A DNA stretch of 64,000 nucleotides, from positions 1 to 64,000 of the forward strand of contig JAJRQY010000069.1 in NCBI GenBank assembly GCA_024280015.1, read 5' to 3'. Positions within the stretch are counted from its first letter, which is position 1. Each line of letters begins with the position of its first letter. The position numbers and the translations under genes were made by a program. Shown here piece after piece: positions 1-64,000 of this stretch. The notes beneath the pieces are model-generated. The model worked only from the letters and a program-made list of their open reading frames with translations, had not been told where the DNA came from and searched no databases. The DNA comes from Actinomycetes bacterium (lineage in GTDB: Bacteria > Actinomycetota > Acidimicrobiia > Acidimicrobiales > SZUA-35).

Positions 1-549
1 GACGAGATTGCTGGAGATCCCATAGCCGCCGACGGCCAGGAGGAGGAGCAAGACCCCGATGGGTCGAGCATCGGCGCCGACCAGGTTGGGGCTCGCCATC
101 ATGGCAACGCCAACGAATCCGACCAAGAGGCCTCTTACCTGGCTGGGCCCCGGGCTCCTTCTCAGCATCGCCATCGACACAAGCAGGACTGCGAGAGGGG
201 TGGTGGCGTTAATCATGCCCGCCACCGATGACTCAACGCGTTGTTGGGCCAGGGCGAACAGGAGGGCCGGGCCAGCATTGCCCACAATTCCAATGACCGC
301 GATCGCTGGCCACGCGTCACGGTGAACAGGTCGCCTCGCTGACGGGTAGAACATCAGAGCGATCCCGCCAAGGGAGACTCGGAGGAAGGCTACAGATGGG
401 GCACTCATTGATTCGAGCCCGATCGCGATCCACAAGAAGGAGGTTCCCCAGATCAACGCCACGGTCAGCAGGAGTGCCCAGTCTCCGGAACTGAATGCTG
501 CGGTGTTCGTTCCTTCTGCGGTTGCCAGGCGAGGCATTCGGTCAGTCAT
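1..549 (-). CDS. EamA/DMT-family transporter, truncated at window start
   Basis: Reverse-strand reading frame MTDRMPRLATAEGTNTAAFSSGDWALLLTVALIWGTSFLWIAIGLESMSAPSVAFLRVSLGGIAL... typical EamA helices; runs off the window edge. Confidence 0.8.
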   Translation of the reverse strand, partial: MTDRMPRLATAEGTNTAAFSSGDWALLLTVALIWGTSFLWIAIGLESMSAPSVAFLRVSLGGIALMFYPSARRPVHRDAWPAIAVIGIVGNAGPALLFALAQQRVESSVAGMINATTPLAVLLVSMAMLRRSPGPSQVRGLLVGFVGVAMMASPNLVGADARPIGVLLLLLAVGGYGISSNLV

Positions 550-754
550 TGATAGCGAAGGTAGTGACGCGAGCGTGATGGGACTGGCAGGTTTCGGACA
601 GCCAATTCGTGCGGAATTCTCACGGCGGCAGCGGGCGATAGACCAGCGGGAAAGCCAGCTGCTCTGTCAAGCTAGAAGTGCCCATGTTGGAGACTCTACG
701 GGCTGAGCGTTTCGGCCTGCCCCGAAGGGATGCGCCTCCCAGGAACGGTGACCG

Positions 755-1387
755 TCAGGTACGGGGTTTGAGGGCGAGGACTGTTGCCTGATCGAACGGT
801 CGACCACCTTCGGGTGGAAGGTGGGTGCCGACCTCAACGTCACCGAATCCAGCATCCTTCATCTGTTGTGCAATCGTCGCCGGGAACAGTTCGAACGCTG
901 TCACGACCTTGTGGTCAAAGGGGGTGCCGTGGGCCTGTGCCGAACGTGATCCAAAGAATGACACCAAGATCGGAGCTCCCGGTTCCAGCACTCGCATCCA
1001 TTCCTCAAAGACACTGGGGAGGCGGCGGGGAAGCAGGTGAATGAGTGAGTATCGAGAGATGATTCCTGCCACCGACGAGTCGGTGAAGTCCGGTGCAGTG
1101 AGATCGCCAACATGAAACTGCAAGTCAGGGAACGCTTTGTGAGCTTCAGCTATCTGCCCCGGTGAAAGGTCATAGCCAACTACTTTCAAGCCAAGTTTGC
1201 ACAGGTGAGCAACCACATGACCAGGCCCACATCCAAGGTCAACGACAACACCATCTTGGAGTGCCGCCAGCTTGGCGAAGGCGGCAACCCATTCCAGGGC
1301 GTTGGTGTCCCGGTCGAGATCACCAAGAAACAGGCTTGCGTACAGTTCAGCCATCGCGTCGTAGGAGTCTCGAACCTCGTTATCCAC
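755..1387 (-). CDS. class I SAM-dependent methyltransferase
   Basis: VVDLGCGPGHVVAHL motif I and the overall methyltransferase fold pattern. Confidence 0.85.
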   Translation of the reverse strand: MDNEVRDSYDAMAELYASLFLGDLDRDTNALEWVAAFAKLAALQDGVVVDLGCGPGHVVAHLCKLGLKVVGYDLSPGQIAEAHKAFPDLQFHVGDLTAPDFTDSSVAGIISRYSLIHLLPRRLPSVFEEWMRVLEPGAPILVSFFGSRSAQAHGTPFDHKVVTAFELFPATIAQQMKDAGFGDVEVGTHLPPEGGRPFDQATVLALKPRT

Positions 1388-2300
1388 GGTTCACGCCGCG
1401 ACTGTCGCCATCGAGTGCATGACCTAGTAGGTCAATGAACACCTCCAGGTGCTTTGGCATGGACCCATGGCGGGTGGCGCAATACCAGGTCCGTATGTGA
1501 CTGTCTCGTCCGATCTGTACCGCGCGAACCCCGCCGGCAGTCAGATAGGGGGTGGCGATCCAAGAAGGCATGACGGCTACCGCGTCAGTGTTGGTAATCG
1601 TGTCGATCAAGTCATCGTCGAACACCGACAGCATCGACAGTCGGCCGGGTTCAGCTCCGTCCGGGATTGGCAGTGGGATGGGCTGGTCACGGTCAGGGTC
1701 GAAACTATCAAACAACATGAGGTGGATGTCGGAGAAATCCTTGGCCTCTGCGTAGGGTCTTCTCGCCCAAGGGTGCTCGACTCCCACGACGGCAACAAGT
1801 TCGTCATCGAAGACCCGTTCCAGGCGAACGCTGTCAGTCTTGTGGTCCAACTGGGTGATGAGGGCAACATCGATCCGGTGCTCAAGCAAGGCTTCGACGT
1901 GTGAAATGTTTTGGTCAGGCTGGACAATGACGCTGGCAGCTGGGTATTGCCGACGGAATCGGTCCACAACATCAGGCAACCAGTCGTAGTTGGTTAGGCA
2001 TTCGGACCAGAAACGGATCATCTCCCTCTGGTCAAGCTGGAGCTCGCGGACGTCTCGCATGGCATCTCGCAGCTCGTGCAAGGTCACACGAGCTGCTTGC
2101 AGCATCCGCTTACCCGCTGGATTAACGACCAGCCCTCGCCCTACGCGATCAAAGAGCTTGGTACCCAAGCATTTTTCGAGTCTCACTAGCCGTTGGCTGA
2201 GGGCCGGTTGGCTAACGAAAAGATGCTCAGCCGCCGCGGTGAGAGTTCCGTACTGCTCCAAGGCCTCCAGCAACTCAAGATCCCGCAGATCTACATCCAT
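1380..2300 (-). CDS. LysR-family transcriptional regulator
   Basis: N-terminal HTH DLELLEALEQYGTLTAAAEHLFVSQPALSQRLVRLEKCLGTKLFDR. Confidence 0.92.
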   Translation of the reverse strand: MDVDLRDLELLEALEQYGTLTAAAEHLFVSQPALSQRLVRLEKCLGTKLFDRVGRGLVVNPAGKRMLQAARVTLHELRDAMRDVRELQLDQREMIRFWSECLTNYDWLPDVVDRFRRQYPAASVIVQPDQNISHVEALLEHRIDVALITQLDHKTDSVRLERVFDDELVAVVGVEHPWARRPYAEAKDFSDIHLMLFDSFDPDRDQPIPLPIPDGAEPGRLSMLSVFDDDLIDTITNTDAVAVMPSWIATPYLTAGGVRAVQIGRDSHIRTWYCATRHGSMPKHLEVFIDLLGHALDGDSRGVNRG

Positions 2301-2308
2301 TAGTTCAG

Positions 2309-2336
2309 CTTATAGATCACATAAGGACTACGTAGT
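2309..2336. promoter_or_regulatory. candidate LysR-type binding site (CTTAT-N7-ATAAG, T-N11-A) plus adjacent ACTACGTAGT palindrome
   Basis: Inverted repeat cttat-agatcac-ataag at 2309-2325 in the divergent lysR/SDR intergenic region; perfect 10-bp palindrome at 2327-2336. Confidence 0.5.
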
Positions 2337-2398
2337 GGAGTTATGTGAGTTCGACGCTTACTGTGAGTCTTCGCCCGACACATCCCTAGGAGAACGAC

Positions 2399-3082
2399 AT
2401 GAAAAGCGATGAGACTGTGGCGCTGGTTACCGGCGCCAACCGAGGGTTGGGACAATCGATCGTCAAGGCGCTTGCCGAGACAGGCGTGCCGCGCATCTAT
2501 GCCGCGTCTCGCAGTCCGTTCCAGTTGCCAGATTTCGGGTCTACCACATCTGTCCTTCCACTCGAACTCGACATTACTGACGCTTCACAGGTCGCCAGCG
2601 CGACATCACTGGCATCGGACGTGACATTGCTTATCAACAATGCTGGGCTCCTTCCGCGTGGTAGCGCCACGTCGGTATCCGAACAAGACTTGCGCGCTGC
2701 TATTGAGGTCAACCTTATTGGCACATGGAGAATGGCCAGCGCGTTCGCGCCGGTCATTGAGACAAACGGCGGAGGTGCCATCGTCAACATCCTCAGCCTG
2801 ATCAGCCTGCACAACGCTCCGCCCTTTGCCGCATACAGTGCAGCGAAACACGCATCATGGGCAATGACTCAATCCTTTCGCGACGACCTAGCTGGCACCC
2901 GGGTTCGCGTTATTGCCTGTTTCCCCGGCGGAATAGATACCGACATGCGGCAAGGTGTCCCGGCGATCAAGGCCACCCCCGACAGTGTCGCTTCCTCGAT
3001 CGTTGAGGGGATCATGCGGGGCGACACAGAGATCTTTCCTGACCATGTATCTGCAATGCAAGGCCCGAGTCTGCTCGGTTGA
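2399..3082 (+). CDS. SDR-family NAD(P)-dependent oxidoreductase
   Basis: TGANRGLGQSI cofactor motif, NNAG, YSAAKHA. Confidence 0.92.
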   Translation: MKSDETVALVTGANRGLGQSIVKALAETGVPRIYAASRSPFQLPDFGSTTSVLPLELDITDASQVASATSLASDVTLLINNAGLLPRGSATSVSEQDLRAAIEVNLIGTWRMASAFAPVIETNGGGAIVNILSLISLHNAPPFAAYSAAKHASWAMTQSFRDDLAGTRVRVIACFPGGIDTDMRQGVPAIKATPDSVASSIVEGIMRGDTEIFPDHVSAMQGPSLLG

Positions 3083-3136
3083 GTTCCGCCATCGGATGCT
3101 CTTCGGAAAGGTGAAGCCGCCGCCGTTGGTCATGTG

Positions 3137-3200
3137 TGAAGGAATTCCTTGACGTCTTTCCCTCCGCGTGACAAAGTCAAGTATGAAGGAATCTCTTCAC
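3137..3200. promoter_or_regulatory. two copies of a 17-bp dyad (TGAAG-N6-CTTSA), candidate operators for the downstream HTH regulator
   Basis: tgaaggaattccttgac (3137-3153) and tgaaggaatctcttcac (3184-3200). Confidence 0.45.
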
Positions 3201-3794
3201 AATCGAACCGAACCCGCTCCAGCCAAACCCAGACGAGTCATCAACGACATCGAAGCAGTCCGGGCCATGGCTCACCCACATCGAGTGGCCATCCTGTGCT
3301 ACCTACTGTCTGGCACCGATCGCACCGCTACCGAATGCGCGGCGGAGGTTGGCGGAACAGCTTCTGCTTGCAGCTATCACCTTCGCGAACTCGAACGGTT
3401 CGGTCTGGTTGAACGAGCAGAACAAATGGATGATGGACGAGCACGACCGTGGCGCGCCACTGCGGTCGGCTTCTCAATCAGGTCTGGGCCACTGGAAGAC
3501 TCCCCCGCCGGGAAGGCGGCCGATCTGGCCCTGAGTCGAGCAGCCCTGATCGACAACCAGCGGCTAATCAAACGATTCTTCGACCGCAGTGACACCATTG
3601 ATCAGGCATGGCGAGCAGCAAGCACCTTCGACACCTTCGAACTTTTGGCGACACCGGTAGAACTGAACGTGCTGACCGAAAGGATCGCTGATCTACTTCG
3701 CCCCTACCGGGCACCCATACGTTCGCATGCTCCCAAAGATGCCGACGCGGTTCGCGTCATCTACCAGGCGTTCCCACGTCTGTCTGCCCAATGA
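3168..3794 (+). CDS. ArsR-like winged-helix transcriptional regulator
   Basis: IEAVRAMAHPHRVAILCYLLSGTDRTATECAAEVGGTASACSYHLRELERFGLVERAE; start may be 3168 (GTG) or 3183 (ATG). Confidence 0.85.
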   Translation: MTKSSMKESLHNRTEPAPAKPRRVINDIEAVRAMAHPHRVAILCYLLSGTDRTATECAAEVGGTASACSYHLRELERFGLVERAEQMDDGRARPWRATAVGFSIRSGPLEDSPAGKAADLALSRAALIDNQRLIKRFFDRSDTIDQAWRAASTFDTFELLATPVELNVLTERIADLLRPYRAPIRSHAPKDADAVRVIYQAFPRLSAQ

Positions 3795-3816
3795 GCCTGC
3801 ACCACCCTTCCGACCA

Positions 3817-5037
3817 ATGACGCTGCAGCATGGTCGAACAGAACCGTGGCGTCGACGAGACTTTCGCATTGCCGGGGCCGCGGGCCTCATCAACAACACC
3901 GGCGCCTGGGTCCTACTGGTTGCCCTTCCGGTCTATGTCTTTGTCGAGACAGGTTCGGGAAGAGCGACGGCACTTCTCTTCGTCGCCCAAGTCGTTGCTG
4001 GCGGGGTCATGGGTCCCATCGGAGGAGCATTGGTCGACCGATGGGACTTGCGACTCTCCCTGATCGCCACCAACCTGGCCCAAGCGGTTGCCATCCTGCC
4101 CCTCCTTGGCGTAACACCCGATCGCATCTGGCCGGCCTATGTCGTGATGGCCCTGCAATCCACGCTTCGACAAATCAACGATCCGGCAAACGTCGCCCTC
4201 CTGCCTCGCGTTGTCGAAGCCGACGAACTAACTGCGGCCAACGCTGCGCTCTCAGGCGGGGAAAGCACCGGACGTTTGTTGGGCGCTCCGCTCGGCGGAA
4301 TCCTCGTGGCCTGGGGCGGACTCAACCCCGTAGTCATTGTCGATGGTCTGAGCTTTTTTCTTGTGGCGTTGGCACTCCTGTTCCTGTCCGCTGACACAAG
4401 CCCCCGATCGACGGGCAAGAAGAACGAGAAGATGGTGCGAGAGGGGATCAAGATCGTTCGGTCACACCCGCCATTGCTCGCCCTACTGTCCATCAATGCT
4501 CTGAGCCAAGTCGCTCAAGGGGGATTTGTCATCCTCTTTGTGGCCTTTGTTGTGGAGACATTGGGCGATGATGGGGTCGGTCTCGGCTTTATCCGAGGGG
4601 CGATGGCGCTCGGAGCGCTCCTGGGGGCGGCCATCATCGCTCGTCTTTCCAACAAGGTGGAATCCACGAGACTTTTCGGTGCTGGACTGCTGGGACTTGG
4701 GGCCACCTCACTCCTGTTCTGGAACGCTCCGGCGCTCACAACCACTCTGTGGGTCTATGTGCTGCTCTTCTCATTGTCCGGGCTTCCGGGCTCCGCTATT
4801 TCGGTTGGGCTCTTTACAACGTTCCAAGTAACCAGTCCACCCCATGCCCTAGGCCGGGTTGCCGGAATCGGGTATGCCGCAGGAGCCATCGGTGTAGCAA
4901 CGGGATCGATCCTGACCAGCTTGCTGATCGATTCGGTGAGCCTCCGCGTCTTGGTCAATATGGAGGCATTCATCCATCTCGCCGCTGGTTTTCTGGCGCT
5001 GTTCTTCGTTCGGTCCCCCGACGGGTCCTCACCCTAG
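3817..5037 (+). CDS. MFS transporter
   Basis: Twelve-helix hydrophobic pattern, PIGGALVDRWDLR loop motif; internal ATG at 3817 preferred over 3727. Confidence 0.88.
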   Translation: MTLQHGRTEPWRRRDFRIAGAAGLINNTGAWVLLVALPVYVFVETGSGRATALLFVAQVVAGGVMGPIGGALVDRWDLRLSLIATNLAQAVAILPLLGVTPDRIWPAYVVMALQSTLRQINDPANVALLPRVVEADELTAANAALSGGESTGRLLGAPLGGILVAWGGLNPVVIVDGLSFFLVALALLFLSADTSPRSTGKKNEKMVREGIKIVRSHPPLLALLSINALSQVAQGGFVILFVAFVVETLGDDGVGLGFIRGAMALGALLGAAIIARLSNKVESTRLFGAGLLGLGATSLLFWNAPALTTTLWVYVLLFSLSGLPGSAISVGLFTTFQVTSPPHALGRVAGIGYAAGAIGVATGSILTSLLIDSVSLRVLVNMEAFIHLAAGFLALFFVRSPDGSSP

Positions 5038-5061
5038 GTGCCAGCGTTAGGGGTACGAGGT

Positions 5062-5664
5062 CTAGGGGGACCGCGACTCGGTCACAAAGCGTGCAACCGC
5101 TGCTGCATCTTTCAGTCCATCGCCGGACTCGACACCTGAAGCAACATCGACCCCCCAGGGCCGAACCTGGCGCACGGCCGCAGCCACATTGTCAGGCCGC
5201 AACCCGCCAGCAAGCAGGATCTTGTGTCTCTCAACGAGATCGCCAACGAGCCCCCAATCAAACGGGACACCACCTCCCGGCGTAGCGGCATCGATCATCA
5301 CAATGTCAGCCCCGAACTCACCCATCAGTTGGACCTCAGAACTACCGGCTGTGAACACCTTGATTACCGTCGATACCCCGGCAGCCACTTCAGCTATTAC
5401 CTCCGGGGATTCCTGCCCATGTAACTGGGCCGCATCAAGACCGAGCCTTCCAGTGATCTCGAGAACCTCGGAGGCACCGTGGTTTCGAAATACACCGACC
5501 GTCATCACGCCGTCAGGGACCACAGCCAGGACCGCCTTTGCAGCTTTGAGGTCAACGAAGCGGCGTGAGGAAGCAACAAAGTTGAGTCCGATCGCGTCGG
5601 CGTTCGCCTCCACCGCGGACGCGGCGTCTGCCGGTCGCGTAATTCCACAAATCTTGACGAACAC
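5062..5664 (-). CDS. trpF: phosphoribosylanthranilate isomerase
   Basis: MFVKICGITRPADA, LDAAQLHGQE, LAGGLRPDNV, GVDVASGVE motifs. Confidence 0.95.
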   Translation of the reverse strand: MFVKICGITRPADAASAVEANADAIGLNFVASSRRFVDLKAAKAVLAVVPDGVMTVGVFRNHGASEVLEITGRLGLDAAQLHGQESPEVIAEVAAGVSTVIKVFTAGSSEVQLMGEFGADIVMIDAATPGGGVPFDWGLVGDLVERHKILLAGGLRPDNVAAAVRQVRPWGVDVASGVESGDGLKDAAAVARFVTESRSP

Positions 5665-5780
5665 GGTGTCAACCTACCGACATCATTCCGGGTCGGTCAC
5701 CGAAGCAATCGATGCGGTGAGGGAAGTTCATCTGCGCCTAGCACGACTGACGCGGCGCCGACGAAGTGGCTTCGAGCCAC

Positions 5781-6158
5781 TTAATCACCGAAACCGTCAT
5801 CCGATCTCAGTGCGCACGGGTTGCCGTCAGGATCGCAGAACTCAGCGGTAGTTCCCCAATGGTGACGGACTATCACGAGGTCAACACCCTTGTCTCGAAG
5901 CTCTTCACAGGCAGCTTCGACGTCAAGAACGTTGAAACGGAGCTTGCTGGGACAGACTTCGACCGGTTTTACGTCCGCGTGAGCGGCTCCTCCCATTTCG
6001 ACCATCAAGTAAGTGCCGCCAAGTGAAAATGTCGTGAGGTGTTCGCCATCACGATCTATCTCGTGCAAGATCTCCAACTCCAAGACCTGGCCATAGAAGT
6101 GCACGCATTCCTCGTAATTCTCCGTGAAGAGAATAAGCCCTGCGTTCGTGAATTTCAT
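5781..6158 (-). CDS. VOC-family (glyoxalase/bleomycin resistance-like) protein
   Basis: KFTNAGLILFTENYEECVHFYGQVLELEIL ... FCDPDGNPCALR. Confidence 0.85.
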   Translation of the reverse strand: MKFTNAGLILFTENYEECVHFYGQVLELEILHEIDRDGEHLTTFSLGGTYLMVEMGGAAHADVKPVEVCPSKLRFNVLDVEAACEELRDKGVDLVIVRHHWGTTAEFCDPDGNPCALRSDDGFGD

Positions 6159-6339
6159 TTGCTGCCTAGTCTTGGTTGACGGTCCTCAAACTCGTCTGAG
6201 CAAGAAGCAACAGACTATCTCGAGGAGCCTTGAGGCCGAGGATCTCGACACACCAAAGGCTTCAAAGACGCTGTGTAGTGGAGTGACGGGCGCGATGATG
6301 CCGGCCACTCGACCAGCCGGAACCAGAAGCGTTGGAGAC

Positions 6340-6825
6340 TCACGACGAGATGGCGAAGGTCGAGCAAAGCAAGTCTGTATCAAAGTCCGGCCCGGAGCAG
6401 ATCCGATACCACCCCTCGCCCAACTTGGGGAACCCAACACTGTCCGGGCCTACGCCCATCACGCCGATTGATCCGATGGCAAGACCGTTGTCCGGATTCG
6501 CCCAAACCTCCCAGGCAATGGGTTGGTTGCCAAGCAACCATCCCGGGGACCACGCCGTGCCATCCCAGAAATCAAGCCGGTAGGCCACACTGCGGCTTTC
6601 TGACAAGGTGCTGCCAGCTGGAATCAGGACCTCAATACTTCCACTTAACGGGTCGCCGACCATCGTGAATGCATCCTGAGGGACTGGCGCATCAACGGTG
6701 TCTGGGGCGGCAGCGGTCGGCCCTTGTGATCTGAAGGAACAGGCACTGAGCATGAGAGCGAAGACTGTCGCCGCCAGGATGCTGACTGTTGTGCTCCTGG
6801 GCGGCTTACTCACTACGTGAGTCAC
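6340..6825 (-). CDS. hypothetical lipoprotein
   Basis: Signal peptide with lipobox LSACS. Confidence 0.65.
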   Translation of the reverse strand: MTHVVSKPPRSTTVSILAATVFALMLSACSFRSQGPTAAAPDTVDAPVPQDAFTMVGDPLSGSIEVLIPAGSTLSESRSVAYRLDFWDGTAWSPGWLLGNQPIAWEVWANPDNGLAIGSIGVMGVGPDSVGFPKLGEGWYRICSGPDFDTDLLCSTFAISS

Positions 6826-6834
6826 TCCGGGTGC

Positions 6835-7071
6835 CTACCTGCGGTCGCCAAAAGCACAGAGCCGCTCTACTCGGTCATCGGCTCCACCGACATAGCGCAC
6901 CAAGACTCCCAGCACGGCCTCGACATCCAAGGATCCGGCACTCCACATCTCTTCGAGGTTAGCCCAGTGGTATCCGATCAGATACCGCTGGTCAATGACA
7001 GGCCGCCGTGCAAAGTTGCCGTACCAAATTGGATGACTGATTTCCGCCAGCCAACAAGACCGGTTCACCAT
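6835..7071 (-). CDS. hypothetical short protein (tentative)
   Basis: 78-aa ORF between two genes; no recognised family. Confidence 0.3.
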   Translation of the reverse strand: MVNRSCWLAEISHPIWYGNFARRPVIDQRYLIGYHWANLEEMWSAGSLDVEAVLGVLVRYVGGADDRVERLCAFGDRR

Positions 7072-7148
7072 ATTGTCCGTCGCACGGGCACGACTATCTC
7101 ACAGGCACTGAACATCTTCAGTTTCAAGCCAGATTTGGAAGACTTGAC

Positions 7149-8105
7149 ATGGCGAACTACCACGATTTCCGCTTCGGTGTTCTGGCTGAGGACATGAGCA
7201 CACGAGAGGCTTGGGTTTCTCAAGCACAACGAGCCGAAGCACTGGGTTACTCCACCCTGTTGATTCGCGACCACTTCATCCCGGCCTTTGAAGGATCAAC
7301 GTTTGGACCAGTTGCAGCGCTTGCAGTTGCGGCAGAGGTGACCAAAACACTTCATGTCGGCACACTCGTGATCGACAACGACTTTCGTCATCCGGCCGTC
7401 CTCGCAAAAGAGGTTGCAACGCTGCACCTGCTCTCACAAGGACGCTTCGAACTCGGTCTGGGCGCAGGATGGCTCGAAGTGGAGTATCAGCATTTGGGCA
7501 TTCGCTATGACGCTCATGGCGTCCGCATCGGTCGCTTGGAGGAGGCACTCATCCTGTTCAAACAACTCCTTACCCAGGAACGCGTGACATTCACCGGTGA
7601 CTACTACCAGGTCGATGGCCTCAGGCCCTTTCCACGCCCGGAGGTGAGTCGCCCGCGAATACTGGTAGGCGCAGGCAAGAAACGAATGTGTCGACTAGCT
7701 GGTCGCGAAGCAGACATTGTCGGGCTTATGACCGTCGATACTTCTACGGGAGTCTTGATTGCTGACCCATCAGAGCTCCTGGCATCTGCTGTTGAAGAAC
7801 GAGTGACCTGGGTTCGTGAAGGAGCTGGGTCACGTTCTGAGGACATCGAGTTGAGCTCAACAATGTCTGTGCACTTGACTGATGATCGAGCCGCCTACGC
7901 AGGTCAACAGATCTTGAGTCGAGGCTGGCAAGACGTCACTGTTGATGATGTGCTGGCAATGCCCTCCCAATTCATCGGCACCATCGATCAAATCATCCAA
8001 CAGATGAAGCTTCGGAGGGAGAGGTACGGGTTCTCCTACTACATCGTTCCCGACAAGTCGATGGAGCTGTGTGCCCCGATCATCAGTGCTCTAGCGGGAC
8101 ACTGA
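7149..8105 (+). CDS. LLM-class F420-dependent oxidoreductase
   Basis: FRFGVLAEDMSTREAWVSQAQRAEALGYSTLLIRDHF ... GRFELGLGAGW. Confidence 0.92.
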   Translation: MANYHDFRFGVLAEDMSTREAWVSQAQRAEALGYSTLLIRDHFIPAFEGSTFGPVAALAVAAEVTKTLHVGTLVIDNDFRHPAVLAKEVATLHLLSQGRFELGLGAGWLEVEYQHLGIRYDAHGVRIGRLEEALILFKQLLTQERVTFTGDYYQVDGLRPFPRPEVSRPRILVGAGKKRMCRLAGREADIVGLMTVDTSTGVLIADPSELLASAVEERVTWVREGAGSRSEDIELSSTMSVHLTDDRAAYAGQQILSRGWQDVTVDDVLAMPSQFIGTIDQIIQQMKLRRERYGFSYYIVPDKSMELCAPIISALAGH

Positions 8106-8107
8106 CC

Positions 8108-8779
8108 ATGACTAGCAACGATGACCCAACGCGTGTCGGCTCCATGCAGCAGTCCGAGGTAACCGCAAGCAACCACAAGACAATCGACCCTTCTATTCTC
8201 TACCTCGGCACCCCGGTCGTATTGGTGAGCACTCGCAACGAAGATGGATCAGCCAACCTTGCTCCGATCTCATCAGCCTGGTGGCTCGACAAGACAGGCG
8301 TGATCGGCATGGGTTCACGTTCGCACACCGTCGCCAATCTCTGGCGCGAAGGGGAATGTGTCTTGAATCTGCCAACAGCAGATCTTGTTGCTGCGGTCGA
8401 CCGGCTCGCCCTAACGACCGGCAGCAACCCGGTGGATCCCTACAAGTCGGCAATCGGGGTTCGCTACGTTCCCGACAAATTCGGTGAAGCAGGTCTCACC
8501 GAAACAGCTTCGGAGATCGTTTCCCCTCCCCGTGTCTCTGAGTGCCATGTCCAACTCGAAGGCAAGGTCCGGAGCATCAACGAGGTTGGGCCTCCAGAGG
8601 ATTACTCACTCGCTATTGAGGTCGAAATCGTCCGCACCCACGTCCACACCTCGATCCTCTCTGCCGGGCATCGACATCACATCGATCCTGACAAGTGGCG
8701 GCCCTTGATCATGAGCTTTCTTGAGTTCTACGCCCTGGGGTCAAAGGTCCACCCTTCCCGACTTGCCGAGGTCTTCTGA
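8108..8779 (+). CDS. flavin reductase-like domain protein
   Basis: GTPVVLVSTRNEDGSANLAPISSAWWLDKTGVIGMG; flavin reductase fold pattern. Confidence 0.8.
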   Translation: MTSNDDPTRVGSMQQSEVTASNHKTIDPSILYLGTPVVLVSTRNEDGSANLAPISSAWWLDKTGVIGMGSRSHTVANLWREGECVLNLPTADLVAAVDRLALTTGSNPVDPYKSAIGVRYVPDKFGEAGLTETASEIVSPPRVSECHVQLEGKVRSINEVGPPEDYSLAIEVEIVRTHVHTSILSAGHRHHIDPDKWRPLIMSFLEFYALGSKVHPSRLAEVF

Positions 8780-8798
8780 AGGCTTCGCCCCATTGCGC

Positions 8799-8894
8799 CT
8801 AGCTGCCGGGGACGAGGAGGAACAACTGCAAGGCTCCCGCAATCAGGATCGCCAGGAGCAGGATGACCATGATGGCCACGGTTCGGGCTCTCAT
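8799..8894 (-). CDS. 31-aa single-pass membrane peptide
   Basis: MRARTVAIMVILLLAILIAGALQLFLLVPGS*; start codon overlaps the stop of the upstream gene (TAATG). Absent from the supplied ORF track because of its length. Confidence 0.6.
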   Translation of the reverse strand: MRARTVAIMVILLLAILIAGALQLFLLVPGS

Positions 8895-9817
8895 TACTGT
8901 CCACCTTCCAACAGCTCGGGATTGACAGGTGGGATCGTTGTTGGTTTGGTTTGGATGCTCACTGGGGATGGCGCCCCCTGCGGACCATCGGCTTCTCGAA
9001 GGGTGAGTTGTGATCCTTCTTGAGCGGCAAGTTCCATGGCAGCTGAACCTTGGTCGACGGCGAGGGCGACAAGCCCATAGGAGTCAATGATGACACCGAC
9101 CGAGCCGGTTCCAATATCGGCAAAGCTGACGACTCGCTTTGCCGTCCTCGTAGCTCGTCCTCCTTCTACCTGGATGAACTCACCCCAAACCTCAATGTCT
9201 TCCGGGTCGACATTGAGTTGCAGGTTTCCGAACCGATCAACCCACAACACCTCTGCGGTGATTGAGCCGTCATCGGCAACCTGGCTGACCGGCAGAATCC
9301 CCGGGACCAGTCCGGCGGGGTCCATCTGGGTTCCAAGTTCGGCAAAGGGCACCCCACTACACAGGTGGGCGGCGACAGGGGCGAAGACGTCTCGTCCATC
9401 AAAGGTCGGACCGGGAGCAGCCAGGTGGTAGTCGGTATTGTCCAGAATCACCGCACCGGTCGCTCCTCCAACCAGTGACACGGCGGGAGCGAACAAGCCA
9501 TTGTCGGGACCGATCAGATAGGCCGCGCCGTCGGCAACCTCGATGGCGACCGCCTTGCGGTTGGTGGCTACTCCAGGATCAACCACACCCAAGACGACTC
9601 CGGGTGCCATGTATTGCACGGCCCGGGCTAGAGCGAGGCCGCCGGCACGGATGTCATGAGGCTCAATGTCGTGACTGATGTCGATGACGGCGATGTCGGG
9701 CGCGATGGTGCGAATCACCGACTTGACCACCCCAACAAATTCGTCCTTCAACCCATAGTCGGTGAGAAAGGAGATGGTCGAAAGCTTCGGCTTCATGGCA
9801 AGATCAGGCTTCGTCAT
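8894..9817 (-). CDS. SAM hydroxide adenosyltransferase / SAM-dependent halogenase-like (DUF62)
   Basis: ISFLTDYGLKDEFVGVVKSVI ... VVDPGVATNRKA ... DGRDVFAPVAAHL. Confidence 0.92.
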   Translation of the reverse strand: MTKPDLAMKPKLSTISFLTDYGLKDEFVGVVKSVIRTIAPDIAVIDISHDIEPHDIRAGGLALARAVQYMAPGVVLGVVDPGVATNRKAVAIEVADGAAYLIGPDNGLFAPAVSLVGGATGAVILDNTDYHLAAPGPTFDGRDVFAPVAAHLCSGVPFAELGTQMDPAGLVPGILPVSQVADDGSITAEVLWVDRFGNLQLNVDPEDIEVWGEFIQVEGGRATRTAKRVVSFADIGTGSVGVIIDSYGLVALAVDQGSAAMELAAQEGSQLTLREADGPQGAPSPVSIQTKPTTIPPVNPELLEGGQ

Positions 9818-10608
9818 GAATTGGTGACTGCTCCAAGTTCACGAGACCGACTGGCGGCCGCCACCACCGCATCGATGAGTGCTCCTCTGACTCCTTGCTG
9901 CTCAAGCACCCGCAGTCCGGCCGCCGTTGTCCCCGCTGGGGTCGTCACTCCCGCCCGCAAAGCTCCCGGCTCTTCTCCGGTTTGTTGCAACATGGCCGCT
10001 GCTCCGGCCATGGTTTGATGAGCCAACGTCTTGGCGATCGGTCGAGGCAAGCCCGCAGTAACGCCAGCATCGGTGAGGGCCTCAGCAATCAGGAAGAAGT
10101 AGGCCGGGCCCGATCCGGACAGTCCAGTAACCGCATCCAGCTGGGGTTCGGTGACAAGTACCGCCTCACCGACTGCGGACAAGAACGACAGCGCCCATTC
10201 CAGGTCAGCTTCGCCGGTTGAGCTGCCGCCAGCGGCGGCCGAAGCACCAACCCCGACCAGTGAGGGCGTGTTAGGCATGATCCGGACAACGGGCGTGCTG
10301 GCCGGAACAACAGCCTCAATACTGCCAATGGTAATTCCTGCGGCAACCGAGGCAACCCGCGTCGGAGCTTCAAGCGCAGCGGCCGCAGCCAGAAGGTGAT
10401 GAGGTTTGGTGGCCAGCACGGTGTCAACCCCAGCTTGGGGCGAGTCAAGGACCACTAGTCCGGGAAAGAGTTCGCCCAGGGCTTGTCGTTGTTTTGGGTC
10501 GAGGTCAACAACGGCCAGATCTTCGGGTTGAGCCCAGCCCGAGGCAATCATGCCCCCTAGGAGAGCTTGTCCCATCTTGCCGCCGCCAACCATTTGCAGC
10601 TTTGTCAT
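9814..10608 (-). CDS. proC: pyrroline-5-carboxylate reductase
   Basis: MVGGGKMGQALLGGMI, MPNTPSLVGVG, SGSGPAYFFLIAEALTDAGV. Confidence 0.93.
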   Translation of the reverse strand: MTKLQMVGGGKMGQALLGGMIASGWAQPEDLAVVDLDPKQRQALGELFPGLVVLDSPQAGVDTVLATKPHHLLAAAAALEAPTRVASVAAGITIGSIEAVVPASTPVVRIMPNTPSLVGVGASAAAGGSSTGEADLEWALSFLSAVGEAVLVTEPQLDAVTGLSGSGPAYFFLIAEALTDAGVTAGLPRPIAKTLAHQTMAGAAAMLQQTGEEPGALRAGVTTPAGTTAAGLRVLEQQGVRGALIDAVVAAASRSRELGAVTNS

Positions 10609-10736
10609 GGTCACCAAGCTACAGCTGCAAGGGTCAATTGGAGCGGAGTCGCTAGGGCTTCCCCGACCCCTGTGCAACACCGCTCCAACCAACGATGTTG
10701 ACAACTCTAGGTCGCCATAAACGTATTCCAACGTTG

Positions 10737-11198
10737 TTAAGTGAATTTAGACGCAAAACCTATTTGCAGCGCCGGACGGAAGAACTGTTCGACCCAGACA
10801 TAGACGGATCCGAGAACTCGATCCAGTTCATCCTCAGTCTCGATGAGTGAGTTGTCCAAGTGCCCTTCAAGGAAGATGCCATCCTCGGCCCCGACGGAAA
10901 ACTTGGCTCCGTACATCTTGTGGTTCCGCCTCAGAAGGTGAGCAAAGAACTCTGCTTCGTTCTCGATTGGCCAAGGCATGACATAGCACTCGAAGTACAG
11001 GCTTCGTTGACCCAGCTCAAAACGGACAGTACTGAAGTCCTTCTCTTCACCGGCGAGGCGTACAAACCAACGGCGATTGCCTGGAGTATCCCGCTCGACG
11101 GAGGCAACAGCAGGGTTCGTTTCCAACTGTTCATCCAGCCAATGATCGAGCACAGCCTCGAGCCGGGCCAGATCCTCTGAACTCTGCAGACCGGGCAT
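10737..11198 (-). CDS. YbjN domain-containing protein
   Basis: YFECYVMPWPIENEAEFFAHLLRRNHKMYGAKFSVGAEDGIFLEGHL; sits directly downstream of the mshA-like gene. Confidence 0.85.
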   Translation of the reverse strand: MPGLQSSEDLARLEAVLDHWLDEQLETNPAVASVERDTPGNRRWFVRLAGEEKDFSTVRFELGQRSLYFECYVMPWPIENEAEFFAHLLRRNHKMYGAKFSVGAEDGIFLEGHLDNSLIETEDELDRVLGSVYVWVEQFFRPALQIGFASKFT

Positions 11199-11210
11199 CC
11201 TGCGGTTCTC

Positions 11211-12455
11211 CTACTCGCCGCAGGGGGCCAGAGTCTTGACTGTTACTTCACCGTAGATCTCGCGCAGTCGAGCGGCTGATGTGCTCCAGGTGTACTCGCG
11301 AGCGCCGGCCGCGGCAGAAACCGAGAGGCGACGAGCCCAAACCGGGTCACCAAGGATGAGATCAACCCATTGGGCGTAGACGGCAGGATCACGCGAATCG
11401 ACCAGATAGCCCGTGGTGCCGTGCTTGACCAGGGTCAACAAGCCCCCAACGGCGGAGGCAACAACCGGCGTTCCACAGGCAGCAGCTTCCAACGCAACCA
11501 AGCCAAAGGACTCAGAACGGCTGGGCACCAGGCACACGTCGGCGGCCCGATAGTAGGTGGAGAGCAGGTGGTGGGGTTGGGGCGGAACAAAGCGAACCCG
11601 ATCACTCAGGCCCAGATCAACAACCAGCTGTCGGATGCGTTCGACCTCATCGCTTCCACCTGCACCACTGGCATCACCAACGATCCAGAGCTTGGCGTCT
11701 TCCCGTTCCAGTTGAGCCAGGCTTTCAATCGCGACGCCAACACCTTTCAGAGGTTGGATCCGACCAACAAACAGCAGTAGCGGTGAATCGTCAGCTTCCA
11801 GGGCCCAGCGCGCTCCGGCTTGGCTGCCGGGCGAGAAGAAGGCTTGGTCAACACCAGGGGGAACGATCTCGACCCGGTCACGATCTACCTCATAGAAGTA
11901 GGCAAGCTGTTCGGCTTCGGGATGACAGTTGGCCAACACCACATCGGCGCAGTGCATCACATCGGCTTCGGCCAGGGCTCGCCGCTCCGGCTCAGGGTCA
12001 CCACTCACGGCCTTGACCCGAGCGAGGGTATGGAAGGTGGTGACTAAAGGCAAGCTCAACTTGCGTTTCACGATCTGACCAGCAACTCCCGACAGCCAAT
12101 AGTTGGCGTGGATCACGTCTGGCTCGAAGTCAATCAAATCATCAATGACACCCAAAGCGAACTCTTCTACCAGTCCCTCCAGTTGTTCCTTGGTGGCCTC
12201 GGGGGGCCCGGCGTCAATGTGGACAACATCGAAACCTGGTTCAACCTGCACTCGGCGAGGTAGGTCCTTGTCCCAACGACGAACATAGACACGACAGACC
12301 ACTCCGGCCTGGGCAAGGGCCGAAACAAGCTCGCGGACATAGACGTTCATACCGCCACCATCGCCTGTGCCCGGTTGGGCCAGAGGAGAGGTGTGTAAGG
12401 AGAGAACGGCGACCCGACGCACGAAGGGTTTCAACGTCTCACAACCTGGTTCCAT
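11211..12455 (-). CDS. mshA: GT4 glycosyltransferase, MshA-like (D-inositol-3-phosphate glycosyltransferase)
   Basis: VAVLSLHTSPLAQPGTGDGGGMNVYVRELVSAL ... ESFGLVALEAAACGTPVVASAVGGL; ybjN neighbour as in actinobacterial mshA loci. Confidence 0.85.
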   Translation of the reverse strand: MEPGCETLKPFVRRVAVLSLHTSPLAQPGTGDGGGMNVYVRELVSALAQAGVVCRVYVRRWDKDLPRRVQVEPGFDVVHIDAGPPEATKEQLEGLVEEFALGVIDDLIDFEPDVIHANYWLSGVAGQIVKRKLSLPLVTTFHTLARVKAVSGDPEPERRALAEADVMHCADVVLANCHPEAEQLAYFYEVDRDRVEIVPPGVDQAFFSPGSQAGARWALEADDSPLLLFVGRIQPLKGVGVAIESLAQLEREDAKLWIVGDASGAGGSDEVERIRQLVVDLGLSDRVRFVPPQPHHLLSTYYRAADVCLVPSRSESFGLVALEAAACGTPVVASAVGGLLTLVKHGTTGYLVDSRDPAVYAQWVDLILGDPVWARRLSVSAAAGAREYTWSTSAARLREIYGEVTVKTLAPCGE

Positions 12456-12476
12456 TCCCTCATGAAGCCATCAGAC

Positions 12477-13013
12477 TCATTTCAGGACGGAGTCAATCGA
12501 CACTTCGCCGTCGCGGTAGCGGCGACCGATCTCCGCTTGGATGGCGTCAATTCGCTCGTGGAGCTGGCGACGAACACCAGAAAGTTCGGCTTCGATGTCA
12601 CCAATTCTCTCAAAGACCATGCGGAGCGAGCCATCGTCCAGCTTGTCGACGCCGGAGAGATCGCCGGGCGAAACAACCTTGTCCAACCGCTCAACCAGAG
12701 ACAGGGCGATTGGCCCCGGCTCATTAATGACAACGGCCCGGCCACTTGCGCCTCCGGAACTATCGCCACTCAGAATTTCGGGGAGATTGAAGAGGAGGCC
12801 AGGAACATCGGCTTCGCCCTCGGCCTTACCAGCCCGGCGCTGCAGCTCGTGACCAACAATGTCCAGACGGCCCTGAGAAATCCGCCGAACCAGCGACACA
12901 TCGTTCTCGGCCTGAGCGGCAGCAACCCGAGCCGACCTCAGATCGGGAAGAGACCGGTCAGTGATATCGGTAAGGGTGTCGTCATTGAGGAGATTGTCCA
13001 GCTGTTCGTTCAC
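12477..13013 (-). CDS. RsiG-like anti-sigma / 'aerial mycelium formation' family protein
   Basis: ENDVSLVRRISQGRLD matches the RsiG c-di-GMP signature E(X)3S(X)2R(X)3Q(X)3D; C-terminal RRQLHERIDAIQAEIGRRYRDGE. The ORF extends to 13142 but would overlap the upstream gene; GTG at 13013 is preferred. Confidence 0.7.
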   Translation of the reverse strand: MNEQLDNLLNDDTLTDITDRSLPDLRSARVAAAQAENDVSLVRRISQGRLDIVGHELQRRAGKAEGEADVPGLLFNLPEILSGDSSGGASGRAVVINEPGPIALSLVERLDKVVSPGDLSGVDKLDDGSLRMVFERIGDIEAELSGVRRQLHERIDAIQAEIGRRYRDGEVSIDSVLK

Positions 13014-13072
13014 GTCGAACAGGCTACCGCCAGACTGCTGCCAGGCCCAGTTGGAGGCCGGATCGGCCCTGA

Positions 13073-13981
13073 CTACAGCAACAACAACCAGAGAGGTCCA
13101 GCGATGAGCAGTGAGTCCAGGCGCCGCAATCCGGGTGCCCACGAGTCGCCACGGGGCAGGATGGCCGAGCCAAGAATCTGTCCCAGAGGACAGCAGATGG
13201 CCGTAAGAACAGCGAACAAGACCGCCCGTGGGCCATCGAAGGGGGAAGGTTGGGTGATGGCCAGGGCCGCTCCAGCAACCGCCAAAACAGCAATGCCGGC
13301 AATCGGTCCCTCAATGGCGTTTGCCGATCCTGTTCCAACCAGGTAGTCGCCAACTTCATAGGCGCTAACCAGAATCACCAAGGCAATAGCAGCCCCAACA
13401 CCCCGACCGGTCAACGCCACTAATGACCCGGCGGCGAGCCCAGCGGGAATAGAGGACCGGATCAAGATGCCGGTGAAGTCCAGCAGGGCTGCTTGTTGCG
13501 ACTTGGGACGGTTCTGAAGGCGCGGGGATGCCGCGTTCCCAGTCCCCGCTCCCGCAGAGTTCGCTCCTGAAACGTGGTGATCAACCCCAGACAATGAATA
13601 GGCAAAGGCAGCAAAACTCAGGATCACACAAGCCAAGCCAAGCCCGAAGGTCCCGGCCAGTCCCGACAAGGCCGTCAGTGCGCCAAATCCGGCGGCGACC
13701 CTGCGGTCAGAGGGAGCATGGAAAGCCCAAGCGTGCCCGGTCTGCAGACCAGCGATGCCGGCAACAACAACGGCAACACCCGCGACCGCCCATTGGGAGA
13801 GCACGATGGCCAAGACAACGGCGACAAACCACAAGACGCTCAGGGAGATCGTTGGTCGATCAGTTCGATAGGGAACGGCGTAGCGTTCGTTCTTCCAGCG
13901 CTGCTCACGAGCCTTGTTGCGATTCTGCATCGCCGCTGTTCGACGTTCCTTAGCCGTCGCCCTCATCGTTAGTTCGGGCAT
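13073..13981 (-). CDS. hypothetical membrane protein
   Basis: Multiple TM segments after a basic N-terminus (MRATAKERRTAAMQNRNKAREQRWKNERYAVPYRT). Confidence 0.7.
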   Translation of the reverse strand: MPELTMRATAKERRTAAMQNRNKAREQRWKNERYAVPYRTDRPTISLSVLWFVAVVLAIVLSQWAVAGVAVVVAGIAGLQTGHAWAFHAPSDRRVAAGFGALTALSGLAGTFGLGLACVILSFAAFAYSLSGVDHHVSGANSAGAGTGNAASPRLQNRPKSQQAALLDFTGILIRSSIPAGLAAGSLVALTGRGVGAAIALVILVSAYEVGDYLVGTGSANAIEGPIAGIAVLAVAGAALAITQPSPFDGPRAVLFAVLTAICCPLGQILGSAILPRGDSWAPGLRRLDSLLIAGPLWLLLL

Positions 13982-14004
13982 AGGTTTGCCTCGCTACTCC
14001 TGGC

Positions 14005-14034
14005 CTCGCTGTTCTTGATCTCGCTGTTCTTGAT
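14005..14034. repeat. 15-bp tandem repeat x2 (ctcgctgttcttgat)
   Basis: Direct reading of sequence. Confidence 0.85.
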
Positions 14035-14053
14035 CTCGTCGGCAATCATCGGA

Positions 14054-14290
14054 CTATCCACCAGAGACCGGGGGAAGGACCGCGACTTCGTCGGAGTCAG
14101 TCACAGGGTCGGTGAGTTCGGCTTGCACCCCATTAAGCCAAACGTTGGACCCGGCGAGCACCGCGGCAAAATCCGCACCGAACTGCTCTTGAGCCGCGGC
14201 AAGAACCTCGGCCACTGTTGCTCCCGGAATCTCCGTTGATCGGGTACCAGCGGCTTCTCTGGCTTGGGCGAAGAGGCGAAGGGTTGCCAT
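14054..14290 (-). CDS. MoaD/ThiS-family sulfur carrier protein
   Basis: 78 aa, MATLRLFAQAREAAGT ... VAVLPPVSGG with C-terminal GG. Confidence 0.9.
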   Translation of the reverse strand: MATLRLFAQAREAAGTRSTEIPGATVAEVLAAAQEQFGADFAAVLAGSNVWLNGVQAELTDPVTDSDEVAVLPPVSGG

Positions 14291-14410
14291 GATCGTTGAT
14301 TCTAGATCCCGAGAGCTTCCTCGCCACTAGGAAGCCTGACTGGAGCTTCTGGTCACAGCTGGCAGCTACGGCAAAGGATCAACCAGTACTCCCTAGGGTC
14401 AGCAGCCACG

Positions 14411-14443
14411 GGCGTGAGGTCGGCGTGAGGTCGGCCTAAGGTC
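14411..14443. repeat. three 11-bp tandem units (ggcgtgaggtc x2, ggcctaaggtc) abutting the start codon at 14444
   Basis: Direct reading of sequence. Confidence 0.85.
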
Positions 14444-15061
14444 ATGGGAGTGACCACCCTGCTTCTGACTCGCCATGGCCAATCAACCTGGAATGCCGAG
14501 CGGCGCTGGCAAGGCCAAGCCAACCCACCGCTTTCTGCTCTTGGTCGAGATCAGGCGTACTTCGCCTCACGTCGAGTTGGTGCCGTTGACCTTGTTGCGT
14601 CTTCCCCCCAGCTTCGAGCCCTGGAAACCGCGACCATCATCGCCACCCAGCTAGGCCTCGAACCGGTGATCGTGGTTGAAGACTTGAAGGAACGCTCGGC
14701 CGGACCATGGTCAGGTCTCACCCGCGAAGAAATTGAACAAGAATGGCCAGGGTGGGTCGAATCAGGTGAGCGGCCCGAGGGATACGAGCTGGATGAACCC
14801 CTCTTCGCCCGAGTGGACCAGGCCCTTCGAAGCCTGGTCAGCGAGTACCCAGTGGAATCAATGCTGGTGCTATCTCATGGCGGAGTGATCACCACAGTTG
14901 AATCCAAGCTCGGTCGACAAGACGGCCGAGTGCCCAACCTTTCGGGACGGGTCATTCAGACCAACAACCAATCCCCAGGACAGATTGGCTGGTCTCTTGG
15001 GGAACAGATCCGATTACTGGATGATGACCTGTCAACCGGCGGCGACGGGATTCGGGTTTGA
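14444..15061 (+). CDS. histidine phosphatase family protein
   Basis: LLLTRHGQSTWNAERRWQGQ ... VLSHGGVI. Confidence 0.93.
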   Translation: MGVTTLLLTRHGQSTWNAERRWQGQANPPLSALGRDQAYFASRRVGAVDLVASSPQLRALETATIIATQLGLEPVIVVEDLKERSAGPWSGLTREEIEQEWPGWVESGERPEGYELDEPLFARVDQALRSLVSEYPVESMLVLSHGGVITTVESKLGRQDGRVPNLSGRVIQTNNQSPGQIGWSLGEQIRLLDDDLSTGGDGIRV

Positions 15062-15576
15062 CCAATGATGCGCAGGCAACTGAGGTCCAGCCTCTTGACG
15101 CGTTGACAGTTGAGGTCATCCGCAGCAAGCGCCGTAAGAAGTCCTCCCAGGCTCGCCTGGTTGAGAACCGCTTAGAGGTCCGCATTCCTTCTTGGTTTAG
15201 CGACAAGGAAGAGTCCGACACAGTCGAACACTTCGTCAAGAAATTCAAGCGGCGTCACACCTCGGCCACCGTTGACCTCAAAAAACGAGCCGCCTCACTC
15301 TGTCAAAGCTACGGCTATGCCCAGCCATCGTCGGTGCAATGGGTCACCAACCAACGTCATCGGTGGGGCTCTTGCACTCCAGAGCACGGCAGCATTCGTC
15401 TCTCAGACCGGCTGGCCGCCTACCCATCCTGGGTCGTTGACTATGTGCTCTGCCACGAGTTAGCACACCTCACCGAGCCGGGTCATGGACACGCTTTTTG
15501 GGCGCTAGTGAATCAGTACCCCTACACCGAGAGGGCCCGCGGGTTCCTGATCGCCAAGGGGATCGAGGGCGACTAG
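15058..15576 (+). CDS. YgjP-like (M48/WLM-type) zinc metallopeptidase
   Basis: RWGSC ... VVDYVLCHELAHLTEPGHGHAFW (HExxH plus downstream His). Confidence 0.88.
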   Translation: MTNDAQATEVQPLDALTVEVIRSKRRKKSSQARLVENRLEVRIPSWFSDKEESDTVEHFVKKFKRRHTSATVDLKKRAASLCQSYGYAQPSSVQWVTNQRHRWGSCTPEHGSIRLSDRLAAYPSWVVDYVLCHELAHLTEPGHGHAFWALVNQYPYTERARGFLIAKGIEGD

Positions 15577-15848
15577 GACGAGGCTTGTGTCTGGTCAAGC
15601 TCGGCCAGGGTCAGGTCAACCTGATCCAGCGACTCTGCCAACGAGTCAAGGTCAACCATGCTCGGCAATCTGACCAGAGCGGCCTCAGTGTTGTCGGTCG
15701 CCACTTCGACCTGGGCCGAGCCAGTCCCGGTCACCTCGACGTGTTCTGACCGGACCGGGTCAGCGCCTTCTGACCGGACCGGGTCAGCGCCTTCTGGCCG
15801 GCTGGGGTGATCTGTGTGGCTGGCGGGAAACTGCTCGTTCGAACTCAC
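15573..15848 (-). CDS. hypothetical protein with tandem 8-aa repeat
   Basis: ORF overlaps both neighbours by 4 nt; GADPVRSEGADPVRSE repeat. Confidence 0.55.
   Translation of the reverse strand: MSSNEQFPASHTDHPSRPEGADPVRSEGADPVRSEHVEVTGTGSAQVEVATDNTEAALVRLPSMVDLDSLAESLDQVDLTLAELDQTQASS
15744..15791. repeat. 24-bp tandem repeat x2 inside the 91-aa ORF
   Basis: ttctgaccggaccgggtcagcgcc repeated exactly. Confidence 0.9.
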
Positions 15849-16924
15849 TGGTCAAGACTATCTCGACCAACAACCAGGCGTTGGCGAGCAAACGTCAGCG
15901 CCAATGGATCCGACACACCCAAGACCGAGGCAGGCTCACCACTTGAGGGGTCCAGAATCTCGACCCTTGATCCGTCTGGTCCCTTGCGAATGTAGGCCAG
16001 ACGTTGCCCGTCAAAAGACAAGTTGCTGATCTGTTCGCCAGCCTCGCCAACCTGCAGGTTGAAGAGTTCGGCTTCGCTGGCCAAGTCTCGGGCAATGATC
16101 CTGGTCAGGGCGACAACACCATCGCTGCGATAGGTCAGCTCGGTGTAGATCACCTTGCTTCGGTCCGGACTAAGAGCGACAGCCCCATAGGCCGGGCGTC
16201 GGGCGACAACACAAGCTGGTCGACCTGGCCCACCAAGATCAACCTTGGAACCAGCCGAATTGAAGAACAGGAGATCGCCGCAGCTCTCATCGGCGATCAC
16301 CACCGCATGCAGCCCGTTGCTAGCAGCCAGATCAAGCAAGGTCTGGCCTTCGTCCAGAGTGAGAAACTCGGCTCGTTCAAGATTGGGACTCAGGCTGACG
16401 GTGTCAACGCGGGTGCCCTCAACTGCGATCAGGGCATGAACGGCACCAGTCGCGTCCAAGAATCCGACATCAAGAAGCACTCCCCCGGCGTCATCAAGAA
16501 TGATGGCCTCATCACCCTGGGCACCCAGCCATTGGATCTGGCCCGCTCCTTGTTGGATGACTAGGCCGCCGAAGTAGTCATCTACCAGCTTGTTTACTGC
16601 GATGCTTCCAACCGGGTCCGCAAGTCCGACAATCCCAGATTCTTCATCGTGAACAACCACTCCAGAACTTGCCCCAATCACCACAGAAGGCACGTACCCC
16701 TCTGGTCTTGGCGGAGCGAAGTCTCGAATCGCTGGGGTGGCTTCAGCTCCGTCAGGTTGTTCCTCACCCTCCTCGCTCACCTGTCCCTGTGCTGTGGTCA
16801 CCGACAGACCCGGATCCGCACCCAATTCTGGTTCGCCGATCTCCGCACAAGCCGACAGGAACAAGCCGAGCACAAGTGCAGCAGCGAAAAATACTGTGGT
16901 TGGAGGACAAGAGCGACGATGCAT
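15845..16924 (-). CDS. lipoprotein with WD40/TolB-like repeats
   Basis: MHRRSCPPTTVFFAAALVLGLFLSACAE lipobox; YGAVALSPDRSKVIYTEL, SFDGQRLAYIRKGPDGSRVEIL. The longer ORF to 17122 only reads through the antisense of tRNA-Lys. Confidence 0.75.
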   Translation of the reverse strand: MHRRSCPPTTVFFAAALVLGLFLSACAEIGEPELGADPGLSVTTAQGQVSEEGEEQPDGAEATPAIRDFAPPRPEGYVPSVVIGASSGVVVHDEESGIVGLADPVGSIAVNKLVDDYFGGLVIQQGAGQIQWLGAQGDEAIILDDAGGVLLDVGFLDATGAVHALIAVEGTRVDTVSLSPNLERAEFLTLDEGQTLLDLAASNGLHAVVIADESCGDLLFFNSAGSKVDLGGPGRPACVVARRPAYGAVALSPDRSKVIYTELTYRSDGVVALTRIIARDLASEAELFNLQVGEAGEQISNLSFDGQRLAYIRKGPDGSRVEILDPSSGEPASVLGVSDPLALTFARQRLVVGRDSLDQ

Positions 16925-17046
16925 TGTCCAACATGTTGCCATCGGTCGCTGCCTGAGAGGAGCCACTGGCACAAATCTCTTGCTCGCGGCGGCGCCTGCC
17001 AACCCGCTGGGGCGTCGCTTGCTGTTGTGGCCGATAGTCTCGTCTC

Positions 17047-17121
17047 GCCCCTGTGGCGCAGTCTGGTTAGCGCAGTGGACTTTTAATCCATTGGTCGTGG
17101 GTTCGAATCCCACCGGGGGCA
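17047..17121 (+). tRNA. tRNA-Lys (TTT)
   Basis: Cloverleaf: acceptor GCCCCTG/CGGGGGC, anticodon loop ctTTTaa, GGTTCGAATCC T-arm. Confidence 0.95.
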
Positions 17122-17122
17122 C

Positions 17123-17153
17123 GTTTTCACCTGCGGTGAAACTCGAGTTAGTT
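17123..17153 (+). repeat. 31-bp direct repeat copy 1 (hairpin TTTCACC-TGC-GGTGAAA plus AACTCGAGTT palindrome)
   Basis: gttttcacctgcggtgaaactcgagttagtt; identical copy at 17222. Confidence 0.9.
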
Positions 17154-17221
17154 CGCTGAGGCTCACGAACATCGTGGCCTCAAGCCAACCAACAACCACA
17201 CGCCAACCCACCCAAAGACAG

Positions 17222-17252
17222 GTTTTCACCTGCGGTGAAACTCGAGTTAGTT
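17222..17252 (+). repeat. 31-bp direct repeat copy 2
   Basis: Identical to 17123-17153. Confidence 0.9.
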
Positions 17253-17304
17253 GGCGAAATGTGTGAAGTTACTCATGTCATGCACGGTGGCGATAACCTG
17301 CCGC

Positions 17305-17712
17305 ATGGCCAAAAAGGTGCTTGAACTGGATACGCCCTTCCGAACGGGTGAGCGAGTGGTTGCCGCTCGACCACTTCGGGGAGCGCCAATCGGCACCGTT
17401 GGCAAGGTTCGTTTGGTCAATGGACTCTCGGACTACAACGGCGGCAAGCAGTGGATCCGCTACTGGGTCCGTTTCGAGGACGGAAAGCTGCTTGGCCAGA
17501 TCGACCACAACGATCTCGTCCGACCAGTCCACGTACACGCATGGCAAGAGCGCGAGAACAACAGGATTGAAGAAGCCAACCGACCTCCCGTCGAGGAAGC
17601 CCCAGCGGTCGAATCCTCCTCTGGTGAAGGTGACGGTGGCATTGCCAGCCTCATCCCTGCTGCCCTTCTGGAACGCAGCAAGGCAGCCAAGGCCAGGCTT
17701 CTGGGCGGGTGA
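17305..17712 (+). CDS. hypothetical protein
   Basis: MAKKVLELDTPFRTGERVVAARPLRGAPIGTVGKVRLVNGLSDYNGGKQWIRYWVRFEDG; SH3-like character. Confidence 0.7.
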   Translation: MAKKVLELDTPFRTGERVVAARPLRGAPIGTVGKVRLVNGLSDYNGGKQWIRYWVRFEDGKLLGQIDHNDLVRPVHVHAWQERENNRIEEANRPPVEEAPAVESSSGEGDGGIASLIPAALLERSKAAKARLLGG

Positions 17713-18629
17713 TCCCCATCCATTCTCGAATACTGTCGGTGGCCGCTCTTGGCGTCATCCTGGTTGCATCCGGTTGCTCACGGCTTGAGCCTTCAACCGC
17801 GGGTTCAGCGGCCGTTCAGATAACCACCTCGACCATCCCCGCTGACGAGGTTGGCCTGTCCGACACGCCAACCACCGCCAACGGCGAACCGACATCAACA
17901 ACGGCCGAGACCACCACGACGTCCACCGCACCAGCCAGCCTCATCGGCGAACTCCAGTTGGACGTTCTCAACCGTTTCCCCCACGACACTTCGGCCTTCA
18001 CTCAAGGCCTGGCCAGCTTCAACGGCGACTTGGTCGAAAGCCTCGGCCTGTACGGAGCATCCGGAGTACGGCGCTATACCGCTGGGACCCCGGAACCATT
18101 GGCAGCTGTTGACTTGGGTGATGAACTCTTTGGTGGGGGTATCGCCAACGTTGGTGACACGTTCGTGCAGCTGACTTGGCGCGAAGGCAAGGCCATTGTA
18201 CGAAACGCCGAGACTCTGGATGAAGTCAACACCTTTGACTACAGCGGCGAAGGCTGGGGAATCTGCAACGACGGAGTTCAGCTAGTGATGAGTGATGGGA
18301 CTGCCACCCTCACCTTCCGGGATCGCACCACGTTTGAGCCAGTTGGGTTTGTTTCGGTAACCCGTGACGGTCAACCGGTTGTCAATCTGAACGAGCTTGA
18401 ATGTGTTGACGGTTTTGTCTGGGCCAATGTTTGGCTCTCTGATGAGATCCTCCGCATCGACCCCGTCAGCGGCGAGGTTGTTGCCTGGGTCGACGCATCA
18501 TCTCTGGTTCCTGCCGGAGTAGCTAGTGACGACGTCCTGAACGGCATTGCCTACTCGGCCAAGAGCGACTCGTTCTTCCTGACCGGCAAGCGGTGGCCAG
18601 AACTCTTCGAAGTTCGCTTCACAAGCTAG
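17709..18629 (+). CDS. glutaminyl-peptide cyclotransferase (plant/bacterial type), lipoprotein
   Basis: FPHDTSAFTQGLASFNGDLVESLGLYG ... VVNLNELECVDGFVWANVW; lipobox VASGC. Confidence 0.88.
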   Translation: MIPIHSRILSVAALGVILVASGCSRLEPSTAGSAAVQITTSTIPADEVGLSDTPTTANGEPTSTTAETTTTSTAPASLIGELQLDVLNRFPHDTSAFTQGLASFNGDLVESLGLYGASGVRRYTAGTPEPLAAVDLGDELFGGGIANVGDTFVQLTWREGKAIVRNAETLDEVNTFDYSGEGWGICNDGVQLVMSDGTATLTFRDRTTFEPVGFVSVTRDGQPVVNLNELECVDGFVWANVWLSDEILRIDPVSGEVVAWVDASSLVPAGVASDDVLNGIAYSAKSDSFFLTGKRWPELFEVRFTS

Positions 18630-18635
18630 AGACCT

Positions 18636-19145
18636 TCACGGGCAACAAGCTTTATGGCCTACAAGCTTCATGTTCAACTGAGCAGCCAGCCAGGTTTCCT
18701 GCAACTGCAGCCACTGCCAACCGACTGGAGCCTTGGTTGAGCGTTGAAGTAATGCCATGGAAACCCGCGCAGTAATTGTTTCGGTTTCACCCGTGCTCTC
18801 GCTACCAGTCACGGGAGCCATGAACTCTTGCCATTCTTGGTAGCGCATCAAGATCGAGTCACCATTCACATCCAGGACTTTGGTTTCACGTATCTCAATC
18901 CTTAGTCCGGGCCTGGTTCCGAAAGCGGGCTTGAAGTTGTGAAGCAGTTCCGAACGAGTGAGGGTGTCGCCGCTCGGTACCACCATCTCAAAGTTGGAGT
19001 GGAGTGAGGCCTCAAAGTCCGCCCAGTCCTCCGCCTTGCCTACACCGTCAAGAGTCCCACTAGTTCCTCCCAACCAGCGAACAAAAAACTCATGCAAACG
19101 CACAACTTCAGCAGCGACTTGCTGACCTGCCTGAAACTCATTCAT
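18636..19145 (-). CDS. SnoaL/NTF2-like protein
   Basis: ADFEASLHSNFEMVVPSGDTLTRSELLHNF; NTF2-like size and pattern. Confidence 0.6.
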   Translation of the reverse strand: MNEFQAGQQVAAEVVRLHEFFVRWLGGTSGTLDGVGKAEDWADFEASLHSNFEMVVPSGDTLTRSELLHNFKPAFGTRPGLRIEIRETKVLDVNGDSILMRYQEWQEFMAPVTGSESTGETETITARVSMALLQRSTKAPVGWQWLQLQETWLAAQLNMKLVGHKACCP

Positions 19146-19163
19146 GTCTTGGTCGCTCGGGTC

Positions 19164-20369
19164 CTACGACAGATAGGACAGGGCCATGGCGGCATGACTG
19201 GCAATACCAACAGCCATGGCTTCCTCATCCAGAATCATGTGGTTGGAATGGCAGGCCGGGGCAGCGTCTGGGCTGACACCGGGAGGGCAGACCCCAATGC
19301 TGGCCATACAGCCGGGAACCTTCTGCAGGATGTAGCTCCAGTCTTCTGCCGCCATGATCGGGGCATCCATCAGATGAGTCTCACCGATTGTCTCCGAAAG
19401 AACGGAGACCGCCATAGCGGTGAACTCTGGGTCATTGATGGTGGGCGGATAGCCCTTCTTGATGGTGACTTCGACCGTGCAATTGTGGGCGGCGGCAACA
19501 CCTTGGGCCACTCGTTCAAGTGAATCATGAAGCGACTCTCGGGACTCGGCGGAGACCGTGCGAAGCGTGCCAAGCAGATTCACGTCCTCGGGGATGACGT
19601 TGTAGGCGGTGCCACCATGGATGGAAGCAATCGTCAATACGGCGGGCACGAACACGTCAACAGTGCGGGTGATGTGGGATTGCAAAGCCAGAACGATCTC
19701 GCAGGCCACCGGCACCGGGTCAACCGCGATGTGAGGCATGGACGCATGGCCACCTGATCCAACCACTCGGATAGCGATCTCATCGGCCGCTGCCAGCATC
19801 GGGCCAGGCTTGGTTGCCAGTTCACCCGAGGTCATGTTGGGGGCGATGTGTAAGGCGAAGGCACCGTCGACCTTAGGTGACTCCAAGAGTCCTTCCTTGA
19901 TGGCGAACTCGGCTCCGTGATAGCCCTCTTCGCCGGGCTGGAAGAAGAACTTGACGTTGCCCTTCAGCTCATCTCGACGGGCCGCAAGCAGATGTGCTGC
20001 TCCGGCAAGCATGGCGACATGGGCATCATGGCCACAAGCATGCATCACGCCGGGGTAGTCGCTGGCGAAGGGGAGGCCAGTGTCTTCGGGCATGGGTAAC
20101 GCGTCCATGTCGCCACGAAGCAGCAGTGTCGGCCCCTCGCTGGCCCCCCGCAGGGTGGCGACCACCATGGAGGTCTCCTTGCCGGTGACGATTTCGAGGT
20201 CAAGATCGGCGAGCGAAGCCAGAATCTTCTCTTGGGTTTTGGGGAGGTCCAGGCCGATCTCTGGTTCGGCGTGAATCCGCCGGCGCAGATCGACAATGTC
20301 GGGCAGCAGATCGCTGGCCTCAGCCAGAAGGGCAGGTCCATCAAGAGCAGCTTGTTCAGTCATCACCAT
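19164..20369 (-). CDS. M20-family amidohydrolase/peptidase
   Basis: DLRRRIHAEPEIGLDLPKTQ ... ACGHDAHVAMLAGAAHLL ... FFFQPGEEGYHGA. Confidence 0.93.
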   Translation of the reverse strand: MVMTEQAALDGPALLAEASDLLPDIVDLRRRIHAEPEIGLDLPKTQEKILASLADLDLEIVTGKETSMVVATLRGASEGPTLLLRGDMDALPMPEDTGLPFASDYPGVMHACGHDAHVAMLAGAAHLLAARRDELKGNVKFFFQPGEEGYHGAEFAIKEGLLESPKVDGAFALHIAPNMTSGELATKPGPMLAAADEIAIRVVGSGGHASMPHIAVDPVPVACEIVLALQSHITRTVDVFVPAVLTIASIHGGTAYNVIPEDVNLLGTLRTVSAESRESLHDSLERVAQGVAAAHNCTVEVTIKKGYPPTINDPEFTAMAVSVLSETIGETHLMDAPIMAAEDWSYILQKVPGCMASIGVCPPGVSPDAAPACHSNHMILDEEAMAVGIASHAAMALSYLS

Positions 20370-20449
20370 GTCCTCAGTCTGTCAGGAATCAGTGGTGCTA
20401 ACGCAATCTCGGACCAGACACCGGCTGGTAACTCTGTCATCATGAGGAG

Positions 20450-20815
20450 GTGAACGAAGCTCTCATCATCTTGTTGATCCTCGCCTTCATCGTTGCTTAC
20501 CTCCTGCTGAACCATTGGGTCGCCATGCGCGCCCAACGGAAGGGACGGAGCTACAACGCTTTCCTTCTTATTGCCGTAGTCATCAATCCGGTAGTAGCCC
20601 TAGTCATCTTGGAATTCTTGGGGGACAACAGTGCAAACGAGGGTGACCTTGTACGCACCTTGCAGAAGACCAAGCTTGATGACGGAACCATGATGCCTCG
20701 CAAGTACGCCAGCAAGGTCTTGGCGGTCAAGATCATCGACCAGACCGCAGTCGTTCAGATGGACGGTCCAACCGGCACGGTCTGGGTCGCTCGCGAGAAT
20801 GTCCAGAAGATCTAG
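20450..20815 (+). CDS. hypothetical membrane-anchored protein
   Basis: N-terminal TM helices followed by a soluble tail. Confidence 0.6.
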   Translation: MNEALIILLILAFIVAYLLLNHWVAMRAQRKGRSYNAFLLIAVVINPVVALVILEFLGDNSANEGDLVRTLQKTKLDDGTMMPRKYASKVLAVKIIDQTAVVQMDGPTGTVWVARENVQKI

Positions 20816-20912
20816 CCGGAGCGGGGCAGTTTCCTGTTCTTGAGATGGTTGCCAATTCGATCAATCAGGCAATATGGGTGACTACGAATGAATTAGTGAC
20901 GAACCTAGAGAC

Positions 20913-21362
20913 TCATCCCAACTCAAGGGCGAAATGGGTGTCGATGCCATCGGCTCCGGTGACGAGGAAGCCGGTTGCCTCATAGAGGGCGATGGCCTCA
21001 AGCCAGGGCGTGTCGGTACTAACAACCACACTCGTCGATCCAGCCTTGCGGGCAGCGACCAGCAGTTCGGCCACGAGGGATTTTGCGATGCCCTGGCGAC
21101 GCCAGTCCCGGTCAACCGATATTCGCAAGATACGAGACACCCCTCGGCCTTCGGGGACCAGGGCACCGGTTCCGACAACACTGCCGTCGGGCACCTCGGC
21201 CACGAGAAAAGTACGGCCATTCGCCGTGTAGTTGGCCTCGATGTTGTGTAGGTCAGGATTTGAGGTCGGGTCATAGTCCTCACCCCAACGATCACGCATG
21301 CCCGCCTGAATCACAGCTTCAGCCGCTTCTTGATCAGCCGGAGTGAACTCACGAATCCGCAT
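20913..21362 (-). CDS. GNAT-family N-acetyltransferase
   Basis: MRIREFTPADQEAAEAVIQAG ... DRDWRRQGIAKSLVAELLVAARKAG ... ALYEATGF. Confidence 0.9.
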   Translation of the reverse strand: MRIREFTPADQEAAEAVIQAGMRDRWGEDYDPTSNPDLHNIEANYTANGRTFLVAEVPDGSVVGTGALVPEGRGVSRILRISVDRDWRRQGIAKSLVAELLVAARKAGSTSVVVSTDTPWLEAIALYEATGFLVTGADGIDTHFALELG

Positions 21363-21438
21363 CTGCTCAGTTTCCCATCGTGCTCCGGCGACACCCCTGA
21401 CATCTACGGTAGGCGCGGTTGGGGCTACGGTTGCATCA

Positions 21439-22359
21439 ATGCAGTGGCCGCTCCTCAGAACTCTTGTCGTCGCGGTAGGGGTCACCTTCGGTGCCGCCGC
21501 CTGTGGCAGCAACGATGCCACACCCTCACCCCTGGAAAACGAGGGAGCTTCGGCCGCGGTTGAGACAGAATTTGAACAAGCGCCAACAACGGTCACCAGA
21601 ACTATCGACAGCGCTACTCCTTCTTCATCAACAACAGCCCCGCAACCGGAGGCCCTCCGCGGCCAGCTCAAGGTTGAAGTCATCAGCGACATACCCCACG
21701 ACGCGTTCTCCTACACACAGGGTCTGCTCTTTGAGAACGGGCGCTTGTTGGAGAGCCAGGGTCGGCGGGGCGAATCAGCACGCTCATGGATCGACACCGA
21801 AGACGGCTCAATCCAATCATCGGTTCACGTGGATGATCCCGAACTATTCGCCGAAGGCATCGCCCTGGTTGACGGTGACTTCATCCAACTCACCTGGCAA
21901 GCGGGTCGTGCCCTGGTCGGCGACGGCGACTCACTCGCCGCCTCCGACGAGTTCTCCTACACCGGTGAGGGCTGGGGTCTTTGCTTCGACGGCGAAAAGC
22001 TCATCCGCAGTGACGGCACCAACACCCTGACCTTCCATGATCCCGGCACATTCGAAACCACCGGCTCAGTCCAGGTGACGGCCGAAGATGGGCAGCCAAT
22101 TGTCAACCTGAACGAGCTGGAGTGTGTTGGCGACCAGGTCATCGCCAATGTCTGGGGCTGGGAACAGTTGATGGTGATTGATGCCGCGACCGGCAAATTG
22201 GACGCGGTTATTGACGCCGCAACACTTCGGCCCAAAGGGGTGCCACTGGACCTTGATCACGCCCTCAACGGGGTGGCCTATGACCCGGCTACTGACACGT
22301 ACTACCTCACGGGCAAGCTCTGGCCAACGATCTTCCAGGTTCGACTGGTGCCCTCCTAG
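21439..22359 (+). CDS. glutaminyl-peptide cyclotransferase paralogue, lipoprotein
   Basis: IPHDAFSYTQGLLFENGRLLESQGRRG ... IVNLNELECVGDQVIANVWGWEQ; lipobox AAACG. Confidence 0.88.
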   Translation: MQWPLLRTLVVAVGVTFGAAACGSNDATPSPLENEGASAAVETEFEQAPTTVTRTIDSATPSSSTTAPQPEALRGQLKVEVISDIPHDAFSYTQGLLFENGRLLESQGRRGESARSWIDTEDGSIQSSVHVDDPELFAEGIALVDGDFIQLTWQAGRALVGDGDSLAASDEFSYTGEGWGLCFDGEKLIRSDGTNTLTFHDPGTFETTGSVQVTAEDGQPIVNLNELECVGDQVIANVWGWEQLMVIDAATGKLDAVIDAATLRPKGVPLDLDHALNGVAYDPATDTYYLTGKLWPTIFQVRLVPS

Positions 22360-22587
22360 ACTGCCTGGATCGAACCGTCACCCGAACTCCTGGCCGAACA
22401 GGAACAGCTTCGCCATGTCCAGGCCGTTCATGGCGCCCATCTGGACCGGGCGCGTCGCCAGGCAGAGTCCCTTGCTTCGGAGGCAGCCGAAGCGTCCGAG
22501 GAGGGCATCCGCGACATCGTAGACGAGGACGCCGAAGCCGATACTGCGGTCCGGGCCGCACTGGTTCGTCAAACTTCTGCTCGAGCC

Positions 22588-24075
22588 ATGATCGGCTTTC
22601 GTCGAGCGGCCGAACTGGAAGCAATGGGCCAGGCCTTGACCTTTGGCCACACCACCGATGAGGACGGGACCCGCACTTCGGTCGGCCGCCTCACGGTGCT
22701 GGATGAAGACGATGTGCTCTTGATCGACTGGCGGGCGGCCGCCGCCATGCCCTTCTACCGCGCAACCCCACTGGAGCGGCTGGGGGTCAACCACCGCCGC
22801 CATCTCCACTACGCCGACAATGAACTGGTCGACTACTCCGACGAACTCTTCGAGCTCAGCCATCTCGGTGACCCCGCCGAAACCGGCAATGAGGCTCCAG
22901 CATTCTCCGCTAAGGACCTGCGAGGTGAAGCCGCAATCCTGGCTGCGGTAACCGCTCCGACCCAAGCCCAAATGCGTTCAGTGGTGGCCACCATCCAAGC
23001 CGAGCAAGATGCCGTTGTCCGAGCTCCCAGCAATGGCACCCTCGTCGTACAAGGCGCACCGGGAACCGGAAAAACCGTGGTCGCTCTGCATCGGGCCGCC
23101 TACCTGCTCTATGACCAGCGAGACATACTCTCCGAATCCGGTGTTCTCATCGTCGGACCAAGTAGTGAATTCCTGACCTATATCGCCGGGGTGCTCCCCT
23201 CCTTGGGTGAGACCGGGGTGGTGTCTGTTACTGCCGAGAAGCTCTACCCCGGCATCCTGATTGGCAAGCCCGAAGACCCAGCCGTAGCCAAAATCAAGGG
23301 CCAGGCCAAAATGGCTCCCCTTCTGGCCAACGCAGTTCAGGATCGGCAACGCCCACCCAAGACCGACCTCCGGGTCTGGTACGGGGCCAACCGAGTGCAC
23401 ATGGACCAGCCAACCTTGATGGCCCTCTTTGACCGGGCCAGGCGGGAACCAAATCACAATGCCGGAGCAAATGCCTTCCGCCGAGAACTCATCGAAGCCC
23501 TGTCCGCCATTGTCCACGATCCTGCGTTCTCCAACCTGGATGACGCCAGGGACAGCTTTCGCTCCGACAATCTGGTCGAAGAGTTCCTCCTGCGCCACTG
23601 GCCTCCACTCACTCCCGAGCAAGCCCTCAACGACCTGTTGGGATCCCGAGCCCTACTCAAGCTTGCGGCCCGACACACCGGGTTCGGCGAAACAGAAGTT
23701 CTTACCCTCCAACGCGACCGGGTCAGCGAACGAGCCCTGGATCAGATGCGCTGGACCAACGCCGATGTACCTCTCCTGGACGAGCTGCTTGACCTGGTCG
23801 GCGGACCGCTCGGTGGCCAGAGCGAAGAAGATCGAACTCGAGAACGAGACGAGATCGACGAATTCGAGCTGGCCATGCTGGACGATGACGAGGACGAGCT
23901 CGGTCCAGTCCAAGCTGTCCCGCAGCCAGGCGCCGAGTACGCCCAATCAGTCCTCGACAGCTCCGAGGCACGAGCACAAGACCACCCAGACCTCCTAGAC
24001 AATCCCGGCGTTCTTCGCCTCGATGACCCAGACTTTGATCGCTATGGCCGACGAGATACCGGATACTGGGCATGA
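22588..24075 (+). CDS. HelD/HelR-like UvrD-type helicase, N-terminal part
   Basis: VLLIDWRAAAAMPFYRAT; Walker A VVQGAPGTGKTVVALHRAAYLLY; homologous sequence continues upstream to 22360 without a canonical start. Confidence 0.8.
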   Translation: MIGFRRAAELEAMGQALTFGHTTDEDGTRTSVGRLTVLDEDDVLLIDWRAAAAMPFYRATPLERLGVNHRRHLHYADNELVDYSDELFELSHLGDPAETGNEAPAFSAKDLRGEAAILAAVTAPTQAQMRSVVATIQAEQDAVVRAPSNGTLVVQGAPGTGKTVVALHRAAYLLYDQRDILSESGVLIVGPSSEFLTYIAGVLPSLGETGVVSVTAEKLYPGILIGKPEDPAVAKIKGQAKMAPLLANAVQDRQRPPKTDLRVWYGANRVHMDQPTLMALFDRARREPNHNAGANAFRRELIEALSAIVHDPAFSNLDDARDSFRSDNLVEEFLLRHWPPLTPEQALNDLLGSRALLKLAARHTGFGETEVLTLQRDRVSERALDQMRWTNADVPLLDELLDLVGGPLGGQSEEDRTRERDEIDEFELAMLDDDEDELGPVQAVPQPGAEYAQSVLDSSEARAQDHPDLLDNPGVLRLDDPDFDRYGRRDTGYWA

Positions 24076-24836
24076 GCGATCGCATCATCCGGGCATCCGA
24101 CAACAATGCCCCCCTCCTGGACGGCGACGGCAACCCAATCTCCGAGCTCGAACTGGACCAGGTCGATGCCGCCATTGACCGTGCCGCCAGTGTGGCCGAA
24201 CTGGCTGCCGGCCAACGATCATGGCGCTTTGGTCATGTCATAGTCGACGAAGCCCAAGACCTAACGCCCATGCAGTGGCGCATGTTGGCTCGTCGAACCC
24301 GCGGCGATTCAATGACCGTTGTCGGCGACCTGGCCCAACGATCCATTGGCGAACCGGGCCGCTGGGCCGATCATCTTCCACCATCAATCAAGAATGTCAC
24401 CTACAAGGAACTGACAATCAACTATCGGGCACCAGCCGAAGTCAACGACTTGGCGACGAGAGTTTTGAGCGAGCTCGCACCCGAGCTAACTGCACCTCAA
24501 TCCATTCGCTCGGTCGGCCACAAACCCGAAGCCATTCCGGTTCGATCAGTGGCGCAGGAACTGGCCTCAATTGTCGAACAGGCACGGGCCAGCCTGGAGT
24601 CGGGAACTCTGGTGGTCATTGGATTGGACCTTCCACCAGAAATTGAGCACCTCACACCCTGGCAAGCCAAGGGCCTGGAGTTCGATTCGGTCATCATTAT
24701 TGAGCCAGCCAGAATCTTGGAAGAGGAGTACGGACTGAGCCTGCTCTATGTGGCAATAACTCGGTCAACCTCGCACCTCACCATTGTGCACCAACGACCG
24801 CTTCCAGCGGTGTTGGCCGACTCGTTCAACCCCTGA
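24072..24836 (+). CDS. HelD/HelR-like UvrD-type helicase, C-terminal part
   Basis: FGHVIVDEAQDLTPMQWRML ... SMTVVGDLAQRS ... KGLEFDSVIII ... LLYVAITRSTSHLTIVH; ATGA overlap with the first ORF. Confidence 0.8.
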   Translation: MSDRIIRASDNNAPLLDGDGNPISELELDQVDAAIDRAASVAELAAGQRSWRFGHVIVDEAQDLTPMQWRMLARRTRGDSMTVVGDLAQRSIGEPGRWADHLPPSIKNVTYKELTINYRAPAEVNDLATRVLSELAPELTAPQSIRSVGHKPEAIPVRSVAQELASIVEQARASLESGTLVVIGLDLPPEIEHLTPWQAKGLEFDSVIIIEPARILEEEYGLSLLYVAITRSTSHLTIVHQRPLPAVLADSFNP

Positions 24837-24912
24837 TCATCCAGCCTCATTTGCTCACCACCATCCTGGCCGAACTTCATCTATCGGGGCCAAACGGCTA
24901 ACGTTCCAACTC

Positions 24913-25506
24913 ATGCGCTGTCTGGTCATTCACGCCCACCCCAATCCCGAATCCTTCAGTGCCGCCTTACGAGACGCAACGGTCACCGGTCTCCAGTCTG
25001 GTGGGCATGAGGTTGACGTCTTGGACCTGTACGAATTGGGCTATCGGGCAAAGATGAGCGACCAGGAGCATCGTGACTACTACACCATTGCTTCTGAGCA
25101 TCCCGACCCTCAAGTAGCCAGCCACATCGATCTAGTCCGTCAAGCTGACACCCTGGTCTTTGTCTACCCAACCTGGTGGAGTGGCTTTCCCGCCATCATG
25201 AAAGCCTGGTTGGACCGAACAATGCTTCCCGGTGTCTCCTTCATCAAGAACGATGACACGGGCAAGATCAAACCAAATCTTGACAACGTTCGACATCTTG
25301 TTTCGGTCACGACAAGTGGTGCTTCACCCCTGATGATGCGGGTGGTCGGTGACGCAGGACGACGAACCGTGCACCGAACCCTTCGCCTTGCCTGCCACTG
25401 GCGCTGCAAGTCACACCGCTTCGCCCTGGCTTCCATCGACGCCACCACTCCCGAAGAACGAGCTGAGTTCTTGGGTGAGGTATCCACGGCCATGAGCCAG
25501 CTATGA
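24913..25506 (+). CDS. NAD(P)H-dependent oxidoreductase (flavodoxin-like)
   Basis: MRCLVIHAHPNPESFSAALRDATV ... FVYPTWWSGFPAIMKAWLDR. Confidence 0.9.
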   Translation: MRCLVIHAHPNPESFSAALRDATVTGLQSGGHEVDVLDLYELGYRAKMSDQEHRDYYTIASEHPDPQVASHIDLVRQADTLVFVYPTWWSGFPAIMKAWLDRTMLPGVSFIKNDDTGKIKPNLDNVRHLVSVTTSGASPLMMRVVGDAGRRTVHRTLRLACHWRCKSHRFALASIDATTPEERAEFLGEVSTAMSQL

Positions 25507-26195
25507 AGCAACAAGCGCAAGACCTTGTTGGCCGTGCCACTGGGGCTGTGAAGCAGAGACGAGGCTTGGGGCAAGGCGCGAAGAACAGCTCAATGGAAAC
25601 ACTGGTTGTCCACTACCACCCCCGGGAGGACTCTCTGGGTCGAGCGGCAGCGGCCCGAGTGATTGCTGGACTGACCAAAGCCGGAGCGCCGGTTCGGGTT
25701 CTCAATCTGGCTGCCGATTTCGATCCGGTCTTGACCTTGGAAGAGTGGAACCGTTTCCACGCCTCAAAATCTGACCATTCGGTCCATGCCAATGAGACCG
25801 GCGAACTGGATGAGCACTTCGAGGCCTTGCAATGGGCCACCAGACTGATTCTGGTTCATCCCACCTGGCACGGTGGCCAGCCAGCCGAAATCAAGGGCTG
25901 GTTTGATCGAGTCTGGATGAACGGTATTGCGTGGGAGCTTCCCGAAGGCAAACAGAATCTGCGGGGCCTTCTCAAGAACATCCGGCGTATTGAAATTGTC
26001 ACCACTCACGGGTCGTCCCGCTTGATAAACACCCTGCAAGGTGACCCAGGTCGGATCACGGTATTTCGCAATCTGCGATTGATGTGTCATCCACTGTGTC
26101 GAACCCGCTGGAACGCGCTCTATGAGGTCGATCGCAAGCCCCCCGAAGAAATCTCCACCTGGCTGGACAGTATCGAAGAACGTTTTGGACAATAG
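25503..26195 (+). CDS. NAD(P)H-dependent oxidoreductase, tandem paralogue
   Basis: METLVVHYHPREDSLGRAAA ... LVHPTWHGGQPAEIKGWFDRV; the true start may be 25593. Confidence 0.85.
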   Translation: MKQQAQDLVGRATGAVKQRRGLGQGAKNSSMETLVVHYHPREDSLGRAAAARVIAGLTKAGAPVRVLNLAADFDPVLTLEEWNRFHASKSDHSVHANETGELDEHFEALQWATRLILVHPTWHGGQPAEIKGWFDRVWMNGIAWELPEGKQNLRGLLKNIRRIEIVTTHGSSRLINTLQGDPGRITVFRNLRLMCHPLCRTRWNALYEVDRKPPEEISTWLDSIEERFGQ

Positions 26196-27135
26196 CCACC
26201 CGGCCTTTACCAGCCCCATGAAGGCCGTTGCTGGCACAATGCCGCACGGAGACGGTTGGGCTTTTGAGCTGAAATGGGACGGGATGCGGCTCCATGCCAG
26301 CATTGCTGACGAAGTCGTCGAACTACGATCTGGGTCAGGCCGGGTGATCACATCCAGCTTTCCTGAGCTCGAACCGCTTGGTCGTCACCTTGGTATCGAT
26401 GCGGTCCTAGACGGCGAGGTCGTTGTTTTTGACGCTGATCGGCCCAGCTTCTCTCGGCTGCAACAACGGATGCACACCTTGCAACCCTCGGCCGCCCTCC
26501 TCCAAGCGCACCCCGTTGTCTTCTTGATCTTTGACGTATTGCGCATTGGCGGCCAGGAAACTATTGCCCTTCCTTACCTTGACCGTCGACGACTCCTTAG
26601 CGGGCTGATTGACCAGAAACCTGGTTGGCAAGTTCCGCCGCACGCAGAGGCGAACGGTGAAGCGCTGCTGGACCTAGCCAGGGTGCGAAACTTGGAAGGA
26701 ATCGTGGCTAAGCACGTCACCAGCGCCTATCGACCCGATACACGGAGCCCAAGCTGGATCAAGATCAAGATCCGTCGTCGACAAGAATTCGTCATTGGAG
26801 GCTGGCTGCCGGGAACAGGCTCACTGGAGGGTTCGCTAGGTTCAGTTCTGGTCGGGGTCAATGGTCCCGATGGCTTCACCTTTGCCGGAGCAGTCGGATC
26901 TGGGCTAACCGATCCAGAACGAGTCAAACTCCTCGGCCTGGTGAAGACCACGGCCGGCTGCCCATTTGAATCGACTCCGAGCCTAACGAAGAAGCCAACC
27001 TGGGTAGACCCCAAGGTTGTCATCGAGGTCTCCTTCGCCGAATGGGAAGTCGGTCATCATTTGCGACATCCCAGCTATGACGGGATCCGGACAGACAAGG
27101 ACCCAGACACCGTCTTGCGTGACATCTTCACGTGA
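26185..27135 (+). CDS. ATP-dependent DNA ligase (stand-alone, LigC/LigD-ligase-like)
   Basis: FELKWDGMRLHA (KxDG), DGEVVVFD, EGIVAKH, SWIKIKI motifs; TTG start at 26185 is a guess. Confidence 0.88.
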   Translation: MDNSHPAFTSPMKAVAGTMPHGDGWAFELKWDGMRLHASIADEVVELRSGSGRVITSSFPELEPLGRHLGIDAVLDGEVVVFDADRPSFSRLQQRMHTLQPSAALLQAHPVVFLIFDVLRIGGQETIALPYLDRRRLLSGLIDQKPGWQVPPHAEANGEALLDLARVRNLEGIVAKHVTSAYRPDTRSPSWIKIKIRRRQEFVIGGWLPGTGSLEGSLGSVLVGVNGPDGFTFAGAVGSGLTDPERVKLLGLVKTTAGCPFESTPSLTKKPTWVDPKVVIEVSFAEWEVGHHLRHPSYDGIRTDKDPDTVLRDIFT

Positions 27136-27195
27136 CGCGCTTTGGCGACTGCGCCTCGGACGTTCTTTGGTGACGCCTCCTCTAAGGTATGGGTC

Positions 27196-27558
27196 ATGGA
27201 CCGGAGGTTTGACGATCAGATGCGGGTGACTTTCCCCGCGTCCAGTGGCTTCGCCGCTGTCGGGAGAGTGGCTGCAGCTGGTCTCGCCTTTCGGCTTGGC
27301 TTCGATGTCGCCCAAGTCGAAAGCCTCCGCCTGGCGGTTGAAGAAGCAACTACAGCCATGAGCGGGTCAGGTTCCATTACCTTGACTGGCTCCTGGAATG
27401 ATTCTTGCCTCCGTTTGGAATTGGTGAACCCAGCAATGAAGCTGGACAAGACCCAGATTCGTTCCCTAGAACAAACGATGGACGCGCTGGAGACCGATAC
27501 GACCGTAGGCCCAACGGGAATCACCATCCAGATCGGTGATCTACTGGAGGACTGCTAG
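27196..27558 (+). CDS. HATPase/anti-sigma-factor-like ATP-binding protein
   Basis: MDRRFDDQMRVTFPASSGFAAVGRVAAAGLAFRLGFDVAQVESLRLAVEEATTAM; RsbW-like N-box region. Confidence 0.7.
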   Translation: MDRRFDDQMRVTFPASSGFAAVGRVAAAGLAFRLGFDVAQVESLRLAVEEATTAMSGSGSITLTGSWNDSCLRLELVNPAMKLDKTQIRSLEQTMDALETDTTVGPTGITIQIGDLLEDC

Positions 27559-27995
27559 CCGGAGCTGCCGAAACCGGCTTCACCGCGGTCATCGGGTGCT
27601 TCGGGCAACTGGGTGGTGGCGACCAAAGCGAAACTTGGAGCGGGCAGAACGAGAAGCTGGGCGATGCGGTCGCCCCGTTCGACCGTGTAAGGCTCACTGG
27701 ATGTGTTCAACAAGATCACCTTGATCTCACCTCGGTATCCCGAGTCGACGAGACCCGGGGCGTTCAACACGGTAATCCCATGATTCAGCGCCAAACCTGA
27801 CCGGGGAAGCACCAGTCCACAGGCCTGTTCTGGGACGGCAATGGCGAAACCCGTCGGCACAAGAGCTCGCTCACCAGGGCCAATGGTGACTCCTTGTCGG
27901 GCCGGCAAATCTGCTGCCGCGTCGCCGGCTCGCATCTGGGCAGGAGGTGCAAGGTCTGGGTCAAGGGCGAGTAAAGGTACATCCATCAGACACAT
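27555..27995 (-). CDS. dut: dUTP diphosphatase
   Basis: AGDAAADLPA, PRSGLALNHGITVLNAPGLVDSGYRGEIKVILLN, RGDRIAQLLV, GEAGFGSSG. Confidence 0.93.
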   Translation of the reverse strand: MCLMDVPLLALDPDLAPPAQMRAGDAAADLPARQGVTIGPGERALVPTGFAIAVPEQACGLVLPRSGLALNHGITVLNAPGLVDSGYRGEIKVILLNTSSEPYTVERGDRIAQLLVLPAPSFALVATTQLPEAPDDRGEAGFGSSG

Positions 27996-28014
27996 GACCC
28001 TAGCGAGGGGTAGT

Positions 28015-28593
28015 GTGTCACCCGTGCTGGCCTGGATGGACTTAGAAATGACCGGACTCGATCCGGCAAAACATGTGATCGTTGAGATCGCAACCCTGAT
28101 TACTGACGACGATCTGAACATCGTCGCTGAGGGTCCCGAACTGGTCGTTCACGCCACCGACGAAGAACTTGCTGGCATGGAAGACATTGTCGTCCAAATG
28201 CACACCAAGTCTGGCTTGCTTGAGCAGATCAAGGCCTCGACCCTGACCCTGGAAGAAGCGGGAGCACAGACTCTGGCCTTTCTACAGGAACATCTGGAAG
28301 AAGGCGCTGTCCCCCTCTGCGGAAACTCCATTGGCATGGATCGTCGTTTCCTGAGTGTCTACCTTCCCGAGATCGAGGAATACCTGCACTACCGGTCAAT
28401 CGATGTTTCCACCATCAAGGAACTCAGCCGTCGCTGGTACCCCAAAGCCTTAGATCGGGCACCGGGCAAGGCCGCAGCCCATCGTGCCTTGGACGACATC
28501 AGCGAAAGCATCAAGGAACTCCGGCACTACCGCAACACAGTCTTCCTCAGCCCCGAGCCAGCACCAGAAGCAGCTTCCAAAACGGATTCCTAG
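28015..28593 (+). CDS. orn: oligoribonuclease
   Basis: LAWMDLEMTGLDPAKHVIVEIATLITD ... AHRALDDISESIKELRHYR. Confidence 0.95.
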   Translation: MSPVLAWMDLEMTGLDPAKHVIVEIATLITDDDLNIVAEGPELVVHATDEELAGMEDIVVQMHTKSGLLEQIKASTLTLEEAGAQTLAFLQEHLEEGAVPLCGNSIGMDRRFLSVYLPEIEEYLHYRSIDVSTIKELSRRWYPKALDRAPGKAAAHRALDDISESIKELRHYRNTVFLSPEPAPEAASKTDS

Positions 28594-28776
28594 AAGAATT
28601 CTTCTCCCCGTTTGAAGCGGCGAGATCCGGCTATTCAAGGTGATCCCAAGCACCGATCGAGAGCTGCGACCTACTTCTAGTGAGATTTTCGTGGCTTATT
28701 CGGTTGACATAAGGCTTGATCTCTAGTTCCGTGTACTGAACGGTGACGGGTTCATTCGCGTCAACGAAATTTCAAA

Positions 28777-28794
28777 ACCGCTCTATGGAGCGGT
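28777..28794. other. short inverted repeat ACCGCTC-TATG-GAGCGGT
   Basis: Perfect 7-bp stem upstream of the small ORF at 28835. Confidence 0.6.
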
Positions 28795-28834
28795 ACGCCA
28801 TCCAGCTACTCACCGAGGAAGGGAGACGCCAACC

Positions 28835-29128
28835 ATGATGATTCTTATTCACACTGCAACAGGCACCCTTCTTCAAGAAGAGTCGTGTCGGCGTAGCCAG
28901 TCCTCTGGTTCACAACAGGTCCTTGACCGTGGCGTGAATCATGCCGGCTATTGCGTGGAAGCTGCTCAATCCCGTCCCGGGTTCGCTTTCTCCGACCTGA
29001 TTTCCGGTGCCAAGGGCAATACACGCCCAATGTTTGCGTCCACTCCGTCCTTCGGTGGCGCAATCTGGTTCTCCACCGAGACCACCCCCAAGAAGGACCA
29101 CTCCCAGCAGCGGGAGAGATCGACCTGA
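28835..29128 (+). CDS. 97-aa hypothetical protein
   Basis: Purine-rich RBS (gaggaagggag) upstream of ATG; codon usage in the second half looks coding; followed by a terminator. Confidence 0.4.
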   Translation: MMILIHTATGTLLQEESCRRSQSSGSQQVLDRGVNHAGYCVEAAQSRPGFAFSDLISGAKGNTRPMFASTPSFGGAIWFSTETTPKKDHSQQRERST

Positions 29129-29156
29129 TTCGAAGGAATCTAGGCCGAGACCTCAA

Positions 29157-29196
29157 AGCCGCTGGGAGCACAAGCTCCTAGCGGCTCTTTCATTTT
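29157..29196 (+). terminator. rho-independent-like terminator
   Basis: agccgctgggagc-acaa-gctcctagcggct (13-bp stem with one G-U) followed by ctttcattttt. Confidence 0.85.
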
Positions 29197-29345
29197 TCAG
29201 GCTCCGGTTCCACCCCAATCACAAAGCTCTCACTCTGATGTCAACCAAGACAGACCGATCACCATCCATCCAACTACCAACATCGTCCAACCAGGTATCC
29301 GCAACTAACTCCGTTCTTACCAGCACAGTCAAATCGAGGGGAATC

Positions 29346-29804
29346 ATGACTACTACCTTGCACGACCGACCACCAATAGGAAAGGCTGGCTCCAACATCG
29401 GAGCACAGCCTGATCTTGAAGCCCAGTTCAACCTAGAAGCAGCGACCATCCGAGAACCTGCCCCACCCCAGGACGCTCCTGAGAGTCTTAGCAGCTCTGA
29501 GGCTTGGTCGGTGCTGGCTGCGTGTCGAGAGATCGATAGCGCTGGTGACTTGTTCTTCTCCGAGGAGTTGCATGAGATTGCCGCAGCTAAGCGGATCTGC
29601 GCCGAGTGCCCAGTGATTGCTCCATGTCTTGAGGGTGCCATCAAGCGCCGCGAGCCCTGGGGTGTCTGGGGCGGACAGATCTTCCTAAATGGTCGGATCT
29701 TGGCCAAGAAGAGGCGACGAGGACGTCCCCCAAAGAACCCACGTCCCGAGGACATGATCCCGGAGATTCCGGTTCCCGAGCACCTGGTGAAGCTGATTGC
29801 TTGA
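29346..29804 (+). CDS. WhiB-family transcriptional regulator
   Basis: ACREIDSAGDLFFSEE ... RICAECPVIAPCLEGAI ... WGVWGGQ; gagggg RBS before ATG 29346. Confidence 0.93.
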   Translation: MTTTLHDRPPIGKAGSNIGAQPDLEAQFNLEAATIREPAPPQDAPESLSSSEAWSVLAACREIDSAGDLFFSEELHEIAAAKRICAECPVIAPCLEGAIKRREPWGVWGGQIFLNGRILAKKRRRGRPPKNPRPEDMIPEIPVPEHLVKLIA

Positions 29805-29956
29805 GCCCGGGTAACGGCCGTTGGGCGATCTTGAGAGTTACCTCTCAGGATTGTCCAACACATGCGAACCCGAGTGACGACGATTAGTAGCGGGACCCGC
29901 CCCCGCTTCTGATCATCAGCCAAACCAGGACCTTGCTAGAGGAGATGCAAACAACG

Positions 29957-29995
29957 CGGCACCACCCGTTCCCTCCGGGTGGTGCCGTTTTCGTT
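29957..29995 (+). terminator. rho-independent-like terminator after whiB-like gene
   Basis: ggcaccaccc-gttccctcc-gggtggtgcc followed by gttttcgttttc. Confidence 0.92.
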
Positions 29996-30232
29996 TTCTT
30001 TACCCCACGCTTAAGGCTCCTCCGCCATCATGAAACCCGCCTCTCAGGGCGCTCGTCTTCTTCGCGGGTAGATCCTCCTCCGCAGTTACACATCCGCTGA
30101 TCTGAACATCTGCTGAACCGTGATTCCAACGGACAAATCGGGGAATGCTTCCCGCCCTTCTATGGTTTCCATATGCCACTGGCCCACAGTCGCTGACCAA
30201 CCGTCACTGATCGACCGCTCGGACGAATTCTC

Positions 30233-30835
30233 ATGACCGAATCCTCAAACCCCAAATCATCGGACATCTCCAACTCGACCTCTTCTGGCGAGCCGAAGTC
30301 CAGCCGCAGCCTTCTGGTCGGAATTGGTGTCGCCCTCGTCCTCGGACTGGGATTGCTCGCGTTCGTTGGTGGCAACTCAAGCACAACCAGTACAGGCAAC
30401 GGGGCCGAGCATGCCGCCATCGACTCCATCTATGAGTTCACGCTAGGTGCCCCTGACGGGTCCACCAGTTCGCTCGCTGACTACCAAGGCAAGCCAATGG
30501 TGGTCAACTACTTTGCCGCCTGGTGCCCACCGTGTCGGCGCGAGCTTCCAGATTTCGAAGCTGTGCACCAAGAACTCAGCGACGAAGTAGCCATCGTCGG
30601 TGTCAGCCGAGACAACACCACCAGCGCCTGGCTCGGCCTTGTTGAGAGCGCCGGCCTGACATTCGACACCTTCTATGAGGGAAATGTTGTTGGCTCCTAT
30701 GAATTCGTTGGCGGTCTGGCCATGCCGACTACTGCCTTCGTCAGTGCCGATGGCGAAGTCATGCACACCTTCAGCGGGGCACTCACCCAAAAGGGCCTGA
30801 CTGACCTCATCAACGAGCATCTGCTCACCAACTAG
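30233..30835 (+). CDS. TlpA-family thioredoxin-like disulfide reductase
   Basis: FAAWCPPCRRELPDFEAVH; N-terminal TM anchor. Confidence 0.93.
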   Translation: MTESSNPKSSDISNSTSSGEPKSSRSLLVGIGVALVLGLGLLAFVGGNSSTTSTGNGAEHAAIDSIYEFTLGAPDGSTSSLADYQGKPMVVNYFAAWCPPCRRELPDFEAVHQELSDEVAIVGVSRDNTTSAWLGLVESAGLTFDTFYEGNVVGSYEFVGGLAMPTTAFVSADGEVMHTFSGALTQKGLTDLINEHLLTN

Positions 30836-30900
30836 CTCACGAGCTGACACGGCTCACCAGCCTCCAAAATCCTCACTCACGCAACAGACTGGACGACAAA

Positions 30901-31824
30901 ATGGGAGATCTCCTCGACGCAAGAGCCTTTGCCTTTGGCATGGTGGCTCTTATCAACCCCTGTGGCTTTGCCTTGCTACCGGCCTATCTCGGTTTCTTCC
31001 TTGGCCTAGACGATGACGATGGCGAGCAATCACGAATCGTCGCCCTCAACCGGGCACAAATTGTCGGCCTCTCGCTGTCGGTCGGCTTCCTCCTGGTGTT
31101 TGGAGTAATCGGCCTAGTCTTCGCCGGACTTTGGAACTCCATTGCCGACTACATGCCATACGTCACTATTGTCATCGGTGTCGGACTCATCGTTCTTGGC
31201 ATCGCAATGCTGCGAGGCTTTCAGCCGTTGCTGAAACTGCCAAAGCTTGAAAAGGGAACCGGCTCCCGCTCAGCAGTCAGCATGTTCCTCTTCGGCATCT
31301 CCTACGCCATTGCTTCCCTGTCCTGCACCATTGGCATCTTCCTCAGCGTCATCGGAACCTCAGCGTCGGGAGCCTCGTTCGCCAGCCGCTTCGGGTCGTT
31401 CCTTTCCTACGGTTTAGGCATGGGGCTATTGGCTACCGTGCTTACCCTTGCCGTCGCCTTTGGTAAGAAGGGCATCGTCAACCGCTTCCGCCAGGTCCTC
31501 CCCAAGATCAACATGGTCTCGGCAGTAATGTTGCTGGTTGTTGGTGTCTATGTCGCTCTCTACGGCATCTGGTCCTACCAGATCTTCAGCACTCCGGCTG
31601 GTGAACCCCTCAACCTCACACCATGGATCGATTCCATCATCACCACCGCCGAAGGCATTCAAACCGACGCTTCCAACTGGTTCGCCGCCGATGTCTCCAT
31701 TGGATCCAGCACCATGGCTCGCACCACCATCTTGGGTTGGGCCTTCTTCATCTTGAACGCTGGCCTCATCATCGCTGGTGCGGTTGCCCGTCGGGGCAAG
31801 TCGATCACTCCTCAGATCGGCTAG
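30901..31824 (+). CDS. cytochrome c biogenesis protein CcdA family
   Basis: INPCGFALLPAYLGFFLG ... SLSCTIGIFLSVIG, six-TM pattern. Confidence 0.93.
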   Translation: MGDLLDARAFAFGMVALINPCGFALLPAYLGFFLGLDDDDGEQSRIVALNRAQIVGLSLSVGFLLVFGVIGLVFAGLWNSIADYMPYVTIVIGVGLIVLGIAMLRGFQPLLKLPKLEKGTGSRSAVSMFLFGISYAIASLSCTIGIFLSVIGTSASGASFASRFGSFLSYGLGMGLLATVLTLAVAFGKKGIVNRFRQVLPKINMVSAVMLLVVGVYVALYGIWSYQIFSTPAGEPLNLTPWIDSIITTAEGIQTDASNWFAADVSIGSSTMARTTILGWAFFILNAGLIIAGAVARRGKSITPQIG

Positions 31825-31845
31825 TCGGCCAACAAACCGCTTCTG

Positions 31846-32580
31846 GTGCCGGTAGAGCATGAAATACGAGGCTCTGCTGGTGCCAGAATAATCAATCTGG
31901 TGCAGAATGGTCGGGTGCAGCCGGTCTCTCATGAACCCATCCCTTTCGGTGATCTACTGCGGGTCGATGGCGTGAAAGAAGAGCTGGAGCTTCGTTCCAG
32001 TATCGGCTTTTGCGCTCTACACGGGGGAAACCTCGAACGGGTCACCGACCACATCGCCCGTGAAGCCGCCTTCAGATCGGGAGCCTCCTACTACGGAGTT
32101 CTACAACCCGGAGGCATGCGTCATCACATCCCGTCGGCCCAGCTGGATCCCGCTCAGTCGTCCAATCTGACATCGTTCATTGATCACTGCGATGTTGTGA
32201 TTTCCGTCCACGGCTTTGGCCGACACGGTCACTGGTCAACCTTGCATCTTGGTGGTCGCAATCGTCAGCTGGCCAAACATGTTGCCCACCATCTGCGCTG
32301 GAGCCTGGCCGCCTACAGGATCATCGACGAGCTGGAGGCAATTCCCCGAGAGCTTCGTGGGCAACATCCAGACAATCCCTGCAACTTGTCTTCCTCCGGT
32401 GGTGTGCAGATCGAGCTTCCACCCCGAGTGCGAGGGCTGTCCCCGCTTACTCAGCACTGGCCAGGTCATGATCCAGACCAGGAAGCATTTCCCCACATCA
32501 ACCAGCTGATCGATGGCTTGGTCAACGCGGCGACGACGTGGCCGCCGCCAGCTTCAGCTACGAACGGCACGATCAGTTGA
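31846..32580 (+). CDS. poly-gamma-glutamate hydrolase family protein (phage PghP-like, DUF867)
   Basis: IGFCALHGGNLERVTDHIAREAA ... VVISVHGFGR ... GVQIELPPRVR. Confidence 0.75.
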   Translation: MPVEHEIRGSAGARIINLVQNGRVQPVSHEPIPFGDLLRVDGVKEELELRSSIGFCALHGGNLERVTDHIAREAAFRSGASYYGVLQPGGMRHHIPSAQLDPAQSSNLTSFIDHCDVVISVHGFGRHGHWSTLHLGGRNRQLAKHVAHHLRWSLAAYRIIDELEAIPRELRGQHPDNPCNLSSSGGVQIELPPRVRGLSPLTQHWPGHDPDQEAFPHINQLIDGLVNAATTWPPPASATNGTIS

Positions 32581-32600
32581 CGGGTTTGTAACCTGGGAGC

Positions 32601-33521
32601 ATGGAATACCGGATCTTCACCGAACCCCAACAAGGTGCCTCCTATGACCAACTTCTTGCCGTGGCAAGAGCCGCAGAAGCGTCCGGATTTGGCGCCTTCT
32701 TCATCTCCGACCACTTCCAGAAGATGGGAGAAGGAAGCGGGCTGCCCGGGCCAACCGATGCGTGGGTGACCCTTGGGGGTATTGCTCGCGAGACCACTCG
32801 AATTCGACTGGGAACGTTGGTGAGCCCGGTGACCTTCTATCAACCCGGACCGCTGGCCATCACCGTCGCTCAGGTCGACGCCATGAGCGGTGGTCGAATC
32901 GACTTCGGATTCGGCGCGGGCTGGTTCGAATCTGAGCACACGGCCTATGGAATCCCCTTCCCTGACCTGGGTGAACGCATGAACCGGATGGAAGAGGCCC
33001 TGGAGCAAATCGTTGGGCTCTGGACAACACCGGAGGGTGAGTCCTACAACCATGAAGGCCAGTACCACACCTTCGTCGACTCACCGGCCCTACCCAAGAC
33101 AGCTCAAACTCCTCATCCTCCAATCATCATTGGTGGCGGAGGCAAAAAGCGCACCCCGCGCATGGTTGCCCGTTTCGCCAATGAATTCAATGTTCCGTTC
33201 ACCCAAATCGAGAAAGTTCCCGCAATCCTGGCCAATGTCGATCGGGCCTGTGAAGCAGTCGAGCGCGATCCTGCGACGCTCATCAAGTCCGCCGCCCTTG
33301 TTCTCTGCGCCGGATCTGACAGCTCGACAATCCAGCGTCGCGCCAGCAAGCTCGGCCGCGACGTTGAAGAACTCAAGGAGAACGGCTTTTGTGGCACCTT
33401 CGCCGAATTGGAGGAACGGGCCGCCTCCTATGCCGAACTCGGCATCACCCGTCTCTACCTGCAGGTTCTTGACCTTTCGGACCTGGATCACCTCAGCGAA
33501 ACAGGAGCAGCCTTGCTCTAG
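32601..33521 (+). CDS. LLM-class F420-dependent oxidoreductase
   Basis: ASGFGAFFISDHFQKMG ... SGGRIDFGFGAGWFESEHTAYGI. Confidence 0.93.
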   Translation: MEYRIFTEPQQGASYDQLLAVARAAEASGFGAFFISDHFQKMGEGSGLPGPTDAWVTLGGIARETTRIRLGTLVSPVTFYQPGPLAITVAQVDAMSGGRIDFGFGAGWFESEHTAYGIPFPDLGERMNRMEEALEQIVGLWTTPEGESYNHEGQYHTFVDSPALPKTAQTPHPPIIIGGGGKKRTPRMVARFANEFNVPFTQIEKVPAILANVDRACEAVERDPATLIKSAALVLCAGSDSSTIQRRASKLGRDVEELKENGFCGTFAELEERAASYAELGITRLYLQVLDLSDLDHLSETGAALL

Positions 33522-33543
33522 CCGGGACTAGAGGCTCGGCCAG

Positions 33544-34185
33544 CTAGGGGTTCAGGCGACTCAAGGTCCAGGGGTGGTCGGCGCTCGGCCGACTGAAGCG
33601 GAGCCGGTCATGAAGCCGACTAGGTCGGCCCTGCCAGAATTCGATCGATGTTGGTATCACCCGGTAGCCACCCCAGTGGGATGGGCGAGGAACCTCATCA
33701 GGAAAGCGGTGATCAGTTTGGGCCACTCGCTCTTCGAGGGCGGCTCGGTTAGCCAAGGGCTTGCTCTGGGCTGAGGCCCAGGCCCCCAACTGTGACTCAC
33801 GCGGTCGCAGGGCGAAGTAGTGCACGGCTTCACCATGAGTCAGACGTTCGGTGGTGCCGGTGATATTGACCTGTCGTTGCAGTTGCAGCCACGGGAAGGA
33901 TATTGCTACCGCGGGATTCTGGGCCAGGTCTGCTGCCTTGTCGCTCTCGTAGTTGGTGTAGAACTCGAAACCGCCCTTGCTCAGCCCCTTCAGCAGTAGA
34001 TGGCGAGAGGAAGGTTGCCCGGCAGAGTCGACCGTTGAGACCACCATGGCATTTGGTTCATGAACCTCAGCCTTGACTGCTTCGGCTAGCCAGATCTGGA
34101 ATTGTTCCAATGGGTCATCCACCAGTTCACCCTCGTCCAGGCCGCGGATTGCGTACTCATAGCGCATTCGAGCAAGATCCATCAC
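33544..34185 (-). CDS. pdxH: pyridoxamine 5'-phosphate oxidase
   Basis: PNAMVVSTVDSAGQPSSRHLLLKGLSKGGFEFYTNYESDKAADL ... WGGYRVIPTSIEFWQGRPSRLHDRLRF. Confidence 0.94.
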   Translation of the reverse strand: MMDLARMRYEYAIRGLDEGELVDDPLEQFQIWLAEAVKAEVHEPNAMVVSTVDSAGQPSSRHLLLKGLSKGGFEFYTNYESDKAADLAQNPAVAISFPWLQLQRQVNITGTTERLTHGEAVHYFALRPRESQLGAWASAQSKPLANRAALEERVAQTDHRFPDEVPRPSHWGGYRVIPTSIEFWQGRPSRLHDRLRFSRPSADHPWTLSRLNP

Positions 34186-34207
34186 CTCAGTCTGGCAGAC
34201 ATGAACC

Positions 34208-34257
34208 GTACTGACACCGCTACAGCATGTCCCAGCATGCTCTAGCGGTGTCGGTAC
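34208..34257. promoter_or_regulatory. 22-bp-arm imperfect inverted repeat in the divergent pdxH/ABC intergenic region
   Basis: gtactgacaccgctacagcatg-tcccag-catgctctagcggtgtcggtac; arms differ at two positions. Confidence 0.75.
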
Positions 34258-34329
34258 GAACTATTGAGGGGATCCCGACTGGGGCCCAGCGCGGCCGTTG
34301 ACCGGAGGTGTGAGCGATAGCGTGATCGG

Positions 34330-35241
34330 GTGCCAGCAATCGAGGTGGAGAACCTAACCGTCCGCTATGACCGTCCTACTTCGGGCAAGGCAGCCCTGGA
34401 CAAGGTCAGCTTCGCCGTTGAGCCCGGTCAGATTGTTGCCCTGCTTGGGCCCAACGGCGCAGGCAAAACAACAGCACTGGAGGCCATCGAGGGATACCGC
34501 TCACCTTCGGGAGGGTCGGTTCAAGTCTTCGGTCTCGACCCGGCAACACATCGGAGCGAACTTGCTCATCGCTGGGGCGTCATGCCTCAGGCGGGTGGCA
34601 TCCCGATGGGCCTCACGGTCGGGGAGGCCGTTCGGCTCTTCAGCGAACTCCATGGCTATGGCGGAAACACCAATGAGTTGCTGTCCGCAGCAGGGCTCAG
34701 TGATCTCAAGAAGCGACGCTGGCGGCGCTTGTCTGGTGGTGAGCAGCAACGACTCAGCCTCACCCTGGCCTTGTGCGGGGGAAGCGACCTCCTCTTGCTG
34801 GATGAACCAACAGCAGCCGTTGATGCCGAAGGTCGCCAGCGGGTACTCGGCATCGTTCGGGAGCGAGCCAGTTCCGGGGGTGGTGTTCTGATCACAACCC
34901 ACCGTTTCGACGATGTCGAACAGATTGCGGACCGAGTCATCATCCTGAATCACGGGGCGGTAGCAGCAGCCGGAACTTTGGATGAACTCACTTCCGGCGG
35001 ACAAGAGATCCGCTTCACCGCGCCCGCCGGGCTGACTGTCGCTGAACTTGGCGCCAAGTTGGGGTGCGAAGTCAGCGAACCCAAACCCGGAAACTATCTC
35101 GTCCAAACGGTTCCAGAACCTCAGGCCGTTGCCGCCATCACCGCTTGGCTGGCCGATCAGGGCCACACCATTGGCCACCTTCAAGCAGGAACACAAAGCT
35201 TGGAAGAAGTGTTCCTCCAGATCACCGGAGCGCAATCATGA
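34330..35241 (+). CDS. ABC transporter ATP-binding protein
   Basis: GPNGAGKTTALEAI, LSGGEQQRLSLTLAL, LLLLDEPTAAVD. Confidence 0.95.
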   Translation: MPAIEVENLTVRYDRPTSGKAALDKVSFAVEPGQIVALLGPNGAGKTTALEAIEGYRSPSGGSVQVFGLDPATHRSELAHRWGVMPQAGGIPMGLTVGEAVRLFSELHGYGGNTNELLSAAGLSDLKKRRWRRLSGGEQQRLSLTLALCGGSDLLLLDEPTAAVDAEGRQRVLGIVRERASSGGGVLITTHRFDDVEQIADRVIILNHGAVAAAGTLDELTSGGQEIRFTAPAGLTVAELGAKLGCEVSEPKPGNYLVQTVPEPQAVAAITAWLADQGHTIGHLQAGTQSLEEVFLQITGAQS

Positions 35242-35972
35242 ACACCAGCACCACACGCTCCCGGATCATTGCTCTTGCTCGGACCGACCTACAAGTAGCG
35301 GCCAGGGACGGCGAACAGCTTTTGCTGACACTTGGTTTACCAATCCTGTTGCTTGTGTTCTTTTCTAAGGTTGACATTGTCCCAACCGGCGACGGCGAAC
35401 CCGTCGATTTCTTGGCTCCCGGCATCATTTCATTGGCCCTACTTTCGGTGGCCTACGTCAGGCTCGCCATCGGTCTTGGCTTTGATCGGGGATTCGGCGC
35501 CATCAAGCGGTTGGCCATCACTCCCCTGCGAGTGAATGAGTTCTTGGTGGCCAAGCTGGCGACCACGGTCGTACTCTTTGGCGTGCAACTTGTGTTGTTG
35601 GCTGCCATTGCCGTAGCCATCGGCTGGCGGCCACAGGTTTCAATCTCGGTACCCGTGGTCATCATGTTGGGCCTGGTGGCCTTTACTGGCCTGGCCTTCG
35701 TCACCGCCAGCATTGTCGACGGCCTTACCTCACTGGCCCTGGCCAACGCCCTCTACATCATCTTGCTGTTGCTCAGTGGCCTAGTCTTCGATATTGAGAA
35801 GATGCCCGGCTGGTTGCAAGCCATCGTCAAGCTCTTGCCGTCCACCGCGCTGGCCGAGCTTCTCCGGTCCGGATTCTCCGACACCACTGGTGCGGTCTGG
35901 GCCTGGCTCTGCCTGAGCTTTTGGGCCATCGGCGCCCCGATCCTGGCCTCCCGCCTCTTCCGCTGGGAATAG
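35238..35972 (+). CDS. ABC-2 type transporter permease
   Basis: Six-TM pattern, starts within an ATGA-type overlap with the ATPase gene. Confidence 0.9.
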   Translation: MNTSTTRSRIIALARTDLQVAARDGEQLLLTLGLPILLLVFFSKVDIVPTGDGEPVDFLAPGIISLALLSVAYVRLAIGLGFDRGFGAIKRLAITPLRVNEFLVAKLATTVVLFGVQLVLLAAIAVAIGWRPQVSISVPVVIMLGLVAFTGLAFVTASIVDGLTSLALANALYIILLLLSGLVFDIEKMPGWLQAIVKLLPSTALAELLRSGFSDTTGAVWAWLCLSFWAIGAPILASRLFRWE

Positions 35973-35981
35973 GGGCTCGGA

Positions 35982-36851
35982 TTACTTGGAGGCGAGCTGT
36001 TGCTCGGGCAAGGTGTTGCGCTTACGGTGACGATCCTGACGTGCCTTGCGATCAACCTCATCGGTGTCACCCAGCGAACGAGTGAAGATGACAAGAATCG
36101 TGATCCAGATGAACCATCCGCCAAGGATCTTCATGATGGCACCGGCCAGCTGCTGGTCGGCCAGAACATCCAGGCCCCAAAGACGAAACGGCGTGTCGTA
36201 GTGCCGATAGACAACATCATCAGCAAAGACCAGCCAACCACCGGGCACTGTTGGCACGACCGACATCAAGAACAGGTAGAGGCACTGACCGAGCGGCGGC
36301 AGTCGCCATTCGCTAATTGGCCCGATGACCGGTATCCACATCAGCAATCCTGAGGAGAAGATGATCAGATGGAAGGAAAAGTGTAGGGCCGCAGAATCGG
36401 CTGACCACTGGACGATTTTGGTCCAGTGCAAGAACATGGTCAGTAAGTTGAACAGGGCGCCAGCGATCAGGGGCGAGGAGACCTTCTTGAAACTCCGCCA
36501 CAAGCGCGTATCTGGACGAACGAGAAGCTCGAAGACCCAGCGCGGGGTGGCCAGCACAAAACAAGCTGGGATCAGCATTGACAGTAATAGATGCTGGAGC
36601 ATGTGGACCGAATAGAGATAGTCCTCGGCAATATCGTGCATCGGCCAGTCCGAGGCCAGCCACATCATGGTGAGGCCAAGCCCAAACCAGATTTTCTGGC
36701 GCCGATGAATAGCCGGATATCCAGCGGCAATTGCCTTGGGCTGCAGAACCTTGGCCGAATAGCCACCAATGGCGAGAGCGCCCAACACCAGGACCCACAC
36801 TTCAGGGTGGGGCACCCAGGGAACGGGGCCGCTGATGGCAAACATGGTCAA
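35982..36851 (-). CDS. ctaG: cytochrome c oxidase assembly protein, caa3_CtaG family
   Basis: SDWPMHDIAEDYLYSVHMLQHLLLSMLIPACFVLATP. Confidence 0.9.
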   Translation of the reverse strand: MTMFAISGPVPWVPHPEVWVLVLGALAIGGYSAKVLQPKAIAAGYPAIHRRQKIWFGLGLTMMWLASDWPMHDIAEDYLYSVHMLQHLLLSMLIPACFVLATPRWVFELLVRPDTRLWRSFKKVSSPLIAGALFNLLTMFLHWTKIVQWSADSAALHFSFHLIIFSSGLLMWIPVIGPISEWRLPPLGQCLYLFLMSVVPTVPGGWLVFADDVVYRHYDTPFRLWGLDVLADQQLAGAIMKILGGWFIWITILVIFTRSLGDTDEVDRKARQDRHRKRNTLPEQQLASK

Positions 36852-36866
36852 CTACTCCCAGACGAA

Positions 36867-37205
36867 CTAGACGTTGAATTCGAAGGTAGCGACCACCGTG
36901 GTATAAACCGCCAAGGCGACCACAATCCCAGCGGCGAACGCCATGGTAAAGATCTTGCCGTTGAGCATTTTCATGTCGAACCATAGGTGCATGAACACCC
37001 CAGCAACAATAACGAACTTGACCAGCATCATCACGATGAGCGGAACGACCAGGGCCGGTCCGGAGAATCCGAGATAGGACCACAACACCTCGAACGCAGT
37101 GATGACAGCCAACAAAAGGAAGACTAGCCAGTACTGGGTTTCGGTTGGATGAGCATGGTCGTCGTGGGACTCATGCTCGGTGGATGGGGTTGCAGTGTTA
37201 GACAT
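36867..37205 (-). CDS. cytochrome c oxidase subunit IV-like
   Basis: YWLVFLLLAVITAFEVLWSYL ... LVKFVIVAGVFMHLWFDMK. Confidence 0.85.
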   Translation of the reverse strand: MSNTATPSTEHESHDDHAHPTETQYWLVFLLLAVITAFEVLWSYLGFSGPALVVPLIVMMLVKFVIVAGVFMHLWFDMKMLNGKIFTMAFAAGIVVALAVYTTVVATFEFNV

Positions 37206-37214
37206 GGTTCGCCT

Positions 37215-37913
37215 TTACGGAATGAGGTAGACGATGGTGAAAATTAGGACCCACACAACGTCAACGAAGTGCCAGTACAAGCCGACAAGCTCGACGGTCT
37301 CGGCTCGGTCTTGGTTGAGTTTGCCCTTGAACGAGAGCACAAGCAGGGTCATCAGCATGACAATTCCGCCGCTGACGTGGATCCCATGGAAGCCAGTGAG
37401 GGTGAAGAAGGCCGATCCAAGCAAGCTGCCGGTGAAGGAAAGTCCCTCTTCCTTGAAGGCAGTGAACTCGGCAATCTGACCGGCAATGAAGAACGAACCA
37501 AGCAGGGCCGTTGTCCCCAACCAGATTCGCAGGTTCTTATAGTCGGCTTCACTGATGGCCTTGTGAGCCAGCACCATGGCCAGCGAGCTCATCAACAAGA
37601 TGAATGAGCTAAGGGAAGTGAACGGGATATCGAAGAGGGGCTCAACAGACCCAGCGGCCCGCATTTCCTCGACCAGAGTGGGATTGGAGATCGAGTCGAC
37701 CACCACGGGGTTGCCAGCCAAGATCTCGGTCAGGAACCGAGCCTTGGACAGCAGGTAGGTGGAGATCAGAGCACCAAAGAGCAGGCACTCCGAACCAAGG
37801 AACAGCCACATGGCCAGCTTCATGTTGGACAGGTTCAGGCTGGTCGCATGCCCAGCATGCTCGTCCTCGACATGGTCGGTGGCCTGCTCGGCAACTACGG
37901 CGGCATCAGACAT
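37215..37913 (-). CDS. ctaE: cytochrome c oxidase subunit III
   Basis: LWLFLGSECLLFGALISTYL ... FFTLTGFHGIHVSGGIVML ... YWHFVDVVWVLIFTIVYL. Confidence 0.95.
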   Translation of the reverse strand: MSDAAVVAEQATDHVEDEHAGHATSLNLSNMKLAMWLFLGSECLLFGALISTYLLSKARFLTEILAGNPVVVDSISNPTLVEEMRAAGSVEPLFDIPFTSLSSFILLMSSLAMVLAHKAISEADYKNLRIWLGTTALLGSFFIAGQIAEFTAFKEEGLSFTGSLLGSAFFTLTGFHGIHVSGGIVMLMTLLVLSFKGKLNQDRAETVELVGLYWHFVDVVWVLIFTIVYLIP

Positions 37914-39888
37914 TGACGGTGCTCGCGATCTCGGCGTGATCAGACTTGTGATCGTCATGTCCGTGGGGAAGATCAAGATCATCGGCAGGCTCAAGGGCCC
38001 AGCCGTACAGGCTAACGACCATGAGGAAGCCTCCAGGGATCGTCAACCATAGCGAGAAGATCAAGCCGTAGCCGATGAGGGGCAGCGAAGCGGCCAACAG
38101 GAGCGGCCAATAGGACGGCGCAGGAAGATGAACGCCTTCACCGTTGCCGGGCTGGGCAATGTCGGCACCATGAGCGACCTTGCGCAACTTGCCGTTCTCG
38201 TCCTCGGCATACTTCTGATGCCAGAAGTCATCAACGGAGACAATCTGCGGGTCATAGTCAAAGTTGTGTTCTGGGGCTGGACTCTGAATTGACCATTCGA
38301 TGGTACGGGCGTCCCAAGGATCAGGTCCCGGGTTCGGCTTGCCGGCCTTGTTCCACCGATACAGAGACAGGAAGACGTTGGTGATGAAGAGCAACACGCC
38401 TGATGCGAGGATGAAGGAACCAACGGTTGCCCAGAAGTTCCACAGGTTGAATCCCATGGCATCGTCATAGGTCTGCATCCTTCGCGGCATTCCCTGCAAT
38501 CCGAGAATGTGCATTGGCCCAAAGGTGAGGTTGAAACCAACGACCATGGTCCAGAAGTTCCACTTGCCCCACTTCTCATTCAGCATGTGGCCAAACACCT
38601 TCGGCCACCAGAAGTAGAAACCGGCCATGAAGCCGAAGAGGGCGCCACCAAAGAGCACATAGTGGAAGTGGGCCACAATGTAGTAGGTGTCAGTTTGCTG
38701 AGTGTCCGAGGGGGCCATGGCGTGAGTAACACCAGACAGGCCGCCGACGGTGAACTGGGTGATAAGTCCAATGGAGAACAACATGGCGGTGTTCAGGGTC
38801 AACTTGCCGCCCCACAAGGTGGCAACCCAATTCAGGATCTTCACACCGGTTGGCACGGCGATAAACATGGTGGAAAGAGCGAAGGCGGTAACCGACAACG
38901 GTCCGATTCCAGAAACGAACATGTGGTGGGCCCACACACCGAAGCCCATGAAACCAATAGCAATGCCAGAAAAGACCATGAAGGGATAGCCGAAGATTGG
39001 TTTTCGGGCGAAGGTTGGGATGACCTCGGAGACAATGCCGAATGCAGGCAAGATCATGAGGTAAACCTCAGGATGGCCAAAGATCCAGAATAGGTGCTGC
39101 CACAAGAGCGGGTCTGCCCCTTGCTCGACGTTAAAGAAGTTGGCATCAAAGACCCGGTCCATCAACAACAAGACCTGAGCAACAGTGATGACGGGGATGG
39201 CGAACAGGAGAAGGAACTGGGTAACCAGGGACATCCACACGAAGATTGGCATCTTCATCAGGTCCATACCGGGGGCCCGCATGTTCAGGACCGTGGTAAT
39301 CAAATTGATGGCGCCGCTTAGAGAGGCAATGCCGGTGATCAGTAGTCCGACGTTCCAAAAGTCAATGCCGTGCGACGGTGAGTAGGCAACGCCATTGTTT
39401 GGTGCGTAGTTGAACCAGCCACCATCGGCACCTCCACCGAGGAACCAGCTGGAGTTCAGCATCAGCCCTCCGAGGAAGAAGCACCAGAAGCTGAAGGCGT
39501 TGATTCGGGGGAAGGCAACATCTCGGGCACCGATTTGCAAGGGCAACAAGAAGTTGGCAAAAGCAGCACCGATGGGCATCACCACCAAGAAGATCATGAT
39601 CGTGCCGTGCATGGTGTACACCTGGTTATAGGCATCTGCCGACAAGAAATTGCTATTTGGTGTAGCCAGCTGGATTCGAATGAGCAGGGCAGCAACCCCG
39701 CCAATCAGCATGAAGAATACGGCCGCTGAGCCATACATGATGCCGATCTTCTTGTGATCGACAGTCGTCAACCAGTCTTTCAGGCCAGTCTCTGACCGTG
39801 GCCGGGAGAAAACTCCAAGCGGATTGGCTACTCCAGGCTTGTCACCTTCGGGAAGGCTGTAGCGGAGGGGCTCGTTAAAGATCGCCAT
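37906..39888 (-). CDS. ctaD: cytochrome c oxidase subunit I (canonical)
   Basis: VYTMHGTIMIFL, FGHPEVYLMILP, WAHHMFVSG, YYIVAHFHYVLFGG. Confidence 0.98.
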   Translation of the reverse strand: MAIFNEPLRYSLPEGDKPGVANPLGVFSRPRSETGLKDWLTTVDHKKIGIMYGSAAVFFMLIGGVAALLIRIQLATPNSNFLSADAYNQVYTMHGTIMIFLVVMPIGAAFANFLLPLQIGARDVAFPRINAFSFWCFFLGGLMLNSSWFLGGGADGGWFNYAPNNGVAYSPSHGIDFWNVGLLITGIASLSGAINLITTVLNMRAPGMDLMKMPIFVWMSLVTQFLLLFAIPVITVAQVLLLMDRVFDANFFNVEQGADPLLWQHLFWIFGHPEVYLMILPAFGIVSEVIPTFARKPIFGYPFMVFSGIAIGFMGFGVWAHHMFVSGIGPLSVTAFALSTMFIAVPTGVKILNWVATLWGGKLTLNTAMLFSIGLITQFTVGGLSGVTHAMAPSDTQQTDTYYIVAHFHYVLFGGALFGFMAGFYFWWPKVFGHMLNEKWGKWNFWTMVVGFNLTFGPMHILGLQGMPRRMQTYDDAMGFNLWNFWATVGSFILASGVLLFITNVFLSLYRWNKAGKPNPGPDPWDARTIEWSIQSPAPEHNFDYDPQIVSVDDFWHQKYAEDENGKLRKVAHGADIAQPGNGEGVHLPAPSYWPLLLAASLPLIGYGLIFSLWLTIPGGFLMVVSLYGWALEPADDLDLPHGHDDHKSDHAEIASTVNV

Positions 39889-39902
39889 GGGATCAATAGC
39901 TC

Positions 39903-41183
39903 CTAATCGAGGGTCGCCAAGTAGGCGACGAGATTGTCAAGATCAATATCGGACAGGGTGTCGAAGGAGGGCATGCCGCGCCTGCCTTCGGCAAACATTG
40001 CCTTCCGGCTTGGCGCATCCTTGATCCACGCCAACACATCGGCCTCATTGAACTTGCCAATATCGGACAGATTCAGGTACTGGTCAGTGTCCAAGTTGTC
40101 ATCATCGGGATCGATCCCGAAGTACTGACTGTAGGTGGCGCCAGCAAAGACACTTCGGCTAGCGAAGTGGGTCAGATTCGGGGCCGCGCCATTGAGCAGG
40201 TCAGCTTCGAAATCTTTGGGATACGCGTCTTGCAGATCCTGGTCGTCATTGCTGACAACATGGCAACGAGAGCACTGGGAGACAAAGACGTCATAGCCGG
40301 CACGTTCATCGGTGCCCTCGGCTGGGACTTCTGACGGCGCACTCTGTTCGGCCAACCACTGATCGAACTCGGCCTCAGGAAGCACAACGACGCTCATCCG
40401 CATTCGTGCATGGGACAGACCACAGAACTCGGTGCACCACCCGTTGTACTCGCCAGGCTCATCCGCATGGATTGACCAGTAGGTCAGGCGCCCGGGAACG
40501 GTGTCTCGCTTTCCGTTGAGGCGCGGAATCCAGAAGGAGTGCACAACGTCGCGAGAGGTCAGGGTTAGGTCGACCTGTTGGCCTGCGGGAATGACCAGCT
40601 GATTGGGGACCGAAAGGTCATCGTCATCAAGCGCGATGTTGAGTGGCCATTCCTTGTCGTCCTGGTCGCCGGTTCCTTCGGGTCCATACAACTCGCCGTC
40701 ACCATCGGCATCTTCGAAGAAGCCATCACCATCAATGTCATAGCGGTATTCCCACCACCACTGGTTGCCAATAACCATCACGTCAAGTTCGCCCGGCGCG
40801 TTGTCCTCTTCCAGCTGCCAGATGGTGTTGACCATGGGGACGGAGATGGCGGCCAAAAAGATGGCTGGGGCAATAGTCCAACCAAGTTCGGCCACCTTGT
40901 GGCCATGGACCTGGGCCGGGAGGTCGTTCTCATCATAGTCCTCGGGCTTGACTCGACCCTTGATGGTGAGGGCAATAGTACCGCCAACCACCAGTATGAA
41001 AACAACGAGGACAATCCACCAGATGTGGACCATGGAGTCATAGATGGTTTGAGCCTTCTTGCCGCGTGGCTCAAAGGTGTTGAGGGGCTTGTCGTCGGCG
41101 CACGAAGCGGCCAGCAACGTCAACGCCAAGAGGGTCACGCCACCGCGGACATTGAAACGTCGCAAGGGATTCCTTGAGGTCAT
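39903..41183 (-). CDS. ctaC: cytochrome c oxidase subunit II with fused C-terminal cytochrome c domain (caa3-type)
   Basis: CuA motif WCTEFCGLSHARMRM; heme c CSRCH near the C-terminus. Confidence 0.96.
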   Translation of the reverse strand: MTSRNPLRRFNVRGGVTLLALTLLAASCADDKPLNTFEPRGKKAQTIYDSMVHIWWIVLVVFILVVGGTIALTIKGRVKPEDYDENDLPAQVHGHKVAELGWTIAPAIFLAAISVPMVNTIWQLEEDNAPGELDVMVIGNQWWWEYRYDIDGDGFFEDADGDGELYGPEGTGDQDDKEWPLNIALDDDDLSVPNQLVIPAGQQVDLTLTSRDVVHSFWIPRLNGKRDTVPGRLTYWSIHADEPGEYNGWCTEFCGLSHARMRMSVVVLPEAEFDQWLAEQSAPSEVPAEGTDERAGYDVFVSQCSRCHVVSNDDQDLQDAYPKDFEADLLNGAAPNLTHFASRSVFAGATYSQYFGIDPDDDNLDTDQYLNLSDIGKFNEADVLAWIKDAPSRKAMFAEGRRGMPSFDTLSDIDLDNLVAYLATLD

Positions 41184-41186
41184 GAG

Positions 41187-41978
41187 TTATTCGCCTTCAC
41201 CTTCGCCGTGGCCACCGTCATCAGCCCCATCGCTTACTCCCTGATGCTCAAAGTCTCGGATCCCTTTTTGGGCACCGAAGATACCGCCGCCGAGAATAGC
41301 CAGAGCACCGACGACCATGATGGTAGAGACAAGGCTTCGTGGCAGGTCCCGCTTGGACATCAGCACGGCAAGACCAAAGACGGTCAGGGTGACAATGGCG
41401 CCGATCACGACCGCAGCAACCGCTGAAACGGTAAGGAATACTCGGGAGCCGGCAATGGCAATGGTGCCGAACAACAGCATGCCAAGCATTGGAACCTCGA
41501 TTGGCCCAAGAACGCGCGAACGGATGATGGCATTGGCTTCGGGGTCACCAGATGCCCGGTCAGACCAAGCCGTGATCATCCACTCGATGGCCATGACGAC
41601 CAAGGTGAGGAGGCCAAGGACTAAGAAGGCCTTGCTCATGGCCAGGCCAATGATCAACAAGGCCACACCAAAGGCGGTGATGGGAGCCCAATAAACCGAG
41701 CTAAGGGTTGGCAGTGCGGGAACCGTTGAGACTCCAGCCGAATCGGCCATTGCTTGGGCATCACCGTCACGAGTAGCAATGCCAACCATGGCCAGAGCAA
41801 AGGTCACAAGGCTGGTAAAGATCAGGATGGTGTAACCAAGGTGAGCGCCGACGCCCCCCTTGTAGCCGACGCTGACCACACCAATCGGGTCACCGCCGGT
41901 GACTAAGCCGTAGACCATGGCACCAAGAAGCGCTGCTCCTGACAATGCCAATAGATATTTTGAACCCCAGGTGAGCAT
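41187..41978 (-). CDS. hypothetical multi-pass membrane protein in oxidase cluster
   Basis: Multiple TM helices; His/Glu/Gly-rich tail (DDGGHGEGEGE). Confidence 0.8.
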   Translation of the reverse strand: MLTWGSKYLLALSGAALLGAMVYGLVTGGDPIGVVSVGYKGGVGAHLGYTILIFTSLVTFALAMVGIATRDGDAQAMADSAGVSTVPALPTLSSVYWAPITAFGVALLIIGLAMSKAFLVLGLLTLVVMAIEWMITAWSDRASGDPEANAIIRSRVLGPIEVPMLGMLLFGTIAIAGSRVFLTVSAVAAVVIGAIVTLTVFGLAVLMSKRDLPRSLVSTIMVVGALAILGGGIFGAQKGIRDFEHQGVSDGADDGGHGEGEGE

Positions 41979-41990
41979 CGTTTGACGGTC

Positions 41991-42608
41991 CTACTTGGTG
42001 ATGTAGATGGCGTACCAAACAACGAGGTACAGCACAACGGCGACATTCCAGAACAGAGCAGCGCCATAAATGCCTTCAACATCTTTGGCGTTGTAGTTGC
42101 CACCTAAGGTACGCAATCCCATGACTATCACGTACAGCATTGCTGCGGCCATGATCAACATGTGGGCACCGATAAGGGCGTAGAACAAGGGGGGACGAGC
42201 CAGCTCGTCCCCGGCGGCAGGCATTCCCATAATCTCAAGTAAGAAGCCAGTCTGGGCAAGATAGGCGAAGCCAAAGACAACACAAAGCGACAAGGCAATG
42301 TGGGTGTTTGCTCGGTCGTCATGGCGAATGGCTGATACAGCCCAGGCCATAGCCACCATGGACATGACCAGGGTGATGGCCATCATGTTGGGCTGGGTCA
42401 GGGGGATGGTGACTCCCTTTGGCAGCCAGATTTCGCCTTGGGCCAAGACCGCAGCCCGGCTCTGCACATAGATGCCAAGCAAGCCAGCCATGCCCATGGT
42501 TGCCGCCATGGCAGCTAGGGCGGTGCCGATCACCAACAAGCGAGGCCGAGAGGCCTCGGGTGCAGCAACAGTTTCGGGGAGGGCGTCGAAGACGGTGATA
42601 TCGGTCAT
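41991..42608 (-). CDS. cytochrome oxidase subunit III-like protein
   Basis: MTDITVFDALPETV... with COX3-like helices (PLFYALIGAHMLIMAAAMLYVIVMGL; ALFWNVAVVLYLVVWYAIYI); ATGA-coupled to the COX1-like gene. Confidence 0.8.
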   Translation of the reverse strand: MTDITVFDALPETVAAPEASRPRLLVIGTALAAMAATMGMAGLLGIYVQSRAAVLAQGEIWLPKGVTIPLTQPNMMAITLVMSMVAMAWAVSAIRHDDRANTHIALSLCVVFGFAYLAQTGFLLEIMGMPAAGDELARPPLFYALIGAHMLIMAAAMLYVIVMGLRTLGGNYNAKDVEGIYGAALFWNVAVVLYLVVWYAIYITK

Positions 42609-44284
42609 CAGGCTTCCTCTGCCTTGTTCGGCGTGGGTTGGCTCAGTACGGCCATACCGCTCGTTGACTCCATGACTGGTGCGGAAGCAAAGTTGCCAAG
42701 GGAGGGTGGTGAAGACGTGGTCCACTCAAGTGACTGCCCAGACCACGGTTCGGGTGTTGTTCCCGTTCCAAGTGCGGTGCGAGCCAGGTTGGCAAGAAAC
42801 ACTAGAGCACCCAGGCCGAGTACAGCGAAGCCAATGGTGGCTAGCACATTGAGCACCTCCACCCCATCCTTTGGTCCAACACCGATGCCAGGAAGTGCTG
42901 GTTGCTCCAGCATGCCGCTGATGACATAGGCGCCGCCCCAGGCAATCGTGCCAGCAGAGACGAGCAAGATGCTCAGCATGCCTAGCTTGTCGTCCAGCGA
43001 ACGGCCCCAAATCTTGTGACCCCAATGATGGACTGAGCTCACGATTCCGAGCAAGACCGCCCCGAGGATCAAACCACGAATGCCTTCGTGGAACGAAGAG
43101 TCGGCAAGGCGCAGGGCTGAGCTGACGTCGATCTCACTGTTTGAAGCATCGGCAACGAATTCGAGAATTGGTTCGATCAGCGCCAGGAGGGCAACGAGGG
43201 CGCCAACCGCAAGTAAGGCCATAGCGGCCATGCCAGCAACAAGCGGGGTGTTAGTGGCCGGCTTACCGTTCTTGACCGCATCAGCGGCCATGCCAAGGAG
43301 AAGGAGGATCGGAACCACGGCGGCAAGAACTCCGAGGACAAGCACGGCATTGTCAAACTCGATGGCTCGGCCACGACCTCCGAAAGTCAGGATGTCTGCC
43401 CCGAACGAAAGGACAAGTAACGAGCCGATCAAGGCAAGCGCTGGCTTGTGGAATCGGACCCTTGACTCGGATTGGGTCGCGACAACATCGAGTCCCATGC
43501 CCAGGACAGGAATGCCGACCCAGTACAGAGCCGGTGCCAGGCTGAGGCTATTGAGGATGGACAGCAGGGCTTGACGATCGACCTTGGTGGACAAGTAGTC
43601 AGCGCTGACATCGGCGTAGGCCAAGCCAAGCTCGCCAATCAGGATCGGGAGGGTGAGGAGCCCAAGAAGGGAGAAGACCAGGAATGACCAGGTGCTGATT
43701 GGCACGTGTTCCAACCGCATGCCGATGGTTCGAGCACCGAGGATGGTGGTTGCGATGCAGACAAAGGCCCAGCAGAAACCGACAAGCATGGTTCCAAGGG
43801 CCAAGATCCACAGCAGGACGGCATCCTTGGAACCACCGGCTGGTCCGCCGTTGGCCACCACAGCCAAGATCAGGATTCCGGTAGCGAGAAGCCACGTCCA
43901 AAAGGCGCCAGCTGCCCCACGGCCAAAGGCGATGGCTGATGCGCCAACCTGGAGTGGTGTGAGGTAGGTGGCTAAGCCGATGAGGACGGGGATGACACCA
44001 CCAAAGAGCAGGAGGGTTCTTCCCGCTGACCAAGCTTGAACGAATTGTCCCTCGTCTTCAAACAATCCAACGGAGCCGAGGTCGATCAGTTCGATGCTGG
44101 CAATCGTGGACAAGACCAGAGCTAGGAGCACAAAGGCGGCGCCAGCACCAATCCACATCCGACCGATCGTCTTGTGATCGCTGGTGCTCAAGACGCGTTC
44201 CAGAGCGGGCCTGGCAGCGGAATCGGAGGTCTGGATTGAGTCAGTCGTTGAATCAGTCTCGGTGCGAGTTTGAGTCAATGCCAT
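42608..44284 (-). CDS. COX1-like heme-copper oxidase subunit I homologue lacking canonical metal ligands
   Basis: DHKTIGRMWIGAG, PVLIGLATYLTPLQVGASAIAFGR, HKIWGRSLDDKLG and PWSGQSLEWTTSSPP match COX1 landmarks, but MHG, HPEVY, HH and HFH are absent. Confidence 0.8.
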   Translation of the reverse strand: MALTQTRTETDSTTDSIQTSDSAARPALERVLSTSDHKTIGRMWIGAGAAFVLLALVLSTIASIELIDLGSVGLFEDEGQFVQAWSAGRTLLLFGGVIPVLIGLATYLTPLQVGASAIAFGRGAAGAFWTWLLATGILILAVVANGGPAGGSKDAVLLWILALGTMLVGFCWAFVCIATTILGARTIGMRLEHVPISTWSFLVFSLLGLLTLPILIGELGLAYADVSADYLSTKVDRQALLSILNSLSLAPALYWVGIPVLGMGLDVVATQSESRVRFHKPALALIGSLLVLSFGADILTFGGRGRAIEFDNAVLVLGVLAAVVPILLLLGMAADAVKNGKPATNTPLVAGMAAMALLAVGALVALLALIEPILEFVADASNSEIDVSSALRLADSSFHEGIRGLILGAVLLGIVSSVHHWGHKIWGRSLDDKLGMLSILLVSAGTIAWGGAYVISGMLEQPALPGIGVGPKDGVEVLNVLATIGFAVLGLGALVFLANLARTALGTGTTPEPWSGQSLEWTTSSPPSLGNFASAPVMESTSGMAVLSQPTPNKAEEA

Positions 44285-44460
44285 GGTTGCGGGGGCCTCA
44301 GCGCGGTTCGGTGGATACAGGACGGATTTCGCTGCCGTCGAGAACGAGGCGGCAAGAACGAGCTGTCAGACAAAGGCCCAACGCATCGCGCGTCAGGCCC
44401 ACCCAAACAGCAGGCTCGTACTCTAACCGCTCTAGAGTCAGGATCGGAAACTCTGCTCAT

Positions 44461-45465
44461 TCAGGTTCCCCAACCAACCAACATGTCGATGGCAACGGCG
44501 GCAAACAAGATGGTGAGATGGGTGATGGAGAAGCCAAAGTAGCGGATGGCTTTTTTCTCGAGAACCGCCGGATTCGTCTCTCGAACAAGATCCAGAGCAC
44601 CGCCGGAGAACATGGCTCCGACAACGACGGCCGAACCAACGTAGATCCAGCCCATATTGGCCACTGGCCACAAGGCAAGGCTGACAGCCCAGACAATGAG
44701 GGAGTAGACAAACATTTGACGGGCCGTCGACTTGTGCCCGGCTACCACCGGCATCATTGGAACTTCGGCCGCGGCATAGTCAGATTCGTAGCGGATGGCC
44801 AAAGCCCAGAAGTGTGGTGGGGTCCAAAAGAAAACCACCAAGAACAGCAGGACTGCGGGCCAGCCAACCGAGTTGGTGACCGCTGACCAGCCAATCAGTA
44901 CTGGAGCGGCACCAGCGACCCCGCCAATGACAATATTTTGAGTCGAGGTTCGTTTCAGCCAGATGGTGTACACGAACACATAGAAGAGGCAGGCAGCAAC
45001 GGCCAGGGCAGCGGAAAGCAGGTTTACGAAATGCCAGAGGTAGAAGAAAGCCACGATTTCTAGACCAATGGCGAAGATCAGTCCTTCTTGGGGCTGGATC
45101 TCGCCAGTGACGAGCGGTCGCCCCTTCGTCCGTTCCATCTTGGCGTCAATATCTCGATCGACGTACATATTGATGGCGTTGGCGCCGCCGGCTGACAGTG
45201 AGCCACCAATGACCGTGTTGATCATGAGCCAGACAGAGGGCATGCCGCGTTCAGCCAGCACCATTGTCGGCACAGTACTGACAAGGAGTAATTCGATAAT
45301 TCGAGGTTTGGTAAGGGCGACGAATGCCCCCACCCTTGATCGGGTCACAGATGCGGTTAGAACCACGGAACATAGGGTACCGAGCGATGTCAAGAGCAGA
45401 CGGTGCTGAGTTGTGAACTCTGGCCGGTCGCCGATTGTTCTTGCTTCTTGTTCTTGATGCGTCAA
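44461..45465 (-). CDS. ctaB: protoheme IX farnesyltransferase (heme O synthase)
   Basis: VALTKPRIIELLLVSTVPTMVLA ... NAINMYVDRDIDAKMERTKGRPLVTG. Confidence 0.96.
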   Translation of the reverse strand: MTHQEQEARTIGDRPEFTTQHRLLLTSLGTLCSVVLTASVTRSRVGAFVALTKPRIIELLLVSTVPTMVLAERGMPSVWLMINTVIGGSLSAGGANAINMYVDRDIDAKMERTKGRPLVTGEIQPQEGLIFAIGLEIVAFFYLWHFVNLLSAALAVAACLFYVFVYTIWLKRTSTQNIVIGGVAGAAPVLIGWSAVTNSVGWPAVLLFLVVFFWTPPHFWALAIRYESDYAAAEVPMMPVVAGHKSTARQMFVYSLIVWAVSLALWPVANMGWIYVGSAVVVGAMFSGGALDLVRETNPAVLEKKAIRYFGFSITHLTILFAAVAIDMLVGWGT

Positions 45466-45522
45466 TTCTTTCTGTGCTCCAGGGAGTAGAAGTTGCCCCT
45501 CTAGTCTCCGCTCCTTAGCGTT

Positions 45523-46599
45523 GTGGTGGTGACCATTGCCAATCCGGAGACGAGCCCTGAAGCGGCCACCGGCATTTCGGCCAACCGGTATCGCCAGATC
45601 GTTGGTGTTGCTGGTGTTTTCCTGGTGCTGATTGTCCTCAGTGGCTCCGCCGTACGACTAACCCAAAGCGGTCTTGGGTGTGAAGACTGGCCGAAATGCT
45701 CCGAAGGCCAATTGGTGCCTGAGTGGGCCTTCCATAGCTGGATCGAATTTGGCAACCGCCTGATCTCCGGTGTCATTGGCGTCATTGTTATTGCCGCTGC
45801 CCTTGGTGCCTATCGGCGAGTTCCCCGACGACCTGACCTGTATCCCTGGGCCTGGGGTTTGGTTGCTGGAGTGCTGGCCCAAGTCGTTCTTGGGGGCATG
45901 ACGGTCTGGGTCGACCTGCATCCCCTCTTCGTGAGCGTGCACTTCCTCCTGTCAATCGTCTTGATCTGGAACGTCATGGTCTTGTGGCGCAAATCTGCTA
46001 TCGAAACTGATGCGGTTGAGACCAACGCGACTGAGACCGACTCGATCCTTCAGCAAGCCGCTGGCCAGTCTCCTTCAGCGCTCACACTGACTCCTTCAGC
46101 GCTCACACTGAATCTCAGCCGGGCAGTGATGGTTATGGCAACCGTGGTGCTCATGGTTGGCACCTTGGTCACCGGTACTGGACCCAATAGTGGTGACAGC
46201 CAGGCCCTTCGCCTGTCCTTTGATCTCCGTTCCATTGCCCAGGTGCATAGTGCAACGGCCTGGGTCCTGGTTGCTCTCATTGTTGCTTTGGCCTTTCAGT
46301 TGCGGTCACAAGCAGCAGCGACAAGGTTTGAGGGGTCTGGGGGCAAGACGCCTTTTGCCCAGGTCCAGGTCCTCCTTGCACTAACCGTGAGCCAGGGGGC
46401 GTTGGGGTACCTGCAATACGCACTCGGGGTCCCCGCTGGTCTGGTCGAGCTGCATGTTGCTGGCTCACTTGCGGTCTGGTGTGTCGCCCTGTGGTTGCAC
46501 CTAACTCTGGGAAGCATGACGTCAGCCGGAAGTGCCGTGACTAGCTCGACCTCAGCTATTGTCACCGACTCAGGCCTGACCCCCGGGGGTATTTCATGA
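45523..46599 (+). CDS. ctaA: heme A synthase, COX15/CtaA family
   Basis: VLSGSAVRLTQSGLGCEDWPKC ... FGNRLISGVIG ... LHVAGSLAVWCVAL. Confidence 0.93.
   Translation: MVVTIANPETSPEAATGISANRYRQIVGVAGVFLVLIVLSGSAVRLTQSGLGCEDWPKCSEGQLVPEWAFHSWIEFGNRLISGVIGVIVIAAALGAYRRVPRRPDLYPWAWGLVAGVLAQVVLGGMTVWVDLHPLFVSVHFLLSIVLIWNVMVLWRKSAIETDAVETNATETDSILQQAAGQSPSALTLTPSALTLNLSRAVMVMATVVLMVGTLVTGTGPNSGDSQALRLSFDLRSIAQVHSATAWVLVALIVALAFQLRSQAAATRFEGSGGKTPFAQVQVLLALTVSQGALGYLQYALGVPAGLVELHVAGSLAVWCVALWLHLTLGSMTSAGSAVTSSTSAIVTDSGLTPGGIS
46071..46112. repeat. 21-bp tandem repeat x2 in ctaA
   Basis: tccttcagcgctcacactga(c/a) twice, encodes PSALTLTPSALTLN. Confidence 0.9.
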
Positions 46600-46919
46600 G
46601 TGAGATCACCGTGAGCAAAGTTCTCATGAGTGAAACCGCGCCGATGGAAGTCTTGTTGCCCGAGGGTGATGTGCTGGTCGATGAGGACCGTCCGTGGGCA
46701 GTCATTGTTTGGAACGACCCGATCAACCTGATGAACTATGTCAGCTTCGTCTTCCGCAAGTTGTTTGGATTCGGTCAGGCCAAAGCCGACAAGTTGATGC
46801 GTGATGTGCATGAGAAGGGTCGAGCCAATGTGGCAACAGGAACCCGCAGCGAGTGTGAGCGCCACGTTCATCAGCTTCACTCCCACGGGCTTTGGGCCAC
46901 CATGGAACACGATGAGTGA
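46596..46919 (+). CDS. clpS: ATP-dependent Clp protease adaptor ClpS
   Basis: PWAVIVWNDPINLMNYVSFVFRKLFGF ... HEKGRANVATGTRSECERHVHQLHSHGLWATME. Confidence 0.95.
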   Translation: MSEITVSKVLMSETAPMEVLLPEGDVLVDEDRPWAVIVWNDPINLMNYVSFVFRKLFGFGQAKADKLMRDVHEKGRANVATGTRSECERHVHQLHSHGLWATMEHDE

Positions 46920-46928
46920 GGGTGGCCC

Positions 46929-47492
46929 GTGAGCGACCATAAAGAGCAGCCATCTGGGGAGTCTGAGGACTCTGACGGGTTGGGGCCGGAGGAACTCGAA
47001 CAAGACAGTGAGGTGGTGTTCCGGCCTCTGGTCACCGCCTTGGATAGTGGCAGGTTCCGGATGGACTTTCCGGACAATCTTTGCCAGCTTTTGGTGTCTT
47101 TGGCTGAGGAGTTGGATGAGGTGCTGGACAGCGACTCACCGGACCTGACCCGCCTGTTTCCCACGGCCTACGCCGATGACCCAGACATGGATGCTGGCTA
47201 TCAGATCCTGGCTCGGGGCCAGCTGGTTGACCACCGCCGGGCTGCTATCGAGACCGTACGCGAATCGATGGACTCCAAGGAGTTGGATGAGGAGCAGCTG
47301 AACTCCTGGATGCTGGTCATCAACGATCTCCGCCTGGTGATCGGAACTCGGCTTGACGTGAGTGAAGACGACGAGCTGATGTTTGAGAGCCCCGATCCTG
47401 AGGATCCGAACAGCTATCTGACCGAGGTGTATCGGGTGCTCGGCTTCATGCTGGGCGACATTGTTGATGCCTTGACTGGTGCCCTCCCCTGA
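46929..47492 (+). CDS. DUF2017 family protein
   Basis: FRPLVTALDSGRFRMDFPDNLCQLLVSLAEELDEVL; adjacent to clpS as commonly seen in actinobacteria. Confidence 0.85.
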   Translation: MSDHKEQPSGESEDSDGLGPEELEQDSEVVFRPLVTALDSGRFRMDFPDNLCQLLVSLAEELDEVLDSDSPDLTRLFPTAYADDPDMDAGYQILARGQLVDHRRAAIETVRESMDSKELDEEQLNSWMLVINDLRLVIGTRLDVSEDDELMFESPDPEDPNSYLTEVYRVLGFMLGDIVDALTGALP

Positions 47493-47597
47493 TCCTCGAC
47501 GAACCCCTGGACTAGCAAGAGACGGGTCCCCCTCGACTCGGGCTCGAGGCTGACTCAGTCGGGGCGCAATTCCGGCAGGTGATTCAGGCTGGATCAA

Positions 47598-48497
47598 TCA
47601 GGCTGGGTAGTAGAAGATTCCGGCTGTACCTGGTCCGGTTTGGGCGGCGACGGAAGGTCCGACCCGGTAGTGCACGAAGCCTTTGACTAACGGGTTGGCG
47701 GCCAAAAGAGCATCCAAGCCTTCGCTCATCGGAGCCATTTCCGGGCCAGCCAGGGAAGACGCCACCCGAATCTCGACCTGGTCGCGCAATGCGCGGCTGG
47801 CCATGGCCTGGACGGCTTCCTCGGTGGTGAACACGGTGTCCACCACTTCTAACTCACCACCACCGGTCCACAGCACCATGATGCCCTCTTCTTCGTCTGT
47901 GCTGTCTGACGGGTCTGACTGGTCTGTGCGGTCTGACTGACCGCCGAGGCCGACCTGCTGGAATCGGCCAGACCGGCCGGCCAGCTCCAGGCCTTGCAGG
48001 ACAAAGACACTCTCAACCTTGCCCGACATCTGATTTGCTGCCCCAATGGCCTCATGGACCGAAGCTCCGGCCTCCAAGGCTTCGTGGGCGGCGATGACAC
48101 AGCAGGCCACACCGAAGGATGCGGTTCCGGTGTCGACAATGTGGAGAGGAATCGAGGTCTGGGTGGCCGCAACCTTGGCGCTCTGAACAGTTCCTGAATA
48201 GTCCGAGCTGACGAGGATGGCGAGAACCTCGGTTGCCCCGGCCACAGCTGCTCGTTCGACTGCTTCTACAAAGAGTCCCGGCGGGGGTTGTGATGTTGAG
48301 AGGTCAGATCCGGGTTGATGCAGACGATAGAACTTGTCGGCATCGAGGTCGACGCCTTCTTGATAGTCCTGGCCGTCGAGACTGATGGTCACGGGTATGA
48401 CCTCAACCTGGTATTGCTGGATCAGCTCGGGAGTCAGTTGGGCCGACGAGTCGGTGATCAGGGCAATGTCTGGTTTGGGCACAGGCAACAAACTCAT
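47598..48497 (-). CDS. DegV family protein
   Basis: IALITDSSAQLTPELIQQYQVEVIPVTISLDGQDYQEGVDLDADKFY ... TSQPPPGLF. Confidence 0.92.
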   Translation of the reverse strand: MSLLPVPKPDIALITDSSAQLTPELIQQYQVEVIPVTISLDGQDYQEGVDLDADKFYRLHQPGSDLSTSQPPPGLFVEAVERAAVAGATEVLAILVSSDYSGTVQSAKVAATQTSIPLHIVDTGTASFGVACCVIAAHEALEAGASVHEAIGAANQMSGKVESVFVLQGLELAGRSGRFQQVGLGGQSDRTDQSDPSDSTDEEEGIMVLWTGGGELEVVDTVFTTEEAVQAMASRALRDQVEIRVASSLAGPEMAPMSEGLDALLAANPLVKGFVHYRVGPSVAAQTGPGTAGIFYYPA

Positions 48498-48690
48498 CTT
48501 TCGGAGTCTCTATTCCGGTCGGGCGGAGAGTTCCGCCAGAACTTCCCACCGTATGAGGACAAACGGAACGAGCAAGTCTCACCCCTCAGCAAGACCATGC
48601 CGCCCCACCAAGAGCCAAGACCAAACAAGAGCAGCCAGAAAAGTTGGACCTGACGCTAAGGAACTACAGAATCAGGCCGTTGAAACAAGC

Positions 48691-49446
48691 ATGGCAAGCA
48701 GAGCACCCAGAATCATCACCCTGGTGATAGTGGCACTCAGCTTGCTGACCGCCTGCATACCAGGCGGCCCAGACGAACCACTGGCCTACTCCGAAACCCC
48801 CGACTTCTGCCACACCCTCATTGCCTTTGGCCAACAAACCCTCGTCAACGACGATCCCGCAGTACCGACCGGTACCCCCGCAGCGATGACCGAAGAGTTC
48901 GCCGACACCATGCTCGCCTCGGAATCACTCAAATCCAAACACCGCAACCGGCTCGAAGAAATCCGAGACGAGCAAACTCTCTACACCTTCCTCGATGACG
49001 AAACGTACTACAGCGAAACCGTTGCAATATTCAACCAGATGGCCGACGCCTGTAACGCTGAACCAACCATCCTCTACACCGGCACACCCTCACTAGTCCG
49101 CAAACACACCGCAGCAATCGAGTTCTGCAACACCATCAACAACTCTTGGACCTGGTTCGTCGGCATGCGACTGTCTCCAACGGGACTCGATGACCTGTGG
49201 GCCGCCCGCTCAGCCTTCCCAGTCGAATTCGAACCCTTCTTCACCTTCTCCTACCTCATGGCTGTCCCCGATGACCAGCTGGATGGTCCAGCCGTGCCTC
49301 GAGACGAGATCGACGCCGCACTGGACTACGGGTACAGAATGAACAACAGGAGTTGGGTGTCGATGCAACGTTCTCAGGCGAACTTGCAAAATGTGGCGAT
49401 CGGCGAATTCTGTGAGTCAATCAATCCGAGCCTAGAAGCAGACTAG
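48691..49446 (+). CDS. hypothetical lipoprotein
   Basis: MASRAPRIITLVIVALSLLTACIPGG lipobox. Confidence 0.75.
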   Translation: MASRAPRIITLVIVALSLLTACIPGGPDEPLAYSETPDFCHTLIAFGQQTLVNDDPAVPTGTPAAMTEEFADTMLASESLKSKHRNRLEEIRDEQTLYTFLDDETYYSETVAIFNQMADACNAEPTILYTGTPSLVRKHTAAIEFCNTINNSWTWFVGMRLSPTGLDDLWAARSAFPVEFEPFFTFSYLMAVPDDQLDGPAVPRDEIDAALDYGYRMNNRSWVSMQRSQANLQNVAIGEFCESINPSLEAD

Positions 49447-49481
49447 TCACCGGGCACACACTTCTCTGGATGCTCCAACAA

Positions 49482-49808
49482 TCAAGTGATAGCGGCGATA
49501 ATCCAATCACCCCGGCCAGCAGCATCGCGATACAACCCAACCAACCCAGCCGCCACCCGAGCTACATCAACAGGAGAAGCAAACATCGCCGGACCAAAAC
49601 CCAAATCCTCACCAACCGGCACACCGGTCATCAACGGCTCACTCACCTCAAGAGACCCCCCAATCAACACCTGCGCCGCATCCCACAACTTCCCCAAGTC
49701 AATACCCGAATCCAACACAGCCAAAACCGACTCGACATCACCACCAGACTCCATAGCCGCAATCAACTCCGCAGACAGGTGACAGCCTCGGTTTTTCGTC
49801 CTTTCCAT
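49482..49808 (-). pseudogene. DUF1877-like fragment (possibly 5'-truncated)
   Basis: SGIDLGKLWDAAQVLIGG ... GVPVGEDLGFGPAMFASPVDVARVAAGL resembles the core of DUF1877, but the usual N-terminus is missing. Confidence 0.45.
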
Positions 49809-50160
49809 TCATCGGTAAGGACACCGTCTTTGGCTATCGCTAGATCACACAAAAACGAATGCACTACACGGTCATCGGTCGGATAGAGGCGGCACTCAAT
49901 CGTTTGGTTCAGGACGTCTTCGGTGTCATGGATCTCAATCGGACCCCGGCCATGGCGAGGGGCAACATCGTCTGAATCAACCATCGCTAAGAGCCTTCTC
50001 CCAGTCCGGGGCCCATGATACTGGTCGACAATGCGCTGGGGATTCACACCTCACCTACGGCCATGTTAGTGCCGGCGAGTGAGCCGCCCAGATCTCGGAC
50101 GGCTCAGTGTGTTGTCCCTGCTCGCGGCCACCCAGCAGTCACGATCGGGCTATTTGCTGC

Positions 50161-50781
50161 CTAACGAGCAGCCCGGAACCTCAGGAAAATCACGGTGCTG
50201 GAAACAGCGGCGCCAACCGGCAGGGCCACGGTTGGAGCCGGGCCCCACAAGTTGGACAAGCCTCGACGCCACCAGAGCAAGGCCAGACCGACCCACGAAA
50301 CCGAGGCCACCGTGGTGGTGGCAAAAGCTCGTTGTTTCCATTGGGGTAAGGCGGCAGTTGCGAGGGCAACCGCTATGTCAAAGGGAAAGAAGGCGGGGAA
50401 GGTGGCCAGAACCTGTCCAACTCCAGTCGCCACTCCCTTGCCACCACGAAAGCCAGACCAGACCGGGTGGCAGTGGCCTATCACCGCACTGCTGGACGCC
50501 ACCTGGGCCAAGGCCGGCCCAGCCATACCGCCTCCAAGTGCACGACCACCCAGTCTTCGGCCAAGACTGGCCGCGGTTGCCCCCTTGGCAATATCAACAG
50601 CTAAGACCGCCAACCCAAACTTCGGGCCGAGAACCGATGCCGCATTCGCAGCCCCTGGATTACCACTACCTGACTGGCGCAGGTCGGGTCCCCCAGCAAC
50701 ACGCGAGGCAATGTCCGCACTGGGGATCGTGCCCAACAGGTATCCCCCAACAGCACTGATGAAGATGTCTCGCGTTCGCAC
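50161..50781 (-). CDS. plsY: glycerol-3-phosphate acyltransferase PlsY-like
   Basis: GGYLLGTIPSADIASRVAGG, SGSGNPGAANA, HCHPVWSGFRGGKGVATG. Confidence 0.92.
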   Translation of the reverse strand: MRTRDIFISAVGGYLLGTIPSADIASRVAGGPDLRQSGSGNPGAANAASVLGPKFGLAVLAVDIAKGATAASLGRRLGGRALGGGMAGPALAQVASSSAVIGHCHPVWSGFRGGKGVATGVGQVLATFPAFFPFDIAVALATAALPQWKQRAFATTTVASVSWVGLALLWWRRGLSNLWGPAPTVALPVGAAVSSTVIFLRFRAAR

Positions 50782-51038
50782 CCTTGGACCCTATTGCCAA
50801 CGAGTCCGGCATTGCCAAAGCAGATTCAACGAAGATCCACAGCTGAAGATAATGGAGTTGACGACCCGTTATTGGGTCGCCAAGTGCATTATCTACGCGG
50901 AGGGGCTGATCTAGAGCAGCCGGCAAGAGTGAGAGGCAGAGCAAACTGGGCAGGAGTGCTTGAAAATGTGGTGGCGGTTTAGATGCTGCGTGCTACATTG
51001 ATTCAGCCTTGCGGGGCACCAGCCTCCATTGTCACCGA

Positions 51039-51111
51039 GCCCCCATCGTTCAGTGGCCTAGGACACTGCCCTTTCACGGCAGGAACACGGGTTCGAATCC
51101 CGTTGGGGGTA
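51039..51111 (+). tRNA. tRNA-Glu (TTC)
   Basis: GCCCCCA/TGGGGGT acceptor, anticodon loop ctTTCac, GGTTCGAATCC. Confidence 0.95.
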
Positions 51112-51117
51112 CTACAG

Positions 51118-51143
51118 CCTCCGATTTTCTCGAAAATCGGAGG
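51118..51143 (+). other. perfect hairpin CCTCCGATTTTC-TC-GAAAATCGGAGG just after tRNA-Glu
   Basis: 12-bp perfect inverted repeat. Confidence 0.85.
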
Positions 51144-51225
51144 TCACGAATAGCAAGTTCTTGTTCAACCGGAATGAGGTCAGTGGCCGTCAAAAGCCAC
51201 CGGCAATATTCCAACCGAACAAACT

Positions 51226-51300
51226 GGTCCCGTAGTGCAGTCTGGAGTGCACGCCGCCCTGTCAAGGCGGAGGTCGCGAGTTCAAATCTCGTCGGGACCG
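51226..51300 (+). tRNA. tRNA-Asp (GTC)
   Basis: GGTCCCG/CGGGACC acceptor, anticodon ctGTCaa, AGTTCAAATCT. Confidence 0.95.
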
Positions 51301-51302
51301 CT

Positions 51303-51319
51303 GAAATCCTTCGGATTTC
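51303..51319 (+). other. perfect hairpin GAAATCC-TTC-GGATTTC just after tRNA-Asp
   Basis: 7-bp perfect inverted repeat with 3-nt loop. Confidence 0.8.
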
Positions 51320-51431
51320 TTGGAGTCATTCGCTAGGCGAATTCTCCCATGGAATCCTCCGGTGTAAGCCGGTTCGGTTCCTTGGAGAAACCGGCAGAGC
51401 GAATTCTTCTGGAGACCATCGGTTTCAAGAT

Positions 51432-51504
51432 GGTCGGGTAGCTCAGTTGGCAGAGCGACCGCCTGAAAAGCGGTAGGTCACCGGATCGACGCCGGTCCCG
51501 ACCA
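51432..51504 (+). tRNA. tRNA-Phe (GAA)
   Basis: GGTCGGG/CCCGACC acceptor, anticodon ctGAAaa. Confidence 0.93.
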
Positions 51505-51514
51505 CATCAGTGTT

Positions 51515-51542
51515 TGTGCCCGACAGTTAACTGTCGGGCACA
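51515..51542. terminator. 28-bp perfect palindrome TGTGCCCGACAGTTAACTGTCGGGCACA, likely end of the tRNA transcript
   Basis: Perfect dyad 10 nt after tRNA-Phe; followed by gctcgttttgc, a weak T-tract. Confidence 0.65.
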
Positions 51543-51563
51543 GCTCGTTTTGCGCTACAGGAC

Positions 51564-52982
51564 CTACAGGATCTCGCCACCGCGATAAGAAGAAGCCTCT
51601 GGATTCGCTTCGAGTAAGACATTCACTCGACGGCAGAACCCACTGATTTGACCATCAATCGTGCCCAACATTGATGTTGGGTCCGCAATCAACGTTTCGA
51701 GTTCGGCCTGATTGCCGGGGAAGGCCCCGTCGTCGGCCAGGCGTTGCAGCAACGCCTGGCCGTCACCCTCGCCCTCCCGCATGGCCAGCGCCGTTGCCAC
51801 CGCATGATCCTTGATCAGCTCATGGGCACTCTCTCGCCCAAGACCAGCATTAACCGCATGCATCAGCAGGGTTGTGGTGGCCAAGAAGGGCAAGTACCGG
51901 TCGAGCTCTTCGGCCACTACCGCCGGGAAGACCCCAAACCCTTCCAGCACCGAGAACGACGTCTCTAACAGCCCATCCAAGGCAAAGAACGCATCGGGAA
52001 TTACCACCCGCCGAACCACCGAGCACGAAACATCACCCTCGTTCCATTGCTCGCCCGAAAGGCCAGAAGCCATGGTGACGTGGCCCTTCAAGATGACCGC
52101 AAGCCCACTGATTCGCTCGCAACTGCGAGTGTTCATCTTGTGAGGCATGGCCGATGAGCCGACCTGACCGGGCCGGAACCCCTCCGTTACTAGATCATGT
52201 CCGGCCATCAGACGGATGAGTAGGGCCAGGTTTGCTGGCCCAGCAGAAAGTTGGGACAAGGCAGCGACCAAGCTGAAGTCCAAGGATCTGGGATACACCT
52301 GGCCGACCGCGTTCATGACCTTTGGAATCCCAAGCTCATCAGCGACCTGCTGTTCCAACTGGGCGACAGTCTCCGCCGACCCCATCAGGAAGGAGAGATC
52401 CTGCTGAGAACCAACTGGCCCCTTGAGCCCACGCAAGGCAAAACGTGACTGGATATCACGGAGATGCTCGAGACCCATCAAGAGTTCTTCGCCGAACTGG
52501 GCAAACCGCTTCCCGATCGTTGTTGGTTGGGCGGCAACATTGTGGGTCCGCCCTACCACCACAGTCTCGGCATAACTGGCGGCCAATCGGGCAATCTGAC
52601 CAAGCAACGCAACAACCCGATTGTCGATGAGTTGCAGCGCTTTCCAAGTGAGGAGCTGTTCCACATTCTCGGTTGCATCCCGAGAAGTCAGTCCCTTGTG
52701 CAAGTGTTGATGTCCAGCAAGCGCACAAAATTCATCCAGTCTGGCTTTCACATCATGGCGAGTCTCGATCTCACGTTGACGAATCGATTCCAAGTCGATC
52801 TGATCAAGAACGGCCTCATAGTCAGCGATGACACCGTCTTCGGCCGCCAGTCCAAGGTCGGCTTGGGCTCGCAATACGGCCAACCAGAACTGTCGCTCAG
52901 TTCGAACCCGGTTGATCGGGTCGAACAGGCTCACCATGGCCGGGCTGGCATAGCGGTCTGCCAAAACATTGGGAATCGACAC
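51564..52982 (-). CDS. purB: adenylosuccinate lyase
   Basis: VVVGRTHNVAAQPTTIGKRFAQFGEELL ... GSSAMPHKMNTRSCERI. Confidence 0.96.
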   Translation of the reverse strand: MSIPNVLADRYASPAMVSLFDPINRVRTERQFWLAVLRAQADLGLAAEDGVIADYEAVLDQIDLESIRQREIETRHDVKARLDEFCALAGHQHLHKGLTSRDATENVEQLLTWKALQLIDNRVVALLGQIARLAASYAETVVVGRTHNVAAQPTTIGKRFAQFGEELLMGLEHLRDIQSRFALRGLKGPVGSQQDLSFLMGSAETVAQLEQQVADELGIPKVMNAVGQVYPRSLDFSLVAALSQLSAGPANLALLIRLMAGHDLVTEGFRPGQVGSSAMPHKMNTRSCERISGLAVILKGHVTMASGLSGEQWNEGDVSCSVVRRVVIPDAFFALDGLLETSFSVLEGFGVFPAVVAEELDRYLPFLATTTLLMHAVNAGLGRESAHELIKDHAVATALAMREGEGDGQALLQRLADDGAFPGNQAELETLIADPTSMLGTIDGQISGFCRRVNVLLEANPEASSYRGGEIL

Positions 52983-53123
52983 GACTGTCTCCGTCTCGCT
53001 TGGTCTCGCGTTTGTCTTCTAGGTGTTTTCCTGCGTTTGTTTGGTCCAAACGACTACTCAAGCCAACGAAAAAAGCTGCCGACCTTTGAGAGATAACAGT
53101 CTGCCCGGAAAATACCTGAGGAG

Positions 53124-54659
53124 GTGGCCGACATGAACGGACGCTGCAAAAACGACCCTCTAGATACTGCTGACGACGTCTGCGGTATCTGTGGTGATGA
53201 ATTCTGCTCTGCCTGTCTCATAACGGCCCGGATCGGCAAGAAGAAGCTGGTGTGCAAGAGCTGCGCGGTCGAGCACAGTGGGCTGCGCGCCGGTCAAAAA
53301 TCAAAAGTGGCGAGCAAGCATCAGGTCCGCAAACAGAAGCGCAGCCTCAAATCCAGTTCACCACAAGGTGGAAACAATACCTTCACCTTCTTTGATGACC
53401 CTGATTCAACCTTCGAGTACGACCTCGAAAACGCTCGAGAAGCGCCAGAGACACAAGTCTCCTCTGCTGGTGCTTCCGAGTCTGGCAAGTCCAAGAAGAA
53501 AAAGAAGCGTCGCGGCAAGTCCGAACCTGTCAAGGCAAAGACGACAAAGCCATCCAAGGACGAGTCGAAGAATCGTCGAGCCAAGATGGCTGGCCGTCGC
53601 AAGAACAACCTGGTCGAAACAGCGATGGCTGGCCCTGCCGCCACCGCACCAGAACAGGCGCAGAACATCCCGGCACCAACCAGCAAGGATGTAGCCACCG
53701 AACCACAGACCCCCGTTTCCCAGGTCGAGGCTGTGGCAACCAACCCGCCACCACCAGCAGCTTCAGAAGCCACTGCTCCGGCAACAACCGTTCGGCCAAA
53801 GCCAGTGAACACTCCGGTGACCGCTGCTCTAGCTGAGCCGTCGAGCCCTTCGGCTGCAGACCTGTTGAGCGTGCTCAAAGCCGACGAAGCCGCAGCAGCG
53901 TCAATACCCACGGTCGAGGGGGCCGCCAGCAACCTCAATCTGGAAACATCACCCTTTTCTGACCCGTTTGCTGACCCGATTTCCATAGCCTCCGGCGTGG
54001 CTGAGGCCACCAAAGGCGAGCCATTGGCGGGTGAGTTGCCACTCAACGCATTACCGGAGCTTGCTTCCAATGGAGCAGAATCGGCGCAACACAAGCGCCG
54101 AAGTCCGGGAGACGGGACTGTTTCTGGCCAGGGAAGACAGAGTCGCAGCAATATCAGCGACCCGTTTGCCGCTGGCTCAGCGTCACCATTCCCATCGGAC
54201 TCTCCGACGCCAACCCCACTGCCAGAGATTGTGCCTCAAGAGATCGAGTACGAGCCAGTAGCTTTCGAACCGGAGCCACAGACGTTCGATGCAGACACGT
54301 TCGATGCAGACACGTTCGAACCCTTGACCCCTGAACCGGCGGTCTTCACCTCATCGCTTCCTCTTCCGGAGCCACTGGGAATAGAAACTCCAGAGACTGC
54401 CAACTTCGAGACCGACTCATTCGAGACCGACTCATTCGAGACTCATCTCTCACAAACAGCCACACCGGAACCGGTTCTAGTTTCGGCAGTAGCTGAAACC
54501 GAGTCTCACGCTGCCTCCATGCCAGGCGAAGAATCCTCTGAAACGGTCAAGGCAGACACTGATTCCAACGGTGACTGGATTCCACCCCTGCTGCGAGGAA
54601 TGGCTCCTGTAGCCGAGCGCGAGGGCTTACCACTACCCCAGCGACGACAAGAAGACTAA
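53124..54659 (+). CDS. hypothetical protein: N-terminal Cys-rich zinc-binding-like domain plus long disordered tail
   Basis: GRCKNDPLDTADDVCGICGDEFCSACLITARIGKKKLVCKSCAVEHSG followed by low-complexity Lys/Pro/Ala/Glu-rich sequence. Confidence 0.7.
   Translation: MADMNGRCKNDPLDTADDVCGICGDEFCSACLITARIGKKKLVCKSCAVEHSGLRAGQKSKVASKHQVRKQKRSLKSSSPQGGNNTFTFFDDPDSTFEYDLENAREAPETQVSSAGASESGKSKKKKKRRGKSEPVKAKTTKPSKDESKNRRAKMAGRRKNNLVETAMAGPAATAPEQAQNIPAPTSKDVATEPQTPVSQVEAVATNPPPPAASEATAPATTVRPKPVNTPVTAALAEPSSPSAADLLSVLKADEAAAASIPTVEGAASNLNLETSPFSDPFADPISIASGVAEATKGEPLAGELPLNALPELASNGAESAQHKRRSPGDGTVSGQGRQSRSNISDPFAAGSASPFPSDSPTPTPLPEIVPQEIEYEPVAFEPEPQTFDADTFDADTFEPLTPEPAVFTSSLPLPEPLGIETPETANFETDSFETDSFETHLSQTATPEPVLVSAVAETESHAASMPGEESSETVKADTDSNGDWIPPLLRGMAPVAEREGLPLPQRRQED
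54282..54314. repeat. 15-bp tandem repeat (acgttcgatgcagac) x2 plus partial
   Basis: Encodes TFDADTFDADTFE. Confidence 0.85.
54404..54441. repeat. 15-bp tandem repeat (ttcgagaccgactca) x2 plus partial
   Basis: Encodes FETDSFETDSFET. Confidence 0.85.
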
Positions 54660-54713
54660 TCCTTCCGGGCATCATGAGCATTCGTTTGCTCAGCTAATAA
54701 GGACCAGTATTGA

Positions 54714-56030
<1,317 letters not shown>

Positions 56031-57728
56031 TCAATTGTCCGGGATTGTGTACCGGACGCCTTCGCGTATGGAATCAAGGGTGACTTCAGGCAACACAAAG
56101 GCCAGAACCGACGACAAGTCGGCGGCATTTGGCAACAAGCAGGCGGGGATTCCACTGGCCTTCAGCTCGGTCACGCGTGCTGGCCGAACCTGACCCATCT
56201 GAACCGGGATAGTGATCAGCGATTCTCGGACTACCCCGGCTCCTTGGTCAACAACAACTGATGCATTCTGTTCGACCAGGTACGAGACGGCCGAGTCCCA
56301 ATTGGTAAACCGTTCCGCCCACGCTGGACTGAGCGCCTTGGCTTGTGACTCAACGGTGGTGGCTAGAAGTCTCGGCCCGCTACCACGCCCCGGATCAATG
56401 ACCGTCCGGATCGTTTGCATGGGTCCGTTGATCGGATTGGACTTATTGGTCGGTCCGAGTTCGCCAGTGCGGGTGTGTTCAATCGTCTTCACCCGGTGAG
56501 CAGGCAGCCCATCAGAACCCAAGCGCGAGCCGAGTACATGCGGGGTTGAGTCCAATGCCGTACTGAAGAAATAGATGGAATCCTGAGCCGTCCGAGAGTC
56601 GTCGGGTTGAACATAGAGCCGCCAGTTTGTCTGATTCGGAGACGGAAAGACCTTGCGAAATGGGCCCAGGAATCGCGGCCCGAATGAGCCGTGGTTGTAG
56701 GTCAGAACCGAGACAGGGGTGTAACCATCAAGATCATCACACGCCAGCGGATAGGGCAGAACTGTCTGCGCCTGCTCCGTCGGTATCAGCCAGTTGAGGT
56801 ACACGACATCACGAATATCACTTCGGAGCCTGGCAAAGGGCATGACCCGAGTCATGTCTCGAACGCCACGACTATTGAGGACCCCAGCAAGAAGTGAGAC
56901 TGGGCCCGTTGTTGGCCAGACCAGGTGATGGGCGATGTCCGAACCCCTGCCAGCCAAACCTCCTGCGGTTAAGGAGTAAAAATGATGTAGCCGGCCAGCA
57001 AGATCAGCGGCAACAAAGGCCCATAGGCAGACTGCCAGGAAGCCCACTCCAGCAAATACGGTGATGGCGAGGGTCGGTTCCCAGTCCAGCCACACTTGAC
57101 CAGCGGTCAACACCGTCAAGATGAACAGGGCCAAGCTTAGGAAGCCGACCAGCTTGCCCGAGAACCCGCTCCACCAACCCTCGATGCCAGCACCCAGCCG
57201 CAAGGCCCGGTGCCAAGCCAAGGTCATGAAGAGATAGACGAAGCCGCCCCACACGCCAATCACCGAAAGCAGCGAGTTCTGTTCCTGCCCGAACAACTCC
57301 AGGTTCGAGGCTGACTGAGAAGCCCGAGCAGCGGTATCGATATGGGAGGTGATCAGTCGCCACTCGCCCACTTGTTCGGGGATGGAGGCAGCAAGATTGA
57401 AGGCAAGGCCAGCCAGCGCCCACTTCAGCGCCAGCCGATTTGACCGGGTACGTAACCACAAGATCAGGGTCACACTGATGAACACATCAGACAAAGCAGA
57501 TAGCTGCCACGGCAACCACCCCAACCGCCAGATCCATGGATGCCGCGCCACATAGGCAGCCCGGTCCGTCGCCGGGAGGGCAACATCAAAGCCTGGCTGG
57601 ACCATGAGTGCCATGGTCCCCAGAGCAACCAGGTGAACAACAAGAAAGAACGCGAGCGCCCAGATCAACCACTGGTAGCGCTGTCGCTCTTGGCTTGTCC
57701 CTGCGACTGGGTGTACGCCACCGTTCAC
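56031..57728 (-). CDS. membrane protein with C-terminal DUF2071/acetoacetate decarboxylase-like domain
   Basis: N-terminal TM helices; C-terminal VVYLNWLIPTEQAQTVLPYPLACDDLDGYTPVSVLTYNHGSFGP... Confidence 0.65.
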   Translation of the reverse strand: MNGGVHPVAGTSQERQRYQWLIWALAFFLVVHLVALGTMALMVQPGFDVALPATDRAAYVARHPWIWRLGWLPWQLSALSDVFISVTLILWLRTRSNRLALKWALAGLAFNLAASIPEQVGEWRLITSHIDTAARASQSASNLELFGQEQNSLLSVIGVWGGFVYLFMTLAWHRALRLGAGIEGWWSGFSGKLVGFLSLALFILTVLTAGQVWLDWEPTLAITVFAGVGFLAVCLWAFVAADLAGRLHHFYSLTAGGLAGRGSDIAHHLVWPTTGPVSLLAGVLNSRGVRDMTRVMPFARLRSDIRDVVYLNWLIPTEQAQTVLPYPLACDDLDGYTPVSVLTYNHGSFGPRFLGPFRKVFPSPNQTNWRLYVQPDDSRTAQDSIYFFSTALDSTPHVLGSRLGSDGLPAHRVKTIEHTRTGELGPTNKSNPINGPMQTIRTVIDPGRGSGPRLLATTVESQAKALSPAWAERFTNWDSAVSYLVEQNASVVVDQGAGVVRESLITIPVQMGQVRPARVTELKASGIPACLLPNAADLSSVLAFVLPEVTLDSIREGVRYTIPDN

Positions 57729-57752
57729 CTCATGATGCTAGCCAACTAGGGG

Positions 57753-60278
57753 CTACAGATCAGCATTGACCACAGTGGAGAACTCTCCGTCCTGATCAAT
57801 ATCGATCTGAACGCCTTGCCCATCGGCAAGCTCACCATCCAGAATCAAGACTGCCAGACGATCGGCGATCTCTGACTGGATCACCCGCTTGAGCGGACGG
57901 GCACCAAAGGCCGGGTCATAGCCAATGGCCGCCAGCTTGGTTTTTGCTTCGGAGCTGACTTCAACCGAGATCCTTCGCTCGGCCAGCCGCCGGTCAAGGA
58001 TCCCAAGCTGGATGTCGACGATCTTGGTCAGGTCGTCCTTGGTCAGTTCGGAGAAACGAACGATGTCATCCACCCGGTTGATGAACTCAGGCCGGAAGAA
58101 ATCTTTGGGATCACCCTGCAAGTTCGAAGTCATGATTAGCACCACATTGCTGAAGTCAACGGTGCGGCCCTGGCCGTCGGTGAGGCGGCCATCGTCCAGG
58201 AGTTGCAACAAGACATTGAACACGTCCGGGTGAGCTTTCTCGACCTCATCCAGAAGCACCACGGCGTAGGGCCGGCGACGAACAGCCTCGGTTAGCTGAC
58301 CACCTTGGTCATAGCCGACATAGCCGGGAGGGGCGCCAATGAGTCGACTCACGGAGTGCTTCTCCATGTACTCACTCATGTCAATGCGGGTCATTGCCCG
58401 CTCATCGTCGAAGAGGAAGTCGGCCAGCGCCCGCGCCAGCTCTGTCTTGCCAACACCAGTTGGGCCAAGGAAAAGAAAGCTGCCAATAGGTTGACCGGGG
58501 TCCGACAAGCCGGCCCGACTTCGACGTATGGCGCTAGCTACTGCTCGCACTGGTTCGTCTTGACCAATCACTCGACGATGGAGTTCGTCCTCGAGTCGCA
58601 ACAGCTTGCGTGATTCTGATTCCATAAGCCGGCTGACGGGGACTCCCGTCCAGCGACTGACCACCTCGGCAACATCTTCCTCATCCACCTCTTCCTTGAG
58701 CATGGTGAGGTTGGCTTGCAGCTTGGCCAAGGCATCCGTTGCTTCGGCAATCTTGGCTTCGAGTTCGGGCATGCGGCCATATCGCATCTCGGCGGCACGC
58801 TCCAGGTCGGGCTCACGTTCCAAGTCACGACCAAGGGTTTCTTGTTCTTCCTTGAGTTGACGAATGGTGTCAATGGCATCCTTCTCGTTCTGCCAATGAG
58901 CCTTCATCCCCTGAGATTGCTCCTTCAGATCGGCCAGATCGGCATCCAGCTCGCCCAGACGCTCGATCGAAACAAGATCAGTCTCCTTAGCCAGAGCAAC
59001 CCGTTCCATTTCCAACTGGCGGATCTTGCGTTCCACCACGTCGATCTCCGTCGGTAGGGAGTCGATCTCGATGCGGAGCTTGGAAGCAGCTTCATCCATC
59101 AGGTCGATGGCCTTGTCCGGAAGGAAACGCCCGGTGAGGTAGCGGTCAGAGAGCTTGGCCGCGGCGATCAGCGCGGCATCTTGAATGCGGACTCCGTGAT
59201 GAACCTCGTAGCGTTCCTTCAGACCACGCAGGATGGCGATCGAGTCTTCAACCGTTGGTTCACCAACCAAGACCTGCTGGAAACGACGTTCGAGGGCAGC
59301 ATCTTTCTCGATGTACTTGCGGAACTCGTCCAGGGTCGTTGCCCCCACCATGCGGAGCTCACCGCGGGCAAGCAAGGGCTTGAGCATGTTGGACGCATCC
59401 ATGGCCGATTCGCCAGTCGCACCAGCACCAACAACGGTATGCATCTCATCAATGAAGGTGATGACCTCGCCTTGGGCGTCGGTAATTTCTTTCAGTACCG
59501 CCTTGAGTCGTTCTTCGAACTCGCCGCGAAATTTGGCCCCAGCCAGCATGGAGGAAATGTCAAGTGAAATGACTCGCCGATTGCGCAGGCTGTCGGGAAC
59601 ATCGCCCTCGACAATGCGCTGAGCCAAGCCTTCGACGATCGCCGTCTTGCCAACACCAGGTTCGCCGATGAGCACGGGGTTGTTCTTGCGGCGGCGGCTA
59701 AGCACCTGGACGACCCGACGGATCTCTTCATCCCGTCCAATAACCGGATCGAGCTTGCCCGCACGGGCATCCTCAGTCAGGTCCCGGCCGTATTTTTCCA
59801 AGGCCTGAAACTGGTCCTCGGGAGTTTGATTCGTCACCCGATGTGAGCCGCGGACTTCCTGCAGGGCTTCGAGCAGTTCCTGTCGGGAGAGATCCAGGCG
59901 GCGAGCGGTTGCTCCACCTGGGTCGGGGTTGGCGAGGCCGAGCAGGAGATGCTCAGTGGACAAGAAGTCATCGCCAAGCTCACTTCTTACTGAGTCGGCA
60001 TCGGCCAGAACTCGGCTTGTCTGCTTAGAGAACTGGGCGTCACTTCCATAGGCCTTTGACAAGTCGTCAAGGGCTGCTTCGGTGTCCTTGCGGACAGTGC
60101 TTGGTTGGCGGCCTACTTTGGTCAGCAGGGGCAACACCACTCCCTCAACTTGTCCGAGAAGAGCGATGAGTAGATGGTCCGGCGTTACTTCTGCGTGCGA
60201 GTCAGTTTTGGCTCGCTCAATAGCAGAGGCAACAGCCTCTTGAGTTTTGATTGTCCAGCGGTTGGTGTCGAAGGCCAT
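57753..60278 (-). CDS. clpB: ATP-dependent chaperone ClpB
   Basis: Two AAA+ modules: [18 protein letters not shown] and [19 protein letters not shown]; Clp N domain; M-domain coiled coil. Confidence 0.97.
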
Positions 60279-60345
60279 GAGAGGTCACTCCTTGCTTTGG
60301 GCGGAGGCTCCGGGGAGCCCCAGAATTGGTCGGCCCGCTGTTTTC

Positions 60346-60723
60346 TTAACGGCGCCGCTTATAGACCGTCACTGCTTTGGTGACGGGAACGATTTCTCGC
60401 CGGTGTTGACGATGGGCATCGTTCACTGCTTCTTTGGCAGCGATGCGTAGTTCATTCATCGCTTTCTTGGTTTCGTCTAGTTCGTTTTCCAGGGCAAGAA
60501 CTCTTTTGACGCCGGCCAGGTTGAGGCCCTCATCGGTGAGTTCAAGAATTCGTCCAAGCTTGCTCAGGTCGGCGTCGCTGTAGCGGCGTGAACCGCCACC
60601 AGTTCGAGCCGGGCAGAGCAGGCCTTTTCGTTCATAGATTCGAAGGGTTTGGGGATGGACACCAGCAATCTCCGCCGCCACGGAGATCACATACACGGCG
60701 TGACTCGGTGACTTAGGATTCAT
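60346..60723 (-). CDS. hspR: MerR-type heat shock repressor HspR
   Basis: VYVISVAAEIAGVHPQTLRIYERKGLLCPARTGGGSRRYSDADLSKL; between dnaJ and clpB. Confidence 0.95.
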   Translation of the reverse strand: MNPKSPSHAVYVISVAAEIAGVHPQTLRIYERKGLLCPARTGGGSRRYSDADLSKLGRILELTDEGLNLAGVKRVLALENELDETKKAMNELRIAAKEAVNDAHRQHRREIVPVTKAVTVYKRRR

Positions 60724-61913
60724 TAGCTGGCCTCGGAGTCTTTCGATGCGTGGCTCGGGTTAGGTGAACCATTGGGCGGCGTGCTCGGGGCAGCCGGTCG
60801 ACCAAGAGCAAGATCGAGGGCTTCTACCGCTTGGCGTTGCTCGTCGGTGAGACTGCTTGGCACAACCACATCAACAGTGACCAGCAGGTCTCCGGTTGAG
60901 GACTTGGTTGTGACACCCCGTCCCTTTACTCGGAAGGTCTTGCCACTCGGGGTGCCTGCTGGCATCTTGAGAGTGACGGTCTTGCCATCCAGCGTCGGGA
61001 CCTTGATCTTGTCGCCGAGTACTGCTTGGGAGAACGACACCGGAACATCGACGGTGAGGTGTTTGCCTTTGCGGCCAAAGACCTTATGAGGGGCGACATC
61101 GATGATGACGAAGAGGTCACCATGGGGACCGCCGTGTCGGCCTGGTCCGCCTCGCCCCTTGAGGCGGATCTTCTGACCGTTCTTGACTCCGGCGGGGACA
61201 CGCAACTTGACCTGTCGTGTCTTTCGTTCAAGGCCAGTTCCACGGCAGGTTCCGCACTTGTCGGTAATGATCTTGCCTCGGCCGCCACATTGGGGGCAGG
61301 GCTGGCTGAGGGAGAACATGCCTTGGTTCTCGTCCAACACTCCCCGACCGCCGCAGCGGGAGCAAGTAGCGGGTTTGGTCCCCGGCTTGGCTCCTGAGCC
61401 ACTACATGTGGTGCACGGAGCGTCGGAGATGACGTGGACCGAGGTGGTAACACCGTTGACGGCATCTTCGAAGCTGAGGTGGAGACGTGACTCGAGGTCA
61501 TCACCCTTTGTCGCTGGATTGGCTCGTTGTTGAGGTCCACGCCCGCCCTGACCAGCACCGCCTCGACCGAACACGCCACCGAGTAGGTCACCGAGATCGA
61601 GATTGTCGAAGTTCATGGTGCGACCGGCACCCGCTCCGGCTCCAGGATTGAATCCACCAAAGCCACCAGCAGGACCGAGGCGCCGCATCTCGTCGTATTC
61701 TTTGCGCTTGTCGCTGTCGCCAACAATGTCGTAGGCGGCGGAAATGCTCTTGAACTTCTCTTCGGCCTTCTCATCTCCGGAGTTGGCGTCGGGATGGTAT
61801 TTGCGAGCGAGTTTGCGGTACTTCTTGGTGATCTCTTTTTCGTCAGCGTCTTTGGCGACACCAAGCACCTTGTAGAAGTCTTTCTCTAACCAATCATGTT
61901 GTGACATGTTCAC
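60723..61913 (-). CDS. dnaJ: chaperone DnaJ
   Basis: J domain with HPD, four CxxCxGxG-type zinc repeats. Confidence 0.97.
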   Translation of the reverse strand: MNMSQHDWLEKDFYKVLGVAKDADEKEITKKYRKLARKYHPDANSGDEKAEEKFKSISAAYDIVGDSDKRKEYDEMRRLGPAGGFGGFNPGAGAGAGRTMNFDNLDLGDLLGGVFGRGGAGQGGRGPQQRANPATKGDDLESRLHLSFEDAVNGVTTSVHVISDAPCTTCSGSGAKPGTKPATCSRCGGRGVLDENQGMFSLSQPCPQCGGRGKIITDKCGTCRGTGLERKTRQVKLRVPAGVKNGQKIRLKGRGGPGRHGGPHGDLFVIIDVAPHKVFGRKGKHLTVDVPVSFSQAVLGDKIKVPTLDGKTVTLKMPAGTPSGKTFRVKGRGVTTKSSTGDLLVTVDVVVPSSLTDEQRQAVEALDLALGRPAAPSTPPNGSPNPSHASKDSEAS

Positions 61914-61975
61914 CTCCTCGGTGCATCATCTTGTTTCGTGCGATATCAGTGGATGACATTGCCAGTTCGCGAGTT

Positions 61976-62644
61976 CTACCCCTGGGTTTTGACCATGGCT
62001 GGGCGGATCACGTGACCCTTCCAGCCATAGCCGATCCGTAGTACTTCGGCCACGACAAGCCCATCAGACCCATCGCCTTCTTCGTGCATCACGGCTTCGT
62101 GCTGCTCGGGGTCAAAGGCCGCTCCGGCCGGATCTAAGATTTCTAGACCTTGCCGGGTGAGGGCATCGAGCAGGGCCTTTTGCACCCGTCCGATGTCTTC
62201 AGGGTTTGATCCTTCGGCCGGATTGGCCATCGCCAATGCGCAGGCATCCAGAACTGGGAGCAATTCACTAACCAGCGAATCGTTTGCCCGGGCCCGGCTG
62301 TCAGCCTCTCGTTTGGCAACAGCCTTCTTGTAGTTCTCAAACTCGGCCTGGAGACGACGAAAGCCGTCCAGATAGCCATCACGTTCCTGCGCCACCAGTT
62401 CGAGTTCGCTGAGAGGGGGTGCTTCCGGAACGGAGGTTGGGTTCGTGGAGCCGGCGACACCGGCCGCCCCGGACTCAACCTCAGTTGAGTCCAGAAGGTC
62501 GGCAAGTTCAGCGTCAAGGGCATCGGCGCCAGTGGCAGGGGGTTCGCCGGCTTGGCCACCAGAACCGAATTGTTCCGGATCTGAAGCCCCGGCGCTACCC
62601 ACGTCAGGCTCTTCGCCTGAGGAGTCTCCGGGACGATTGCTCAC
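61976..62644 (-). CDS. grpE: nucleotide exchange factor GrpE
   Basis: [28 protein letters not shown] ... [44 protein letters not shown]. Confidence 0.95.
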
Positions 62645-64000
62645 TCGGAGTCCTCGTCATCTTCTTCGATGATCTCGGCGTCAACGACCTCGTCATCATC
62701 AGGAGCCGCAGCTGCTTCGCCCTCACCACTGTCGGCCTCGGCCGCAGCTTGCTCATAGAGCTTGGTGCTGATGATTTGGGTTGCCGCCATCAGGGCGTCG
62801 GTCTTGTCCTTCATAGCTTCGAAGTCGTCTTCGCCAATGACTGTCTTCAGCTCGGCGAGGGCTTCCTCGACTGGGGCCTTCTCATCATCGCTGAGAGACT
62901 CGCCTTGTTCACGCAGAAGCTTCTCGGTGTTGTACACCAGGCTGTCGGCCTCATTCTGAATTTCGGCCTCTTCAAGACGCTGCTTGTCTTCCTCGGCGTG
63001 AGCCTCGGCATCCTTGATCATCTGGTCGATGTCATCCTTGGACAGTTTGGACTCACCGGTGATGGTGATAGCGGTTTCCTTCTGGGTGGCCAGATCCTTG
63101 GCACTGACGTGCACGATGCCGTTGGCATCAATGTCGAAGGTGACTTCGATCTGGGGCACACCACGAGGGGCCGGGGGTAGTTCGCTGAGTTGGAATTTCC
63201 CGAGCGTCTTGTTGTAGGCCGACATCTCGCGTTCACCTTGCAAGACATGGATCTCTACTGATGGCTGATTGTCATCGGCGGTGGTAAAGGTCTCGGTGCG
63301 GCGAGTCGGGATGGTGGTGTTTCGCTCGATGAGCTTATGCATGACCGAACCCTTGGTCTCGATACCGAGGCTGAGGGGGGTGACATCAAGCAGGAGGATG
63401 TCTTTGACATCGCCCTTGAGCACGCCAGCCTGTACGGCGGCGCCAACGGCCACCACTTCATCAGGGTTGACGGACTTGTTTGCTTCCTTGCCGGTCATGG
63501 ATTCGACCAGTTCAGATACTGCTGGCATACGAGTGGAGCCACCGACCATGACAATGTGGTGGATGTCGTCGTACTTCATGCCAGCGTCTTTGATGGCAGC
63601 CTCGACAGGCTTGCGCACTCGGGCAAGGAGGTCGGCGGTTAGCTCTTGGAACTTGGCCCGGGTGAGGGTCAGTTCAAGGTGGAGCGGACCTTCGGCTGTT
63701 GCGGTGACGAAGGGAAGGTTGATCGAGGTGGACTGGGTAGTCGACAGTTCGATCTTGGCCTTCTCGGCTGCTTCCTTGAGTCGCTGGGCCGCCATCTTGT
63801 CCGCACCAAGGTCAACCCCGTGAGCGTTCTTGAACTCGGTAACCATCCAGTCAATGACCGTATCGTCCCAGTCGTCGCCACCAAGCTTGGTGTCGCCGGA
63901 TGTGCTTTTCACTTCAAACACACCGTCGCCAATTTCCAGGACGGATACATCAAAGGTTCCGCCTCCGAGGTCGAAGACCAGGATGGTTTGATCCTCGCCT
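62641..64000 (-). CDS. dnaK: molecular chaperone DnaK, truncated at window end
   Basis: [36 protein letters not shown] ... [12 protein letters not shown] ... [15 protein letters not shown]. Confidence 0.97.

Follow-up and report, generated by a model that had tools for sequence, protein, structure and literature searches.

An oxidase operon of an Acidimicrobiales bacterium, carried on the 64,000-nucleotide stretch analysed here (the window), encodes, beside an intact canonical oxidase, a second COX1-fold protein (pCOX1) in which all the ligands of heme a, heme a3 and CuB have been replaced. It belongs to a three-gene module that is found in one order only and whose early-branching relatives keep a low-spin heme pair and carry a blue-copper domain, three features that the first-pass annotation of this DNA had missed. 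We propose, with about even confidence, that the module may be a shadow complex IV protomer, formerly an electron-transfer side module, which now serves the active oxidase as a structural or assembly partner.

Organization of the oxidase operon

The operon is transcribed from the minus strand in the order ctaB-pCOX1-pCOX3-TM4-coxB-ctaD-coxC-coxD-ctaG (Table 1), and its canonical oxidase is intact, as judged from CtaD and from CoxB with its CuA and cytochrome c domains. The cytochrome c domain of CoxB is C-terminal, which corresponds to a caa3-type fusion. The C-terminal extension of CtaD matches Cyt_c_ox_IV (PF12270, E 2.2e-8), and part of subunit IV seems to be fused to subunit I in the window. 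The mechanically called ORF of pCOX3 begins upstream of the gene start, at 42725. A pair of genes coding for a thioredoxin-like and a CcdA-like protein lies about 4-5 kb from the operon; elsewhere in the same genome (G000) there are two more genes of the COX1 family (C71:5690-7006 and C67:13722-15074), as well as cytochrome b genes.

Table 1. Genes of the oxidase operon and neighboring genes in the window
Gene	Product	Position	Strand	Remarks
ctaA	heme A synthase	45523-46599	+	divergent to the operon
ctaB	heme O synthase	44461-45465	-	first gene of the operon
pCOX1	COX1-fold protein, 558 aa	42608-44284	-	all heme a, a3 and CuB ligands lost
pCOX3	diverged COX3 homologue, 205 aa	41991-42608	-	Pfam COX3 match exceeds the curated cut-off (E 6.5e-7)
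TM4	membrane protein, 263 aa, N-terminal half subunit IV (CtaF)-like	41187-41978	-	no cupredoxin domain
coxB	subunit II of the active oxidase	39903-41183	-	CuA ligands and fused cytochrome c domain
ctaD	canonical subunit I	37906-39888	-	every ligand present
coxC	canonical subunit III	37215-37994	-	true start probably within the ORF
coxD	small subunit IV, COX4_pro type	36867-37205	-	
ctaG	ctaG-like assembly protein	35982-36851	-	named from position and appearance only
	CcdA-like membrane protein	30901-31824	+	
	thioredoxin-like protein	30233-30835	+	WCPPC

Fold and ligand residues of pCOX1

The first-pass annotation had read pCOX1 as a COX1 homologue, and this reading holds. The protein matches Pfam COX1 (PF00115) with an E of 8e-24 and 84.7 bits (cut-off 34.8), is 24% identical over 548 columns to CtaD of the same operon (P0001 and P0002, E 2e-27) and stays below the cut-off of the CtaD equivalog TIGR02891 (133 bits versus 670.75). 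Its AlphaFold model (pLDDT 84, pTM 0.87) finds mycobacterial and corynebacterial CtaD as best PDB matches in Foldseek (TM-score 0.77, E 3e-19), and model and structure comparison indicate that the 12-helix heme-copper oxidase fold is kept. By fold and homology, pCOX1 is a member of the subunit I superfamily of heme-copper oxidases.

Ligands were read from an alignment that combined 60 members of the pCOX1 family and 69 CtaD sequences, at the positions H94, H276, H325, H326, H411 and H413 (which we take to be Paracoccus numbering). These histidines are kept in all 69 CtaD, and the six are replaced in pCOX1 of the window: H94 by G (SAGRT), H276 by A (LAPALYW), H325/H326 by L/T (DILTF) and, in helix X, H411 by I and H413 by G (EGIRG). 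A second alignment shifts the helix X gap by one, which places a gap and R at H411/H413, again without histidine. The bis-His pair of the low-spin heme (H94, H413) is therefore G and G, and the binuclear center (the heme a3 histidine and three CuB histidines) reads I, A, L and T; never more than one CuB histidine is found in any family member. The loss of all heme and CuB histidines that had been claimed from the sequence, including the change of TMHGT to SAGRT and the pairing of HFH with GIR, is thus borne out, and no histidine stands at the metal sites in the alignments, while the fold-level structure comparison agrees on the fold. The further claim that FGHPEVY and AHHMF have no counterpart needs a small correction for the first motif, which aligns with LAPALYW; the proline of this stretch (P251) is conserved across 98% of the family. 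Y280 is also kept, as Y254. Channel residues are replaced (D124 by A, as already noticed for the D-channel, N131 by A and K354 by L), so that pCOX1 of the window lacks the K- and D-channel residues of an A-type proton pump, and the propionate arginines R473/R474 have become A/P. Within the pCOX1 family (e.g., in L033, L039, L041 and L045), Q-P-Q and W-A-Q motifs recur that place Gln at former CuB histidine positions, together with a conserved N-terminal peptide, M-[AT]-x-T-[ED]-T-R-P.

The partner genes pCOX3 and TM4

In the window the stop codon of pCOX1 overlaps the start of pCOX3 (TGATG), and 34 of the 60 loci have such a one-base overlap with ATG. pCOX3 scores above the Pfam COX3 cut-off (29.9 bits versus 23.8). 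TM4 of the window has no significant Pfam match, and PF12270 recognizes two of 19 TM4 members below its cut-off (best E 2.9e-5). A TM4 family profile compared with the PDB matched four actinobacterial subunit IV sequences collinearly (E 0.003-0.11), with one match ranked above them, a designed repeat protein; no structural match was found for the TM4 model (pTM 0.58) in the PDB. The N-terminal half of TM4 may be related to actinobacterial subunit IV, on evidence of moderate strength, and homology to oxidase subunits would then extend from I (pCOX1) and III (pCOX3), where sequence comparison supports it well, to IV.

Early-branching relatives and the loss series

Early-branching members were collected by a profile search of 249 genomes, from which 20 loci were read, in addition to members already in hand. 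The H94/H413 pair is kept in all 24 early-branching pCOX1; CuB is lacking in all of them, the heme a3 histidine is kept in some, and H411 varies (H, Q, N, T or V). In a phylogeny with masked ligand columns and a CtaD root, those that keep the heme pair branch off early, one after another, and a single loss of the pair falls in the ancestor of all other members, that of the window among them.

In 19 of the 23 heme-pair loci with a readable TM4, this protein ends in a cupredoxin-type sequence with a type-1 copper pattern, a motif present in none of the 52 loci without the heme pair; Cupredoxin_1 (PF13473) was detected with E values of 1.6e-11 to 7e-9 in the three early-branching TM4 tested. The H..C..H..M type-1 ligands are thus confined to early-branching TM4 and are absent from the window, although TM4 of L040, L061 and their kin keeps an extra C-terminal stretch devoid of copper ligands. 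The association between heme pair and copper motif has a Fisher p of 3e-14, a value that ignores the kinship of the loci; because the loci are related, it is the tree that carries the argument. At least three early loci contain a thioredoxin-like gene (WCxPC) between TM4 and coxB (L062:7591-8229, L063:3552-4100 and L137, about 10526-11136), and their TM4 has the copper domain; maturation of the copper site would fit as the function of this gene.

From these sequences the order of loss was likely CuB, heme a3, blue copper and low-spin heme. An ancestor with the full set of ligands was sought within the order in the 249 genomes and 20 loci, and no module member keeps CuB.

A proposed origin and role of the module

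pCOX1, pCOX3 and TM4 would have oxidase subunits I, III and IV as their paralogues and would together form a protomer. CuB would have been gone already in the ancestor common to all sampled members, excluding the usual O2 reduction. At the next stage the module would have been an electron-transfer side module, its redox sites being a low-spin heme held by two histidines of pCOX1 (H94/H413) and a type-1 copper on TM4; the ligands of this early module are seen in sequence, and electron transfer is the function that they suggest. The lineage of the window would then have been stripped first of the a3 ligand, next of the blue copper and last of the heme pair, and present selection would act on shape, chiefly on the cytoplasmic loops and the C-terminal segment common to CtaD. 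The module most likely docks on CtaD-CoxB-CoxC-CoxD as an asymmetric partner, which it could stabilize, assemble or space. A structural, assembly or regulatory role of pCOX1, as had been suggested in the first-pass annotation, is what we infer. With rather less than even confidence, we further suggest a new type of complex on the heme-copper oxidase fold, namely a complex IV made asymmetric by having a redox-stripped copy as one of its protomers, reached through a living intermediate with one low-spin heme and a blue-copper domain and without oxygen site.

Distribution and link to the oxidase

About 80 Acidimicrobiales loci have an open pCOX1 frame, placed between ctaB and coxB-ctaD. pCOX1 is present in all 24 sampled relatives of the window's own family, is widespread in the order and adjoins oxidase genes on every contig long enough to show its neighbors. 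The module was found in this order only. Named carriers are metagenome-derived Acidimicrobiales or Acidimicrobiia, apart from a few named otherwise or less precisely; the module is very probably also present in a cultured type strain, which would make its purification possible. In the phylogeny, pCOX1 is a single clade with 100/100 support, as deep as the order.

Among the genomes of the order that seem to lack pCOX1, those checked have only a different type of CtaD, 43-48% identical to P0002, or no intact CtaD (G161 and G584), with two exceptions, one with a pCOX1 cut by the contig end (G031) and the other a fragmented assembly (G582). Two genomes of other orders (L065 and L066) have the operon-type CtaD (57-58%) without the module at that locus, so that the enzyme does not require it in general. 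Within Acidimicrobiales, the module therefore accompanies this oxidase type, which elsewhere can do without it. Related forms were also looked for in the other classes of the phylum, where the next-best matches (L102-L109) proved to be ordinary CtaD accompanied by coxB. An origin of pCOX1 by duplication of the operon-type ctaD is a possibility that the AU test on the CtaD tree neither establishes nor rejects (p 0.077).

The position of the module, directly after ctaB, before coxB and amid assembly genes, would also suit an assembly factor, that is, a transient scaffold or decoy that inserts subunits or cofactors into CtaD and stays outside the mature enzyme. The thioredoxin-like gene of the early-branching loci points the same way, and the loss of cofactor sites is consistent with a scaffold; however, a core of I, III and IV has been kept rather than a single chaperone, early members have redox sites of their own and the same CtaD type does without the module in sister orders, so we consider this a doubtful, if serious, candidate. 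An independent non-redox complex on the same fold, such as a proton or ion path, a transporter-like or a sensory membrane protein, is unlikely: pCOX1 has conserved positions of its own that differ from CtaD (R42, E65, A124, G150, R428 and P543) and diverges fast (about 24-36% identity between families), but the known D- and K-channel residues are gone, gene order with the oxidase is strict and the module co-occurs with one CtaD type.

The FH near the helix X site that had been pointed out in the first-pass annotation exists (H399, in FHEGIR), three residues before the aligned ligand position. It is conserved in the window's own family, and its counterpart in other subfamilies is E. Other subfamilies also repeatedly show Q at H276, within a Q-P-Q-x-Y motif, and Q at H325, so that a heme or metal could be imagined to be held by shifted ligands. 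Such a redox-active pCOX1 appears very improbable, as the partner positions are Gly or Ala in the window's family (with Gly at H94 no bis-His heme site is left for H399) and the heme pair was lost once on the tree and never regained.

Selection on pCOX1

Estimates of dN/dS were obtained with the Nei-Gojobori method in close pairs, with synonymous sites near saturation in several of them, and were 0.09-0.29 for pCOX1, 0.02-0.085 for ctaD and 0.05-0.23 for coxB; the range of pCOX1 is higher than that of ctaD and similar to that of coxB, and the value to the nearest relative of the window's pCOX1 is 0.16. The distant early-branching pair L062/L137 was left out, because it gave 0.4-0.6 for all five genes, ctaD included. 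With values far below 1, conserved synteny and intact CtaD and CoxB, the expectation of a pseudo-oxidase subunit maintained next to an active one is supported. A decaying pseudogene or recent lineage-specific duplicate, which the loss of all catalytic residues might evoke, is ruled out for practical purposes by this dN/dS range, by the open frames in about 80 loci and by a clade as deep as the order. In two loci of the same genus (L041/L044), pCOX1 has a synonymous divergence of 0.94, over double the values for ctaD (0.41) and coxB (0.34) of the same operon; recombination of the downstream genes is perhaps the cause.

The most conserved pCOX1 columns lie in the cytoplasmic loops and in the C-terminal segment common to CtaD (27-30% of columns), and the periplasmic side is the least conserved (4%). 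Since this is the side on which electrons would enter, a docking or scaffold role fits better than a redox role, in line with the proposed partner of the active oxidase.

Comparison with known systems

Heme-copper oxidases are defined by their metal centers. A paralogue selected across an order without these centers, together with III- and IV-like partners, suggests that the scaffold function is separable from redox chemistry and that a respiratory enzyme can be converted into a purely structural or regulatory partner; as the surviving intermediates give the order of loss, this separation becomes testable. It is also a warning for annotation, because COX1 matches in Acidimicrobiales need a check of their ligands before they are counted as oxidases. 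Searches of the literature, mainly of open-access papers, found no description of such a protein.

With actinobacterial aa3 CtaD (PDB 6adq, 7q21 and 9gy6) pCOX1 shares the 12-helix fold (TM-score 0.77) and cytoplasmic motifs (PLQ..GA..AFPR, R.PGM, PK..GR and PW..TLEW..SPP..NF), but, unlike it, lacks the ligands of heme a, heme a3 and CuB, the K- and D-channel residues and the propionate arginines. For the early-branching form, the working analogy is with bis-His heme and blue-copper electron carriers: like them, it has one low-spin heme pair, and a partner protein bears a type-1 copper domain, although it is built on a COX1 fold without binuclear center. Pseudoenzyme subunits exist in respiratory complexes, for example the core proteins of mitochondrial complex III, and pCOX1 resembles these in being an enzyme-derived subunit kept after the loss of catalytic residues. 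It differs from them in that the catalytic heme-copper subunit itself is its paralogue, in having III and IV partners and in its visible intermediates, and a pseudoenzyme of this origin, with its intermediates still living, is new as far as we have found.
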